Source: Acidobacteriota bacterium (GTDB lineage: Bacteria; Acidobacteriota; Polarisedimenticolia; Gp22-AA2). From it: DNA of 38,755 nucleotides. Under the pieces are notes generated by a model. It was given only the letters and a program-made list of their open reading frames with translations. It was not told where the DNA came from and did no database searches. Both the position numbers and the translations under genes were made by a program. Below, in pieces: positions 1-38,755 of the stretch; within the stretch, counting starts at the first letter, position 1; every line of letters begins with the position of its first letter. Location of the stretch: the NCBI GenBank assembly GCA_003223165.1, contig QHXZ01000030.1, forward strand, positions 1 to 38,755. Direction: 5' to 3'.

Positions 1-880
1 GATCGTCCGCGGGGCCGAGGCGGTAGTCCATCCCGACCATCATGCGATCGGCGCGCTGGTCCTGGCGGGCCCCGCTCCCGGCCCCCGAGACGGCAAGGGA
101 ACGCCCCATGAGGCCGTCGAAGCGCCAGGTCCCCTGATCGCCGAGGGCGCCCTTGAGGGCCAGGCTGGTGGTCCGCGCCGAGGCGGCGCGGGCACCCTGG
201 CCCTCGCCTCCCATGAAGTCACCGCCGCTCACCTTCTGCCGGAACTCGCCGTCGAGGGGCTCCAGGATCGAACCCAGCCATCCCCTCGACAGGGGCGGGC
301 GGCTCGTGGAGGACAGCCGGGTCGAGGTCGCCTGTGCGCTCCCGGCGTCGTCCTGCGGCGCGCCGCCGGCGCCCGTCACGCTCGCCGCGCGCTCGTGCAG
401 GACATCGCGCGGCTCACGTCGCAGGATCCAGTCGAGCCCCAGGTTCTCGCCCGGGGCACCGACCGGCAGATCGCCCAGGACGATGCGCGGGAGCTCCCGC
501 AGGCGCAACTCGATGCGGCCGCGCGCCGCGGTGTTGACCTCGGTGATATCGGTGTCGTAGCCCGGCTTGAAGGCGGCGACGCGGTATCGGCCGACCGGCA
601 CCAGGGTGGAGAAGGTGCCGTCGCCGGCGCTCGTGGTCGACGCCACGACCACTTCGGACAGCGCGCCGGGGGGGCGGTCGGCCCCCCGCCCTCCGGCCGT
701 GATGGGGCCCCGGCCCAGCGTCCTGAGCAGCATGATGGTGGCGCCCGCGACCCCCGCTCCTCGCTCATCGACCACCCTGCCGTCCAAGGAGCGATCGCCG
801 GCGATCCCGGGAGAGGGCGCCGCGAGAAGGGCGAGAAGACCGGGGAGGAGGAACCAGCCGCTCCGGTGATTGTTTCGCAT
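1..880 (-). CDS. Carboxypeptidase-regulatory-like / outer-membrane-type protein, 3' end missing
   Basis: The frame is open from an ATG at 880 down to base 1, so about 293 N-terminal residues are visible and the C-terminus lies outside the window. Residues 1-27 form a Sec signal peptide (basic start, then a Leu-rich core ending near SPGIAG). Residues 31-115 look like a carboxypeptidase-regulatory/CNA-B-like beta sandwich: DGRVVDERGAGVAGATI near the start and GRYRVAAFKPGYD near its end. The remainder is Gly/Ser/Thr-rich, with a segment (GTWRFDGLMGRS) resembling the alternating strands of an outer-membrane barrel. Proteins of this build are often TonB-dependent-receptor-like or surface proteins. 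No plug or TonB box is visible, so the exact family is open. It has its own promoter at 962-991. Confidence 0.7.
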   Translation of the reverse strand, partial: MRNNHRSGWFLLPGLLALLAAPSPGIAGDRSLDGRVVDERGAGVAGATIMLLRTLGRGPITAGGRGADRPPGALSEVVVASTTSAGDGTFSTLVPVGRYRVAAFKPGYDTDITEVNTAARGRIELRLRELPRIVLGDLPVGAPGENLGLDWILRREPRDVLHERAASVTGAGGAPQDDAGSAQATSTRLSSTSRPPLSRGWLGSILEPLDGEFRQKVSGGDFMGGEGQGARAASARTTSLALKGALGDQGTWRFDGLMGRSLAVSGAGSGARQDQRADRMMVGMDYRLGPADD

Positions 881-961
881 TGGCTGCTCTCCCGAAGAGA
901 ATTCAAATTTCCGTACGAAGGAGCCAGAGAGCGCAGGGAATGCGCGCGCGAAAGGAGGCTT

Positions 962-991
962 ACTCTAACCGGATGCTGAACTTAAAGTCAA
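962..991 (-). promoter_or_regulatory. Putative sigma70 promoter for the 880 gene
   Basis: On the minus strand TTGACT (991-986) is followed by an 18-bp spacer and TAGAGT (967-962). It lies between the stop of the upstream same-strand gene (997) and the start at 880, and would give a leader of about 75 nt. The -35 matches 5 of 6 and the -10 matches 4 of 6. Confidence 0.45.
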
Positions 992-996
992 CCCGG

Positions 997-1965
997 TCAG
1001 AAGCGGCAGGTGATCTCGATGCGGTAGCGAACCCGCGACCATCCTTCCTCCGGCCCCGAGGAGCGGACCTCGAGGTCGAAGGCATGGGGCTCGTCCGGGG
1101 CGAGCACCAGGGTCTCGCGCGTGACGATGGGATGCGAGACCGTCGCCTCGCTGCCGCTGACCGTGGCCACCTCCCCCTGCAGGCCGGCCTCGATCTGCAG
1201 GCGGCCTCCCGAGATCAGCGTGGGTGAGATCTGCGCCTCGATCTTCTCCCGGCGGTATCGCTTGGCGGCGCCCTTCCCGGCCTCCAGGGGAACGTTGAAC
1301 GAGAAAAGGTTGCTGGCCGAACGGCCCAGCGTGGCGCGCAGGTCGTTGGTCTTCAGCGGCGTCAAGTCCTGGTCTCCCTCGGCGCGCGCCACCGACAGGA
1401 CGATGTCGATGAAGGTCGGCTCGGACCCGGACGTCCCGTCCGGCGCCCCGGTCGCCGGGGCGCAGCGCAGCTTGAAGGCCAGCCGCGCTTCGGTCACCGG
1501 CGAGGCGTAGACCTCGACCATGCGCTCCTCGTCCGGCTTCAGGAGGACCGCCACGCTCTTGCGATCGACGGGCGGGGGCCGGCTCCCGGCCTTGGCTCCT
1601 GCCACGACCCTCCGCGTCTCGCTGTCGACGCGCAGGGCGCACGCTCCCCCCGCCTTCAGGGCCGGGGTGATGCGCGCCGTGAGCTGCACCATCTCGCGCG
1701 GCGGGTTTTGTGCCTGGCGGCCGACGAGCGTCGCCGATTTCTGCAGCTCGCCCATGCTGCCGGAGAAGAGGTCGGCGTCGTCGGTGCCGACCGACCAGGT
1801 GCCCCGCCGATCGACGGCGATGGTTTCCACCGACACGCGCAGCGCGCCGGGTCCGGGCGCGGGGGAATCGGTCGCGGGCGCCGCCCCCGCCGACGCCGCG
1901 AGGACCAAGAAACCAAAGAAGACGGAGGCCGTCCGCGCACCGCGCGGACCGAGGGCGGGGGTCAT
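997..1965 (-). CDS. Secreted protein of unknown function
   Basis: About 322 residues, not recognised. I chose the ATG at 1965 (MTPALGPRG) over one six codons upstream at 1983, because the N-terminus then has a classical basic stretch followed by a hydrophobic core (ASVFFGFLVLAASAGAAPA), a likely Sec signal peptide cleaved after AGAAPA. The mature part appears beta-rich, with repeated short segments such as VRVSVET, QLTARITP and RVRYRIEITC, and no obvious catalytic motif. A few Cys are scattered (one near the C-terminus), compatible with a disulfide. It is divergent from gatC, with the two starts about 70 bp apart. It may be a periplasmic or outer-membrane-associated factor; function is unknown. 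Confidence 0.65.
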   Translation of the reverse strand: MTPALGPRGARTASVFFGFLVLAASAGAAPATDSPAPGPGALRVSVETIAVDRRGTWSVGTDDADLFSGSMGELQKSATLVGRQAQNPPREMVQLTARITPALKAGGACALRVDSETRRVVAGAKAGSRPPPVDRKSVAVLLKPDEERMVEVYASPVTEARLAFKLRCAPATGAPDGTSGSEPTFIDIVLSVARAEGDQDLTPLKTNDLRATLGRSASNLFSFNVPLEAGKGAAKRYRREKIEAQISPTLISGGRLQIEAGLQGEVATVSGSEATVSHPIVTRETLVLAPDEPHAFDLEVRSSGPEEGWSRVRYRIEITCRF

Positions 1966-1999
1966 GGCGAGAAAGGCTATCACAGGGCCCCGCCACAGT

Positions 2000-2005
2000 T
2001 ATAAT
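2000..2005 (+). promoter_or_regulatory. -10 element upstream of gatCA
   Basis: A perfect TATAAT lies 30 nt before the gatC ATG. No good -35 is seen at 16-18 bp upstream (CTATCA at 1977-1982). The resulting leader would be about 20 nt and holds AAGGAG (2017-2022) and GGAG (2024-2027) before the ATG at 2036. Confidence 0.45.
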
Positions 2006-2035
2006 GATGGGCCGGGAAGGAGCGGAGATCCCACG

Positions 2036-2323
2036 ATGGCGATCGGCAAGAGCGAGGTGCGTCACATCGCCCGCCTCGCCAACCTCGATTTCAGCGACGA
2101 GGAGTACGACCGCTTCACCCACCAGCTGAACGCCATCCTCGAGTACGTGGCGCAGCTCGACCGCCTCGACACCTCGGCCATCGAGGCTACCTCGCACGCG
2201 GGGAGCGAAACCGGCCCGCTGCGGGAAGACGCGGCGGGCGGCTCGATCTCCCAGGAGGAGGCGCTCCGGAACGCGCCGGAGCCGGGGCGCGGTCACTTCA
2301 AGGTGCCCAGGGTGATCGGTTGA
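2036..2323 (+). CDS. gatC: Asp/Glu-tRNA(Asn/Gln) amidotransferase subunit C
   Basis: A 95-residue GatC, the small subunit of the GatCAB amidotransferase that converts misacylated Glu-tRNA(Gln) or Asp-tRNA(Asn) to the amide form. It wraps around GatA and stabilises the GatA-GatB interface. The family signature is clear: an N-terminal helix with [17 protein letters not shown], a central [16 protein letters not shown], then the proline-containing tail ending [10 protein letters not shown]. Length is normal. The ATG at 2036 has AAGGAG/GGAG upstream. The TGA stop overlaps the TTG start of gatA (TTGA), so the two are translationally coupled. gatB is not adjacent. Confidence 0.95.
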
Positions 2324-3795
2324 AGTCGCTCGAGCGCGGCACGGTCGCCGAGACCCGCGCGCTCGTCGCATCCGGCGGCGCCAGCGCGGTTGAGATCTGC
2401 CGCGCCTACCTCGACCGCGTCCGGGCCGTCGATCCCCGTGTCCAGGCGTTCCGCACCGTCCTGGAGGCGGAGGCGCTCGCCGCCGCCGGGCGCGTCGACC
2501 GCGACCGCCAGGCCGGCAGGCCTCTCGGGCCACTCGCCGGCGTGCCGCTGGCGATCAAGGATGTCCTCTGCACCCGCGGAGCCAACACAACGTGTGGCTC
2601 GCGCATCCTCGAAGGATTCGTTCCCTCTTACGACGCCACGTGCGTGGCCCGCCTGCGCCAGGCGGGCGCCGTGCTCCTGGGCAAGACCAATATGGACGAG
2701 TTCGCCATGGGCTCCTCCACCGAAAACTCCGCCTACGAGAAGACCCGCAACCCCTGGGACCCCAATCGCGTCCCGGGAGGATCGAGCGGCGGTTCGGCGG
2801 CGGCGGTGGCTGCGGACGAGGCGGCGGCCGCGCTCGGCACCGACACGGGCGGCTCGATCCGCCAGCCGGCGGCCCTGTGCGGGGTGCCGGGGATGAAGCC
2901 GACCTACGGCCGGGTATCGCGTTACGGCCTCGTGGCGTTCGCCTCCTCCCTCGATCAGGTCGGCCCGTTCGGCCGGACCGTCGAGGACGTGGCGCGCGTC
3001 CTGCAGGTGATCGCGGGCCACGATCCCAAGGACGCGACCTCGGCCTCCCTGCCGGTGCCCGACTACGCCGCGGCTCTGCCCCGGGGCGCTTCGGGGCTGC
3101 GGGTCGGCGTGCCGCGCGAGTACTTTCCGCGCGGCATGGACCGCGAGGTCGACGGGGCGGTGCGCGCCGCCCTGCGCGCCGCCGAGCGGCTGGGGGCGCG
3201 GGTCGGCGAGATCTCGCTGCCGCACACGGAGTACGCCATCCCGACCTACTACATCGTGGCCACGGCCGAGGCCAGCAGCAACCTGGCGCGCTACGACGGC
3301 GTGCGTTATGGCCTGCGCGCGGCGGGGAGCGAGGACCTGGCCAGCCTCTACGTGCGCACCCGGCGCGCCGGCTTCGGTGCGGAAGTGAAGCGGCGCATCA
3401 TGCTCGGGACGTATGTGCTGTCCGCCGGGTACTACGACGCCTACTACCTCAAGGCGCAGAAGGTGCGCACGCTCATCCGCCGTGACTTCGAGAAGGCTTT
3501 CGAGCAGGTGGACGCGATCGTCACGCCCACCACCCCCACCGCGGCGTTCCGCTTCGGTGAGAAGGTGGACGACCCGCTGTCGATGTACCTTTCGGACATC
3601 TTCACGGTCACCATCAACCTGGCGGGCCTGCCGGCGATCTCCATCCCCTGCGGGCTCACCAAGGATCGGCTGCCGATCGGCCTGCAAATCGTCGGGCGGC
3701 GCTTCGACGAGGAAACGATCTTCCGCCTGGCCGCGGCGCTGGAGGCGGAGCTGAAGTTTCGCGACAACCGCCCCGCCGTCGCCGGAGACCGGTGA
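2320..3795 (+). CDS. gatA: Asp/Glu-tRNA(Asn/Gln) amidotransferase subunit A
   Basis: A 491-residue amidase-signature enzyme that releases ammonia from glutamine and channels it to GatB for tRNA-bound Glu/Asp amidation. The Ser-cisSer-Lys triad is intact: Lys80 (PLAIKD), Ser155 (PGGSSGGS) and Ser179 (DTGGSIRQP). Further family hallmarks are [13 protein letters not shown] and [10 protein letters not shown]. Length is as usual (about 485). The start is TTG at 2320 overlapping the gatC stop; the N-terminus [16 protein letters not shown] aligns with where the family normally begins. The TGA stop overlaps the GTG of the next gene (GTGA), which suggests one transcript through the amidase gene. No defect was seen. 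Confidence 0.96.
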
Positions 3796-5627
3796 CTCCG
3801 GCCCGTCCCCGGCGCGCCGCGCTCCTCGTCGCGGGCGCGGCCGCGCTCGGCGCCTTTCTCGCCGTGCGTCCCGCCGCCGCGTCGGGAGGCTCCGGACGGA
3901 GTCCCCGCGATGCCAAGCCCGCCACGCGCCTGGATCCTCCCACGGCCGCCTCGGCCTCGAGGGAGCCTCTCCTCGTACCGGGGGAGAGCGCCGTGCTGAG
4001 TTCGGGGCGCGACCTGGTGCTCGAGGTGAAGATCGCTCCGCGTGACACCTACGCCTCGCTGGGGCAGAAGTACCTCGTCGATCTCCGTTCCCTGGACGCC
4101 GTGCGGTCGCTGAACGGCGAGAAGCTGCCGGCCCCCGGGGGCCGGGTCGCCATTCCGTACGAGACCCTCAATGACGACTACAAGATCCGGGTCTTCTCCT
4201 ACCTCTTCCCGGCGGACGGCCCGCGTGGCGGCGCCTGGGTCCATCGCGTCGGGGCCGGCCGCCTCCGGACTCCGGACGAGAGCCTCTGGCGTCTGGCGCT
4301 CTGGCTCACGGGCCGCGGCGAAAACTTCCCGGCTCTCGCCGACACGAACGGCATGCCGGACCTGACGCCGCGGCACGGTCAGGAGATCGTCGTCCCGGGT
4401 TCGCTACTGCTTCCTCCCTTCGCTCGCCTGACCGCCTCGAGCGCGGCCGCGGTCGGCGCCTTTCTCGCCGTGCGTCCCGCCGCCGCGTCGGGAGGCTCCG
4501 GACGGAGTCCCCGCGATGCCAAGCCCGCCACGCGCCTGGATCCTCCCAGGGCCGCCTCGGCCCCGAGGGAGCCTCTCCTCGTACCGGGGGAGAGCGCCGT
4601 GCTGAGTTCGGGGCGCGACCTGGTGCTCGAGGTGAAGATCGCTCCGCGTGACACCTACGCCTCGCTGGGGCAGAAGTACCTCGTCGATCTCCGTTCCCTG
4701 GACGCCGTGCGGTCGCTGAACGGCGAGAAGCTGCCGGCCCCCGGGGGCCGGGTCGCCATTCCGTACGAGACCCTCAATGACGACTACAAGATCCGGGTCT
4801 TCTCCTACCTCTTCCCGGCGGACGGCCCGCGTGGCGGCGCCTGGGTCCATCGCGTCGGGGCCGGCCGCCTCCGGACTCCGGACGAGAGCCTCTGGCGTCT
4901 GGCGCTCTGGCTCACGGGCCGCGGCGAAAACTTCCCGGCTCTCGCCGACACGAACGGCATGCCGGACCTGACGCCGCGGCACGGTCAGGAGATCGTCGTC
5001 CCGGGTTCGCTACTGCTTCCTCCCTTCGCTCGCCTGACCGCCTCGAGCGCGGCCGCGGTCGCGCAGCAACCGGTCACCTCCGGCGGTTCGGCGGGCGCCA
5101 ACGACGGCGCAGGCGACGGGGACGAGGACGACTTCACCGAGGCGCCGCCCGATTCGGAGCCGGCCGAGGCGGGGCCCACGGTGCCGCTGCCGCCCGCCGA
5201 GGCGCCGATGGCCGAAGGCGCCGACCAGCTGACTTACGGCTCCGACAAGGAGGGACGCTTCGCGTCCTACCACCTGAAGCGGGGCGAGGCGCTCTACTCT
5301 GCGGTGGTGGTGCGCTACACCGGCCAGGTGGACGCGCAGGACGTGAACGACCTGGCGCGGCGCATCGCGGCCCGGAGCGGTATCAGGGACGTGACCGGCA
5401 TCCCGGTCGGGTTCAAGGTCAAGATCCCCCTCGACGAGCTGCTCCCCGAGTACCTGCCGCGGGACGATCCGCGCCGGCAGACCTGGGAGCGCAGCCAGGC
5501 CGAGGTGGCGCGCTACACCAACCGGGCCAGGAGCCAGAATCTCCAGGGCGTGGCGGTGATCCTGGACGCGGGGCACGGCGGGCGCGACCAGGGAGCGGCC
5601 CACAACGGCATCTGGGAGCACGACTAG
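3792..5627 (+). CDS. LysM-type/N-acetylmuramoyl-L-alanine amidase, 5' part with internal duplication, ends at in-frame TAG
   Basis: An open frame of 611 codons starting at GTG 3792 (overlapping the gatA stop) and ending at TAG 5625-5627. Residues 1-31 are a Sec signal peptide. Two nearly identical 202-residue blocks follow (encoded by the 606-bp repeat). Each holds two LysM-like segments, one around [19 protein letters not shown] and one around [20 protein letters not shown]. After an acidic linker comes another LysM-like region ([15 protein letters not shown] onward), then the start of an Amidase_3 domain: [12 protein letters not shown] (zinc ligand His595) and IWEHD (Glu609). The stop falls two codons after this Glu. 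The second block repeats the hydrophobic part of the signal peptide internally, which would be abnormal in a mature secreted protein. The other catalytic residues lie in the same frame downstream (see 5748-6332). Confidence 0.75.
3835..4440 (+). repeat. 606-bp tandem direct repeat, copy 1
   Basis: First copy of an in-frame 606-bp (202-codon) tandem duplication. It begins at the 11-mer GCGCGGCCGCG, which recurs at 4441 and 5047. Copy 1 includes part of the signal-peptide coding region. Confidence 0.95.
4441..5046 (+). repeat. 606-bp tandem direct repeat, copy 2
   Basis: Second copy. Apart from the junction base, I found two differences from copy 1: C3943 versus G4549 (Thr to Arg) and T3957 versus C4563 (Ser to Pro). 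The junction is a 15-bp stretch with one mismatch shared by both ends, as expected for slippage or recombination at microhomology. Confidence 0.95.
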
Positions 5628-5747
5628 CGGGTCCTGCCCACGATCAAGGACCGGCAGGAGGGGTACGCGATCAGGGACAGCACGCGCCTGAGGCGCAGCC
5701 AGGCCGAGGTCCTGCTGACCGATCCGCCTTTCCCGCTGCGCGAGGCG

Positions 5748-6332
5748 GTGCCCAGCGTGAACCTGCGCTGGTACCTGTCGAACTCCTACTACCGCCGCCT
5801 GCTCGCCGAAGGGATCGACCCGCTCAAGGTGGTCTTCACCAGCCTGCACGCCGACGCCCGGCACCCGTCTCTCGGCGGGGCCATGATCTACGTCCCGGGG
5901 GAAGAGTACCGGCGCGGCCGCTACGGCCACGGCGGGCCGGTCTACGCCAGCCACCGCGAGGTGCGCGAGCAACCGTACGTGAGCTTCACCCGGGCCGAGC
6001 GCGAGCGGGCGGAGGGCCTGTCGCGGCAGTTCGCGGAGGCCCTGCTGACCGCCTTCCGGCGGCAGGGTGTCTCGGTGCACCCCTACGGCCCGGTGCGCGA
6101 GCGCATCATCAGGCGCCGCCGCTCCTGGGTCCCGGCGGTCCTGCGCTGCAACGAGGTGCCGGTCGAGGTCCTCATCGAGGTCAGCAACCTGAGCAACCCA
6201 GCCGACAGCCGCCTGCTCGCCGACCCGTCCTACCGCCAGAGAGTGGCCGATGCCTACGTCGAGGCGCTGCAGCGCTACTACGGAGGGTCGCCGGCACCCG
6301 CCCCCGGCAGCCTCTCCTCGAAGGGCCATTGA
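5748..6332 (+). pseudogene. C-terminal part of the N-acetylmuramoyl-L-alanine amidase (Amidase_3), separated by a stop
   Basis: This frame is the same as 3792-5627: the distance from the TAG to this GTG is a multiple of three, and the codons between (RVLPTIKDRQEG and onward) also read as plausible amidase sequence. It supplies the missing half of the zinc amidase, with the second His ligand in TSLHADARH (codon 686 of the joint frame) and the catalytic Glu in VLIEVSNLSNPAD (codon 796). Amidases of this type cut the bond between MurNAc and L-Ala in peptidoglycan. The joint frame looks short between IWEHD and RVLPTIKD, where a helix of about 20 residues is expected. An in-frame deletion that created the TAG would explain this. 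The GTG at 5748 has no convincing ribosome site, so separate translation is doubtful. Confidence 0.7.
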
Positions 6333-6356
6333 AGCCTCGCCCGCCGGTCCCTATAT

Positions 6357-6386
6357 TTGACTTCCGGCACTCGGTTGAGGCATAGT
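6357..6386 (+). promoter_or_regulatory. Putative promoter for the large flavoprotein
   Basis: TTGACT (6357-6362), 18-bp spacer, CATAGT (6381-6386). It lies 25 bp after the amidase stop and would start transcription near 6393, ahead of the preferred ATG at 6468. Confidence 0.4.
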
Positions 6387-6467
6387 CACCGACCTTTCAC
6401 AATGCGGAAAGGCGCGCCAGGCGTGGAAAAGCCGGGGACGCGCCCAAGGACCGGAGACCCCACCAGC

Positions 6468-9400
6468 ATGTCGTACACCGCGAGCGAAGCCCCGCGCCCG
6501 GCGCCGGGCGGGGCGCTGGCCGAGCAGAGGGACTTCCCGCTCGGCCTCCCGGGATTCACCTACGCCGACCTGCACGACGCCCGTCGGCTCGCCGATCTGC
6601 AGCGGGAGTTCGAACGCGCGCTCGAGGCGGCCGACGGCGCCCTGTACGCCGCCTACGAGTCGTACCGACGCGATCCCGAGGCTCTCGGACCGGTCGAACT
6701 CTCTAACCTTTTGATTCGCCTCGCCGCGCAGATCAGCCGGTTCGTCGGCCGGCTGTTCCGGATCGAGGACGAACAGCGACGGGCGGCCGAGAACGCGCGC
6801 GCGCAGGATCCCGTCTTCGTCTTCAAGCGCGACTTCCTGCAGAGGCGCGCCTTCAGGCGCTACGCCTCGGGACAGGCGCCACCGGAGGGATACGCGGTCC
6901 TGGACCAGCGCATCCGGGAGGTGCGCCGGGCCCTCTTCCCCGCGCTCGACTTCTCGGTCGATGGGGAGCTGGCCACCGCCCGCATGGTCGTCGATCTGAT
7001 GGCGGTCGAGACGGACCTGGCCGCGCAGGCACGACAGGGAGGCGCGCCACGCGCCGGCGAGCCGGCCGCCCGCGCCCTCGAAGCGGTGCGCGCCGGCCTC
7101 CGGGCCCATCCCGGCCTGCTCCCCGAGCCGCCGGACGGCTGGGGCGAAGACGTGCCGGGCGACCTGGCGCGCGTCGAGCGGCTGCTCGCGCTCCTCGAGG
7201 ACTGGTCGGTCGCCCGCGCGCTCGATGCGGAGGGACGGAAGGAGATCGCGACCTGGGTGTCGTACCACCAGCCCGAGGACCTCGACTACCAGCACCTGGT
7301 GCGCACCGAGCATCCCAACCCCGAAATCCCCGGGATGGTCCGCGGTCCCGCCGACCGGATGCGACGGCGCGACGGGTTCCGCCTGACCGACCGTCGCATG
7401 AGCCCGCGCGAGATCCTCGACCAGGCGCACTACTGCGTCCTGTGCCACGACCGCGACAAGGATTCCTGCTCCAAGGGGCTGCGGGGCAAGGAGCCGGGCT
7501 TCAAGAAGAACCCCCTGGGGATCAGCCTGCCGGGCTGCCCGCTCGACGAGAAGATCTCCGAGGCGCATTTCCTCAAGCGCCAGGGCGACTCCCTCGGGGC
7601 GCTCGCGGCGATCTGCCTCGACAACCCGATGTGCCCGGGCACCGGGCACCGCATCTGCAACGACTGCATGAAGGCCTGCATCTACCAGAAGCAGGAGCCG
7701 GTCAACATCCCGCAGATCGAGACCGGCGTCCTGACCGACGTCCTCGCTCTTCCCTACGGCTTCGAGATCTGGGGCCTCCTGACCCGCTGGAATCCGCTCA
7801 ACGTGAGACGTCCCTTCCCGCTCGCCTACAACGGCCGCAACGTGCTCGTGGTCGGACTCGGCCCCGCGGGGTACACCCTGGCCCACTATCTGGTCAACGA
7901 GGGGTTCGGCGTGGTCGGGATCGACGGGCTGAAGATCGAACCTCTGCCCGCGGATCTGACCGGAGCCGACGGGCTGCCGCCGCGGCCGATCCGCGACGTC
8001 CGCGAGCTGACCTGCGAGCTGGACGAGCGGCGGCTGGCCGGATTCGGAGGGGTCTCCGAGTACGGCATCACCGTCCGCTGGGACAAGAACTTCCTGACCA
8101 TGATCCATGTCTGCCTGGCGCGCCGGCGCAAGATGCGCTTTTACGGCGGCGTGCGCTTCGGCGGCACGCTGACCGTCGAGCAGGCGTGGGAATCCGGCTT
8201 CGACCACATCGCCATCGCCGCGGGCGCCGGGCGGCCGACCATCATCGACATGAAGAACAACGTCATCAACGGCGTGCGCAAGGCCTCCGACTTCCTGATG
8301 GCCTTGCAGCTGACCGGCGCCTTCAAGCACAACGCCCTCGCCAACCTCGACGCGCGACTGCCGGCGATCGTGGTCGGCGGCGGGCTCACCGCGATCGATT
8401 CCGCCACCGAGCTGATGGCCTACTACCCGGTGCAGGTGGAAAAGATGCTGGAGCGCTTCGAGGCGCTGGCGCGCTCGATCGGCGAGGACCGGGTCTGGGC
8501 CCAGTACACGGCCGAGGAGCGCGATCGCCTGCACACCTACCTGCGGCACGGGCGCGCCATCCGGGAGGAGCGCGAGCGGGCACGGCAGAAGGGTGAGCCG
8601 CCGAACTTCGCCCCCCTGGTCGAATCCTGGGGCGGGGTGACCATCGCGTACCGCAAGGAGATGGCCGACTCCCCCGCCTACCGCCTGAACCACGAGGAGG
8701 TGGTGAAGGCCCTCGAGGAGGGGATCCGCTTCGTCGGCTGCCTCGATCCGGAGGAGGCGGTGCCGGACAGCCAGGGGAGCCTGCGCGAGGTGGTCTTCAA
8801 GAGGATGCGCAAGGTGGAGGGGGAGCGCTGGGTGGACAGCGGCGAGCGGGTGCGCCTGCAGGCGCGCACGCTCCTGGTCGCGGCCGGCACGAGCCCCAAC
8901 GTCACCTACGAGAAGGAGTACCCCGGGTCCTTCGAGCTCGACGACCGCAAACAGTTCTTCCGCTCGCATCGGGCCGAGCGCCTGGCCGACGGGTCGATCC
9001 GCCTGGTGCCGGCGGCGCGCGGCGAGGGTGGCGGCTTCTTCACCTCCTACAACAAGGACGGTCGCCTGGTCTCCTACTTCGGCGACAACCACCCCCAGTA
9101 CGCCGGCAACGTCGTCAAGGCGATGGCCTCGGCGAAGTTCGGATTCCCCCACATCGCGTCCCTGTACGCGGAGGAGATCGCCCGCCTCGACCCGCGCGAC
9201 CAGGAGGCGCGCGACGCGCGCCTGCGCTCGTTCTTCAGGAGGCTCGACGACGAGCTGGTGGCGCGCGTGGTCGAGGTGCACCGCCTCACCCCGACCATCA
9301 TCGAGGTCATCGTGCGCGCCCCGCAGGCGGCGCGCAACTTCCGCCCGGGGCAGTTCTTCCGACTGCAGAACTACGAGGCCTGCGCGCCGCGCCCGCTCGG

Positions 9401-10232
9401 CCACCCGCTGCTGATGGAGCCGCTGGCGCTCACCGGCGCGTGGGTCGATCGCGAGCGGGGGCTCCTGAGCCTCATCGCCCTCGAGCTGGGCGTCTCCTCG
9501 CGGTTGTGCGGCCTCCTGAAGACGGGTGAGCCGGTCGTCGTCATGGGGCCGACCGGCGCCCCCACCGAGATCCCCCCCAAGTCGACCATCCTCCTGGCCG
9601 GCGGCGGGCTGGGGAACGCGGTCCTCTTCTCGATCGCCAAGGAGGCGAAGGAGCGCGGCTGCCGCGTGATCTACTTCGCGGGATACAAGAAGGGGGAGGA
9701 TCTCTTCAAGCGCGAGGAGATCGAAGAGGCCACCGGCATCGTCGTCTGGAGCGTGGACAAGGGGGCCGCCATTCCGGCCCGCCGCCCGCAGGACCGCGTC
9801 TTCGTGGGCAACATCGTGCAGGCGATGCTGGCCTACGCGGAGGGCAAGCTGGGCCCGGCCCCGATCCCGTTGCAGGAGGTCGACCGCGTCATCGCCATCG
9901 GCTCCGACCGCATGATGGCGGCGGTGGCCAAGGCCCGGCACGAGGTCCTCGCGCCCTTCCTCAAGCCGGACCACGTCGGGATCGGCTCGATCAACTCTCC
10001 CATGCAGTGCATGATGAAGGAAGTCTGCGCCCAGTGCCTGCAGAAGCACGTGGACCCTGCGACCGGCAAGGAGAGCCGCATCGTCTTCTCGTGCTTCAAC
10101 CAGGACCAGCCGCTCGACTGCGTGGACTGGAAGCACCTGCACCAGCGTCTGCAGCAGAACACCGTGCAGGAGAAGCTCAGCGCCCTGTGGCTGGACCACC
10201 TCCTGGCCCCGGCGACCGCGACCGTCCACTGA
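6468..10232 (+). CDS. Fused iron-sulfur flavoprotein: GltD/NfnB-like plus PyrK/NfnA-like modules
   Basis: A 1,254-residue cytoplasmic protein. Residues 1-310 are a mostly helical region I do not recognise. Residues 320-400 carry clustered Cys (HYCVLCHDRDKDSC, SLPGCPLDE, AAICLDNPMCPG, RICNDCMKACIY) suited to [4Fe-4S] clusters. Residues 455-925 form a GltD-type FAD/NAD(P) oxidoreductase: VVGLGPAGYTLAHY near 457, IVVGGGLTAIDSATE near 633, and VAAGTSPN near 802. Residues 930-1254 resemble ferredoxin-NADP reductase/PyrK: RPGQFFRLQNYE, LLAGGGLGNAVLF, and a C-x5-C-x2-C-x16-C motif beginning CMMKEVCAQC near 1180 for [2Fe-2S]. This is the domain set of NfnAB (NADH-dependent ferredoxin:NADP+ oxidoreductase) in one chain; the reaction is inferred, not shown. 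Alternative in-frame starts are TTG 6357 and ATG 6402; I prefer ATG 6468, which has GGAG upstream. Confidence 0.85.
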   Translation: MSYTASEAPRPAPGGALAEQRDFPLGLPGFTYADLHDARRLADLQREFERALEAADGALYAAYESYRRDPEALGPVELSNLLIRLAAQISRFVGRLFRIEDEQRRAAENARAQDPVFVFKRDFLQRRAFRRYASGQAPPEGYAVLDQRIREVRRALFPALDFSVDGELATARMVVDLMAVETDLAAQARQGGAPRAGEPAARALEAVRAGLRAHPGLLPEPPDGWGEDVPGDLARVERLLALLEDWSVARALDAEGRKEIATWVSYHQPEDLDYQHLVRTEHPNPEIPGMVRGPADRMRRRDGFRLTDRRMSPREILDQAHYCVLCHDRDKDSCSKGLRGKEPGFKKNPLGISLPGCPLDEKISEAHFLKRQGDSLGALAAICLDNPMCPGTGHRICNDCMKACIYQKQEPVNIPQIETGVLTDVLALPYGFEIWGLLTRWNPLNVRRPFPLAYNGRNVLVVGLGPAGYTLAHYLVNEGFGVVGIDGLKIEPLPADLTGADGLPPRPIRDVRELTCELDERRLAGFGGVSEYGITVRWDKNFLTMIHVCLARRRKMRFYGGVRFGGTLTVEQAWESGFDHIAIAAGAGRPTIIDMKNNVINGVRKASDFLMALQLTGAFKHNALANLDARLPAIVVGGGLTAIDSATELMAYYPVQVEKMLERFEALARSIGEDRVWAQYTAEERDRLHTYLRHGRAIREERERARQKGEPPNFAPLVESWGGVTIAYRKEMADSPAYRLNHEEVVKALEEGIRFVGCLDPEEAVPDSQGSLREVVFKRMRKVEGERWVDSGERVRLQARTLLVAAGTSPNVTYEKEYPGSFELDDRKQFFRSHRAERLADGSIRLVPAARGEGGGFFTSYNKDGRLVSYFGDNHPQYAGNVVKAMASAKFGFPHIASLYAEEIARLDPRDQEARDARLRSFFRRLDDELVARVVEVHRLTPTIIEVIVRAPQAARNFRPGQFFRLQNYEACAPRPLGHPLLMEPLALTGAWVDRERGLLSLIALELGVSSRLCGLLKTGEPVVVMGPTGAPTEIPPKSTILLAGGGLGNAVLFSIAKEAKERGCRVIYFAGYKKGEDLFKREEIEEATGIVVWSVDKGAAIPARRPQDRVFVGNIVQAMLAYAEGKLGPAPIPLQEVDRVIAIGSDRMMAAVAKARHEVLAPFLKPDHVGIGSINSPMQCMMKEVCAQCLQKHVDPATGKESRIVFSCFNQDQPLDCVDWKHLHQRLQQNTVQEKLSALWLDHLLAPATATVH

Positions 10233-11877
10233 CGCCTGCTTCACCGAGAAGCCTCTCGCGGATCAGCGAGACGGGGATCGATCCCAGCGACAGCAACCGG
10301 TCGTGGAACTCCCGCAGCGAGAAGCTCCCGCCGCGCAGGCGCCGGACCTCTTCCCGCAGGCCGAGGATGGCGTGCTTGCCGGTCGCATACGCCAGAGGCT
10401 GGGTGGCGGTGCGCGCGTAGCGCAACGCCTCGCCGCGCGCGGTCGGCACCTCGAGGCGGGCCACCTCGTGCAGCATGCCAATCGCCTCCTCGATCGCCAT
10501 GCCGCGTGTCTGGATCCCCACGTCGATGACCACCCGGCAGGCCCGCCACAGCTCGTCCTTCAGTTGCAGCACCCGCGTGCGGGGGTCTTCGAGAAAGCCC
10601 TGTTCCCCCATCATCTGTTCGCAGTAGAAGGCCCAGCCCTCGACCAGGACCGGCGTGGTGAAGACCCGCCGGACCTTGGATCGGATCTGGTTCGCCACCG
10701 TCAGTTGGAGGTGGTGCCCGGGGTAGGCCTCGTGCGCCACGGTGAGCGGGATGCCCGCGGCGAGATGCTCCCCGAGCCACGCTTCCTGCTCCTGGGGCGT
10801 CGCCTCGTCCTCGGGAGGAGTCACCCAGAAGAGGCCGTCCTGGTTCGCCTCGAACGGTCCGGGCGGGAGGTAGGCGGCGAACGGGGAGATGCTCCGCTGG
10901 AACGGTGGGGTCTCGACGACGTTCAGCCTTTCGCCCGGCGGCAGGCTGGCCACCCCTCGATCCTTGACGAAATCCCTGGCCCGCAGCACTTCCCGGCGGT
11001 AACCGGCCAGGAAGTCCCGGCGCGCGGGATGATCCTGCTTCCAGGCGGCCACCAGCTCCTGCCAGGAACGCGACGGATCGACGGTGCGCGCGGCCGACAC
11101 GAGGCGTTCCTGCGTGCGCGCCACCAGGTCGGAGCCGAAGTCGTGCAGGGCGTCGGCATCGAGATCGAGCCCGTGGTGCGCGCGCACCAGGAAGTCGAAC
11201 AGGCCGCGCCCGATGGCGAACGACCCGCCGGCGCGGCCCGCGAGGCGCCCGGCGAGAAGGCGCCCGAAGGTCTCCAGCGCCTGCGTCGCCTCCCGGATCG
11301 CCTCGGCGAGGTCACGGCCGGCCGCGGCCGCCAGCGGCACGACCTCCCGATCCACGTCCGCGAGGAAGGTCAGGCTGCCGCGCAGCTGTTTCCGCGCGGA
11401 GACCAGCCAGGTTTCGGGGATCTCGCCCGGCTGAGAAAGGTTGGCCGCCGCCTGCCGCAACAGGCGCGGCACCTGCCGCAGACGGCTCGCGGCCAGGCCG
11501 GCCCGCTCCGGCAGCGGCGCGAACTCGCGGTGCACCAGGTGGTAGATGCCGTACAGGATCTCGTCCAGGTAGACCGCCGGGTCCCGATAAGGCGCGCGCA
11601 CCTCCTCGAGGAGGCGCGCCTCCACGTCGATCCCGTTTCCGAAGACCTTCGCGTCGAGGGCCTCGTCCTCGTCCAGGAGCGGGGACGACTCCAGGATCCG
11701 ATCGAGGTCGCGCCGGAAGCTTCGCAACGCCTCGAGGCGCCAGGCGATGGCGTCGGGGTCGAAATCGGCCAGGCGATCGTCGCGATCATGCACCCCGACC
11801 GCCGTGGCGGTGGTCGGCGACGCATCCCAGAGGTAGTCGAAGTATCCGTCGATCAGGCGCGCCAGCGCTGGATTCAT
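10177..11877 (-). CDS. DUF885-family metallopeptidase-like protein
   Basis: A 566-residue protein of the DUF885 family, helical proteins related to zinc carboxypeptidase/oligopeptidase folds. The key motif HEAYPGHHLQ (residues about 380-390) and the following EGWAFYCEQMM (about 410) give the HExxxHH-type His residues and downstream Glu of a thermolysin-like zinc site. No signal peptide is evident: the protein begins MNPALARLIDGYFDYLWD. Length is typical for the family (about 550-600). The start ATG at 11877 has AAGGGA just upstream, and TATAAT at 11917-11912. Its 3' end overlaps the last 56 bp of the convergent flavoprotein gene, and its tail (SGRSRSPGPGGGPATGR) is low-complexity antisense of that gene. 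The substrate is unknown. Confidence 0.85.
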   Translation of the reverse strand: MNPALARLIDGYFDYLWDASPTTATAVGVHDRDDRLADFDPDAIAWRLEALRSFRRDLDRILESSPLLDEDEALDAKVFGNGIDVEARLLEEVRAPYRDPAVYLDEILYGIYHLVHREFAPLPERAGLAASRLRQVPRLLRQAAANLSQPGEIPETWLVSARKQLRGSLTFLADVDREVVPLAAAAGRDLAEAIREATQALETFGRLLAGRLAGRAGGSFAIGRGLFDFLVRAHHGLDLDADALHDFGSDLVARTQERLVSAARTVDPSRSWQELVAAWKQDHPARRDFLAGYRREVLRARDFVKDRGVASLPPGERLNVVETPPFQRSISPFAAYLPPGPFEANQDGLFWVTPPEDEATPQEQEAWLGEHLAAGIPLTVAHEAYPGHHLQLTVANQIRSKVRRVFTTPVLVEGWAFYCEQMMGEQGFLEDPRTRVLQLKDELWRACRVVIDVGIQTRGMAIEEAIGMLHEVARLEVPTARGEALRYARTATQPLAYATGKHAILGLREEVRRLRGGSFSLREFHDRLLSLGSIPVSLIRERLLGEAGVSGRSRSPGPGGGPATGR

Positions 11878-11911
11878 GGTCCCTTGGTCGTAGGCAGCCG
11901 AAAGCCGCGCG

Positions 11912-11917
11912 ATTATA
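11912..11917 (-). promoter_or_regulatory. -10 element for the DUF885 gene
   Basis: Perfect TATAAT on the minus strand (reads 11917 to 11912), 35 nt before the ATG at 11877. There is no convincing -35 at 17 bp. The inverted repeat at 11924-11967 covers that position. Confidence 0.45.
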
Positions 11918-11923
11918 CCGCGG

Positions 11924-11967
11924 GGTGAAGCGGCGCACCCTGCGGTCGCCGGGCACGACGCTTCACC
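11924..11967. repeat. 9-bp inverted repeat, possible operator
   Basis: GGTGAAGCG (11924-11932) and its exact complement CGCTTCACC (11959-11967), separated by 26 bp. It sits over the -35 region of the DUF885 gene and about 55 bp upstream of the purD -35. It could be a two-site operator or a long-loop hairpin; no regulator is known. Confidence 0.4.
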
Positions 11968-12021
11968 TCGAGTTTTCGTCGTCAGTGTATTGCCTCTACT
12001 CAGGCCGGGCGGCGCGGCGCC

Positions 12022-12051
12022 TTGACGGGGGAAAATCCGCTATGGAATAAT
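12022..12051 (+). promoter_or_regulatory. Putative purD promoter
   Basis: TTGACG (12022-12027), 18-bp spacer, AATAAT (12046-12051); each box matches 5 of 6. Transcription would start near 12058, giving a leader of about 90 nt that begins with the hairpin at 12064-12086. Confidence 0.55.
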
Positions 12052-12063
12052 CCCCCGCGTCGG

Positions 12064-12086
12064 GGCGCCGCGGCACGCGCGGCGCC
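12064..12086 (+). promoter_or_regulatory. GC hairpin at the 5' end of the purD leader
   Basis: GGCGCCGCG and CGCGGCGCC pair perfectly over 9 bp around the 5-nt loop GCACG. It starts within about 6 nt of the predicted transcript start. It has no T-run, so it is not a classical terminator. It may protect the mRNA 5' end or be chance in GC-rich DNA. Confidence 0.4.
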
Positions 12087-12148
12087 GAAGGCACGCGACG
12101 TGTCACCCTGAGGGCCGTGGCCAGTCACTCTTCTCAAGCCTGGGGTTC

Positions 12149-13441
12149 ATGAAGGTCCTCATCGTCGGTAGCGGAGCCCGCGAGCACGCGCTCGCCTGGA
12201 AGATCCGCAGCAGCCCCCTCGTCAAGGAGCTCTACATCGCGCCCGGGAACGTCGGCATGGCTCGCCTCGGGCATCGCGTGCCGATCGACCCGTCGTCCAT
12301 CGTCGAGCTGGCCGACTTCGCGGCCTCGATCAAGATCGACCTCACCGTGATCGGCCCCGAGCTGCCTCTCACCCTCGGCATCGCGGACGAGTTCCAGAAG
12401 CGCGACCTGGCGATCTTCGGCGCCAGCAAGGCCGCCGCGGAGATCGAGGGCAGCAAGGTCTTCGCCAAGGAATTCATGGCGAAGCACAAGATCCCCACGG
12501 CCGATTACGAGGTCGCCTCCACTCCCGCGCAGGCCAGGGCCTTCCTCAAGAAACGGAAAGACGGCTACCCGGTGGTCCTGAAGGCGGACGGCCTGGCCGG
12601 TGGCAAGGGAGTCGTGGTGGCCAAGGACAAGAAGGAGGCGGACCAGGCGATCGAAGCGATGCTGGTCGAGCGGCGCTTCGGATCGGCCGCCGACCGGGTC
12701 GTGATCGAGGAATGCCTGAGCGGGCGGGAGGCGTCGTTCTTCGCCCTGTCCGACGGCCAGCGCGTCCTTCCGCTGGTCACCTGCCAGGATTACAAGCGAC
12801 TGCAGGACGCCGACGCCGGCCCCAATACCGGGGGCATGGGCGGCTACTCCCCATCGGTGCACATCGACGCCGAGACCTTCAAGGACATCATGGAAGGGAT
12901 CCTCAAGCCGACCGTGGCCGGCCTGGCGGAGGCAGGGCGACCCTACCGCGGCGTCCTCTACGTTGGACTGATGCTGACCGATGACGGTCCCCGCGTGCTC
13001 GAATTCAACGCCCGCTTCGGCGATCCCGAAGCGGAGCTGATCGTCGTGCGCATGAAGAGCGACCTCGTGCCGGTGCTGCAGGCCACCCTCGCGGAGCGCC
13101 TGGACGAGGTGGCGATCGAATGGCTCAAGGCCCGCTCGGTGGCGGTGGTGCTGGCCGCGGGGGGGTATCCCGGCGAGCACGCCTCCGGGAACAAGATCAG
13201 CGGCATCGAGGCGGCCGATGCGCTGGAGGGGGTGCAGGTCTTCCACGCCGGCACGCAGGTGAAGGAGGGTGCCTTCGTCACCGCCGGGGGGAGGGTCCTG
13301 GCGGTGACCGCCGTCGGGGGATCCTTCGCCGAGGCGGCCGGTCGCTGCTACGGCGGTGCCGAGGCGATCACCTTCGAGGGCAAGCACTTCCGCAAGGACA
13401 TCGCGCGGGACGCCCTGGAAGCCATGTCCCACAAGGTCTAG
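12149..13441 (+). CDS. purD: Phosphoribosylamine-glycine ligase (GAR synthetase)
   Basis: A 430-residue ATP-grasp enzyme, the second step of purine synthesis: 5-phosphoribosylamine + glycine + ATP to glycinamide ribonucleotide. The N-domain starts with MKVLIVGSGAREHALAW. ATP-grasp features follow: VVLKADGLAGGKGVVVA (about residues 147-163), CQDYKRLQDADAGPNTGGMGGYSP (the family's substrate loop, about 212-236), and EFNARFGDPEAE (metal-binding). The C-domain AVVLAAGGYPG is also typical. Length is as expected. The ATG start follows a plausible leader; upstream bases are not strongly Shine-Dalgarno-like. It leads a cluster with a small Cys-motif protein and purE, each of which appears to have its own promoter. 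Confidence 0.97.
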   Translation: MKVLIVGSGAREHALAWKIRSSPLVKELYIAPGNVGMARLGHRVPIDPSSIVELADFAASIKIDLTVIGPELPLTLGIADEFQKRDLAIFGASKAAAEIEGSKVFAKEFMAKHKIPTADYEVASTPAQARAFLKKRKDGYPVVLKADGLAGGKGVVVAKDKKEADQAIEAMLVERRFGSAADRVVIEECLSGREASFFALSDGQRVLPLVTCQDYKRLQDADAGPNTGGMGGYSPSVHIDAETFKDIMEGILKPTVAGLAEAGRPYRGVLYVGLMLTDDGPRVLEFNARFGDPEAELIVVRMKSDLVPVLQATLAERLDEVAIEWLKARSVAVVLAAGGYPGEHASGNKISGIEAADALEGVQVFHAGTQVKEGAFVTAGGRVLAVTAVGGSFAEAAGRCYGGAEAITFEGKHFRKDIARDALEAMSHKV

Positions 13442-13507
13442 GAGTCACCCGGGCGCCGGGGCGCGCCGGGTCGCTGCTCCATCTCCGCAGAGGCATGCCC
13501 CGTTTCC

Positions 13508-13536
13508 TTGAGGGGCCCCGGGCGGCGTACTAGAAT
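13508..13536 (+). promoter_or_regulatory. Putative promoter for the small Cys-motif gene
   Basis: TTGAGG (13508-13513), 17-bp spacer, TAGAAT (13531-13536). It predicts a start near 13543 and a leader of only about 17 nt that contains GGAGG. Confidence 0.5.
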
Positions 13537-13559
13537 CAACCTGTCACTGGAGGCTCCGC

Positions 13560-13817
13560 TTGAATCAGCCGCCGCGCCGCGAAAACCGGATCTTCGAGCT
13601 GCTCAGGGTCTATCACCGCTCCCGCGAGAACATCCGCGTGCTCCTCGACATGAGCGACATGGCGCTGTACGAAAAGATGGGCTTCATCGACGCCTGGCAG
13701 GAGGAGATGGCCGAGTTCTTCGCCCAGAACGGCTATTGCTTCGCCTGCAACCGCCTGCTCGATCGCTGCGGCTGCGAGGAGCCGCTGCGGCCCCGCGCCC
13801 AGCGCACCTCCGCCTGA
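13560..13817 (+). CDS. Small protein with CxxC-x6-CxC motif, unknown
   Basis: An 85-residue protein starting at TTG 13560, supported by GGAGG at 13549-13553 six bases upstream. Residues 8-55 are predicted helical and charged (RENRIFELLRVYHRSREN, then ALYEKMGFIDAWQEEMAEFF). The C-terminal third carries Cys60, Cys63, Cys70 and Cys72 (YCFACNRLLDRCGC), a pattern suited to binding one zinc or an iron-sulfur centre. It lies between purD and purE with its own promoter. I do not recognise the family. The position suggests a role near purine synthesis only by proximity; a metal-binding regulator is possible. Confidence 0.7.
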   Translation: MNQPPRRENRIFELLRVYHRSRENIRVLLDMSDMALYEKMGFIDAWQEEMAEFFAQNGYCFACNRLLDRCGCEEPLRPRAQRTSA

Positions 13818-13845
13818 CCGATCCGGACTTCCCGCGGCCCCTCTC

Positions 13846-13854
13846 TGCTACAAT
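13846..13854 (+). promoter_or_regulatory. Extended -10 promoter for purE
   Basis: TGCTACAAT (13846-13854) fits TGn followed by TACAAT (5 of 6). The -35 region is poor, as is common with extended -10 promoters. It lies 29 bp after the stop of the previous gene and 55 bp before the purE GTG. Confidence 0.45.
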
Positions 13855-13908
13855 CACGCCTCGTCGTGGGCGGCCCGCACCCCAGGCGCGGCACGCCGAG
13901 GAGGAACG

Positions 13909-14466
13909 GTGGCCAGACGCTCCGGCAGCAAGGCGACCCGGTCGCGCGACAAGCGGTCCCTCAAGGTCTGGGTGGCGATGGGCAGCGACAGCGACCTCCC
14001 GATCATGGAGGAGGCCGTCAAGGTCCTGAACGAGTTCGGCATCCCCTGTGAAGTCGACGTGACCTCGGCGCACCGCACCCCCGAGGCCACGGCGCGTTAC
14101 GCCCGCACGGCCGAGGAGCGTGGCTTCGGGGTCATCATCGTCGGGGCGGGACACGCCGCCCACCTCGGCGGCGCGGTCGCGGCCAACACCACCCTGCCGG
14201 TCATCGCGGTGCCGCTCCCCTCTTCCTCGCTGCAGGGTCTCGACGCGCTGCTGTCGACGGTCCAGATGCCGGGAGGCGTCCCGGTGGCCTGCATGGCCAT
14301 CGGCAAGTCCGGGGCGATGAACGCCGGCCTCTTCGCGGCGCAGATCCTGGCGACGCGCGATCCCGAGCTGCGCAGGCGCCTGCAGCGGCACAAGGCGAGC
14401 ATGGCCGACAAGGTCCTCGAGAAGAACCGCACGCTGAAGAACGCCGCCGCCGAAGACCGCGCCTGA
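13909..14466 (+). CDS. purE: 5-(carboxyamino)imidazole ribonucleotide mutase
   Basis: A 185-residue class I PurE, which moves the carboxylate of N5-CAIR to give CAIR in purine synthesis and normally forms an octamer. Motifs are intact: [25 protein letters not shown] (catalytic His) and [11 protein letters not shown]. The first 17 residues ([17 protein letters not shown]) are a basic extension ahead of the usual start; the GTG at 13909 has AGGAGG four bases upstream, so the extension looks real. The next gene, mtaB, starts 3 bp after the stop, so the two are probably co-transcribed. PurK is not in the window; class I PurE normally needs it. Confidence 0.96.
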
Positions 14467-14469
14467 TCC

Positions 14470-15729
14470 GTGCCGACCTACCGCATCGTCACCATGGGCT
14501 GCAAGCTCAATCAAGCCGAGTCCTCGGCCGTCGAGGCGAGTCTGCGCGCCCTGGGTCTCTCGCGGCCGCTTCGCGAGGCGCGGCAGATCGCCCGGCGCCT
14601 GCGGCGGGCCAACCCGCGCGCGCTCCTCCTGGCGACCGGCTGCTACGCCGAGCGCGACGCCGAGGCGCTGCGGTCCGCGGCCGGTCTCGACGCAGTGGTG
14701 GGGCTGCACGATCAGCCCGGGCGCATCGCGCGCCTGGTCGCCGACGCGCTGGGCCCGCGCCTGCCCGCGGCCGGGAGCGATCTGGGCGAGCATGGGGCGA
14801 CGGCCGCCTGCGACCTGCGGGTGGAGGACGCCGACCGCACGCGCGCCTACCTCAAGGTGCAGGACGGCTGCGACCTGCGCTGCTCCTACTGCATCATTCC
14901 CTCGGTGCGCGGGGCCAGCCGCAGCCTCCCGCCGGACGCGATCGTGCACGCGCTCGCCCGCCTCGTGGAGGCCGGTTACCGTGAGATCGTCCTCACCGGG
15001 GTGAACACCGGCGACTACGGCAAGGACCTCGACCCGCCGCTGCGCCTCCACCACCTGCTGGAGCGGGCCTCGAGCGTGTCCGGCCTGGGGCGGCTCCGCC
15101 TCAACTCGCTCGAGCCGAGGACGGTGAGCGACGACCTGGTCGCGTTCCTGGCGGGAGAGGGCGGGAGGGTCGTGCCGCACCTCCAGATTCCGCTGCAGTC
15201 CGGAAGCGATGCCGTCCTGGCCCGCATGCGCCGGCCCTACCGCACGGCCGACTACGCCGCGATCGTGGAGCGCCTGCGCCGCCGCATCCCGCGCATCGGC
15301 ATCGGCGCCGACGTCATCGTCGGGTTCCCCGGGGAGAGCGACGCCGAGTTCGAGGAGACCGTCCTCTTCATCGCCTCCTCGCCGCTCTGCTACCTGCACG
15401 TCTTCTCGTATTCCGCGCGCCCCGGCACCCGTGCCGCGACGCTGCCGGACCAGGTCCCGCCCCCGATCATCAAGCAGCGCAGCGCGCGCCTGCGGGCCTT
15501 GGGGAGCGACCTGTCGCTGCGCTTCCGGGCCGGCCAGGTCGGGCGGGTCCTTCCGGTGCTCACCCTGCGCGAGGTCCGCGCCGATGGGCGCCTGCGCGCC
15601 CTCTCCGACAGCTTCATCGATCTCGGCCTCGACACCGGAGGGCGACCGCCGGAGCCGCTCTTCAACCGCCTGCTCGCCGCCCGCGTCACCGCCGCCAGCG
15701 CGCAGGACACGCTGGCCGTGATGGCCTGA
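14470..15729 (+). CDS. mtaB: MtaB-type tRNA methylthiotransferase (radical SAM), with internal N-terminal deletion
   Basis: A 419-residue MiaB-family enzyme, closest in its motifs to MtaB, which adds the 2-methylthio group to N6-threonylcarbamoyladenosine at tRNA position 37. The radical SAM motif is intact ([10 protein letters not shown]: Cys134, Cys138, Cys141), as are the downstream [30 protein letters not shown] and [19 protein letters not shown] blocks. The N-terminal UPF0004 domain normally carries three Cys for an auxiliary [4Fe-4S] cluster. Here Cys11 (MGCKLNQ) and Cys58 (TGCYAER) are present, but the middle one, normally in a motif like NTCTVT, is missing. The sequence jumps from RALGL to SRPLREARQ, about 24 residues short. 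A GTG start at 14470 follows purE by 3 bp. As read, the enzyme would probably be unable to methylthiolate. Confidence 0.88.
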
Positions 15730-15738
15730 CGCCGCGGC

Positions 15739-16128
15739 TCACTTCCGGGCGCGGCTGTCGATGAGGTGCTGGCGGAGGGCGTCGAGCAGGTCCCCCTCGT
15801 TGCGGGCCCTCAGGGTGGCGAAGTAAACGAGGTCGGGGGTCGCCTCGGCGCCCAGCGCGGCGCAGGCTGCGCGTGAGGCGCGCCCGCTCGCCGACAGCGC
15901 GATGCGCATCATGATCCGCGTGCCGAGGCGCGCTGTGACACGGCCGTAGATCCTCCCGAGACCGGCGAAGAGCGCCAGGAGGGACGCCGACGCAGCCACC
16001 CCACGATCGGCGAGGTAGCGCGCGACGCGACGCCCGCGATCCTCCTCGGCGCGCAGGTAGGCCTGGAGCAGCGACCGGCCCTGCGGGTCCTCGAGCCTCT
16101 CCACGTAGACCCCGTAGAGGCCCCGCAC
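15739..16128 (-). CDS. Small helical protein of unknown function
   Basis: About 129 residues from GTG 16128 to 15739. It is rich in Arg, Ala, Leu and Glu and predicted to be helical, with stretches such as SLLQAYLRAEEDRGRRVARYL and a weakly hydrophobic middle (ASLLALFAGLGRIYGRV). The helical pattern continues upstream of the GTG for another 15 or so codons (AGTIRSLLQDLYVTALV), so the real start may be further up at a non-standard codon; no ATG or GTG was found there. It follows HU on the same strand and ends 9 bp from the convergent mtaB stop. A four-helix-bundle resemblance was considered, but no metal-ligand pattern was certain. Confidence 0.5.
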   Translation of the reverse strand: MRGLYGVYVERLEDPQGRSLLQAYLRAEEDRGRRVARYLADRGVAASASLLALFAGLGRIYGRVTARLGTRIMMRIALSASGRASRAACAALGAEATPDLVYFATLRARNEGDLLDALRQHLIDSRARK

Positions 16129-16189
16129 CAGGGCCGTGACGTAGAGATCCTGCAGGAGAGATCGGATGGTGCCGGCCTCGCGCGCCGCG

Positions 16190-16465
16190 CTACTTCTTGA
16201 TGAGGTCCTTGAGGGCCTTGGCGACGGTGAACTTCACCACCGTCTTGGCGGGGATCTGGATCGCCTCCCCGGTGGCGGGGTTGCGACCGATGCGGGCCTT
16301 CCTCTTCACGACCTTGAACTTCCCGAGGCCGGCCAGGGGAACCTCTCCCTCACGCTTCATCTCTTTCTCGACCAGACGGGTGAAGCCTTCGAGGAACACC
16401 TTGGCCTGCTTCTTGTCGCTTTCGGTCTCCTGCGCAATGGCGTCGATGAGCTCGGTGCGGGTCAT
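16190..16465 (-). CDS. hup: HU-family DNA-binding protein
   Basis: A 91-residue histone-like protein that bends and compacts DNA as a dimer. The N-terminus MTRTELIDAIAQE and the helix ahead of GEVPLAGLGKFKVV are typical of HU. The DNA-binding arm is RKARIGRNPATGEAIQIPAKTVV, with the conserved RNPxTG and Pro at the arm tip. The C-terminal AKALKDLIKK is also typical. The open frame extends upstream, but ATG 16465 is the right start: GGGAGG lies just ahead and the alignment begins there. The promoter candidate at 16533-16561 and 12-bp tandem repeats beyond it lie in the 133-bp gap to the helicase stop. Confidence 0.95.
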   Translation of the reverse strand: MTRTELIDAIAQETESDKKQAKVFLEGFTRLVEKEMKREGEVPLAGLGKFKVVKRKARIGRNPATGEAIQIPAKTVVKFTVAKALKDLIKK

Positions 16466-16532
16466 CGTGGACCTCCCTTCCTGAGGTTCGCGTCGGCTCT
16501 CCGTGGCCGCGGCGGGCCCGCAAGCCGGGCAC

Positions 16533-16561
16533 CTTGTATCACGTCGGCCGGGGGCGATCAA
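16533..16561 (-). promoter_or_regulatory. Putative HU promoter
   Basis: Minus strand: TTGATC (16561-16556), 17-bp spacer, TACAAG (16538-16533), with a TG dinucleotide one base upstream of the -10 (extended type). Confidence 0.4.
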
Positions 16562-16563
16562 GG

Positions 16564-16587
16564 CCGGACGCCTGTCCGGACGCCTGT
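16564..16587. repeat. Tandem 12-bp direct repeat next to the HU promoter
   Basis: CCGGACGCCTGT occurs twice in a row (16564-16575 and 16576-16587), abutting the -35 box at 16561. The second copy runs into the 11-bp palindrome GCCTGTCAGGC (16582-16592). This could be a repressor or activator site for HU, or a slippage product. Confidence 0.45.
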
Positions 16588-16598
16588 CAGGCAACCGG

Positions 16599-19500
16599 CT
16601 ACTTCCAGTCGACCGGCAGGCGGACCTGGCGGCCGTCCCGGTCGCGGTACAGGACGTAGCCATTGCGGCGCCCGAACAGGTAGAGGTCGCGGGTCACTTC
16701 CACGTCGCGGCGGCAGTACTGCTCGATCAGATCGACGCGCCCCTCCTTCCACCACTTGAGGGACTGGAGCCCGTCGGCGCTCTTGCCGACGTGCAGCGTG
16801 GCTTCGGCCAGGTCCCCCAGCTTCAGCCTGAAGCCGAGCTTGCGGTAGATGTCGGCCAGCATGTCGAACGTGCGTATGCGCGACAGGTCCCAGTCGGTAT
16901 AGGGCTTGAGGACCGGCAGATCGAACCGGTCGATGTTGTACCCCACGACGCGGTCGGCCATGACCAGGTCGAGGAGGAGACGGTCGACATCCTTCTCGTG
17001 GTAGGTCCGGAACTGCGAGCTGAGGTCGTTGTAGGTGATCGCCAGCGCCAGCTTCATGTCGGCGAGGTTCTGCCAGCCGCCCACCTCCTCGGCGCTCCTC
17101 TGGGTCTCGATGTCGAAGAACAGGATCTGCTCGCGCGCCGGGGCGCCTTCGGATGAACCGCGGCGCCGCGGTGTCGGCAGGGGCTCGGACTCGTCCCCCC
17201 GTCCCATGGCCTTGAGGGGCGGCCGCGCGCCGGCCGGGCGCGGGCCGGCGGGGCGTGGGCCGGCGGGCCCCTCGAGCGGCTGCTGGCCGCAGAGGACTTC
17301 CAGGATCAGCCGCGCCGCTCCCTTGTCGAGCGGATTGTTGCCATTGCCGCACTTCGGCGACTGGACGCAGGAGGGGCAGCCCGCCTCGCAGGGACACGAA
17401 GCGAGAAGCGTCGCGGTCCGGCGCAGCAGGTCCTCGAGCGCGGCGAACCCCTTGGCCGCCAGGCCGACGCCCCCCGGGTGCCCGTCGTAGATGAAGATCG
17501 CCGAGCGGCCGATCTGCGCATGCAGCGGATAGGAGATCCCGCCGATGTCGCCCCGGTCGCAGATGGCGAGCAAGGGGAAGAGCGCGATCAGGGCATGCTC
17601 GGCGGCGTGGATGGCGCCCATGAAGTGCCCCTGGCGCGCCAGCACCATGTCGCGCAAGGCGTCCGGCAGCGTGATCCACAGGCCGACGGTCTCGAAGGTC
17701 AGGGGAGGCAGCGTCAGATCGAAGAAGCCCAGGCGATCGCGGCCGAACAGGCGGCGCTTCTCGTACCCCGTGATCTCCTCCGTGACCCTGAGGCGTCCAA
17801 GGCTGGCGAAGAGCGGCCCGGCCCCGCGCTCCTCGAGCACCTCGAGGATTTCGGTCTCCTTCTCCCCGCGCACCTCGGTGTAGTACTCGACGTCCGCCGG
17901 CACCACCCTCACCCGGCGCGCCTCGATCGACAACTCACGCACCAGGTACTGCCGGCCCCGGTGCAGGTAGACCGCCCCCGTGTGCGTTTCGTGGAAGGCG
18001 CGTACCGCGTCGATGGTGCCGATCACCCGGTCGCCCTCCTCGTCGACGATCGTGTAGGTGGTGCCGATCGAGCGCAGGCTGACGTCGCGCTGCGGCCGGC
18101 GGCGCAGTGAGTACCAGCGGCCCCCGGCGGCGTCCTGCGCCAGGGCGCCCTCGTTCGCGAGGTCCTCGACCAGGCGGAACGTCGCGTCACCGTAGACCTC
18201 CCGGTCGCGCGGCTCCTCGAGCGGGATCTCCGCCCCGGCGCACACCAGGTGGGCGCGCGCCACCACCGGGTTCCCGGGATCGAAGACGACTTCCTCGAAG
18301 CCGCGGGTCAGAAACGCCTCGGGGTTGCTCATGAAATACTGGTCGAGCGCGTCGGGCATGGCGACGAGCACCGTCAGGCACGGACGATCGCCGCGCCCCA
18401 CCCTGCCGATGCGCTGCCAGGAGGAGACGATGCTGCCCGGGTAACCGACGAGAAGACAGACGTCGAGCCCGCCGATGTCCACCCCGAGCTCGAGCGCGCT
18501 CGTGGCGATCACCCCCTGCAGGTCGCCCTCGAACAGCCGCGCCTCGATGGCGCGCCGTTCCTCGGGCAGGTACCCGGAGCGGTAGGCGCTGACCCGGTCG
18601 CGGTAGCGGGGCGCCGCCTGCAGGAGCCACGAATGCAGCAGCTCGGTGATCTTGCGCGCCTTGGTGAAGGTGATCGCCCGGAACCCCTCGTCCAGAGCCC
18701 AGGCGAAGATCGCCGTGGCCGCGCTGTACGGGCTTCCGCGCGGGTTCAGGAAGAGCAGGTGCCGCGTGGCGCGCGGCGCGCCGCTGCGCTCGACCACCAC
18801 GAACGACCGGCCGGTGAGCGCCTGCCCCAGCCCTGCGGGGTTGGCGATGGTCGCCGAGGAAGCGATGTAGCGCGGGGCGCGGCCGTGACGGCCGGCCACG
18901 CGCTCCAGCCGCTTGAGGATGTGGTAGAGGTGCGACCCGAAGATCCCCCGGTAGACGTGCAGCTCGTCCAGGACGACGGTGTCGAGGTTCTCGAAGAAGG
19001 CGCGCCAGTCGTCATGGTGCGCCAGGATGCCCAGGTGCAGCATGTCGGGATTGGTAATCAGGATGTCCGGAGGATCGGCCTTGATCTTCCGGCGGCGCGA
19101 ATCGGGCGTGTCGCCGTCGTAGATGGCGGCGCTGACCGGCCTCCCGCCCGTGCCGGGCAGCCCGCCCGCCTCCGAGGGGACCAGCCCGCCGTAGGCCGCC
19201 GCCGCCCGGGCCAGCTCCTCGATCCCCTGCAGCTGATCCTGCGCCAGGGCCTTGTACGGGAAGAGGTAGAGCGCCCGGCTCCCTGGCCGCCGGAGGGCGG
19301 CCTCGAACGTCGGCAGCAGGTAGATCAGGCTCTTGCCGCTGGCCGTGGGGGTGACCGCCAGGACGTCGCGACCCTCGTGGACCCGGTTGATCGCCTCGGC
19401 CTGGTGGGCGTAGAGGCGCTCGATCCCGAGCGCCCCGAGGGCGCGTTGCAGCGCCTTGGGAAGCGGGTCGGCCAGCGTCCCGTAGGCCGCCGGCTCCGCC

Positions 19501-19634
19501 GGGACGGTGGCGGCCCAGACCACGTCGTCGCCGAGCTTCTCAGAGCGGCGGACGCGCTCGATGAACGATTCGACCGAGGGGGGGCGCGAGGGGGTCTCAC
19601 GGACGGCCCGGACCGCGCGCCGCGCGCCGCTCAC
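16599..19634 (-). CDS. mrfA: MrfA-like DEAD/DEAH helicase fused to MrfB-like 3'-5' exonuclease domain
   Basis: A 1,011-residue protein starting at GTG 19634, which overlaps the hbd stop (GTGA). Residues 20-430 are a superfamily 2 helicase: Walker A TPTASGKSL (Lys101), DELH at 223-226, SAT at 260-262, and motif VI QRIGRVGRG near 407-415. Residues 600-780 match the MrfA/YprA C-terminal (DUF1998) region, with clustered Cys747, 749, 753, 756 and 762 for metal binding. After a Pro/Gly-rich linker (788-835) comes an RNase H-like DEDDy exonuclease: FFDIETQ (Asp841, Glu843), YNIDRFDLP (Asp905) and YCRRDVEV (Tyr973, Asp977). In Bacillus subtilis, MrfA and MrfB are separate partners in mitomycin-damage excision repair; here they share one chain. 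That repair role is inferred. The upstream open frame to 20252 is antisense to nothing real and is not part of the gene. Confidence 0.88.
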   Translation of the reverse strand: MSGARRAVRAVRETPSRPPSVESFIERVRRSEKLGDDVVWAATVPAEPAAYGTLADPLPKALQRALGALGIERLYAHQAEAINRVHEGRDVLAVTPTASGKSLIYLLPTFEAALRRPGSRALYLFPYKALAQDQLQGIEELARAAAAYGGLVPSEAGGLPGTGGRPVSAAIYDGDTPDSRRRKIKADPPDILITNPDMLHLGILAHHDDWRAFFENLDTVVLDELHVYRGIFGSHLYHILKRLERVAGRHGRAPRYIASSATIANPAGLGQALTGRSFVVVERSGAPRATRHLLFLNPRGSPYSAATAIFAWALDEGFRAITFTKARKITELLHSWLLQAAPRYRDRVSAYRSGYLPEERRAIEARLFEGDLQGVIATSALELGVDIGGLDVCLLVGYPGSIVSSWQRIGRVGRGDRPCLTVLVAMPDALDQYFMSNPEAFLTRGFEEVVFDPGNPVVARAHLVCAGAEIPLEEPRDREVYGDATFRLVEDLANEGALAQDAAGGRWYSLRRRPQRDVSLRSIGTTYTIVDEEGDRVIGTIDAVRAFHETHTGAVYLHRGRQYLVRELSIEARRVRVVPADVEYYTEVRGEKETEILEVLEERGAGPLFASLGRLRVTEEITGYEKRRLFGRDRLGFFDLTLPPLTFETVGLWITLPDALRDMVLARQGHFMGAIHAAEHALIALFPLLAICDRGDIGGISYPLHAQIGRSAIFIYDGHPGGVGLAAKGFAALEDLLRRTATLLASCPCEAGCPSCVQSPKCGNGNNPLDKGAARLILEVLCGQQPLEGPAGPRPAGPRPAGARPPLKAMGRGDESEPLPTPRRRGSSEGAPAREQILFFDIETQRSAEEVGGWQNLADMKLALAITYNDLSSQFRTYHEKDVDRLLLDLVMADRVVGYNIDRFDLPVLKPYTDWDLSRIRTFDMLADIYRKLGFRLKLGDLAEATLHVGKSADGLQSLKWWKEGRVDLIEQYCRRDVEVTRDLYLFGRRNGYVLYRDRDGRQVRLPVDWK

Positions 19635-20506
19635 CGCGGCGCCCCCTGGGAGTAATCGTAGAAGCCGCGCCCCGACTTGCGTCCCAGATGGCCGGCATCG
19701 ACGAGGCGCCGCAGCAGGGGACAGGGACGGTACTTGGGGTCCCCGAACCCCTCTTGCAGGATCTCGAGGATCGACAGGCAGGTATCCAGGCCGATGAAGT
19801 CGGCCAGCGCCAGCGGGCCCATCGGGTGCCGCATCCCGAGCGTCATGACCGTGTCGATATCGTCCCGGGTGCCGAGCCCCTCGTACAGGGCGAAGATCGC
19901 CTCGTTGATCATCGGCATCAGCACCCGGTTCGAGATGAACCCGGGCAGGTCCTGCGACAGCACCGGCGTCTTCCCCATCCGCAGCGCCAGCGCCACCGTG
20001 TCGTCCGTGGTGGCCCGCGAGGTCGCCTGCCCGGGCACCACCTCGATCAGCTTCATGACCGGGACGGGGTTCATGAAGTGCATCCCGACCACCCTTTCGG
20101 GCCGCCGCGTGGCCGCGGCGATGCGGGTGATCGATAGCGACGAGGTGTTGGTCGCCAGGACGACCTCCGGACGGCATCCCGCGTCGAGCGCCTCGAAGAT
20201 CTGCATCTTGAGCGGCAGCCGCTCGCTGACCGCCTCCACCACGAAGTCGCACGCCGCCAGGTCCTTCAGCTCGGTGGTGGTGCGGACCTGGCGGATCGCC
20301 GTCCCCTTGTCGGCCTGCGCCATCCCTCCCTTCTCGACCAGGCGCTGCAGGCCTTTGTCGATCGCCTCCAGGGCCGCCACGAGGGCGCGCTTCTCGCTGT
20401 CGTGCAGGACCACCGAGAAGTCCGCCATCACCGCCGCCTGGGCGATGCCGCCGCCCATCTGGCCGGCACCCACGACTCCGATCGTCCTGACGCTGTCGAT
20501 CCCCAC
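19631..20506 (-). CDS. hbd: 3-hydroxyacyl/3-hydroxybutyryl-CoA dehydrogenase
   Basis: A 291-residue dehydrogenase interconverting acetoacetyl-CoA and (S)-3-hydroxybutyryl-CoA with NAD(P)H. The N-terminal Rossmann fold has IGVVGAGQMGGGIAQAA (residues 9-25). NTSSLSIT, the catalytic His143 in MHFMNPVPVMKLIEV, and PGFISNRVLMPMINEA with the following helical domain are all in place. Length is typical. It starts at ATG 20506 and lies 7 bp after the upstream unknown gene. Its TGA overlaps the GTG of the helicase fusion. With the thiolase at the head of this set it supplies two consecutive steps of C4 acyl-CoA metabolism. Confidence 0.95.
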   Translation of the reverse strand: MGIDSVRTIGVVGAGQMGGGIAQAAVMADFSVVLHDSEKRALVAALEAIDKGLQRLVEKGGMAQADKGTAIRQVRTTTELKDLAACDFVVEAVSERLPLKMQIFEALDAGCRPEVVLATNTSSLSITRIAAATRRPERVVGMHFMNPVPVMKLIEVVPGQATSRATTDDTVALALRMGKTPVLSQDLPGFISNRVLMPMINEAIFALYEGLGTRDDIDTVMTLGMRHPMGPLALADFIGLDTCLSILEILQEGFGDPKYRPCPLLRRLVDAGHLGRKSGRGFYDYSQGAPR

Positions 20507-20513
20507 TCTCTCC

Positions 20514-21113
20514 TCAGCGGACCGCGCGGGGCGGGCTGGCGATCCAGAAGCGGTTCGAGACGTCGAAGCGGTGCACGAAGCGCTGGCGCAGGTCGTGGTT
20601 CTCGCGCAGGGCGGTGAAATAGCTTTCCACGCCGATCACGAAGGCCTGGAAGAAGCGGTCCAGGTCCAGCCGCAGGTAGCCGCGCCGGTCCCGCACGTAT
20701 GGCCGGCCGAGCCGCTCCTCGACGCTGCCGCGACGGGGCACAAGGGAGTGGGCCAGACCGCTGCGGAAGTCGTTGTAGATCTCCTCCTTCACGGGGACGT
20801 AGTCGGTCATGAAGGTCTCGATGAACTCCTGGAAGTCCCGCACGCTCCCGCTGCGCACCGCCTTGCGGCCGTGCAGGTGGTGACCGAGGGCCTCGATCCC
20901 GGAGCAGATCAAGGTCACGATGGCGAGGCTCCAGAAGGCCGCCGCAGGCTCGGGGCCGCCCGGCAGCGTGCCACGGGCCAGACGCCGCATCTCCCGCACC
21001 GGGCCGATCAGGATGCGGTGGACCCGCCCCTCGAGCCAGTCGATCTTGCCGTCGTTCGTGAGCCCCGAAAGGTCGTCGCGCTCGGGAAGGAAGGTCCAGG
21101 CCTCGGCGGCCAT
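20514..21113 (-). CDS. Unknown protein with one possible membrane segment
   Basis: A 199-residue protein, not recognised. The ATG at 21113 shares one base with the thiolase stop (TGATG), and the stop lies 7 bp before hbd, so it is co-translated with both. It contains one hydrophobic stretch (AAFWSLAIVTLICSGIEALG, about residues 60-78) followed by HHLHGRK. The rest is polar and aromatic-rich (DFQEFIETFMTDYVPVKEEIYNDF, RLDLDRFFQAFVIGVESYF). It has no signal peptide and no known catalytic motif. The hydrophobic stretch could be a membrane helix or a buried core helix. Its conserved position between thiolase and Hbd may reflect an accessory role. Confidence 0.65.
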   Translation of the reverse strand: MAAEAWTFLPERDDLSGLTNDGKIDWLEGRVHRILIGPVREMRRLARGTLPGGPEPAAAFWSLAIVTLICSGIEALGHHLHGRKAVRSGSVRDFQEFIETFMTDYVPVKEEIYNDFRSGLAHSLVPRRGSVEERLGRPYVRDRRGYLRLDLDRFFQAFVIGVESYFTALRENHDLRQRFVHRFDVSNRFWIASPPRAVR

Positions 21114-22294
21114 CAGAGGGCGCGCACCGCCATCGCCACCCCGTTGCCCCCGCCGAGACAGAGGGCCGCCACTCCCTTCTTGGCCTTGCGGTCCAGGAGG
21201 GCGTAGAGCAGCGTCGTGAGGATGCGCGCCCCGCTGCAACCGATCGGATGCCCCAGGGCGACGGCCCCCCCATGCACGTTCACCCGCTCCGGGCTCAGGC
21301 GCAGCTCGCGGAGCAGCGCCACCGTCTGCACCGAGAAGGCCTCGTTCAGCTCGTAGAGATCGACCTCGTCCCCCTTCCATCCGGCCTTGTCGAGGACCCG
21401 CCGCACCGACTCGACCGGGGCCATCATCACCATCTTCGGCTCGATGCCGCTCGAGGCGTAGGCGACGATCTCGGCGAGCGGGCGCACGCCGGACCGGGCC
21501 GCCCTCTCCTCCGCCATCACCACCACGGCCGCGGCTCCGTCGTTCACTCCCGGGGCGTTGCCGGCGGTGACCGTGCCGCCCTCCTTGAAGGCCGGCTTCA
21601 GGCGGGCGAGCGCCTCGAGGGAGCTGTCGCGCCGGGGGCCCTCGTCGGTGTCGAACAGCAGCGGCGGCCCCTTCTTCTGAGGCAGCGGCACCGGAACGAT
21701 CTCCGCCTTGAACTTGCCCGCGTCGATGGCGGCGATCGCCTTGCGGTGGCTCGCCAACGCGTATTCGTCCTGGGCCTGGCGCCCGATGCCGTACTTCTCG
21801 GCCACCGCCTCGCCGCAGCACCCCATGTGGAAGTCTTCGTAGACATCCCACAGCCCGTCCTTGATCATCGAGTCGACCAGCTCGCCGTGACCGAGCCGCA
21901 GCCCGTCGCGGGCGCCGCGCACCAGGAACGGGGCGTTGCTCATCGACTCCATGCCGCCGGCCACGACCACGTCGTGATCCCCCAGCCGTATGGCCTGGGC
22001 CGCGAGCGACGCGGCCCGAAGCCCCGAGCCGCACACCTTGTTGACCGTCAGCGCCGGGACGGTCACGGGCAGGCCGCCCTTGAGGGCCGCCTGGCGAGCG
22101 GGGTTCTGCCCCAACCCCGCCGACAGGACGTTGCCCATGATCACTTCGTCGATCTCCTCGGGTCGCAACTCCGCGCGCCGCACGGCCTCCTTGACCACGA
22201 GGGCGCCGAGCTCCGGGGCGCGCACCTCCTTGAGCGATCCGAGGAACCTGCCGACGGGCGTCCTGCAGGCGCTGACGATGATCGCCTTCCTCAT
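21113..22294 (-). CDS. atoB: Acetyl-CoA acetyltransferase (thiolase)
   Basis: A 393-residue biosynthetic-type thiolase that condenses two acetyl-CoA to acetoacetyl-CoA, or cleaves it. The nucleophile Cys88 lies in [11 protein letters not shown]. The second active-site block NEAFSVQT, the His in [13 protein letters not shown], and the final Cys in [12 protein letters not shown] are all intact. The usual GASG is GCSG here, a mild variation. Length matches the family. It is first in a four-gene set (thiolase, unknown, hbd, helicase fusion) with overlapping or near-overlapping stops and starts. TATACT lies upstream at 22328-22323. Confidence 0.95.
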
Positions 22295-22322
22295 GGAGCA
22301 GCCTCCGGGCGAGAGCGCGGCG

Positions 22323-22328
22323 AGTATA
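22323..22328 (-). promoter_or_regulatory. -10 element upstream of the thiolase operon
   Basis: TATACT on the minus strand (22328 to 22323), about 30 nt before the thiolase ATG. At 17 bp the -35 is weak (CTTTCC). Confidence 0.4.
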
Positions 22329-22445
22329 TCAACAAACGCGCGACGGAAAGCCAGCCGCCAGGAGACCGCGGAGCGGCGTGGAGAGCGACCCGCGCGCCGT
22401 ATCCCAAGCGACAGAAATGTAAGGATTTAATCCCAATACTCGTGC

Positions 22446-22474
22446 TTGACTCGGAGACCGTCCTCCTGTATATA
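22446..22474 (+). promoter_or_regulatory. Strong promoter for the 72-aa gene
   Basis: TTGACT (22446-22451), 17-bp spacer, TATATA (22469-22474), in an AT-richer stretch than its surroundings. A leader of about 105 nt would follow. Among the best sigma70-like sites in the window. Confidence 0.6.
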
Positions 22475-22584
22475 AACAGTGTCCGTCACGACTTCGATTC
22501 ATCTCTCGGTGAGGCAGCCCGGATGGAGGATCCATCCTCCTCGGGACGGGGCCTCGAGGCAGGCGCGCCGGGGAGGAGGACACG

Positions 22585-22803
22585 ATGAAACTCCAGGACT
22601 GGAACGTCAAGCCGCTGAGGCCCAGAGTCCCGCCGAGCGACAAGGACGAGCCCTTGGCCGACGACATCTTCGTCAACACCATCGTCGCGGTGAAGGACAA
22701 CAAGCGCGTTCTGCTGCACCGGGTGGTCAAGATCAAGCCCGACGGCAGCGAGGAGGTCTTCATCATCAAGGCCTCCCCGAAGATCATCGAAACCAATCAC
22801 TGA
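22585..22803 (+). CDS. Small protein of unknown function
   Basis: A 72-residue protein starting at ATG 22585 after an AGGAGGA site. It is charged and Pro-rich at the N-terminus (VKPLRPRVPPSDKDEPLADD). The remainder alternates hydrophobic and basic residues (FVNTIVAVKDNKRVLLHRVV, then EEVFIIKASPKIIE), suggesting a small beta sheet. It has no Cys, no signal peptide and no membrane helix. It has its own strong promoter and a good ribosome site, so it is probably highly expressed. Function is unknown. Confidence 0.7.
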   Translation: MKLQDWNVKPLRPRVPPSDKDEPLADDIFVNTIVAVKDNKRVLLHRVVKIKPDGSEEVFIIKASPKIIETNH

Positions 22804-22885
22804 AACCTCCGCGCGTCCCGCCCCGCTGAGGCCCCCCTCCGGGTTGCTTCTTTTGTGTCCGCCCGCTGTGTTAACGTACCCCGCG

Positions 22886-23536
22886 ATGCGCCATCTCTTC
22901 GTGGCCTCCCTCGCCATCCTGGCCGTCCTGCAGCCCCCCGCGGCGGCGGGGATGGGCGGCGCGACGCCGTTCCGAATCGTGCCCGGAGCCTACGACAAAA
23001 AGGCCGGAGAGCGCGCGACCGGCGCGGCCGGCCCGGCCACCGGCCGGGTCGGCCTCAAGGGGCTGTCCGTCGCGGTCGAGCACCTCGATCCGCAGGCGCG
23101 CGCCGCCTTCGCGCGATCGATCGATCCCGCCTCGCCCGACCCGTTCGGCGTCCCGCCGGGCCGCCCCGAGTTCTACACGACGTTCCTCGTCGAGTTCGAG
23201 AATCAATCCGGCCGGGAGGTGCTGTTCCAGCCCGGCAACGTCGCGCTCGTGACCGACCGGGGGGAGCCGCAGTTCCCGGTCGACCTCACCGACCTCTACC
23301 GGGCGGCCGCTCTGCGCGAGGCGGAGGACCCCGAGGCGACGATGCGGCGCATAGCACCTCTGATCTTCGACAGCAGCGTCACGATCCAGACCGGCCGGCG
23401 GCTGTCGCGCCTCCTGGTCTTCGGGCCGCTGCCGCCGAAGTGGAAGGAGATCCGGCTGCTGTTCTCGTTCCTGCACATCGGCTCGGAGACCGACACCGTC
23501 TCCCTCACCTTCCACAAGCAGGTCATCGGAGGCTGA
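22886..23536 (+). CDS. Secreted protein of unknown function
   Basis: About 216 residues from ATG 22886 (MRHLFVASLAILAVLQPPAAAG), which is a good Sec signal peptide; the in-frame extension to 22844 is not needed. The mature part has segments typical of an immunoglobulin-like beta sandwich: FLVEFENQSGREVLFQPGNVALVTD, TIQTGRRLSRLLVFG, and IRLLFSFLHIGSETDTVSLTF. It has no Cys after the signal. A TAACGT at 22872-22877 lies nine bases before the ATG and could be a -10 of a near-leaderless transcript. folD follows 5 bp after the stop. Function is unknown. Confidence 0.65.
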   Translation: MRHLFVASLAILAVLQPPAAAGMGGATPFRIVPGAYDKKAGERATGAAGPATGRVGLKGLSVAVEHLDPQARAAFARSIDPASPDPFGVPPGRPEFYTTFLVEFENQSGREVLFQPGNVALVTDRGEPQFPVDLTDLYRAAALREAEDPEATMRRIAPLIFDSSVTIQTGRRLSRLLVFGPLPPKWKEIRLLFSFLHIGSETDTVSLTFHKQVIGG

Positions 23537-23541
23537 CGGGC

Positions 23542-24477
23542 GTGGGGGCGCGGCGGCTCGACGGCAAGGCGGTGGCCCAGGCGATCCGCGGCGAGGTCGC
23601 GCAGGGTGTGAGGGAGATGCGCCAGCGGACCGGGGCGGCCCCCAAGCTGGTCGCCGTGCTGGTGGGCGACGACCCCGCCTCGCGCGTCTACGTGCGCAAC
23701 AAGGTCGCGGCCTGCTCCGAGGCCGGCATGCGCTCGGAGGAAGCGCGGCTCCCGGCGTCGGTGCCCCAGGAGGACCTCCTGAGAACCGTGCGGGCCCTCG
23801 GCGCGGACGCCGAAGTGGACGGCATCCTGGTGCAGCTCCCCCTCCCTCCGGGGATCGACCGCGCCGCCGTGCTCCTGGCGATCGATCCGGCCAAGGACGT
23901 GGACGGGCTGCATCCGCTGAACGCCGGGCGTCTGGCGATGCGCTTGCCGGCCCCGGTCCCCTGCACGCCGGCCGGGGTGGTGGAGCTCCTGGATCGCAGC
24001 GGGATCCCGATCGCCGGCAAGCGCGCGGTCATCGTGGGCCGCAGCGAAATCGTCGGACGGCCTCTGGCGCTCCTGCTGCTGCAGCGGGACGCGACCGTCA
24101 CGGTCTGCCATTCGAAGACGCAGGATCTGGCCGCGGTGACCCGCGAGGCCGACCTGCTGGTGGCGGCGATCGGCCGCCCTGCCTGGCTGGTGGCCGGGCA
24201 CATCCGGCCGGGGGCCACGGTCATCGACGTGGGGATCAACCGCCTGGACGACGCCGGGCGGGCCGCCTCGATCTTCGGCCCGGACTCGCCCCGCGTGCGC
24301 GAGGTGCGCGAGCGGGGCTACACGCTGGTGGGGGACGTGCATCCCCTGGAGGCCGAGGAGCGGGCCGCCTTCCTGACCCCCGTCCCGGGCGGCGTCGGCC
24401 CGCTCACCATCGCCTGCCTGCTGCGCAACACGCTGCGCGCCGCCCGCGCGCGCCGCGAAGGAGAGGGCGGGTGGTGA
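23542..24477 (+). CDS. folD: Methylenetetrahydrofolate dehydrogenase/methenyl-THF cyclohydrolase
   Basis: A 311-residue bifunctional enzyme, interconverting 5,10-methylene-, 5,10-methenyl- and 10-formyl-tetrahydrofolate with NADP. Key blocks are present: SRVYVRNKVAACSEAG (the catalytic Lys), DGILVQLPLP, KDVDGLHPLNAGRL, PCTPAGVVELL, the dinucleotide-binding IVGRSEIVGRPLALLL, and GVGPLTIACLL. GTG 23542 follows GGAGG (23528-23532) at nine bases. It is slightly longer than the common 280-300, mostly at the C-terminus (RAARARREGEGGW). The stop overlaps the coaE start by 7 nt. 10-formyl-THF from this enzyme is consumed in purine synthesis. Confidence 0.96.
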   Translation: MGARRLDGKAVAQAIRGEVAQGVREMRQRTGAAPKLVAVLVGDDPASRVYVRNKVAACSEAGMRSEEARLPASVPQEDLLRTVRALGADAEVDGILVQLPLPPGIDRAAVLLAIDPAKDVDGLHPLNAGRLAMRLPAPVPCTPAGVVELLDRSGIPIAGKRAVIVGRSEIVGRPLALLLLQRDATVTVCHSKTQDLAAVTREADLLVAAIGRPAWLVAGHIRPGATVIDVGINRLDDAGRAASIFGPDSPRVREVRERGYTLVGDVHPLEAEERAAFLTPVPGGVGPLTIACLLRNTLRAARARREGEGGW

Positions 24478-25178
24478 CGCCGGCGTCCGGAGCGGAGCCG
24501 CACGGCCACGGCACGGCCCATCCCGCCCCCACCGCGCAGCGCGGCAGGCCGTTCATCCTGCGCGTCGGCCTGACGGGCGGCATCGCCACCGGCAAGACCA
24601 CCGTGGGGCGCATCTTCTCCACTCTCGGGGCCACAATCCTGGACGCGGACGACATCGCCCACCGCCTGATCGAGAAGGGATCGCCGGCCTACGCGCCCGT
24701 CGTCGCCGCCTTCGGCGAGGAGATCCTGCGCACCGACGGTTCCATCGATCGCGCTCGCCTGGGGCGCATCATCTTCGCCGACGCGGCCCGCCGGGCCGGC
24801 CTCGAGGCGATCCTGCACCCGCTGATCCGGGCGGAGGAGGCCCGCCTGGTCGACCTGCTCGCCGATACCGGCCAGGGGCGGATCGCCGTCTCCAACGCGG
24901 CGCTGCTGATCGAAACCGGCTTCTACCGGGACTACCACCGGGTCGTGCTGGTGCACTGCAGCCCGGAGGCCCAGCTGGAGCGCATCCTCAAGCGCGACGC
25001 GCTGTCGAAGGAGGAGGCCCTGTCGCGCATCGCCGCGCAGATGGACGCGCGCGAGAAGCTGAAGGTGGCCCATTACGCCATCGACACGACGCCCGGCTTC
25101 GCGGCCACGGAGACCCGCGCCCGCGCCGTCTTCCGCCACCTGCAGCACGATCTGCAGGCGCTCTCCGAGCCCGCCTAG
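24471..25178 (+). CDS. coaE: Dephospho-CoA kinase
   Basis: A 235-residue enzyme for the last step of CoA synthesis, ATP-dependent phosphorylation of the 3'-OH of dephospho-CoA. P-loop GLTGGIATGKTT (residues 33-44), DADDIAHRLIEKGSP, and a LID-like EERILKRDALSKEEAL region are as in the family. The start (GTG 24471 or GTG 24474) overlaps the folD stop. The first 27 residues are low-complexity (HGHGTAHPAPTAQRG), and no better start codon was found closer to the P-loop. It ends 16 bp before the convergent panC stop. Two other CoA-pathway genes, panC and panB, follow on the opposite strand. Confidence 0.94.
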   Translation: MVTPASGAEPHGHGTAHPAPTAQRGRPFILRVGLTGGIATGKTTVGRIFSTLGATILDADDIAHRLIEKGSPAYAPVVAAFGEEILRTDGSIDRARLGRIIFADAARRAGLEAILHPLIRAEEARLVDLLADTGQGRIAVSNAALLIETGFYRDYHRVVLVHCSPEAQLERILKRDALSKEEALSRIAAQMDAREKLKVAHYAIDTTPGFAATETRARAVFRHLQHDLQALSEPA

Positions 25179-25194
25179 TTTCAGGGGCAGGCTC

Positions 25195-26037
25195 CTAGCC
25201 GACCGTCACGTTGTCGATCAGGCGGGCGCGGCCGAACCAGGCGGCCGCGGCCAGCAGCACGCGGCCGCGCACCTCCGCCACCGGCGCGAGCGTCTCGTCG
25301 TCCACCGCCTCCACGTAGTCGACCCGCGCGAGCGGCTCGGACGCGAGCGTCCGCCTCACCCGCTCGAGGATCGCCCCGGCGTCCCGCACCCCGGATCGCG
25401 CCAGCCCCGCGCCCTCCTCGAGCGCGCGATGCAGGACCGGCGCGGCGCGGCGCTCCTCCGGCGTGAGGTAGGCGTTGCGGGAGGAGAGGGCCAGTCCATC
25501 CGCCTCGCGCACCGTCGGGCAGGCGACGAGGGTCGCCTCCGCGTGCAGGTCGCGCGCCATGCGGCGGACGATCCGGAACTGCTGTGCGTCCTTCTCCCCG
25601 AAGTAGGCGGCGTGCGGGCGGACGATCGCCAGGAGCTTGGCGACGACCGTGGTCACGCCGCGGAAGTGGCCGGGGCGGCTGCGGCCGCACAGCGCGTCCT
25701 GCATCCCCTCGACCTCGACGCGCGTGCGGTGTCCCGCGATGTGGACCTCTCCTTCCCCCGGAACGAACAGGATCGCCACGCCGGCCCCGCGGGCCAGGGC
25801 GGCATCGCGCCCGAGGTCGCGCGGGTAGCGCTCGAAGTCCTCCCCGGGACCGAACTGCAGCGGATTGACGTAGATCGACAGGACGACGGTGCCGCACTCG
25901 GCCAGGGCCTTCTGGACGAGCGACAGGTGCCCTTCGTGCAGGGCCCCCATCGTCGGCACGAGGCCGAGGCGCCGCCCGGCGGCGCGGGTCCCGGCCGACA
26001 CCTCCTTCATCCGGGCGGCGGTCGTGACGCTCTCCAT
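25195..26037 (-). CDS. panC: Pantoate-beta-alanine ligase (pantothenate synthetase)
   Basis: A 280-residue enzyme making pantothenate from pantoate, beta-alanine and ATP through a pantoyl-adenylate. The nucleotide-binding PTMGALHEGHLSLV (residues 28-41), VNPLQFGPGEDFERYPR, and GEKDAQQFRIVRRM are clear, as is the KMSKS-like LALSSRNAYL block. Length is typical. It lies 10 bp downstream of panB on the same strand. The 3' ends of panC and coaE are 16 bp apart with no recognisable terminator. Confidence 0.97.
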   Translation of the reverse strand: MESVTTAARMKEVSAGTRAAGRRLGLVPTMGALHEGHLSLVQKALAECGTVVLSIYVNPLQFGPGEDFERYPRDLGRDAALARGAGVAILFVPGEGEVHIAGHRTRVEVEGMQDALCGRSRPGHFRGVTTVVAKLLAIVRPHAAYFGEKDAQQFRIVRRMARDLHAEATLVACPTVREADGLALSSRNAYLTPEERRAAPVLHRALEEGAGLARSGVRDAGAILERVRRTLASEPLARVDYVEAVDDETLAPVAEVRGRVLLAAAAWFGRARLIDNVTVG

Positions 26038-26047
26038 CGCACGCCCC

Positions 26048-26932
26048 CTACCTAGCGCCGGAGCCCGCCTTGGGGCCGAACGGCTGGGGCGCCGTGTAGA
26101 CCTCGGACTCGGACGGGAAGGCGCCCGCGCGGACGTCGTCGCCGAAGCGCCGGGCCGCCGAGGCGATCGCCAGGTCGAGATCGGCGTAGCGGCGGGCGAA
26201 CCTCGGCAGCGGTCCTTCGCTGAGCCCGACGAGATCGTGGAAGACGAGCACCTGCCCGTCGCAGAAGCGGCCCGCCCCGATGCCGACGGTCGGGACGCCG
26301 ACCGCCTCGGTGACCGCCCGCCCCACCCCCTCGGGCACGCCCTCGAGGACGATGGCGAAGACCCCCGCCTCCTCCAGCGCGACGGCGTCCTCGACCAGGG
26401 CGCGCGCCTCGTCGAGGCGCTTTCCCTGCACCCGGTAGCCGCCCATCACGTTGACCGATTGCGGCGTCAGCCCGACGTGGCCCATGACCGGGATCTCGGC
26501 GTCGAGGAGCGAGCGCACGAGGGAGGCGCGCTTACGCCCGCCCTCCACCTTGACGGCCGCGGCGCCGCCTTCCTTGAGGAAGCGCCCGGCGTTGCGCAGG
26601 GCGTCCCGGCGGCCGGTCTGGAACGACATGTACGGCATGTCCGCAACCAAGAGGGCATGCCGGGTGCCGCGCCTCACGGCGCGCGTGTGGTGCAGCATCT
26701 CCTCCATGGTGACGGGCAGGGTGCTGTCGTAGCCGAGCACGTTGTTGCCCAGGCTGTCTCCCACCAGCAGGATGTCGACTCCGGCCGCGTCCAGGATGCG
26801 GGCGGCCGGATGGTCGTAGGCGGTCAGCATCACGATCTTCGGACCGGCCCCTTTCCGGGCGCGGATGTCGGGAACGGTGATCGGGCGGGGGGCGGGGGAT
26901 CCCGGCGGTGCCGGGGCGGCCTCTCGGCTCAT
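26048..26932 (-). CDS. panB: 3-methyl-2-oxobutanoate hydroxymethyltransferase
   Basis: A 294-residue enzyme that adds a hydroxymethyl group from 5,10-methylene-THF to 3-methyl-2-oxobutanoate to give ketopantoate. The TIM-barrel motifs are complete: MLTAYDHPAARI, LLVGDSLGNNVLGY, VADMPYMSFQ, KVEGG, MGHVGLTPQSVN and the catalytic Glu in IVLEGVP. Its ATG at 26932 has a near-perfect Shine-Dalgarno (AAGGAGGT) four bases upstream. The first 20 residues are Pro/Ala-rich. panC follows by 10 bp. The methylene-THF substrate links it to folate metabolism, and folK lies upstream on the same strand. Confidence 0.97.
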   Translation of the reverse strand: MSREAAPAPPGSPAPRPITVPDIRARKGAGPKIVMLTAYDHPAARILDAAGVDILLVGDSLGNNVLGYDSTLPVTMEEMLHHTRAVRRGTRHALLVADMPYMSFQTGRRDALRNAGRFLKEGGAAAVKVEGGRKRASLVRSLLDAEIPVMGHVGLTPQSVNVMGGYRVQGKRLDEARALVEDAVALEEAGVFAIVLEGVPEGVGRAVTEAVGVPTVGIGAGRFCDGQVLVFHDLVGLSEGPLPRFARRYADLDLAIASAARRFGDDVRAGAFPSESEVYTAPQPFGPKAGSGAR

Positions 26933-27016
26933 GGCGACCTCCTTCTCCCCTCCGGGGGGCTCGGCCCTTGACCGGTAGAGGGAACGGGTTCTGTGCGGCC
27001 TTCCGAGGCGGGCGGT

Positions 27017-27676
27017 CTACGGACGCGCCCCTCCCGGTCCTTTCGCGGATCCGAGGGGGATGTAGTACTGCACGCCTTTCTGCATGGCCTGGATCTGCCG
27101 GAACAGCTCCTCCAGATCGTTCCGGCTCTTCACGAAATCGATCTCCGAGGTATCGATGACCAGCAGGGGGGTCCGGTTGTAATGAAAGAAGAAGTGGTTG
27201 TAGGCCCGGTTCAGCTCGGCGACGTAGCGCTCCGAGATGTCGCGCTCGTAGTCGCGCTGCCGCCTGCGGACCCGTTCCATCAGCACCTCGTCACGGGCTT
27301 GGAGGTAGATGACCAGGTCGGGGTGGGGCACCTGCTCCTCCAGGACCCCGTACAGCTTCTCGTACAGCATGAGCTCGGAGTCGTCCAGATTCAAGTAGGC
27401 GAAGATCTTGTCCTTCGCGAAGACGTAATCGCACACCAGCGCCTGGCGGAAAAGGTGCCCCTGGGAGAGCTCCTGCTGCTGGCGGAAGCGGCTCAAGAGG
27501 AAGAAGAGCTGGCACTGGAACGCGGCGCCGGGGCGGTCCTGGTAGAAGTTGTGCAGGAAGGGGTTCTCCACGTTCTCGAGGACCCGCCGGGCCTCGAAGC
27601 GCTCGGCGATCAGATCGACGAGGCTGGTCTTGCCGACGCCGATGGGCCCCTCGACGGCGATGAATTTGAAGGTCAT
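27017..27676 (-). CDS. Deoxynucleoside kinase (dNK/dGK-dAK family)
   Basis: A 219-residue kinase that phosphorylates a deoxyribonucleoside at its 5'-OH for nucleotide salvage. It has the P-loop EGPIGVGKTSLVDLIAERF, the FQCQLFFLLSRFRQQQ helix, VCDYVFAKDKIFAYLNLDD, and a LID with RRRQRDYERDISERYV. It resembles bacterial deoxyadenosine/deoxyguanosine kinases; specificity cannot be fixed by eye. It has its own promoter (TTGCGT/TATAAT) in the 67-bp gap after folK. A folK-like neighbour next to such a kinase is common. The C-terminal PLGSAKGPGGARP tail is Gly/Pro-rich. Confidence 0.88.
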   Translation of the reverse strand: MTFKFIAVEGPIGVGKTSLVDLIAERFEARRVLENVENPFLHNFYQDRPGAAFQCQLFFLLSRFRQQQELSQGHLFRQALVCDYVFAKDKIFAYLNLDDSELMLYEKLYGVLEEQVPHPDLVIYLQARDEVLMERVRRRQRDYERDISERYVAELNRAYNHFFFHYNRTPLLVIDTSEIDFVKSRNDLEELFRQIQAMQKGVQYYIPLGSAKGPGGARP

Positions 27677-27702
27677 CCGCGGGTGTCCGATGTGAGGCGC
27701 GC

Positions 27703-27731
27703 ATTATAGACGTCCCCCGCGCCCCACGCAA
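27703..27731 (-). promoter_or_regulatory. Promoter for the deoxynucleoside kinase
   Basis: Minus strand: TTGCGT (27731-27726), 17-bp spacer, perfect TATAAT (27708-27703). It lies in the short gap after folK and gives a leader of about 20 nt. Confidence 0.5.
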
Positions 27732-27743
27732 TCACGCCCGCCG

Positions 27744-28283
27744 TCACCGCGCCAGCCGCTCGACGCGGGACCGGTCGGGGCAGCGCTCCAGGAGATCCGC
27801 CGCCGTCAGATGGAGCACAGGGTGCCGGACCGCGGGCGCGATCTCGACCAGGGGGACCAGGACGAAGCGCCGCAGGTGCATGCGCGGGTGGGGCAGCTCC
27901 AGGCCGCGTTCCTTGACCACCCGGTCGCCGCACAGCAGCAGGTCGAGATCGATCGTCCTGGGGCCGCGCTCCCTCGTCCTCACCCGCCCCATCTGCCGCT
28001 CGATCGCCAGGCAGACGCGCAGAAGATCCTCGGGCGCCACCTCGACCTCGCACCCGACCACCTGGTTGAGGAACTCTCCCTGATCGACGACCTCGACCGG
28101 CTCGGTCCTGTAGAGCGAGGAGATCAGGCGCGGCTGCACCCCCTGTGCAGGCAGGGACGCGAGGGCCTGCGCCAGGGCCGCGGGCCGATCGCCCAGGTTC
28201 GATCCCAGGCCTATGAAGGCCAGCGCCTCCTCTCTCTTTTCACTCTGCCCGCCGCCACCTTCGTCCATAATGTTGGATTCCAT
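27744..28283 (-). CDS. folK: HPPK, 6-hydroxymethyl-7,8-dihydropterin pyrophosphokinase
   Basis: A 179-residue enzyme transferring pyrophosphate from ATP to 6-hydroxymethyl-7,8-dihydropterin in folate synthesis. The family signature FIGLGSNLGDRPAAL, the substrate-binding SSLYRTEPVE, FLNQVVGCEV and RTRERGPRTIDLDLLL are all present. The exact start is unsure: ATG 28283 (MESNIMDEGG) or the second ATG at 28268. Neither has a strong Shine-Dalgarno. It leads the folK, kinase, panB, panC run on the minus strand. The 263 bp between 28283 and the divergent TPR gene is AT-richer than the rest of the window. Confidence 0.95.
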   Translation of the reverse strand: MESNIMDEGGGGQSEKREEALAFIGLGSNLGDRPAALAQALASLPAQGVQPRLISSLYRTEPVEVVDQGEFLNQVVGCEVEVAPEDLLRVCLAIERQMGRVRTRERGPRTIDLDLLLCGDRVVKERGLELPHPRMHLRRFVLVPLVEIAPAVRHPVLHLTAADLLERCPDRSRVERLAR

Positions 28284-28546
28284 TCAAGTACTTATGCGGC
28301 AATGATTTGTATAGAGACTTGTGAGCGAGCCGCCGGCCCCGAACGGCGGCGGGGGACGGGATGTGCCCCCGCTCCCCCAGCCGTATATTCGGAAGCCATC
28401 CCCTTGATACGTTGACAGGCTAAGATAGCATTTGCTAGCATCCCCCTTTCGCAAATCATTTACTTTCATGACGCAAGCCCCTTGACCCGCCGCGGTGATT
28501 TCCGCGGCCCTCCACCCGGGTTTTCCGGCAGGGACCACGGAGAAAG
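28284..28546. promoter_or_regulatory. Divergent intergenic region with AT-rich promoter block
   Basis: This is the longest low-GC stretch in the window. A perfect TTGACA (28412-28417) with TAGCAT at 28436-28441 (18-bp spacer) could drive the TPR gene. Between them is the palindrome TAGCA-TT-TGCTA (28426-28437), an operator candidate. A 7-bp hairpin, GCCGCGG/CCGCGGC with a 6-nt loop (28489-28508), lies in the leader. For folK on the minus strand only TATACA at 28313-28308 was seen. Confidence 0.4.
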
Positions 28547-29101
28547 ATGAAAAAGGCAGCCAAGAAGAGCGCGAGGACCCCGGCGGCGACGCCGGCCAGC
28601 GGTCCGTCGATCGCGGTCCACGAGAAGGGCGTGAAGGAGTTCGAGCGCGGCGTGGGCCACCTGCACCGCCAGAACTACACGGAGGCCCTCGAGCGTTTCC
28701 AGGCGATCGTGGAGTCCCACCCGCAGGAAAAGGAGCTGGTGGATCGCGCCCAGGTCTATATCAGAATCTGCAAGGGGATGCTCGACCGCAAGACGTCGCA
28801 GCCGAAGAGGCCGGAGGACTTCTTCTACTACGGTGTCATCCGGGCGAACGAGGCGGACTACGACGAGGCCGTCAAGCTCCTTGGCCGCGCTCTGGAGAAC
28901 ACCCCCAAGGACGAGAAAGTCCATTACGTGATGGCGTCGACCCTGGCCCTCAAGGGAGAGCGGCAGGACGCCCTCAAGCACCTGCGCGAGGCGATCGAGC
29001 TGAACGCGTCGAACCGCATCTACGCGCGCAACGATCCCGACTTCGAGCCGCTCCGGGACGACGAGGGGTTCCAGAACCTCGTCCATCCGGAGGAGGCGTA
29101 G
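28547..29101 (+). CDS. TPR-repeat protein
   Basis: A 184-residue protein with a Lys/Ala-rich N-terminus (MKKAAKKSARTPAATPAS) and then TPR-like helices: GVGHLHRQNYTEALERFQAIVESHP (residues about 35-60), FFYYGVIRANEADYDEAVKLLGRALENTP (about 90-118), and VHYVMASTLALKGERQDALKHLREAIELN (about 125-152). There is no signal peptide and no membrane helix, so it is probably cytoplasmic. TPRs mediate protein contacts; the partner is unknown. The ATG has GGAGA upstream. The TAG stop is 23 bp before the predicted glmU GTG. Confidence 0.8.
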   Translation: MKKAAKKSARTPAATPASGPSIAVHEKGVKEFERGVGHLHRQNYTEALERFQAIVESHPQEKELVDRAQVYIRICKGMLDRKTSQPKRPEDFFYYGVIRANEADYDEAVKLLGRALENTPKDEKVHYVMASTLALKGERQDALKHLREAIELNASNRIYARNDPDFEPLRDDEGFQNLVHPEEA

Positions 29102-29123
29102 GCCCCCTGGACCACCGACGGCC

Positions 29124-31040
29124 GTGAGCACGAAGCGCACCAGGCAAGCGAGCGGGAGACGCGGCGAGGCCCGCGGCAAGACACGCAGGCGGCCGAAGAA
29201 ACCCCGGGCGCGCCTGCGTAGGAGCCGCGCCAGACCCTCCCGACGGCGGCCTGCCACGGCCCGCCGCGCGCCGGCTCCGGCCCGGAGGCCGGCTCACTCT
29301 CCGGGCAACGCGCCCCACTCCGCTCCCACCGCCGCGCCCGCCGCCGTGGTTTCCACCCCCGCACCGGCCCTGATGATGCGCGGCCCGAACCCCGGCCCGC
29401 AGCCCGGCGGGCTGGGAAACGGACCGAGCCTGCGTGGCCCCGCGCTGGCGGGAACGATCGGCCAGGCCCAGGCGCCGAAGAGGTCCCCCTCGCTCCCCGC
29501 GCGCCCGCCTGCGACCTCCTCGCCGGCTCCCTATCCGCTGCGTCCCGTGGCCGCGATCCCCACGATCGCCTCCGAAGGAGGGCGCCGCCTGGCGCTGGCC
29601 GGTAAGAGGCGCGAAATCTGCGCCCTCATCCTGGCGGCCGGGCAGGGGAAGCGGATGGTCTCCAAGAGCTCCAAGCTGGTCCACGACGTCGCGGGCAGAC
29701 CGATGGTGCGGCACGTCGTCGAGTCCGCCAGGGCGGCGGGCATGGCGCGCACCATCGTGGTGATCGGCCAGCAGGCCGACGAGGTGCGGCAGGCGGTCGG
29801 TGACGCGGACAAGCGGATCTCCTTCGCCTTCCAGAAGGAGCCGCTCGGGACCGGGCACGCGGTCCTGTCGGCCGAGCGCCAGCTCGCCGGGTACCGGGGC
29901 GACGTGCTGATCCTCAACGGCGACCTGCCGGCGTTGAAGGCCGAGACCCTGCGCGCCTTCGTCGAGTTCCACCGCACCTCGGGGGCGCCGCTCAGCCTGC
30001 TGACCACCGTGATCAGCGAGCCGAAGGGGTACGGCAGGGTCATCCGCAACTACAGCGGGGACGTGTCGCGCATCGTCGAGGAGGCCGATGCGACTTCCGA
30101 GGAGCGCGCCACCCAGGAGATCAACTGCGGCATTTACTGCGTCGATGCCGACAGCCTGTGCCGCCCCCTCAAGCGCGCCACGTCCAACAACGCGCAGGGC
30201 GAGATCTACCTGACCGACCTGGTCGAGATCCTGCGGCGCGACGGGCGCAAAGTGGCCGCCTACCGGCACCCCGACTCCACGGAAGTCCTCGGCGTCAACG
30301 ACCGCCGCGAGCTGGCGGCCGCCGCCCGCGCCCTCTTCCGCCGCAAGGCCGAGGCGTTGATGACGGCCGGCGTGTCGATCATGGATCCCGGCTCCACCTG
30401 CATCGACGCCGACGTGACGGTCGGGCCCGACACCCTGATCGAGCCGGCGGTGCTCCTGCTGGGCCGCACCGAGATCGGGCGCGAGGTGCGCATCGGCCAG
30501 GGGTCGCGCCTCGTCGATTCCAAGGTCGGGGACGGGACGATCATCCTCCCCTACTGCGTGATCAGCGCGTCGCGCATCGGACGCGGCTGCAGGATCGGGC
30601 CGTTCGCCCACCTCCGCCCCGAGACGTCGCTCGACGACGAGGTGCGCGTCGGGAACTTCGTGGAGACCAAGAAGGCGAAGATGTCCCGCGGCAGCAAGGC
30701 GAACCACCTGAGCTACCTGGGTGACGCCGAGATCGGCAGGGACGTGAACGTCGGCGCCGGCACCATCACCTGCAACTTCGACGGCGTGGCCAAGCACCGC
30801 ACGGTCATCGAGGACGAGGTCTTCATCGGCAGCGACACCCAGCTCGTCGCGCCGGTGCGGATCCGCCGCGGCGCCTTCATCGGCGCCGGATCCACCATCA
30901 CGAAGGACGTGCCGGCCCATGCCCTGGCCATCTCGCGGGGGCGGCAGGTCGTCAAGGAGGGCTGGGCCAAGCGCTTCGGCCCTGGATCCAGAGAGAAGGA
31001 AGGCGCCGAGCCCGCGGCCGGGCCCCGCCGCAAGAAGTAG
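29124..31040 (+). CDS. glmU: Bifunctional GlmU with long N-terminal extension (start uncertain)
   Basis: GlmU acetylates glucosamine-1-phosphate and then couples it to UTP to make UDP-GlcNAc, the precursor for peptidoglycan and LPS. The uridylyltransferase domain starts at CALILAAGQGKRM (frame residue about 168), with GTGHAV, LNGDLPAL and EIYLTDLVEIL. The C-terminal left-handed beta-helix (repeats such as DADVTVGPDTLIEP and GRDVNVGAGTITCNFDG) is the acetyltransferase. The frame opens at GTG 29124 with about 160 residues of Arg/Pro/Ala-rich sequence not seen in ordinary GlmU. A strong internal AAGGAGG (29575-29582) lies six bases before an in-frame CTG at 29589, which would give a 483-residue protein close to normal size. 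A real extension, or a start at 29589, cannot be separated here. The C-terminus has a Lys/Arg tail. Confidence 0.9.
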   Translation: MSTKRTRQASGRRGEARGKTRRRPKKPRARLRRSRARPSRRRPATARRAPAPARRPAHSPGNAPHSAPTAAPAAVVSTPAPALMMRGPNPGPQPGGLGNGPSLRGPALAGTIGQAQAPKRSPSLPARPPATSSPAPYPLRPVAAIPTIASEGGRRLALAGKRREICALILAAGQGKRMVSKSSKLVHDVAGRPMVRHVVESARAAGMARTIVVIGQQADEVRQAVGDADKRISFAFQKEPLGTGHAVLSAERQLAGYRGDVLILNGDLPALKAETLRAFVEFHRTSGAPLSLLTTVISEPKGYGRVIRNYSGDVSRIVEEADATSEERATQEINCGIYCVDADSLCRPLKRATSNNAQGEIYLTDLVEILRRDGRKVAAYRHPDSTEVLGVNDRRELAAAARALFRRKAEALMTAGVSIMDPGSTCIDADVTVGPDTLIEPAVLLLGRTEIGREVRIGQGSRLVDSKVGDGTIILPYCVISASRIGRGCRIGPFAHLRPETSLDDEVRVGNFVETKKAKMSRGSKANHLSYLGDAEIGRDVNVGAGTITCNFDGVAKHRTVIEDEVFIGSDTQLVAPVRIRRGAFIGAGSTITKDVPAHALAISRGRQVVKEGWAKRFGPGSREKEGAEPAAGPRRKK

Positions 31041-31094
31041 TCCGCCGGCCGCGGCGCGCCGGTGCCGGAGGCGCACCGTCCGCCGGATGGGCGC

Positions 31095-31124
31095 TTGGCC
31101 TGGCCGGTCGATCCGGCCTATATT
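31095..31124 (+). promoter_or_regulatory. Putative glmS promoter, nearly leaderless
   Basis: TTGGCC (31095-31100), 18-bp spacer, TATATT (31119-31124). The ATG at 31134 is only ten bases after the -10, and no Shine-Dalgarno lies between, suggesting a leaderless or near-leaderless mRNA. Confidence 0.45.
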
Positions 31125-31133
31125 GGCTCCACC

Positions 31134-32958
<1,825 letters not shown>

Positions 32959-32972
<14 letters not shown>

Positions 32973-33522
32973 CGCCCGCCCCTTCGATTCGCACCGACCG
33001 AAGCACGGCGTCGAACAGCGCCTGGTCGCTCCGGGTGGCGAGCACCTTCGACAGGTGGATGTCGATCCAGACGCCGTCATGCGACAGGTAGGCGTTCACG
33101 TTCTTCTGTTGGACGGGCAGTCCCTGGAACTCGGGGATGAGGTACTCCACGAGCGCCATGCCGTCCCGCTCGAAGAGCGCGACCTCGTCCATGGTGAGCG
33201 GGGTCTTGCGGACCTTCTTCCAGTAGTACTTGCGGCAGGCGATCGCGTCTCCCGTCCGCGCCGCGTCCTCGAGGAAGATGGAGACGACCAGGTGGGACCG
33301 GGCGTTCTCCCCCTCGATCATGATCCCGTCCCGCGTCTTCTCCTGCGGCTTCAGGGCGAACCCGGGAAGGTCCAGGACGAGGGACCAGGGCCTGCCGGGG
33401 AAGGTCAGCCGGGTCGCCGGGCCGGGCTTGCGGGCCGGGGCGGCCTCGCCGCGCCCCGGATTGATCAGGAGCAGAGCCCCGACGAGCAGCAGCGCCCCCG
33501 TGTTTCGTGAACCGGATGCCAT
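32959..33522 (-). CDS. Secreted protein of unknown function
   Basis: A 187-residue protein starting at ATG 33522 with a GGAGGT Shine-Dalgarno. Residues 1-28 are a Sec signal peptide ([27 protein letters not shown]). The mature part contains [59 protein letters not shown], and [27 protein letters not shown], all without a recognised catalytic motif. One Cys in the mature part is unlikely to form an intramolecular disulfide. It lies divergent from uvrD, with starts about 100 bp apart. Its 3' end overlaps glmS by 14 bp. Function is unknown. Confidence 0.7.
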
Positions 33523-33609
33523 GGCGCCACCTCCCCTCCGATGCGGGTCTTCGCCCGGCAGAAGGTAATTCCGCCGGCGCCGCCGCGCAACGGAAGGGCC
33601 GGACCCCTG

Positions 33610-33618
33610 TGAGATAAT
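33610..33618 (+). promoter_or_regulatory. Extended -10 at the uvrD start, leaderless
   Basis: TGAGATAAT (33610-33618) fits TGn plus GATAAT. The ATG at 33626 is eight bases downstream, where transcription would start, and no Shine-Dalgarno is seen between. Confidence 0.45.
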
Positions 33619-33625
33619 CGCGCCC

Positions 33626-35842
33626 ATGGACCCGCTCCTCGATCCGCTCAACCCGCCGCAGCGCGAGGCGGTGCTGCACACGGAGGGGCCGCTCCTCATC
33701 GTCGCCGGCGCCGGCTCGGGCAAGACCCGCGTCATCGTGCACCGCCTGGCCTTCATCCTGAAGCAGGGCCTGGCGCCGCCGCAGGAGGTGGCGGCGGTCA
33801 CCTTCACCAACAAGGCCGCGGGAGAGATGAAGGAGAGGGTCGACGCCCTGGTCGGGGCGCACCATGGCGGGGCGCAGGTCTCGACCTTCCACTCCTGGTG
33901 CCTGCGGCTGCTGCGCCGCCACGCCGGGCGGGTCGGCTACAGGGACGGCTTCGTGGTCTACGACGATGCCGACCAGACGGCGCTTCTCAAGGACTGCCTC
34001 GCCGAGCTGCAGATCGACGACCGCTCCTTCCCGCCGCGCCTGTTCCGGCGCCTCATCAGCGACGCCAAGAACCGCGGCCTCGACGCGGCCGGCCTCGAGG
34101 CGCTCAAGGAGGGCTTCCAGGACGAGCAGGCGGCGAAGGTCTACGCGCTTTACCAGGATCGGCTGAAGGCCTGCAACGCCATGGACTTCGACGACCTGAT
34201 CGGCCAGGTCCTGGCGCTCTTCGACGGGCATCCCGATCTGGCGCGCGAGGTGGCGGCGCGGGTGCGCTACCTGATGGTGGACGAGTACCAGGACACCAAC
34301 CCGCCGCAGTACCGTCTGATCCGGGCCCTGGCCGCGGTGCACGGCAACATCTGCGCGGTCGGCGACCCGGACCAGTCGATCTACCGCTTCCGGTTCGCCG
34401 ACATCCGCAACATCCTCTCCTTCGAGAGGGACTTCCCGGGGACGCGCACCATCAAGCTGGAGCAGAACTACCGCTCGACCGGGAACATCCGCGAAGCGGC
34501 CTCCGCGGTGGTGCGCCGCAATCGCGGCCGGATCGACAAGGATCTCTGGTGCGACGCCCCCGCGGGGGATCCGATCGAGGTGCTGACCGCCATCGACGAC
34601 CGGCACGAGGCCGACCTCGTGGTGCGGCGGGTCCAGGACCTGCGCCGGCGCGACCGCGAGCTGGACGCCATCGCCGTGCTGTACCGCACCAACGCCCAAT
34701 CGCGCTCGCTCGAGGAGGCGCTGGTGCGCGCCGGGCTGCCGTACATCGTGGTCGGCGGCACGCGCTTCTACGACCGCCGGGAGATCAAGGACCTGGTCGC
34801 CTACCTGCGGGCCATCGTGAACCCGCGGGACGAGGTCAGCCTGCGGCGCATCGTGAACACGCCGCCGCGGGACCTGGGCCGCGCCACGCTCGACACGGTG
34901 CAGGACGTGGCCCGCAAGGATGGCTCGACGCTCGAGACGGCGATGCGCAAGACGCTCGACCTGGGTCTCGTGGCCGGGCGCGCCTCCAAGGCGCTGGCGG
35001 GCTTCCTCGACCTGATGGCCGACCTGCGGCGCGAGGCGGCCGGGCTGCCCCCCGGCAGGCTGCTGGCCGCCGTGGTGGAGCGCACCGGCTTCGAGGCCTA
35101 CCTCGAGAGGACGTCCCCCGGCGACGCCACGGCCCGCGTCGAGAACCTCCAGGAATTGGGGAACGCGGTCGCCGCCTTCGACGGCCTCGAGGGAGGGCTG
35201 CAGGCGTTTCTCGATCGCACGGCGCTCCTGTCCGAGAGCGAGAACGTGCAGGGGACGTCCGGAGTGCGCCTGATGACCCTGCACGCCGCCAAGGGACTGG
35301 AGTTCCCGGTGGTCTTCATCACCGGGCTCGAGGAGGACCTCTTCCCGCACGCGCGCTCGGGCGAGGAGCACGACGATATCGAGGAGGAGCGTCGCCTGTT
35401 CTACGTCGGCATGACGCGCGCGCGCGAGCGGCTGATCCTCAGCCGCGCGCTGGCGCGGCGCCTGTTCGGCGAGCCGCGCTCCGCCGAGCCTTCGCGCTTC
35501 CTGCACGAGGTGCCCGCGCACCTGGTGCGCGAGGCGATCGGCGACGATCCGTACGGGGCGCGGTTGCGCGTCGCCGCCGAGGCCCTTGCCGCTCGCGGCG
35601 GCCGGGGCCCCGCCTCCGGACTCGGCCGGCGCGTGGAGGCGATCGCCGCCGATCTCCCCGACGACGCGCCGCCGGCCGCCGGGCCCTACACGCTGGGGTG
35701 CAAGGTGCACCATCCCGAGTACGGGGTCGGCACGGTCATCGGCGTGGAAGGAAGCGGCGACAAGCTCAAGCTCACCGTGTCCTTCTCGATCTACGGCTCG
35801 AAGAAGTTCCTGCCGCGCTACGCCAGGCTGGAGAGGATCTGA
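33626..35842 (+). CDS. uvrD: UvrD/PcrA-type ATP-dependent DNA helicase
   Basis: A 738-residue superfamily 1 3'-5' helicase for nucleotide excision repair, mismatch repair and clearing of recombination intermediates. It has Walker A GAGSGKTR (residues 28-35), TFTNKAAGEM, STFHSWCLRLLRRH, VDEYQDTN (about 219-226), GDPDQSIYRFRFADI, EQNYRST, LMTLHAAKGLEFPVVF, and VGMTRARERL near 600. The C-terminal GCKVHHPEYGVGTVIGV region is the Tudor-like domain of PcrA that contacts RNA polymerase. Length is typical. The start ATG 33626 is almost at the predicted transcript start. No nearby repair partner other than this gene was seen; the other repair helicase in the window is at 16599-19634. Confidence 0.96.
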   Translation: MDPLLDPLNPPQREAVLHTEGPLLIVAGAGSGKTRVIVHRLAFILKQGLAPPQEVAAVTFTNKAAGEMKERVDALVGAHHGGAQVSTFHSWCLRLLRRHAGRVGYRDGFVVYDDADQTALLKDCLAELQIDDRSFPPRLFRRLISDAKNRGLDAAGLEALKEGFQDEQAAKVYALYQDRLKACNAMDFDDLIGQVLALFDGHPDLAREVAARVRYLMVDEYQDTNPPQYRLIRALAAVHGNICAVGDPDQSIYRFRFADIRNILSFERDFPGTRTIKLEQNYRSTGNIREAASAVVRRNRGRIDKDLWCDAPAGDPIEVLTAIDDRHEADLVVRRVQDLRRRDRELDAIAVLYRTNAQSRSLEEALVRAGLPYIVVGGTRFYDRREIKDLVAYLRAIVNPRDEVSLRRIVNTPPRDLGRATLDTVQDVARKDGSTLETAMRKTLDLGLVAGRASKALAGFLDLMADLRREAAGLPPGRLLAAVVERTGFEAYLERTSPGDATARVENLQELGNAVAAFDGLEGGLQAFLDRTALLSESENVQGTSGVRLMTLHAAKGLEFPVVFITGLEEDLFPHARSGEEHDDIEEERRLFYVGMTRARERLILSRALARRLFGEPRSAEPSRFLHEVPAHLVREAIGDDPYGARLRVAAEALAARGGRGPASGLGRRVEAIAADLPDDAPPAAGPYTLGCKVHHPEYGVGTVIGVEGSGDKLKLTVSFSIYGSKKFLPRYARLERI

Positions 35843-35876
35843 GACTCGGATGCAGCGCCATCCTCCGGAGGTCGGC

Positions 35877-35905
35877 TGGACTTCGGGGCGGGATGGCACC
35901 ACAAT
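35877..35905 (+). promoter_or_regulatory. Weak promoter candidate for the TPR/TonB-like pair
   Basis: TGGACT (35877-35882), 17-bp spacer, CACAAT (35900-35905), both 4 of 6. It lies in the 103-bp gap after uvrD. Confidence 0.25.
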
Positions 35906-35945
35906 AGCGTCCTGCGCGACCCGCTCGTCCGATCGTCGGGGACCG

Positions 35946-37439
35946 ATGCCGCCGATGACACCTCGCTTGTCCCGCCGTCGATCGCACCTCGCCCTGGCGG
36001 CGTGGTGCGCCGCTCTCGTACTCTGCGCGGGCCCGGCCCGCGATCTCGCCGCCGGCCCGCCCGCCGCGGGCCAGCGCTCGACCATGGAGCTGCTGCAGGC
36101 GGGGATCGCGGCGATCTGGGACGCGAACTACCCGCGCGCCGCCGCGCGCTTCCGCGAAGCGCTCGCGATCGACCCGCGTCTGGCCCCCGCCCACCTCGGG
36201 CTGGGTCTGGCCGCGCTCGGGGAACACGATCGCAAGGGGGCCGCCGGCGCCCTCCGGGAGGCGCTCGATCTCTCGGGGGGATCCCCGGAGGCCCGCTATG
36301 CCCTGGGCGTGATGCACTTCGTGTTCGGCGAGAACCGCGCCGCCGAGGACGATCTGAAGGCGGCGGCCGCCGCCGACCGTCTGTTCGTCGAGGCGCGCTA
36401 CGCCCTCGGGATCGTCGCCGCGGTGCGCGGCGATCTCGGCGCGGCGACGGCCGCCCTGCGCGAAGCCATCCGCCTCGACGCGTCGAACGCCCTGTCGCAC
36501 TATCAGCTCGGCGCGATCCTGGCGGCGTCGGGCGACCTCGACGGCGGGCTTGCGGAGCTCGGCCAGGCCCTGGCCGCCGATCCGACCATCCTCGACGCGC
36601 GGCCCGAGGACCCGGTCGGCTTCGCGGTGCGCGCCGTGCAAGGAACGCCCGCCAGGGCGGCGGGCCCGCCCATTCCGCTGCCCGTGCCGCGCCCGTCGGT
36701 CTCCTGGCCGCGTCCCGCCGGACCCGCCGTTTCCACCGCCGCGCCCGGGGCGATTCCCCCCTGGTTCCTCTACTACCAGATGGCCCTCTTCCTGGCCGAC
36801 GCGCAGCAATGGCGCGCTTCCGTGGACATGCTCGAGCGCGCGCTGACCATCAAGGACCGCTCCGAGGTCCAGGCCGTGGTCGCCGACCGGCTGGTGGATT
36901 ACTCGCCCCATCTGCACCTGGCCGAGTCGTACCACCGCCTGGGCAACTACCGCGAGGCCTTCCTGCACCTCGGCATCGCCAAGAACGAAGGGAACGTGCC
37001 GCCCGATGCCTTGCGCGCCCTCGAAGTCCTGCTGCAGAAGGACCGGCTGCGGCCGACGATCCTCCTGCAGCCGCTCCCCGATCGCACCTCCGAGGAGACG
37101 CTCACCGTGCGCGGCGTGATCCTGTCCGAGGAGCCGGTGCCGCGGGTGGAGATCGGCGGCCGGGACGCGATCCTGCGTCCGGCGACCAGCGCGGAGGTCA
37201 GCGCCCTCCTGCCCGAGGGCGGCTCGGCGGGGCCGCGCGACACGACGCAGTCCATCCACTTCGAGCTGCCGGGGTACCGCCTGGCCTCCCTCGGCGCCAA
37301 CCTGATCCGCATCCGGCCACGGTTCAGGAACCCGGCCCGCGAGGGCGATCTGATCGAGGTGCTGGTCGTGCGCCTGCCGCGGGGCGCGCGCGGCGCGGCG
37401 CCCCCCGGCGACGCCGGCGGCGCGAAGGGGCCGTCGTGA
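35946..37439 (+). CDS. Exported TPR-repeat protein
   Basis: A 497-residue protein from ATG 35946 (a second ATG lies at 35955). The N-terminus (RRRSHLALAAWCAALVLCAGPARDLAAG) is a Sec signal peptide, so it is probably periplasmic. At least four TPR-like helical pairs follow between residues 45 and 220, for example IWDANYPRAAARFREALAID and YALGIVAAVRGDLGAATAALREA. A Pro-rich linker (about 230-265) leads to another TPR pair (PPWFLYYQMALFLADAQQW and onward), then a C-terminal beta-rich part (TVRGVILSEEPVPRVEIGGRDA). The TGA overlaps the GTG of the TonB-like gene (GTGA), so the two are co-translated. The C-terminal domain is not recognised. Confidence 0.78.
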   Translation: MPPMTPRLSRRRSHLALAAWCAALVLCAGPARDLAAGPPAAGQRSTMELLQAGIAAIWDANYPRAAARFREALAIDPRLAPAHLGLGLAALGEHDRKGAAGALREALDLSGGSPEARYALGVMHFVFGENRAAEDDLKAAAAADRLFVEARYALGIVAAVRGDLGAATAALREAIRLDASNALSHYQLGAILAASGDLDGGLAELGQALAADPTILDARPEDPVGFAVRAVQGTPARAAGPPIPLPVPRPSVSWPRPAGPAVSTAAPGAIPPWFLYYQMALFLADAQQWRASVDMLERALTIKDRSEVQAVVADRLVDYSPHLHLAESYHRLGNYREAFLHLGIAKNEGNVPPDALRALEVLLQKDRLRPTILLQPLPDRTSEETLTVRGVILSEEPVPRVEIGGRDAILRPATSAEVSALLPEGGSAGPRDTTQSIHFELPGYRLASLGANLIRIRPRFRNPAREGDLIEVLVVRLPRGARGAAPPGDAGGAKGPS

Positions 37440-38518
37440 ACGGGGCGCGCAGCGCCAGCGCCCCCGCCTTCGCGTCGGCGATCCTCGCCACCGGAGCCGG
37501 CGGGACCCTGCGGCCGCGGCGGCTGGGGACGACGATCGGCGTGTCGATCCTCCTGCACACGGCGGCGGCCGGCGGCCTCGTCCTGCTCTCGCTGCTCACC
37601 GTCGAGCCGGTTCCCGAACCGCCGATCCTGATCCGCTTCCTGGCCGCGGCGCCGCCCGCGCCGCGCCTGGTGCCGCTGCGCGAGACGCGCGATCTGCCCC
37701 AGCCACCTCCCCCGAGAGCGCGACCGCTCCCTCCGCCGGCAGCCGCCCTCCCCGCCCTGCGCCTGACGCCGATCGAGAGGCCGCGGCCCGAGCCACCGCC
37801 GCTCAAGGCCGAGGCTCTCGATCTGCCCCGGAGCGGCGCCGACCCCGGCCCCGCGATCACGCTGCGCGACTCGGCGCCGCCGCGCCCGCGCCCGGCGCTG
37901 CCGGCGCTCGGGCGGCTCGCCGCCGGGACCACCCTGTCGTCCGGGAGCGAGGAACCCGACCTCGTCTTCCTCGTGCCGGGGAAGGCCCGGCCGCAGGGCC
38001 CGGGCGGCGGGATCGCCGGGCGCGGAGACGGGCTCCCCGCGCTGCCGGGCGCCGAGGCCTCGCCGGGCGGTGGCGGCGGCCGCCGCGGCGGCGGCCCGGG
38101 AGGCGACGCGCGCGGCCTCGAGACCGAAGCCCCGATCGCGGACACCGGCCTGGGATCGTTCCTCGGCCGCAAGTACGGCGCCACCCTGGTCGAGGCGGCG
38201 CGCCTGGGACAGCGGACCAGCGACGGGGCCCGCTACAACCTCCTGGTCCCGATGCTGAGCGAGGCGTACAGGCGCATCGGCTTCCGCGGCGCCTGGAGGG
38301 GCGCGGACGGCGACACGGTCCAGAGCGCGCAGGTCAGCGCGGGCGAAGTCGCCATCCGCTACCGCGACGGCACGCTGCACGTGGTGGTGCCGACCGGCGA
38401 CGGGCTGGTGGCCCTGTACGTCTCCACCGAGCAGGCGAAGGGCGCCGAACGCAGCAAGGTGGGCGAGGCCGAGCGCGCCCTCGCCGCGCTGCGGCGGCTG
38501 GCCGAGGGGAGGACCTAG
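37436..38518 (+). CDS. TonB-like proline-rich membrane-anchored protein
   Basis: A 360-residue protein from GTG 37436. Residues about 32-56 form a membrane anchor (GTTIGVSILLHTAAAGGLVLL). A long periplasmic Pro-rich stretch follows (PQPPPPRARPLPPPA, ERPRPEPPPLKAEAL), as in TonB-type energy transducers. A Gly-rich part (about 195-225) leads to a small C-terminal domain (YNLLVPMLSEAYRRIGFRGAW, VAIRYRDGTLHVVV). This C-terminal part does not carry the usual TonB domain signature, so transduction to outer-membrane receptors is only a guess. It is translationally coupled to the TPR protein and is followed within 4 bp by another secreted protein. Confidence 0.7.
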   Translation: MNGARSASAPAFASAILATGAGGTLRPRRLGTTIGVSILLHTAAAGGLVLLSLLTVEPVPEPPILIRFLAAAPPAPRLVPLRETRDLPQPPPPRARPLPPPAAALPALRLTPIERPRPEPPPLKAEALDLPRSGADPGPAITLRDSAPPRPRPALPALGRLAAGTTLSSGSEEPDLVFLVPGKARPQGPGGGIAGRGDGLPALPGAEASPGGGGGRRGGGPGGDARGLETEAPIADTGLGSFLGRKYGATLVEAARLGQRTSDGARYNLLVPMLSEAYRRIGFRGAWRGADGDTVQSAQVSAGEVAIRYRDGTLHVVVPTGDGLVALYVSTEQAKGAERSKVGEAERALAALRRLAEGRT

Positions 38519-38521
38519 ACG

Positions 38522-38755
38522 ATGGCGGGGCGAGGGATGATCCGGATCGCGGCGCTGCTCCTCCTGGTCCTCGCCGCGGTGCCGCCTGGGGCCCTGGCGG
38601 CGGCCCCGAAGCCGCCGAAGAAACCGGCGCCCCCCAAGGCCGCGCCGAAGACTGCGCCCAAGATCGCGCCGAAGGAAGAGGTGCGCCCCGAGGGCCCGGC
38701 CGGCGACGAGACCGCCGACCTGGCCTCCCTGCGCAGCGACGCCATCGCCGCCTAC
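38522..38755 (+). CDS. Secreted protein, 3' end missing
   Basis: About 78 residues are visible, from ATG 38522, three bases after the TonB-like gene, to the window edge. Residues 1-27 are a signal peptide (MAGRGMIRIAALLLLVLAAVP). The mature start is Lys/Pro/Ala-rich (KPPKKPAPPKAAPKTAPK), a linker-like region. The rest is outside the window, so no family can be named. It probably belongs to the same exported set as the two genes before it. Confidence 0.55.
   Translation, partial: MAGRGMIRIAALLLLVLAAVPPGALAAAPKPPKKPAPPKAAPKTAPKIAPKEEVRPEGPAGDETADLASLRSDAIAAY

Follow-up and report, generated by a model that had tools for sequence, protein, structure and literature searches.

A YprA-family helicase joined to a DEDDy exonuclease in an Acidobacteriota genome: a probable parallel to MrfAB rather than a fused MrfAB

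Introduction

The closest described counterpart of the protein reported here is MrfAB of Bacillus subtilis, which has a role in DNA repair (PMC11194089). The same work describes MrfB as a DEDDh exonuclease (Asp107, Glu109, Asp172, His258 and Asp262) that carries a Leu113 wedge and a C-terminal TPR domain. MrfB has a role in mitomycin C repair, and published work has it that complementation requires close relatives. MrfA is a YprA helicase; in a 2025 preprint the YprA tree includes a 'DNA repair-related' branch, and MrfA and SftH are given as the YprA helicases measured so far, both with 3'-5' movement (PMC12458937). A single clause there mentions, for the repair branch, fusion to 'MrfB/YprB homologs'. 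This is the same fused architecture as ours, and in the accessible text a DEDDy, non-MrfB exonuclease is not split from true MrfB (PMC12458937). Human WRN (PMC1435914) and Staphylococcus aureus DinG (PMC12345164) also hold a helicase and a 3'-5' exonuclease in one chain; their helicases are of other families and they serve as an analogy only.

A preliminary description of a locus from the Polarisedimenticolia, a class for which a literature search on DNA repair found nothing, read it as an MrfA-like helicase and an MrfB-like exonuclease fused in one chain. We find that the fusion is real and that it is a parallel helicase-exonuclease pairing, not a fused MrfAB. The fusion itself has already been mentioned in the preprint; the new part is the DEDDy, non-MrfB nature of its exonuclease, of which, as a separate DEDDy family, we found no description in the literature searched, subscription journals lying outside that search.

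Results

The gene lies on the minus strand at 16599..19634 of the window (the whole stretch of 38,755 nucleotides that was analysed), in a draft genome of 3.06 Mb that is 85% complete. Translation of 16602-19634, supported by alignment of homologues, yields an uninterrupted chain of 1,011 residues from a GTG start, with the stop codon at 16599-16601. The GTG overlaps by 4 nt (GTGA) the stop of the upstream neighbour, a gene for a 3-hydroxyacyl-CoA dehydrogenase (19631..20506, minus strand; Pfam 3HCDH_N/3HCDH) whose role is metabolic and not in repair. The reading frame stays open 5' of the GTG, and homologues align only from about residue 6-22 onward, which supports the GTG as the start.

As the preliminary description had it, the chain consists of a helicase, a Pro/Gly-rich linker and a complete exonuclease, and both the translation and Pfam bear this out. 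Residues 36-785 (17280..19529, minus strand) form an SF2 helicase of the MrfA/YprA family, identified by Pfam, PDB 6znp and Foldseek, with RecA1/RecA2, a winged helix, an OB/connector region and an MZB/DUF1998 domain in that layout. The zinc-region cysteines (Cys747, 749, 753, 756 and 762; 17349..17396, minus strand) were assigned from their invariance and from the MZB domain at 678-757. A Pro/Gly/Arg-rich linker follows (residues 786-835; 17130..17279, minus strand); its pLDDT is below 50 at 803-831 and its length varies from about 30 to 127 residues in relatives. The DEDDy exonuclease domain occupies residues 836-1011 (16602..17129, minus strand), with a PF13482 match, invariant catalytic residues and a confident model (pLDDT 95.9). 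In the predicted structure, then, the protein is two confident globular modules on a disordered tether. All of the residues singled out beforehand (Lys101, DELH 223-226, the cysteines, Asp841/Glu843, Asp905 and Tyr973/Asp977) were found at their places and are conserved in relatives: catalytic and zinc residues are invariant in 20 sequences of the class, except in one row that lacks the N-terminus, and the cysteines are invariant also in a 54-row alignment.

A frameshift or an assembly error joining two genes is ruled out, as dozens of independent genomes share this architecture. Among the source genome and its relatives a match was obtained in 40 of 41, mostly along the whole fused chain, and in several phyla the fusion recurs as an unbroken frame with 43-78% identity, which excludes an assembly artefact. 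Searching named genomes with an exonuclease profile turned up 80 loci (Acidobacteriota, Myxococcota, Thermodesulfobacteriota, Methylomirabilota, Nitrospinota, Nitrospirota, Poribacteria, KSB1, Aerophobetes, FCPU426 and Chloroflexota), with the helicase in the same frame as the exonuclease at 67 and no YprA helicase found in the flank at the other 13. The fusion also recurs in 25 of 149 Acidobacteriota genomes (18 as a single match and 7 confirmed at the locus). In a second phylum, that of L045, a Desulfobacterales record, 24 of the 79 genomes surveyed have it. In one single-contig genome (G039:C1) the N-terminal and C-terminal portions of the chain map to opposite strands, separated by half a megabase (181757-183346 and 700108-701250), which is a rearrangement or a misassembly.

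The helicase has the features of the YprA/MrfA family in the broad sense: an SF2 core with a Walker A lysine and a DExH box, and a DUF1998/MZB zinc domain. Pfam places DEAD at 76-264, Helicase_C at 315-414, the HRQ1-type winged helix (WHD_HRQ1) at 452-523 and the MZB 'MrfA Zn-binding' domain (PF09369) at 678-757 (E 3.4e-23). Residues 40-758 match MrfA (PDB 6znp) with E 2.1e-133 in a sequence search, and in Foldseek no PDB chain matches better than 6znp (E 1.7e-71, with Lhr far behind at 4.8e-23). The whole helicase architecture of B. subtilis MrfA, including the winged helix and the zinc domain, is thus present in the fusion, which differs from it in adding a C-terminal exonuclease and in standing outside the clade that MrfB accompanies. 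The helicase of the window is 36.0% identical to B. subtilis MrfA, and fused helicases as a group average 36% (32-40), against a mean of 50% for the helicases with a separate MrfB. In an unrooted tree of 54 rows B. subtilis MrfA groups with the latter to the exclusion of all fused helicases (SH-aLRT 100). A second unrooted tree of 27 rows left out the outgroup L183, since its very long branch made it unsafe for rooting, and again gave B. subtilis MrfA and the split type as a clade (bootstrap/SH-aLRT 100/100) with the fused helicases outside. Judged by sequence comparison, the fused helicase adjoins the MrfA clade and is not inside it, and so the proposed likeness to MrfA holds for family and fold and fails for MrfA in the strict sense. 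TIGR03817 was rejected as a discriminator of these clades: fused helicases, split ones and B. subtilis MrfA score alike, at 633-711 bits, all below its cut-off. A helicase on the fused side that has no exonuclease was seen in genome G137 (L169 2018-4342 and L170), which also has an MrfA-type helicase.

The recognised neighbours of the fusion gene are metabolic or housekeeping genes, and no repair gene was seen among them in its apparent operon. In L005-L009 and L013 a GFYDY motif, from the C-terminus of the dehydrogenase, immediately precedes the fusion, and the dehydrogenase gene is seemingly kept upstream in some relatives. A gene for an HU-type DNA-binding protein lies just downstream on the same strand (16190-16465); elsewhere in the window are genes for a radical SAM (MiaB-like) protein (14470-15729) and a UvrD/PcrA-type helicase (33626-35842). 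This setting bears on the possibility that the protein is an anti-phage defence helicase-nuclease like those of ARMADA, Druantia or TALON, whose YprA helicases also carry C-terminal nuclease domains (PMC12458937). PADLOC matches do cover our helicase. However, they fall on shared helicase and zinc-domain regions, MrfA is the best family and the best fold, and conservation across the class together with a metabolic neighbourhood is unlike a defence island. Partner genes specific to ARMADA, Druantia, DISARM and Dpd were not found among the recognised neighbours. With neither the PADLOC match regions nor the neighbours in its support, we regard a defence role as very unlikely.

The exonuclease displays the marks of a DEDDy enzyme, namely DxE, D, Y-x3-D and a polymerase-proofreading fold, and its active site is intact, as had been claimed. 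Asp841, Glu843, Tyr973 and Asp977 are present in 101 of 101 exonuclease relatives and Asp905 in 100. The claim had also taken B. subtilis MrfB to be DEDDy; published MrfB is DEDDh, with its catalytic His four residues before the last catalytic Asp (PMC11194089), and at that position all 101 relatives have Tyr. Both exonucleases fall in PF13482 (RNase_H_2), use DEDD chemistry and have a YprA helicase as the type of partner, but the match of the fusion (838-985) scores 27-33 bits against a cut-off of 22, whereas true MrfBs score 119-135. The MrfB wedge position, Leu113, is Ser847 here (Ser in 82 and Leu in 13 of the 101 relatives), Pfam detects no TPR in the fusion and the chain stops at the end of the exonuclease fold. 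The fused type has a signature of its own, F-D-x-E-T-Q-x-S-A-x-E-V-G-G-W, and its N-terminal motif is ETQRSAEEVGGW where MrfB has ETTGL.

A fused-type profile built from 81 exonucleases, mostly fused ones, gave 2-18 bits with MrfBs (median 6.4; B. subtilis MrfB, PDB 8un9, 4.5) and 20-29 with DNA_pol_B_exo2-like proteins, a gap whose size should not be over-read given that the latter set is five sequences; in the other direction, an MrfB profile gave fused-type exonucleases 4-20 bits (median 10.7). Likewise, hhalign gave E 1.1e-14 against DNA_pol_B_exo2-like proteins and 1.7e-6 (probability 90) against MrfB. The likeness to DNA_pol_B_exo2 and to B-family proofreading domains extends to the DEDDy site and a Y-C-x-x-D-V motif, although the Pfam score is borderline: PF10108 reaches 25.2 bits (cut-off 24) on the isolated domain and 18.6 on the whole protein, over part of the profile only. 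There is also a weak DNA_pol_A_exo1 match. Because a PDB sequence search with the exonuclease profile returned no chain at E<=10, we turned to a fold search, in which the closest matches of the model were archaeal B-family DNA polymerases (9oN-7 and Tgo; TM 0.67-0.68), the matched part being, to judge by its size, their proofreading domain. MrfB (8un9) is absent among the 50 best fold matches listed. Such a search separates these families less well than profiles do, since, according to the MrfB paper, MrfB too has PolB proofreading domains as its nearest folds (PMC11194089).

True MrfBs do occur in Acidobacteriota, as separate genes with frames of 416-561 residues, D-x-E-T-T-G and H-N-x-x-D motifs and the wedge motif DxETTGL; one of them matches 8un9 with E 7.6e-34, and clear TPR repeats were found in one (L173) of three scanned. 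Could the fused exonuclease be such an MrfB that has diverged, by a change of His to Tyr and loss of the TPR, beyond profile recognition? Common membership in PF13482, the hhalign link to MrfB, the wording of the preprint (PMC12458937) and the variability of the H/Y position within RNase_H_2 (L102 has YNIQDV) all speak for a genuine MrfA-MrfB fusion. Against it, profiles and hhalign alike find the fused type more similar to DNA_pol_B_exo2-like proteins than it is to MrfB, the N-terminal motif differs, there is no TPR, and the helicase clades separate at 100/100. We consider this origin unlikely. The exonuclease was expected to be MrfB unless another RNase H-like family fitted it better; on profile scores another does, and by sequence the fused enzyme is not MrfB but probably belongs to a different DEDD branch, its profile nearer to DNA_pol_B_exo2-like enzymes. 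The DEDDh/DEDDy difference by itself was set aside as proof of separate families, being insufficient since L102-type RNase_H_2 proteins carry Tyr. L102 (1231-2094) is a short RNase_H_2 protein with D-x-E-T-T-G and Y-N-x-x-D, neither MrfB nor fused type.

A survey of fused against split systems found, besides the 25 Acidobacteriota genomes with the fusion, 44 of the 149 with a more distant, MrfA-type helicase (35-45% identity); in the second phylum the figures were 24 and 10 of 79. In Acidobacteriota genomes common to both surveys, the profile detected MrfB in 17 of 17 with the MrfA type, either directly downstream of the helicase or elsewhere in the genome, and in none of the 12 fused ones (Fisher p 2e-8, without correction for kinship). 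The source genome, at its 85% completeness, has no separate MrfB, its sole PF13482 match being the fused one. In the second phylum a long RNase_H_2 frame immediately follows the helicase in 10 of 10 MrfA-type genomes, and none of the 79 genomes holds both the fusion and an MrfA-type helicase. At other loci, several fused genomes there carry a shorter RNase_H_2 gene (about 160-340 residues, classed by length only); such short frames are frequent in this phylum. As far as sequence surveys tell, the distribution of the fused system is complementary to that of MrfAB.

Some other arrangements were noted. In several Acidobacteriota families MrfA and MrfB co-occur at non-adjacent loci (L107, L113, L115-L120 with L152, L166-L168 and L171), unlike the B. 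subtilis operon. An RNase_H_2 gene cut by the contig end (G214:C17:2-373; 98.9 bits) stands directly upstream of a YprA-type helicase gene (403-2637), and L154 has a similar MrfB-like frame upstream.

Lone DEDDy exonuclease genes of about 200-270 residues are found in genomes with no YprA-type helicase match, in the complete chromosomes G095 and G096 (L057 4737-5543 and L078 4896-5525) and at L176. In two complete chromosomes that carry the exonuclease alone, those of Nitrospinaceae bin1391 and Ca. Manganitrophus GAC4, the search found no YprA-type helicase and only weaker matches to other helicases. Lone copies are interspersed with fused ones on the exonuclease tree and force at least three changes, so loss or formation of the fusion has occurred repeatedly. 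Given stand-alone copies in these and other genomes without a YprA helicase, the exonuclease may also have an independent role. They also lend something to the idea that helicase and exonuclease have separate substrates (for the exonuclease, for example, RNA or short oligonucleotides as with RNase D/NrnC) and that the fusion merely couples their amounts, an idea to which the flexible linker and the weak DNA_pol_A_exo1 match are likewise congenial. Against this, DNA polymerase proofreading domains are the best fold matches and the fusion has been kept in many phyla, and we think it improbable.

Discussion

We favor the explanation, with a probability of roughly 60%, that the protein is a chromosomal housekeeping chain of helicase and DEDDy exonuclease which fills the niche of MrfA-MrfB. 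Our case is built from sequence: the fusion, the intact active sites, their conservation, the separate identity of the two halves and a distribution complementary to that of MrfAB. The fused protein is probably a DNA repair enzyme that works like MrfAB; we found no report in the literature of the activity of any fused member.

The polarity, the substrate, the repair role and the hand-over between the domains are what we infer, and a plausible scenario is as follows. The ATP-driven helicase would be expected to have the 3'-5' polarity measured for MrfA and SftH. It would load on single-stranded DNA beside a nick, a gap or a blocked 3' end and move 3'-5', while the tethered 3'-5' exonuclease would follow behind it along that strand, trim from the 3' end through the damage and leave a gap for resynthesis. 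Lacking the leucine wedge of MrfB, the exonuclease probably depends on 3' ends that are frayed or single-stranded, and the motor may melt duplex that it could not open by itself. In this scenario the fusion would hold the place that MrfA-MrfB has in other Acidobacteriota, with an exonuclease from another DEDD branch and a helicase of an adjoining clade.

The preliminary description took the fusion as support for a direct physical partnership of MrfA and MrfB and for a machine of fixed 1:1 stoichiometry. The latter follows trivially from the fusion. As for the partnership, the fusion supports it by analogy only, because its exonuclease fits another family better than MrfB and, strictly speaking, its helicase is not MrfA nor its exonuclease MrfB; the fusion as such is no evidence of MrfA-MrfB contact.

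More broadly, we put at about even odds a picture in which YprA helicases were paired on at least two occasions with 3'-5' exonucleases of different DEDD branches, MrfA with the DEDDh-TPR enzyme MrfB in a split form and an adjoining helicase clade with a DEDDy, PolB-proofreading-like enzyme in a fused one. The two systems would be mutually exclusive and do the same excision-repair job, the DEDDy exonuclease functioning also without the helicase in some lineages. For annotators there is a warning, as the label 'fused MrfAB' lumps two exonuclease families. The fusion would offer a single-chain model for helicase-coupled 3'-5' excision that can be tested by purifying a single protein, and it suggests that MrfA-MrfB is probably just one of two ways to build such a partnership.
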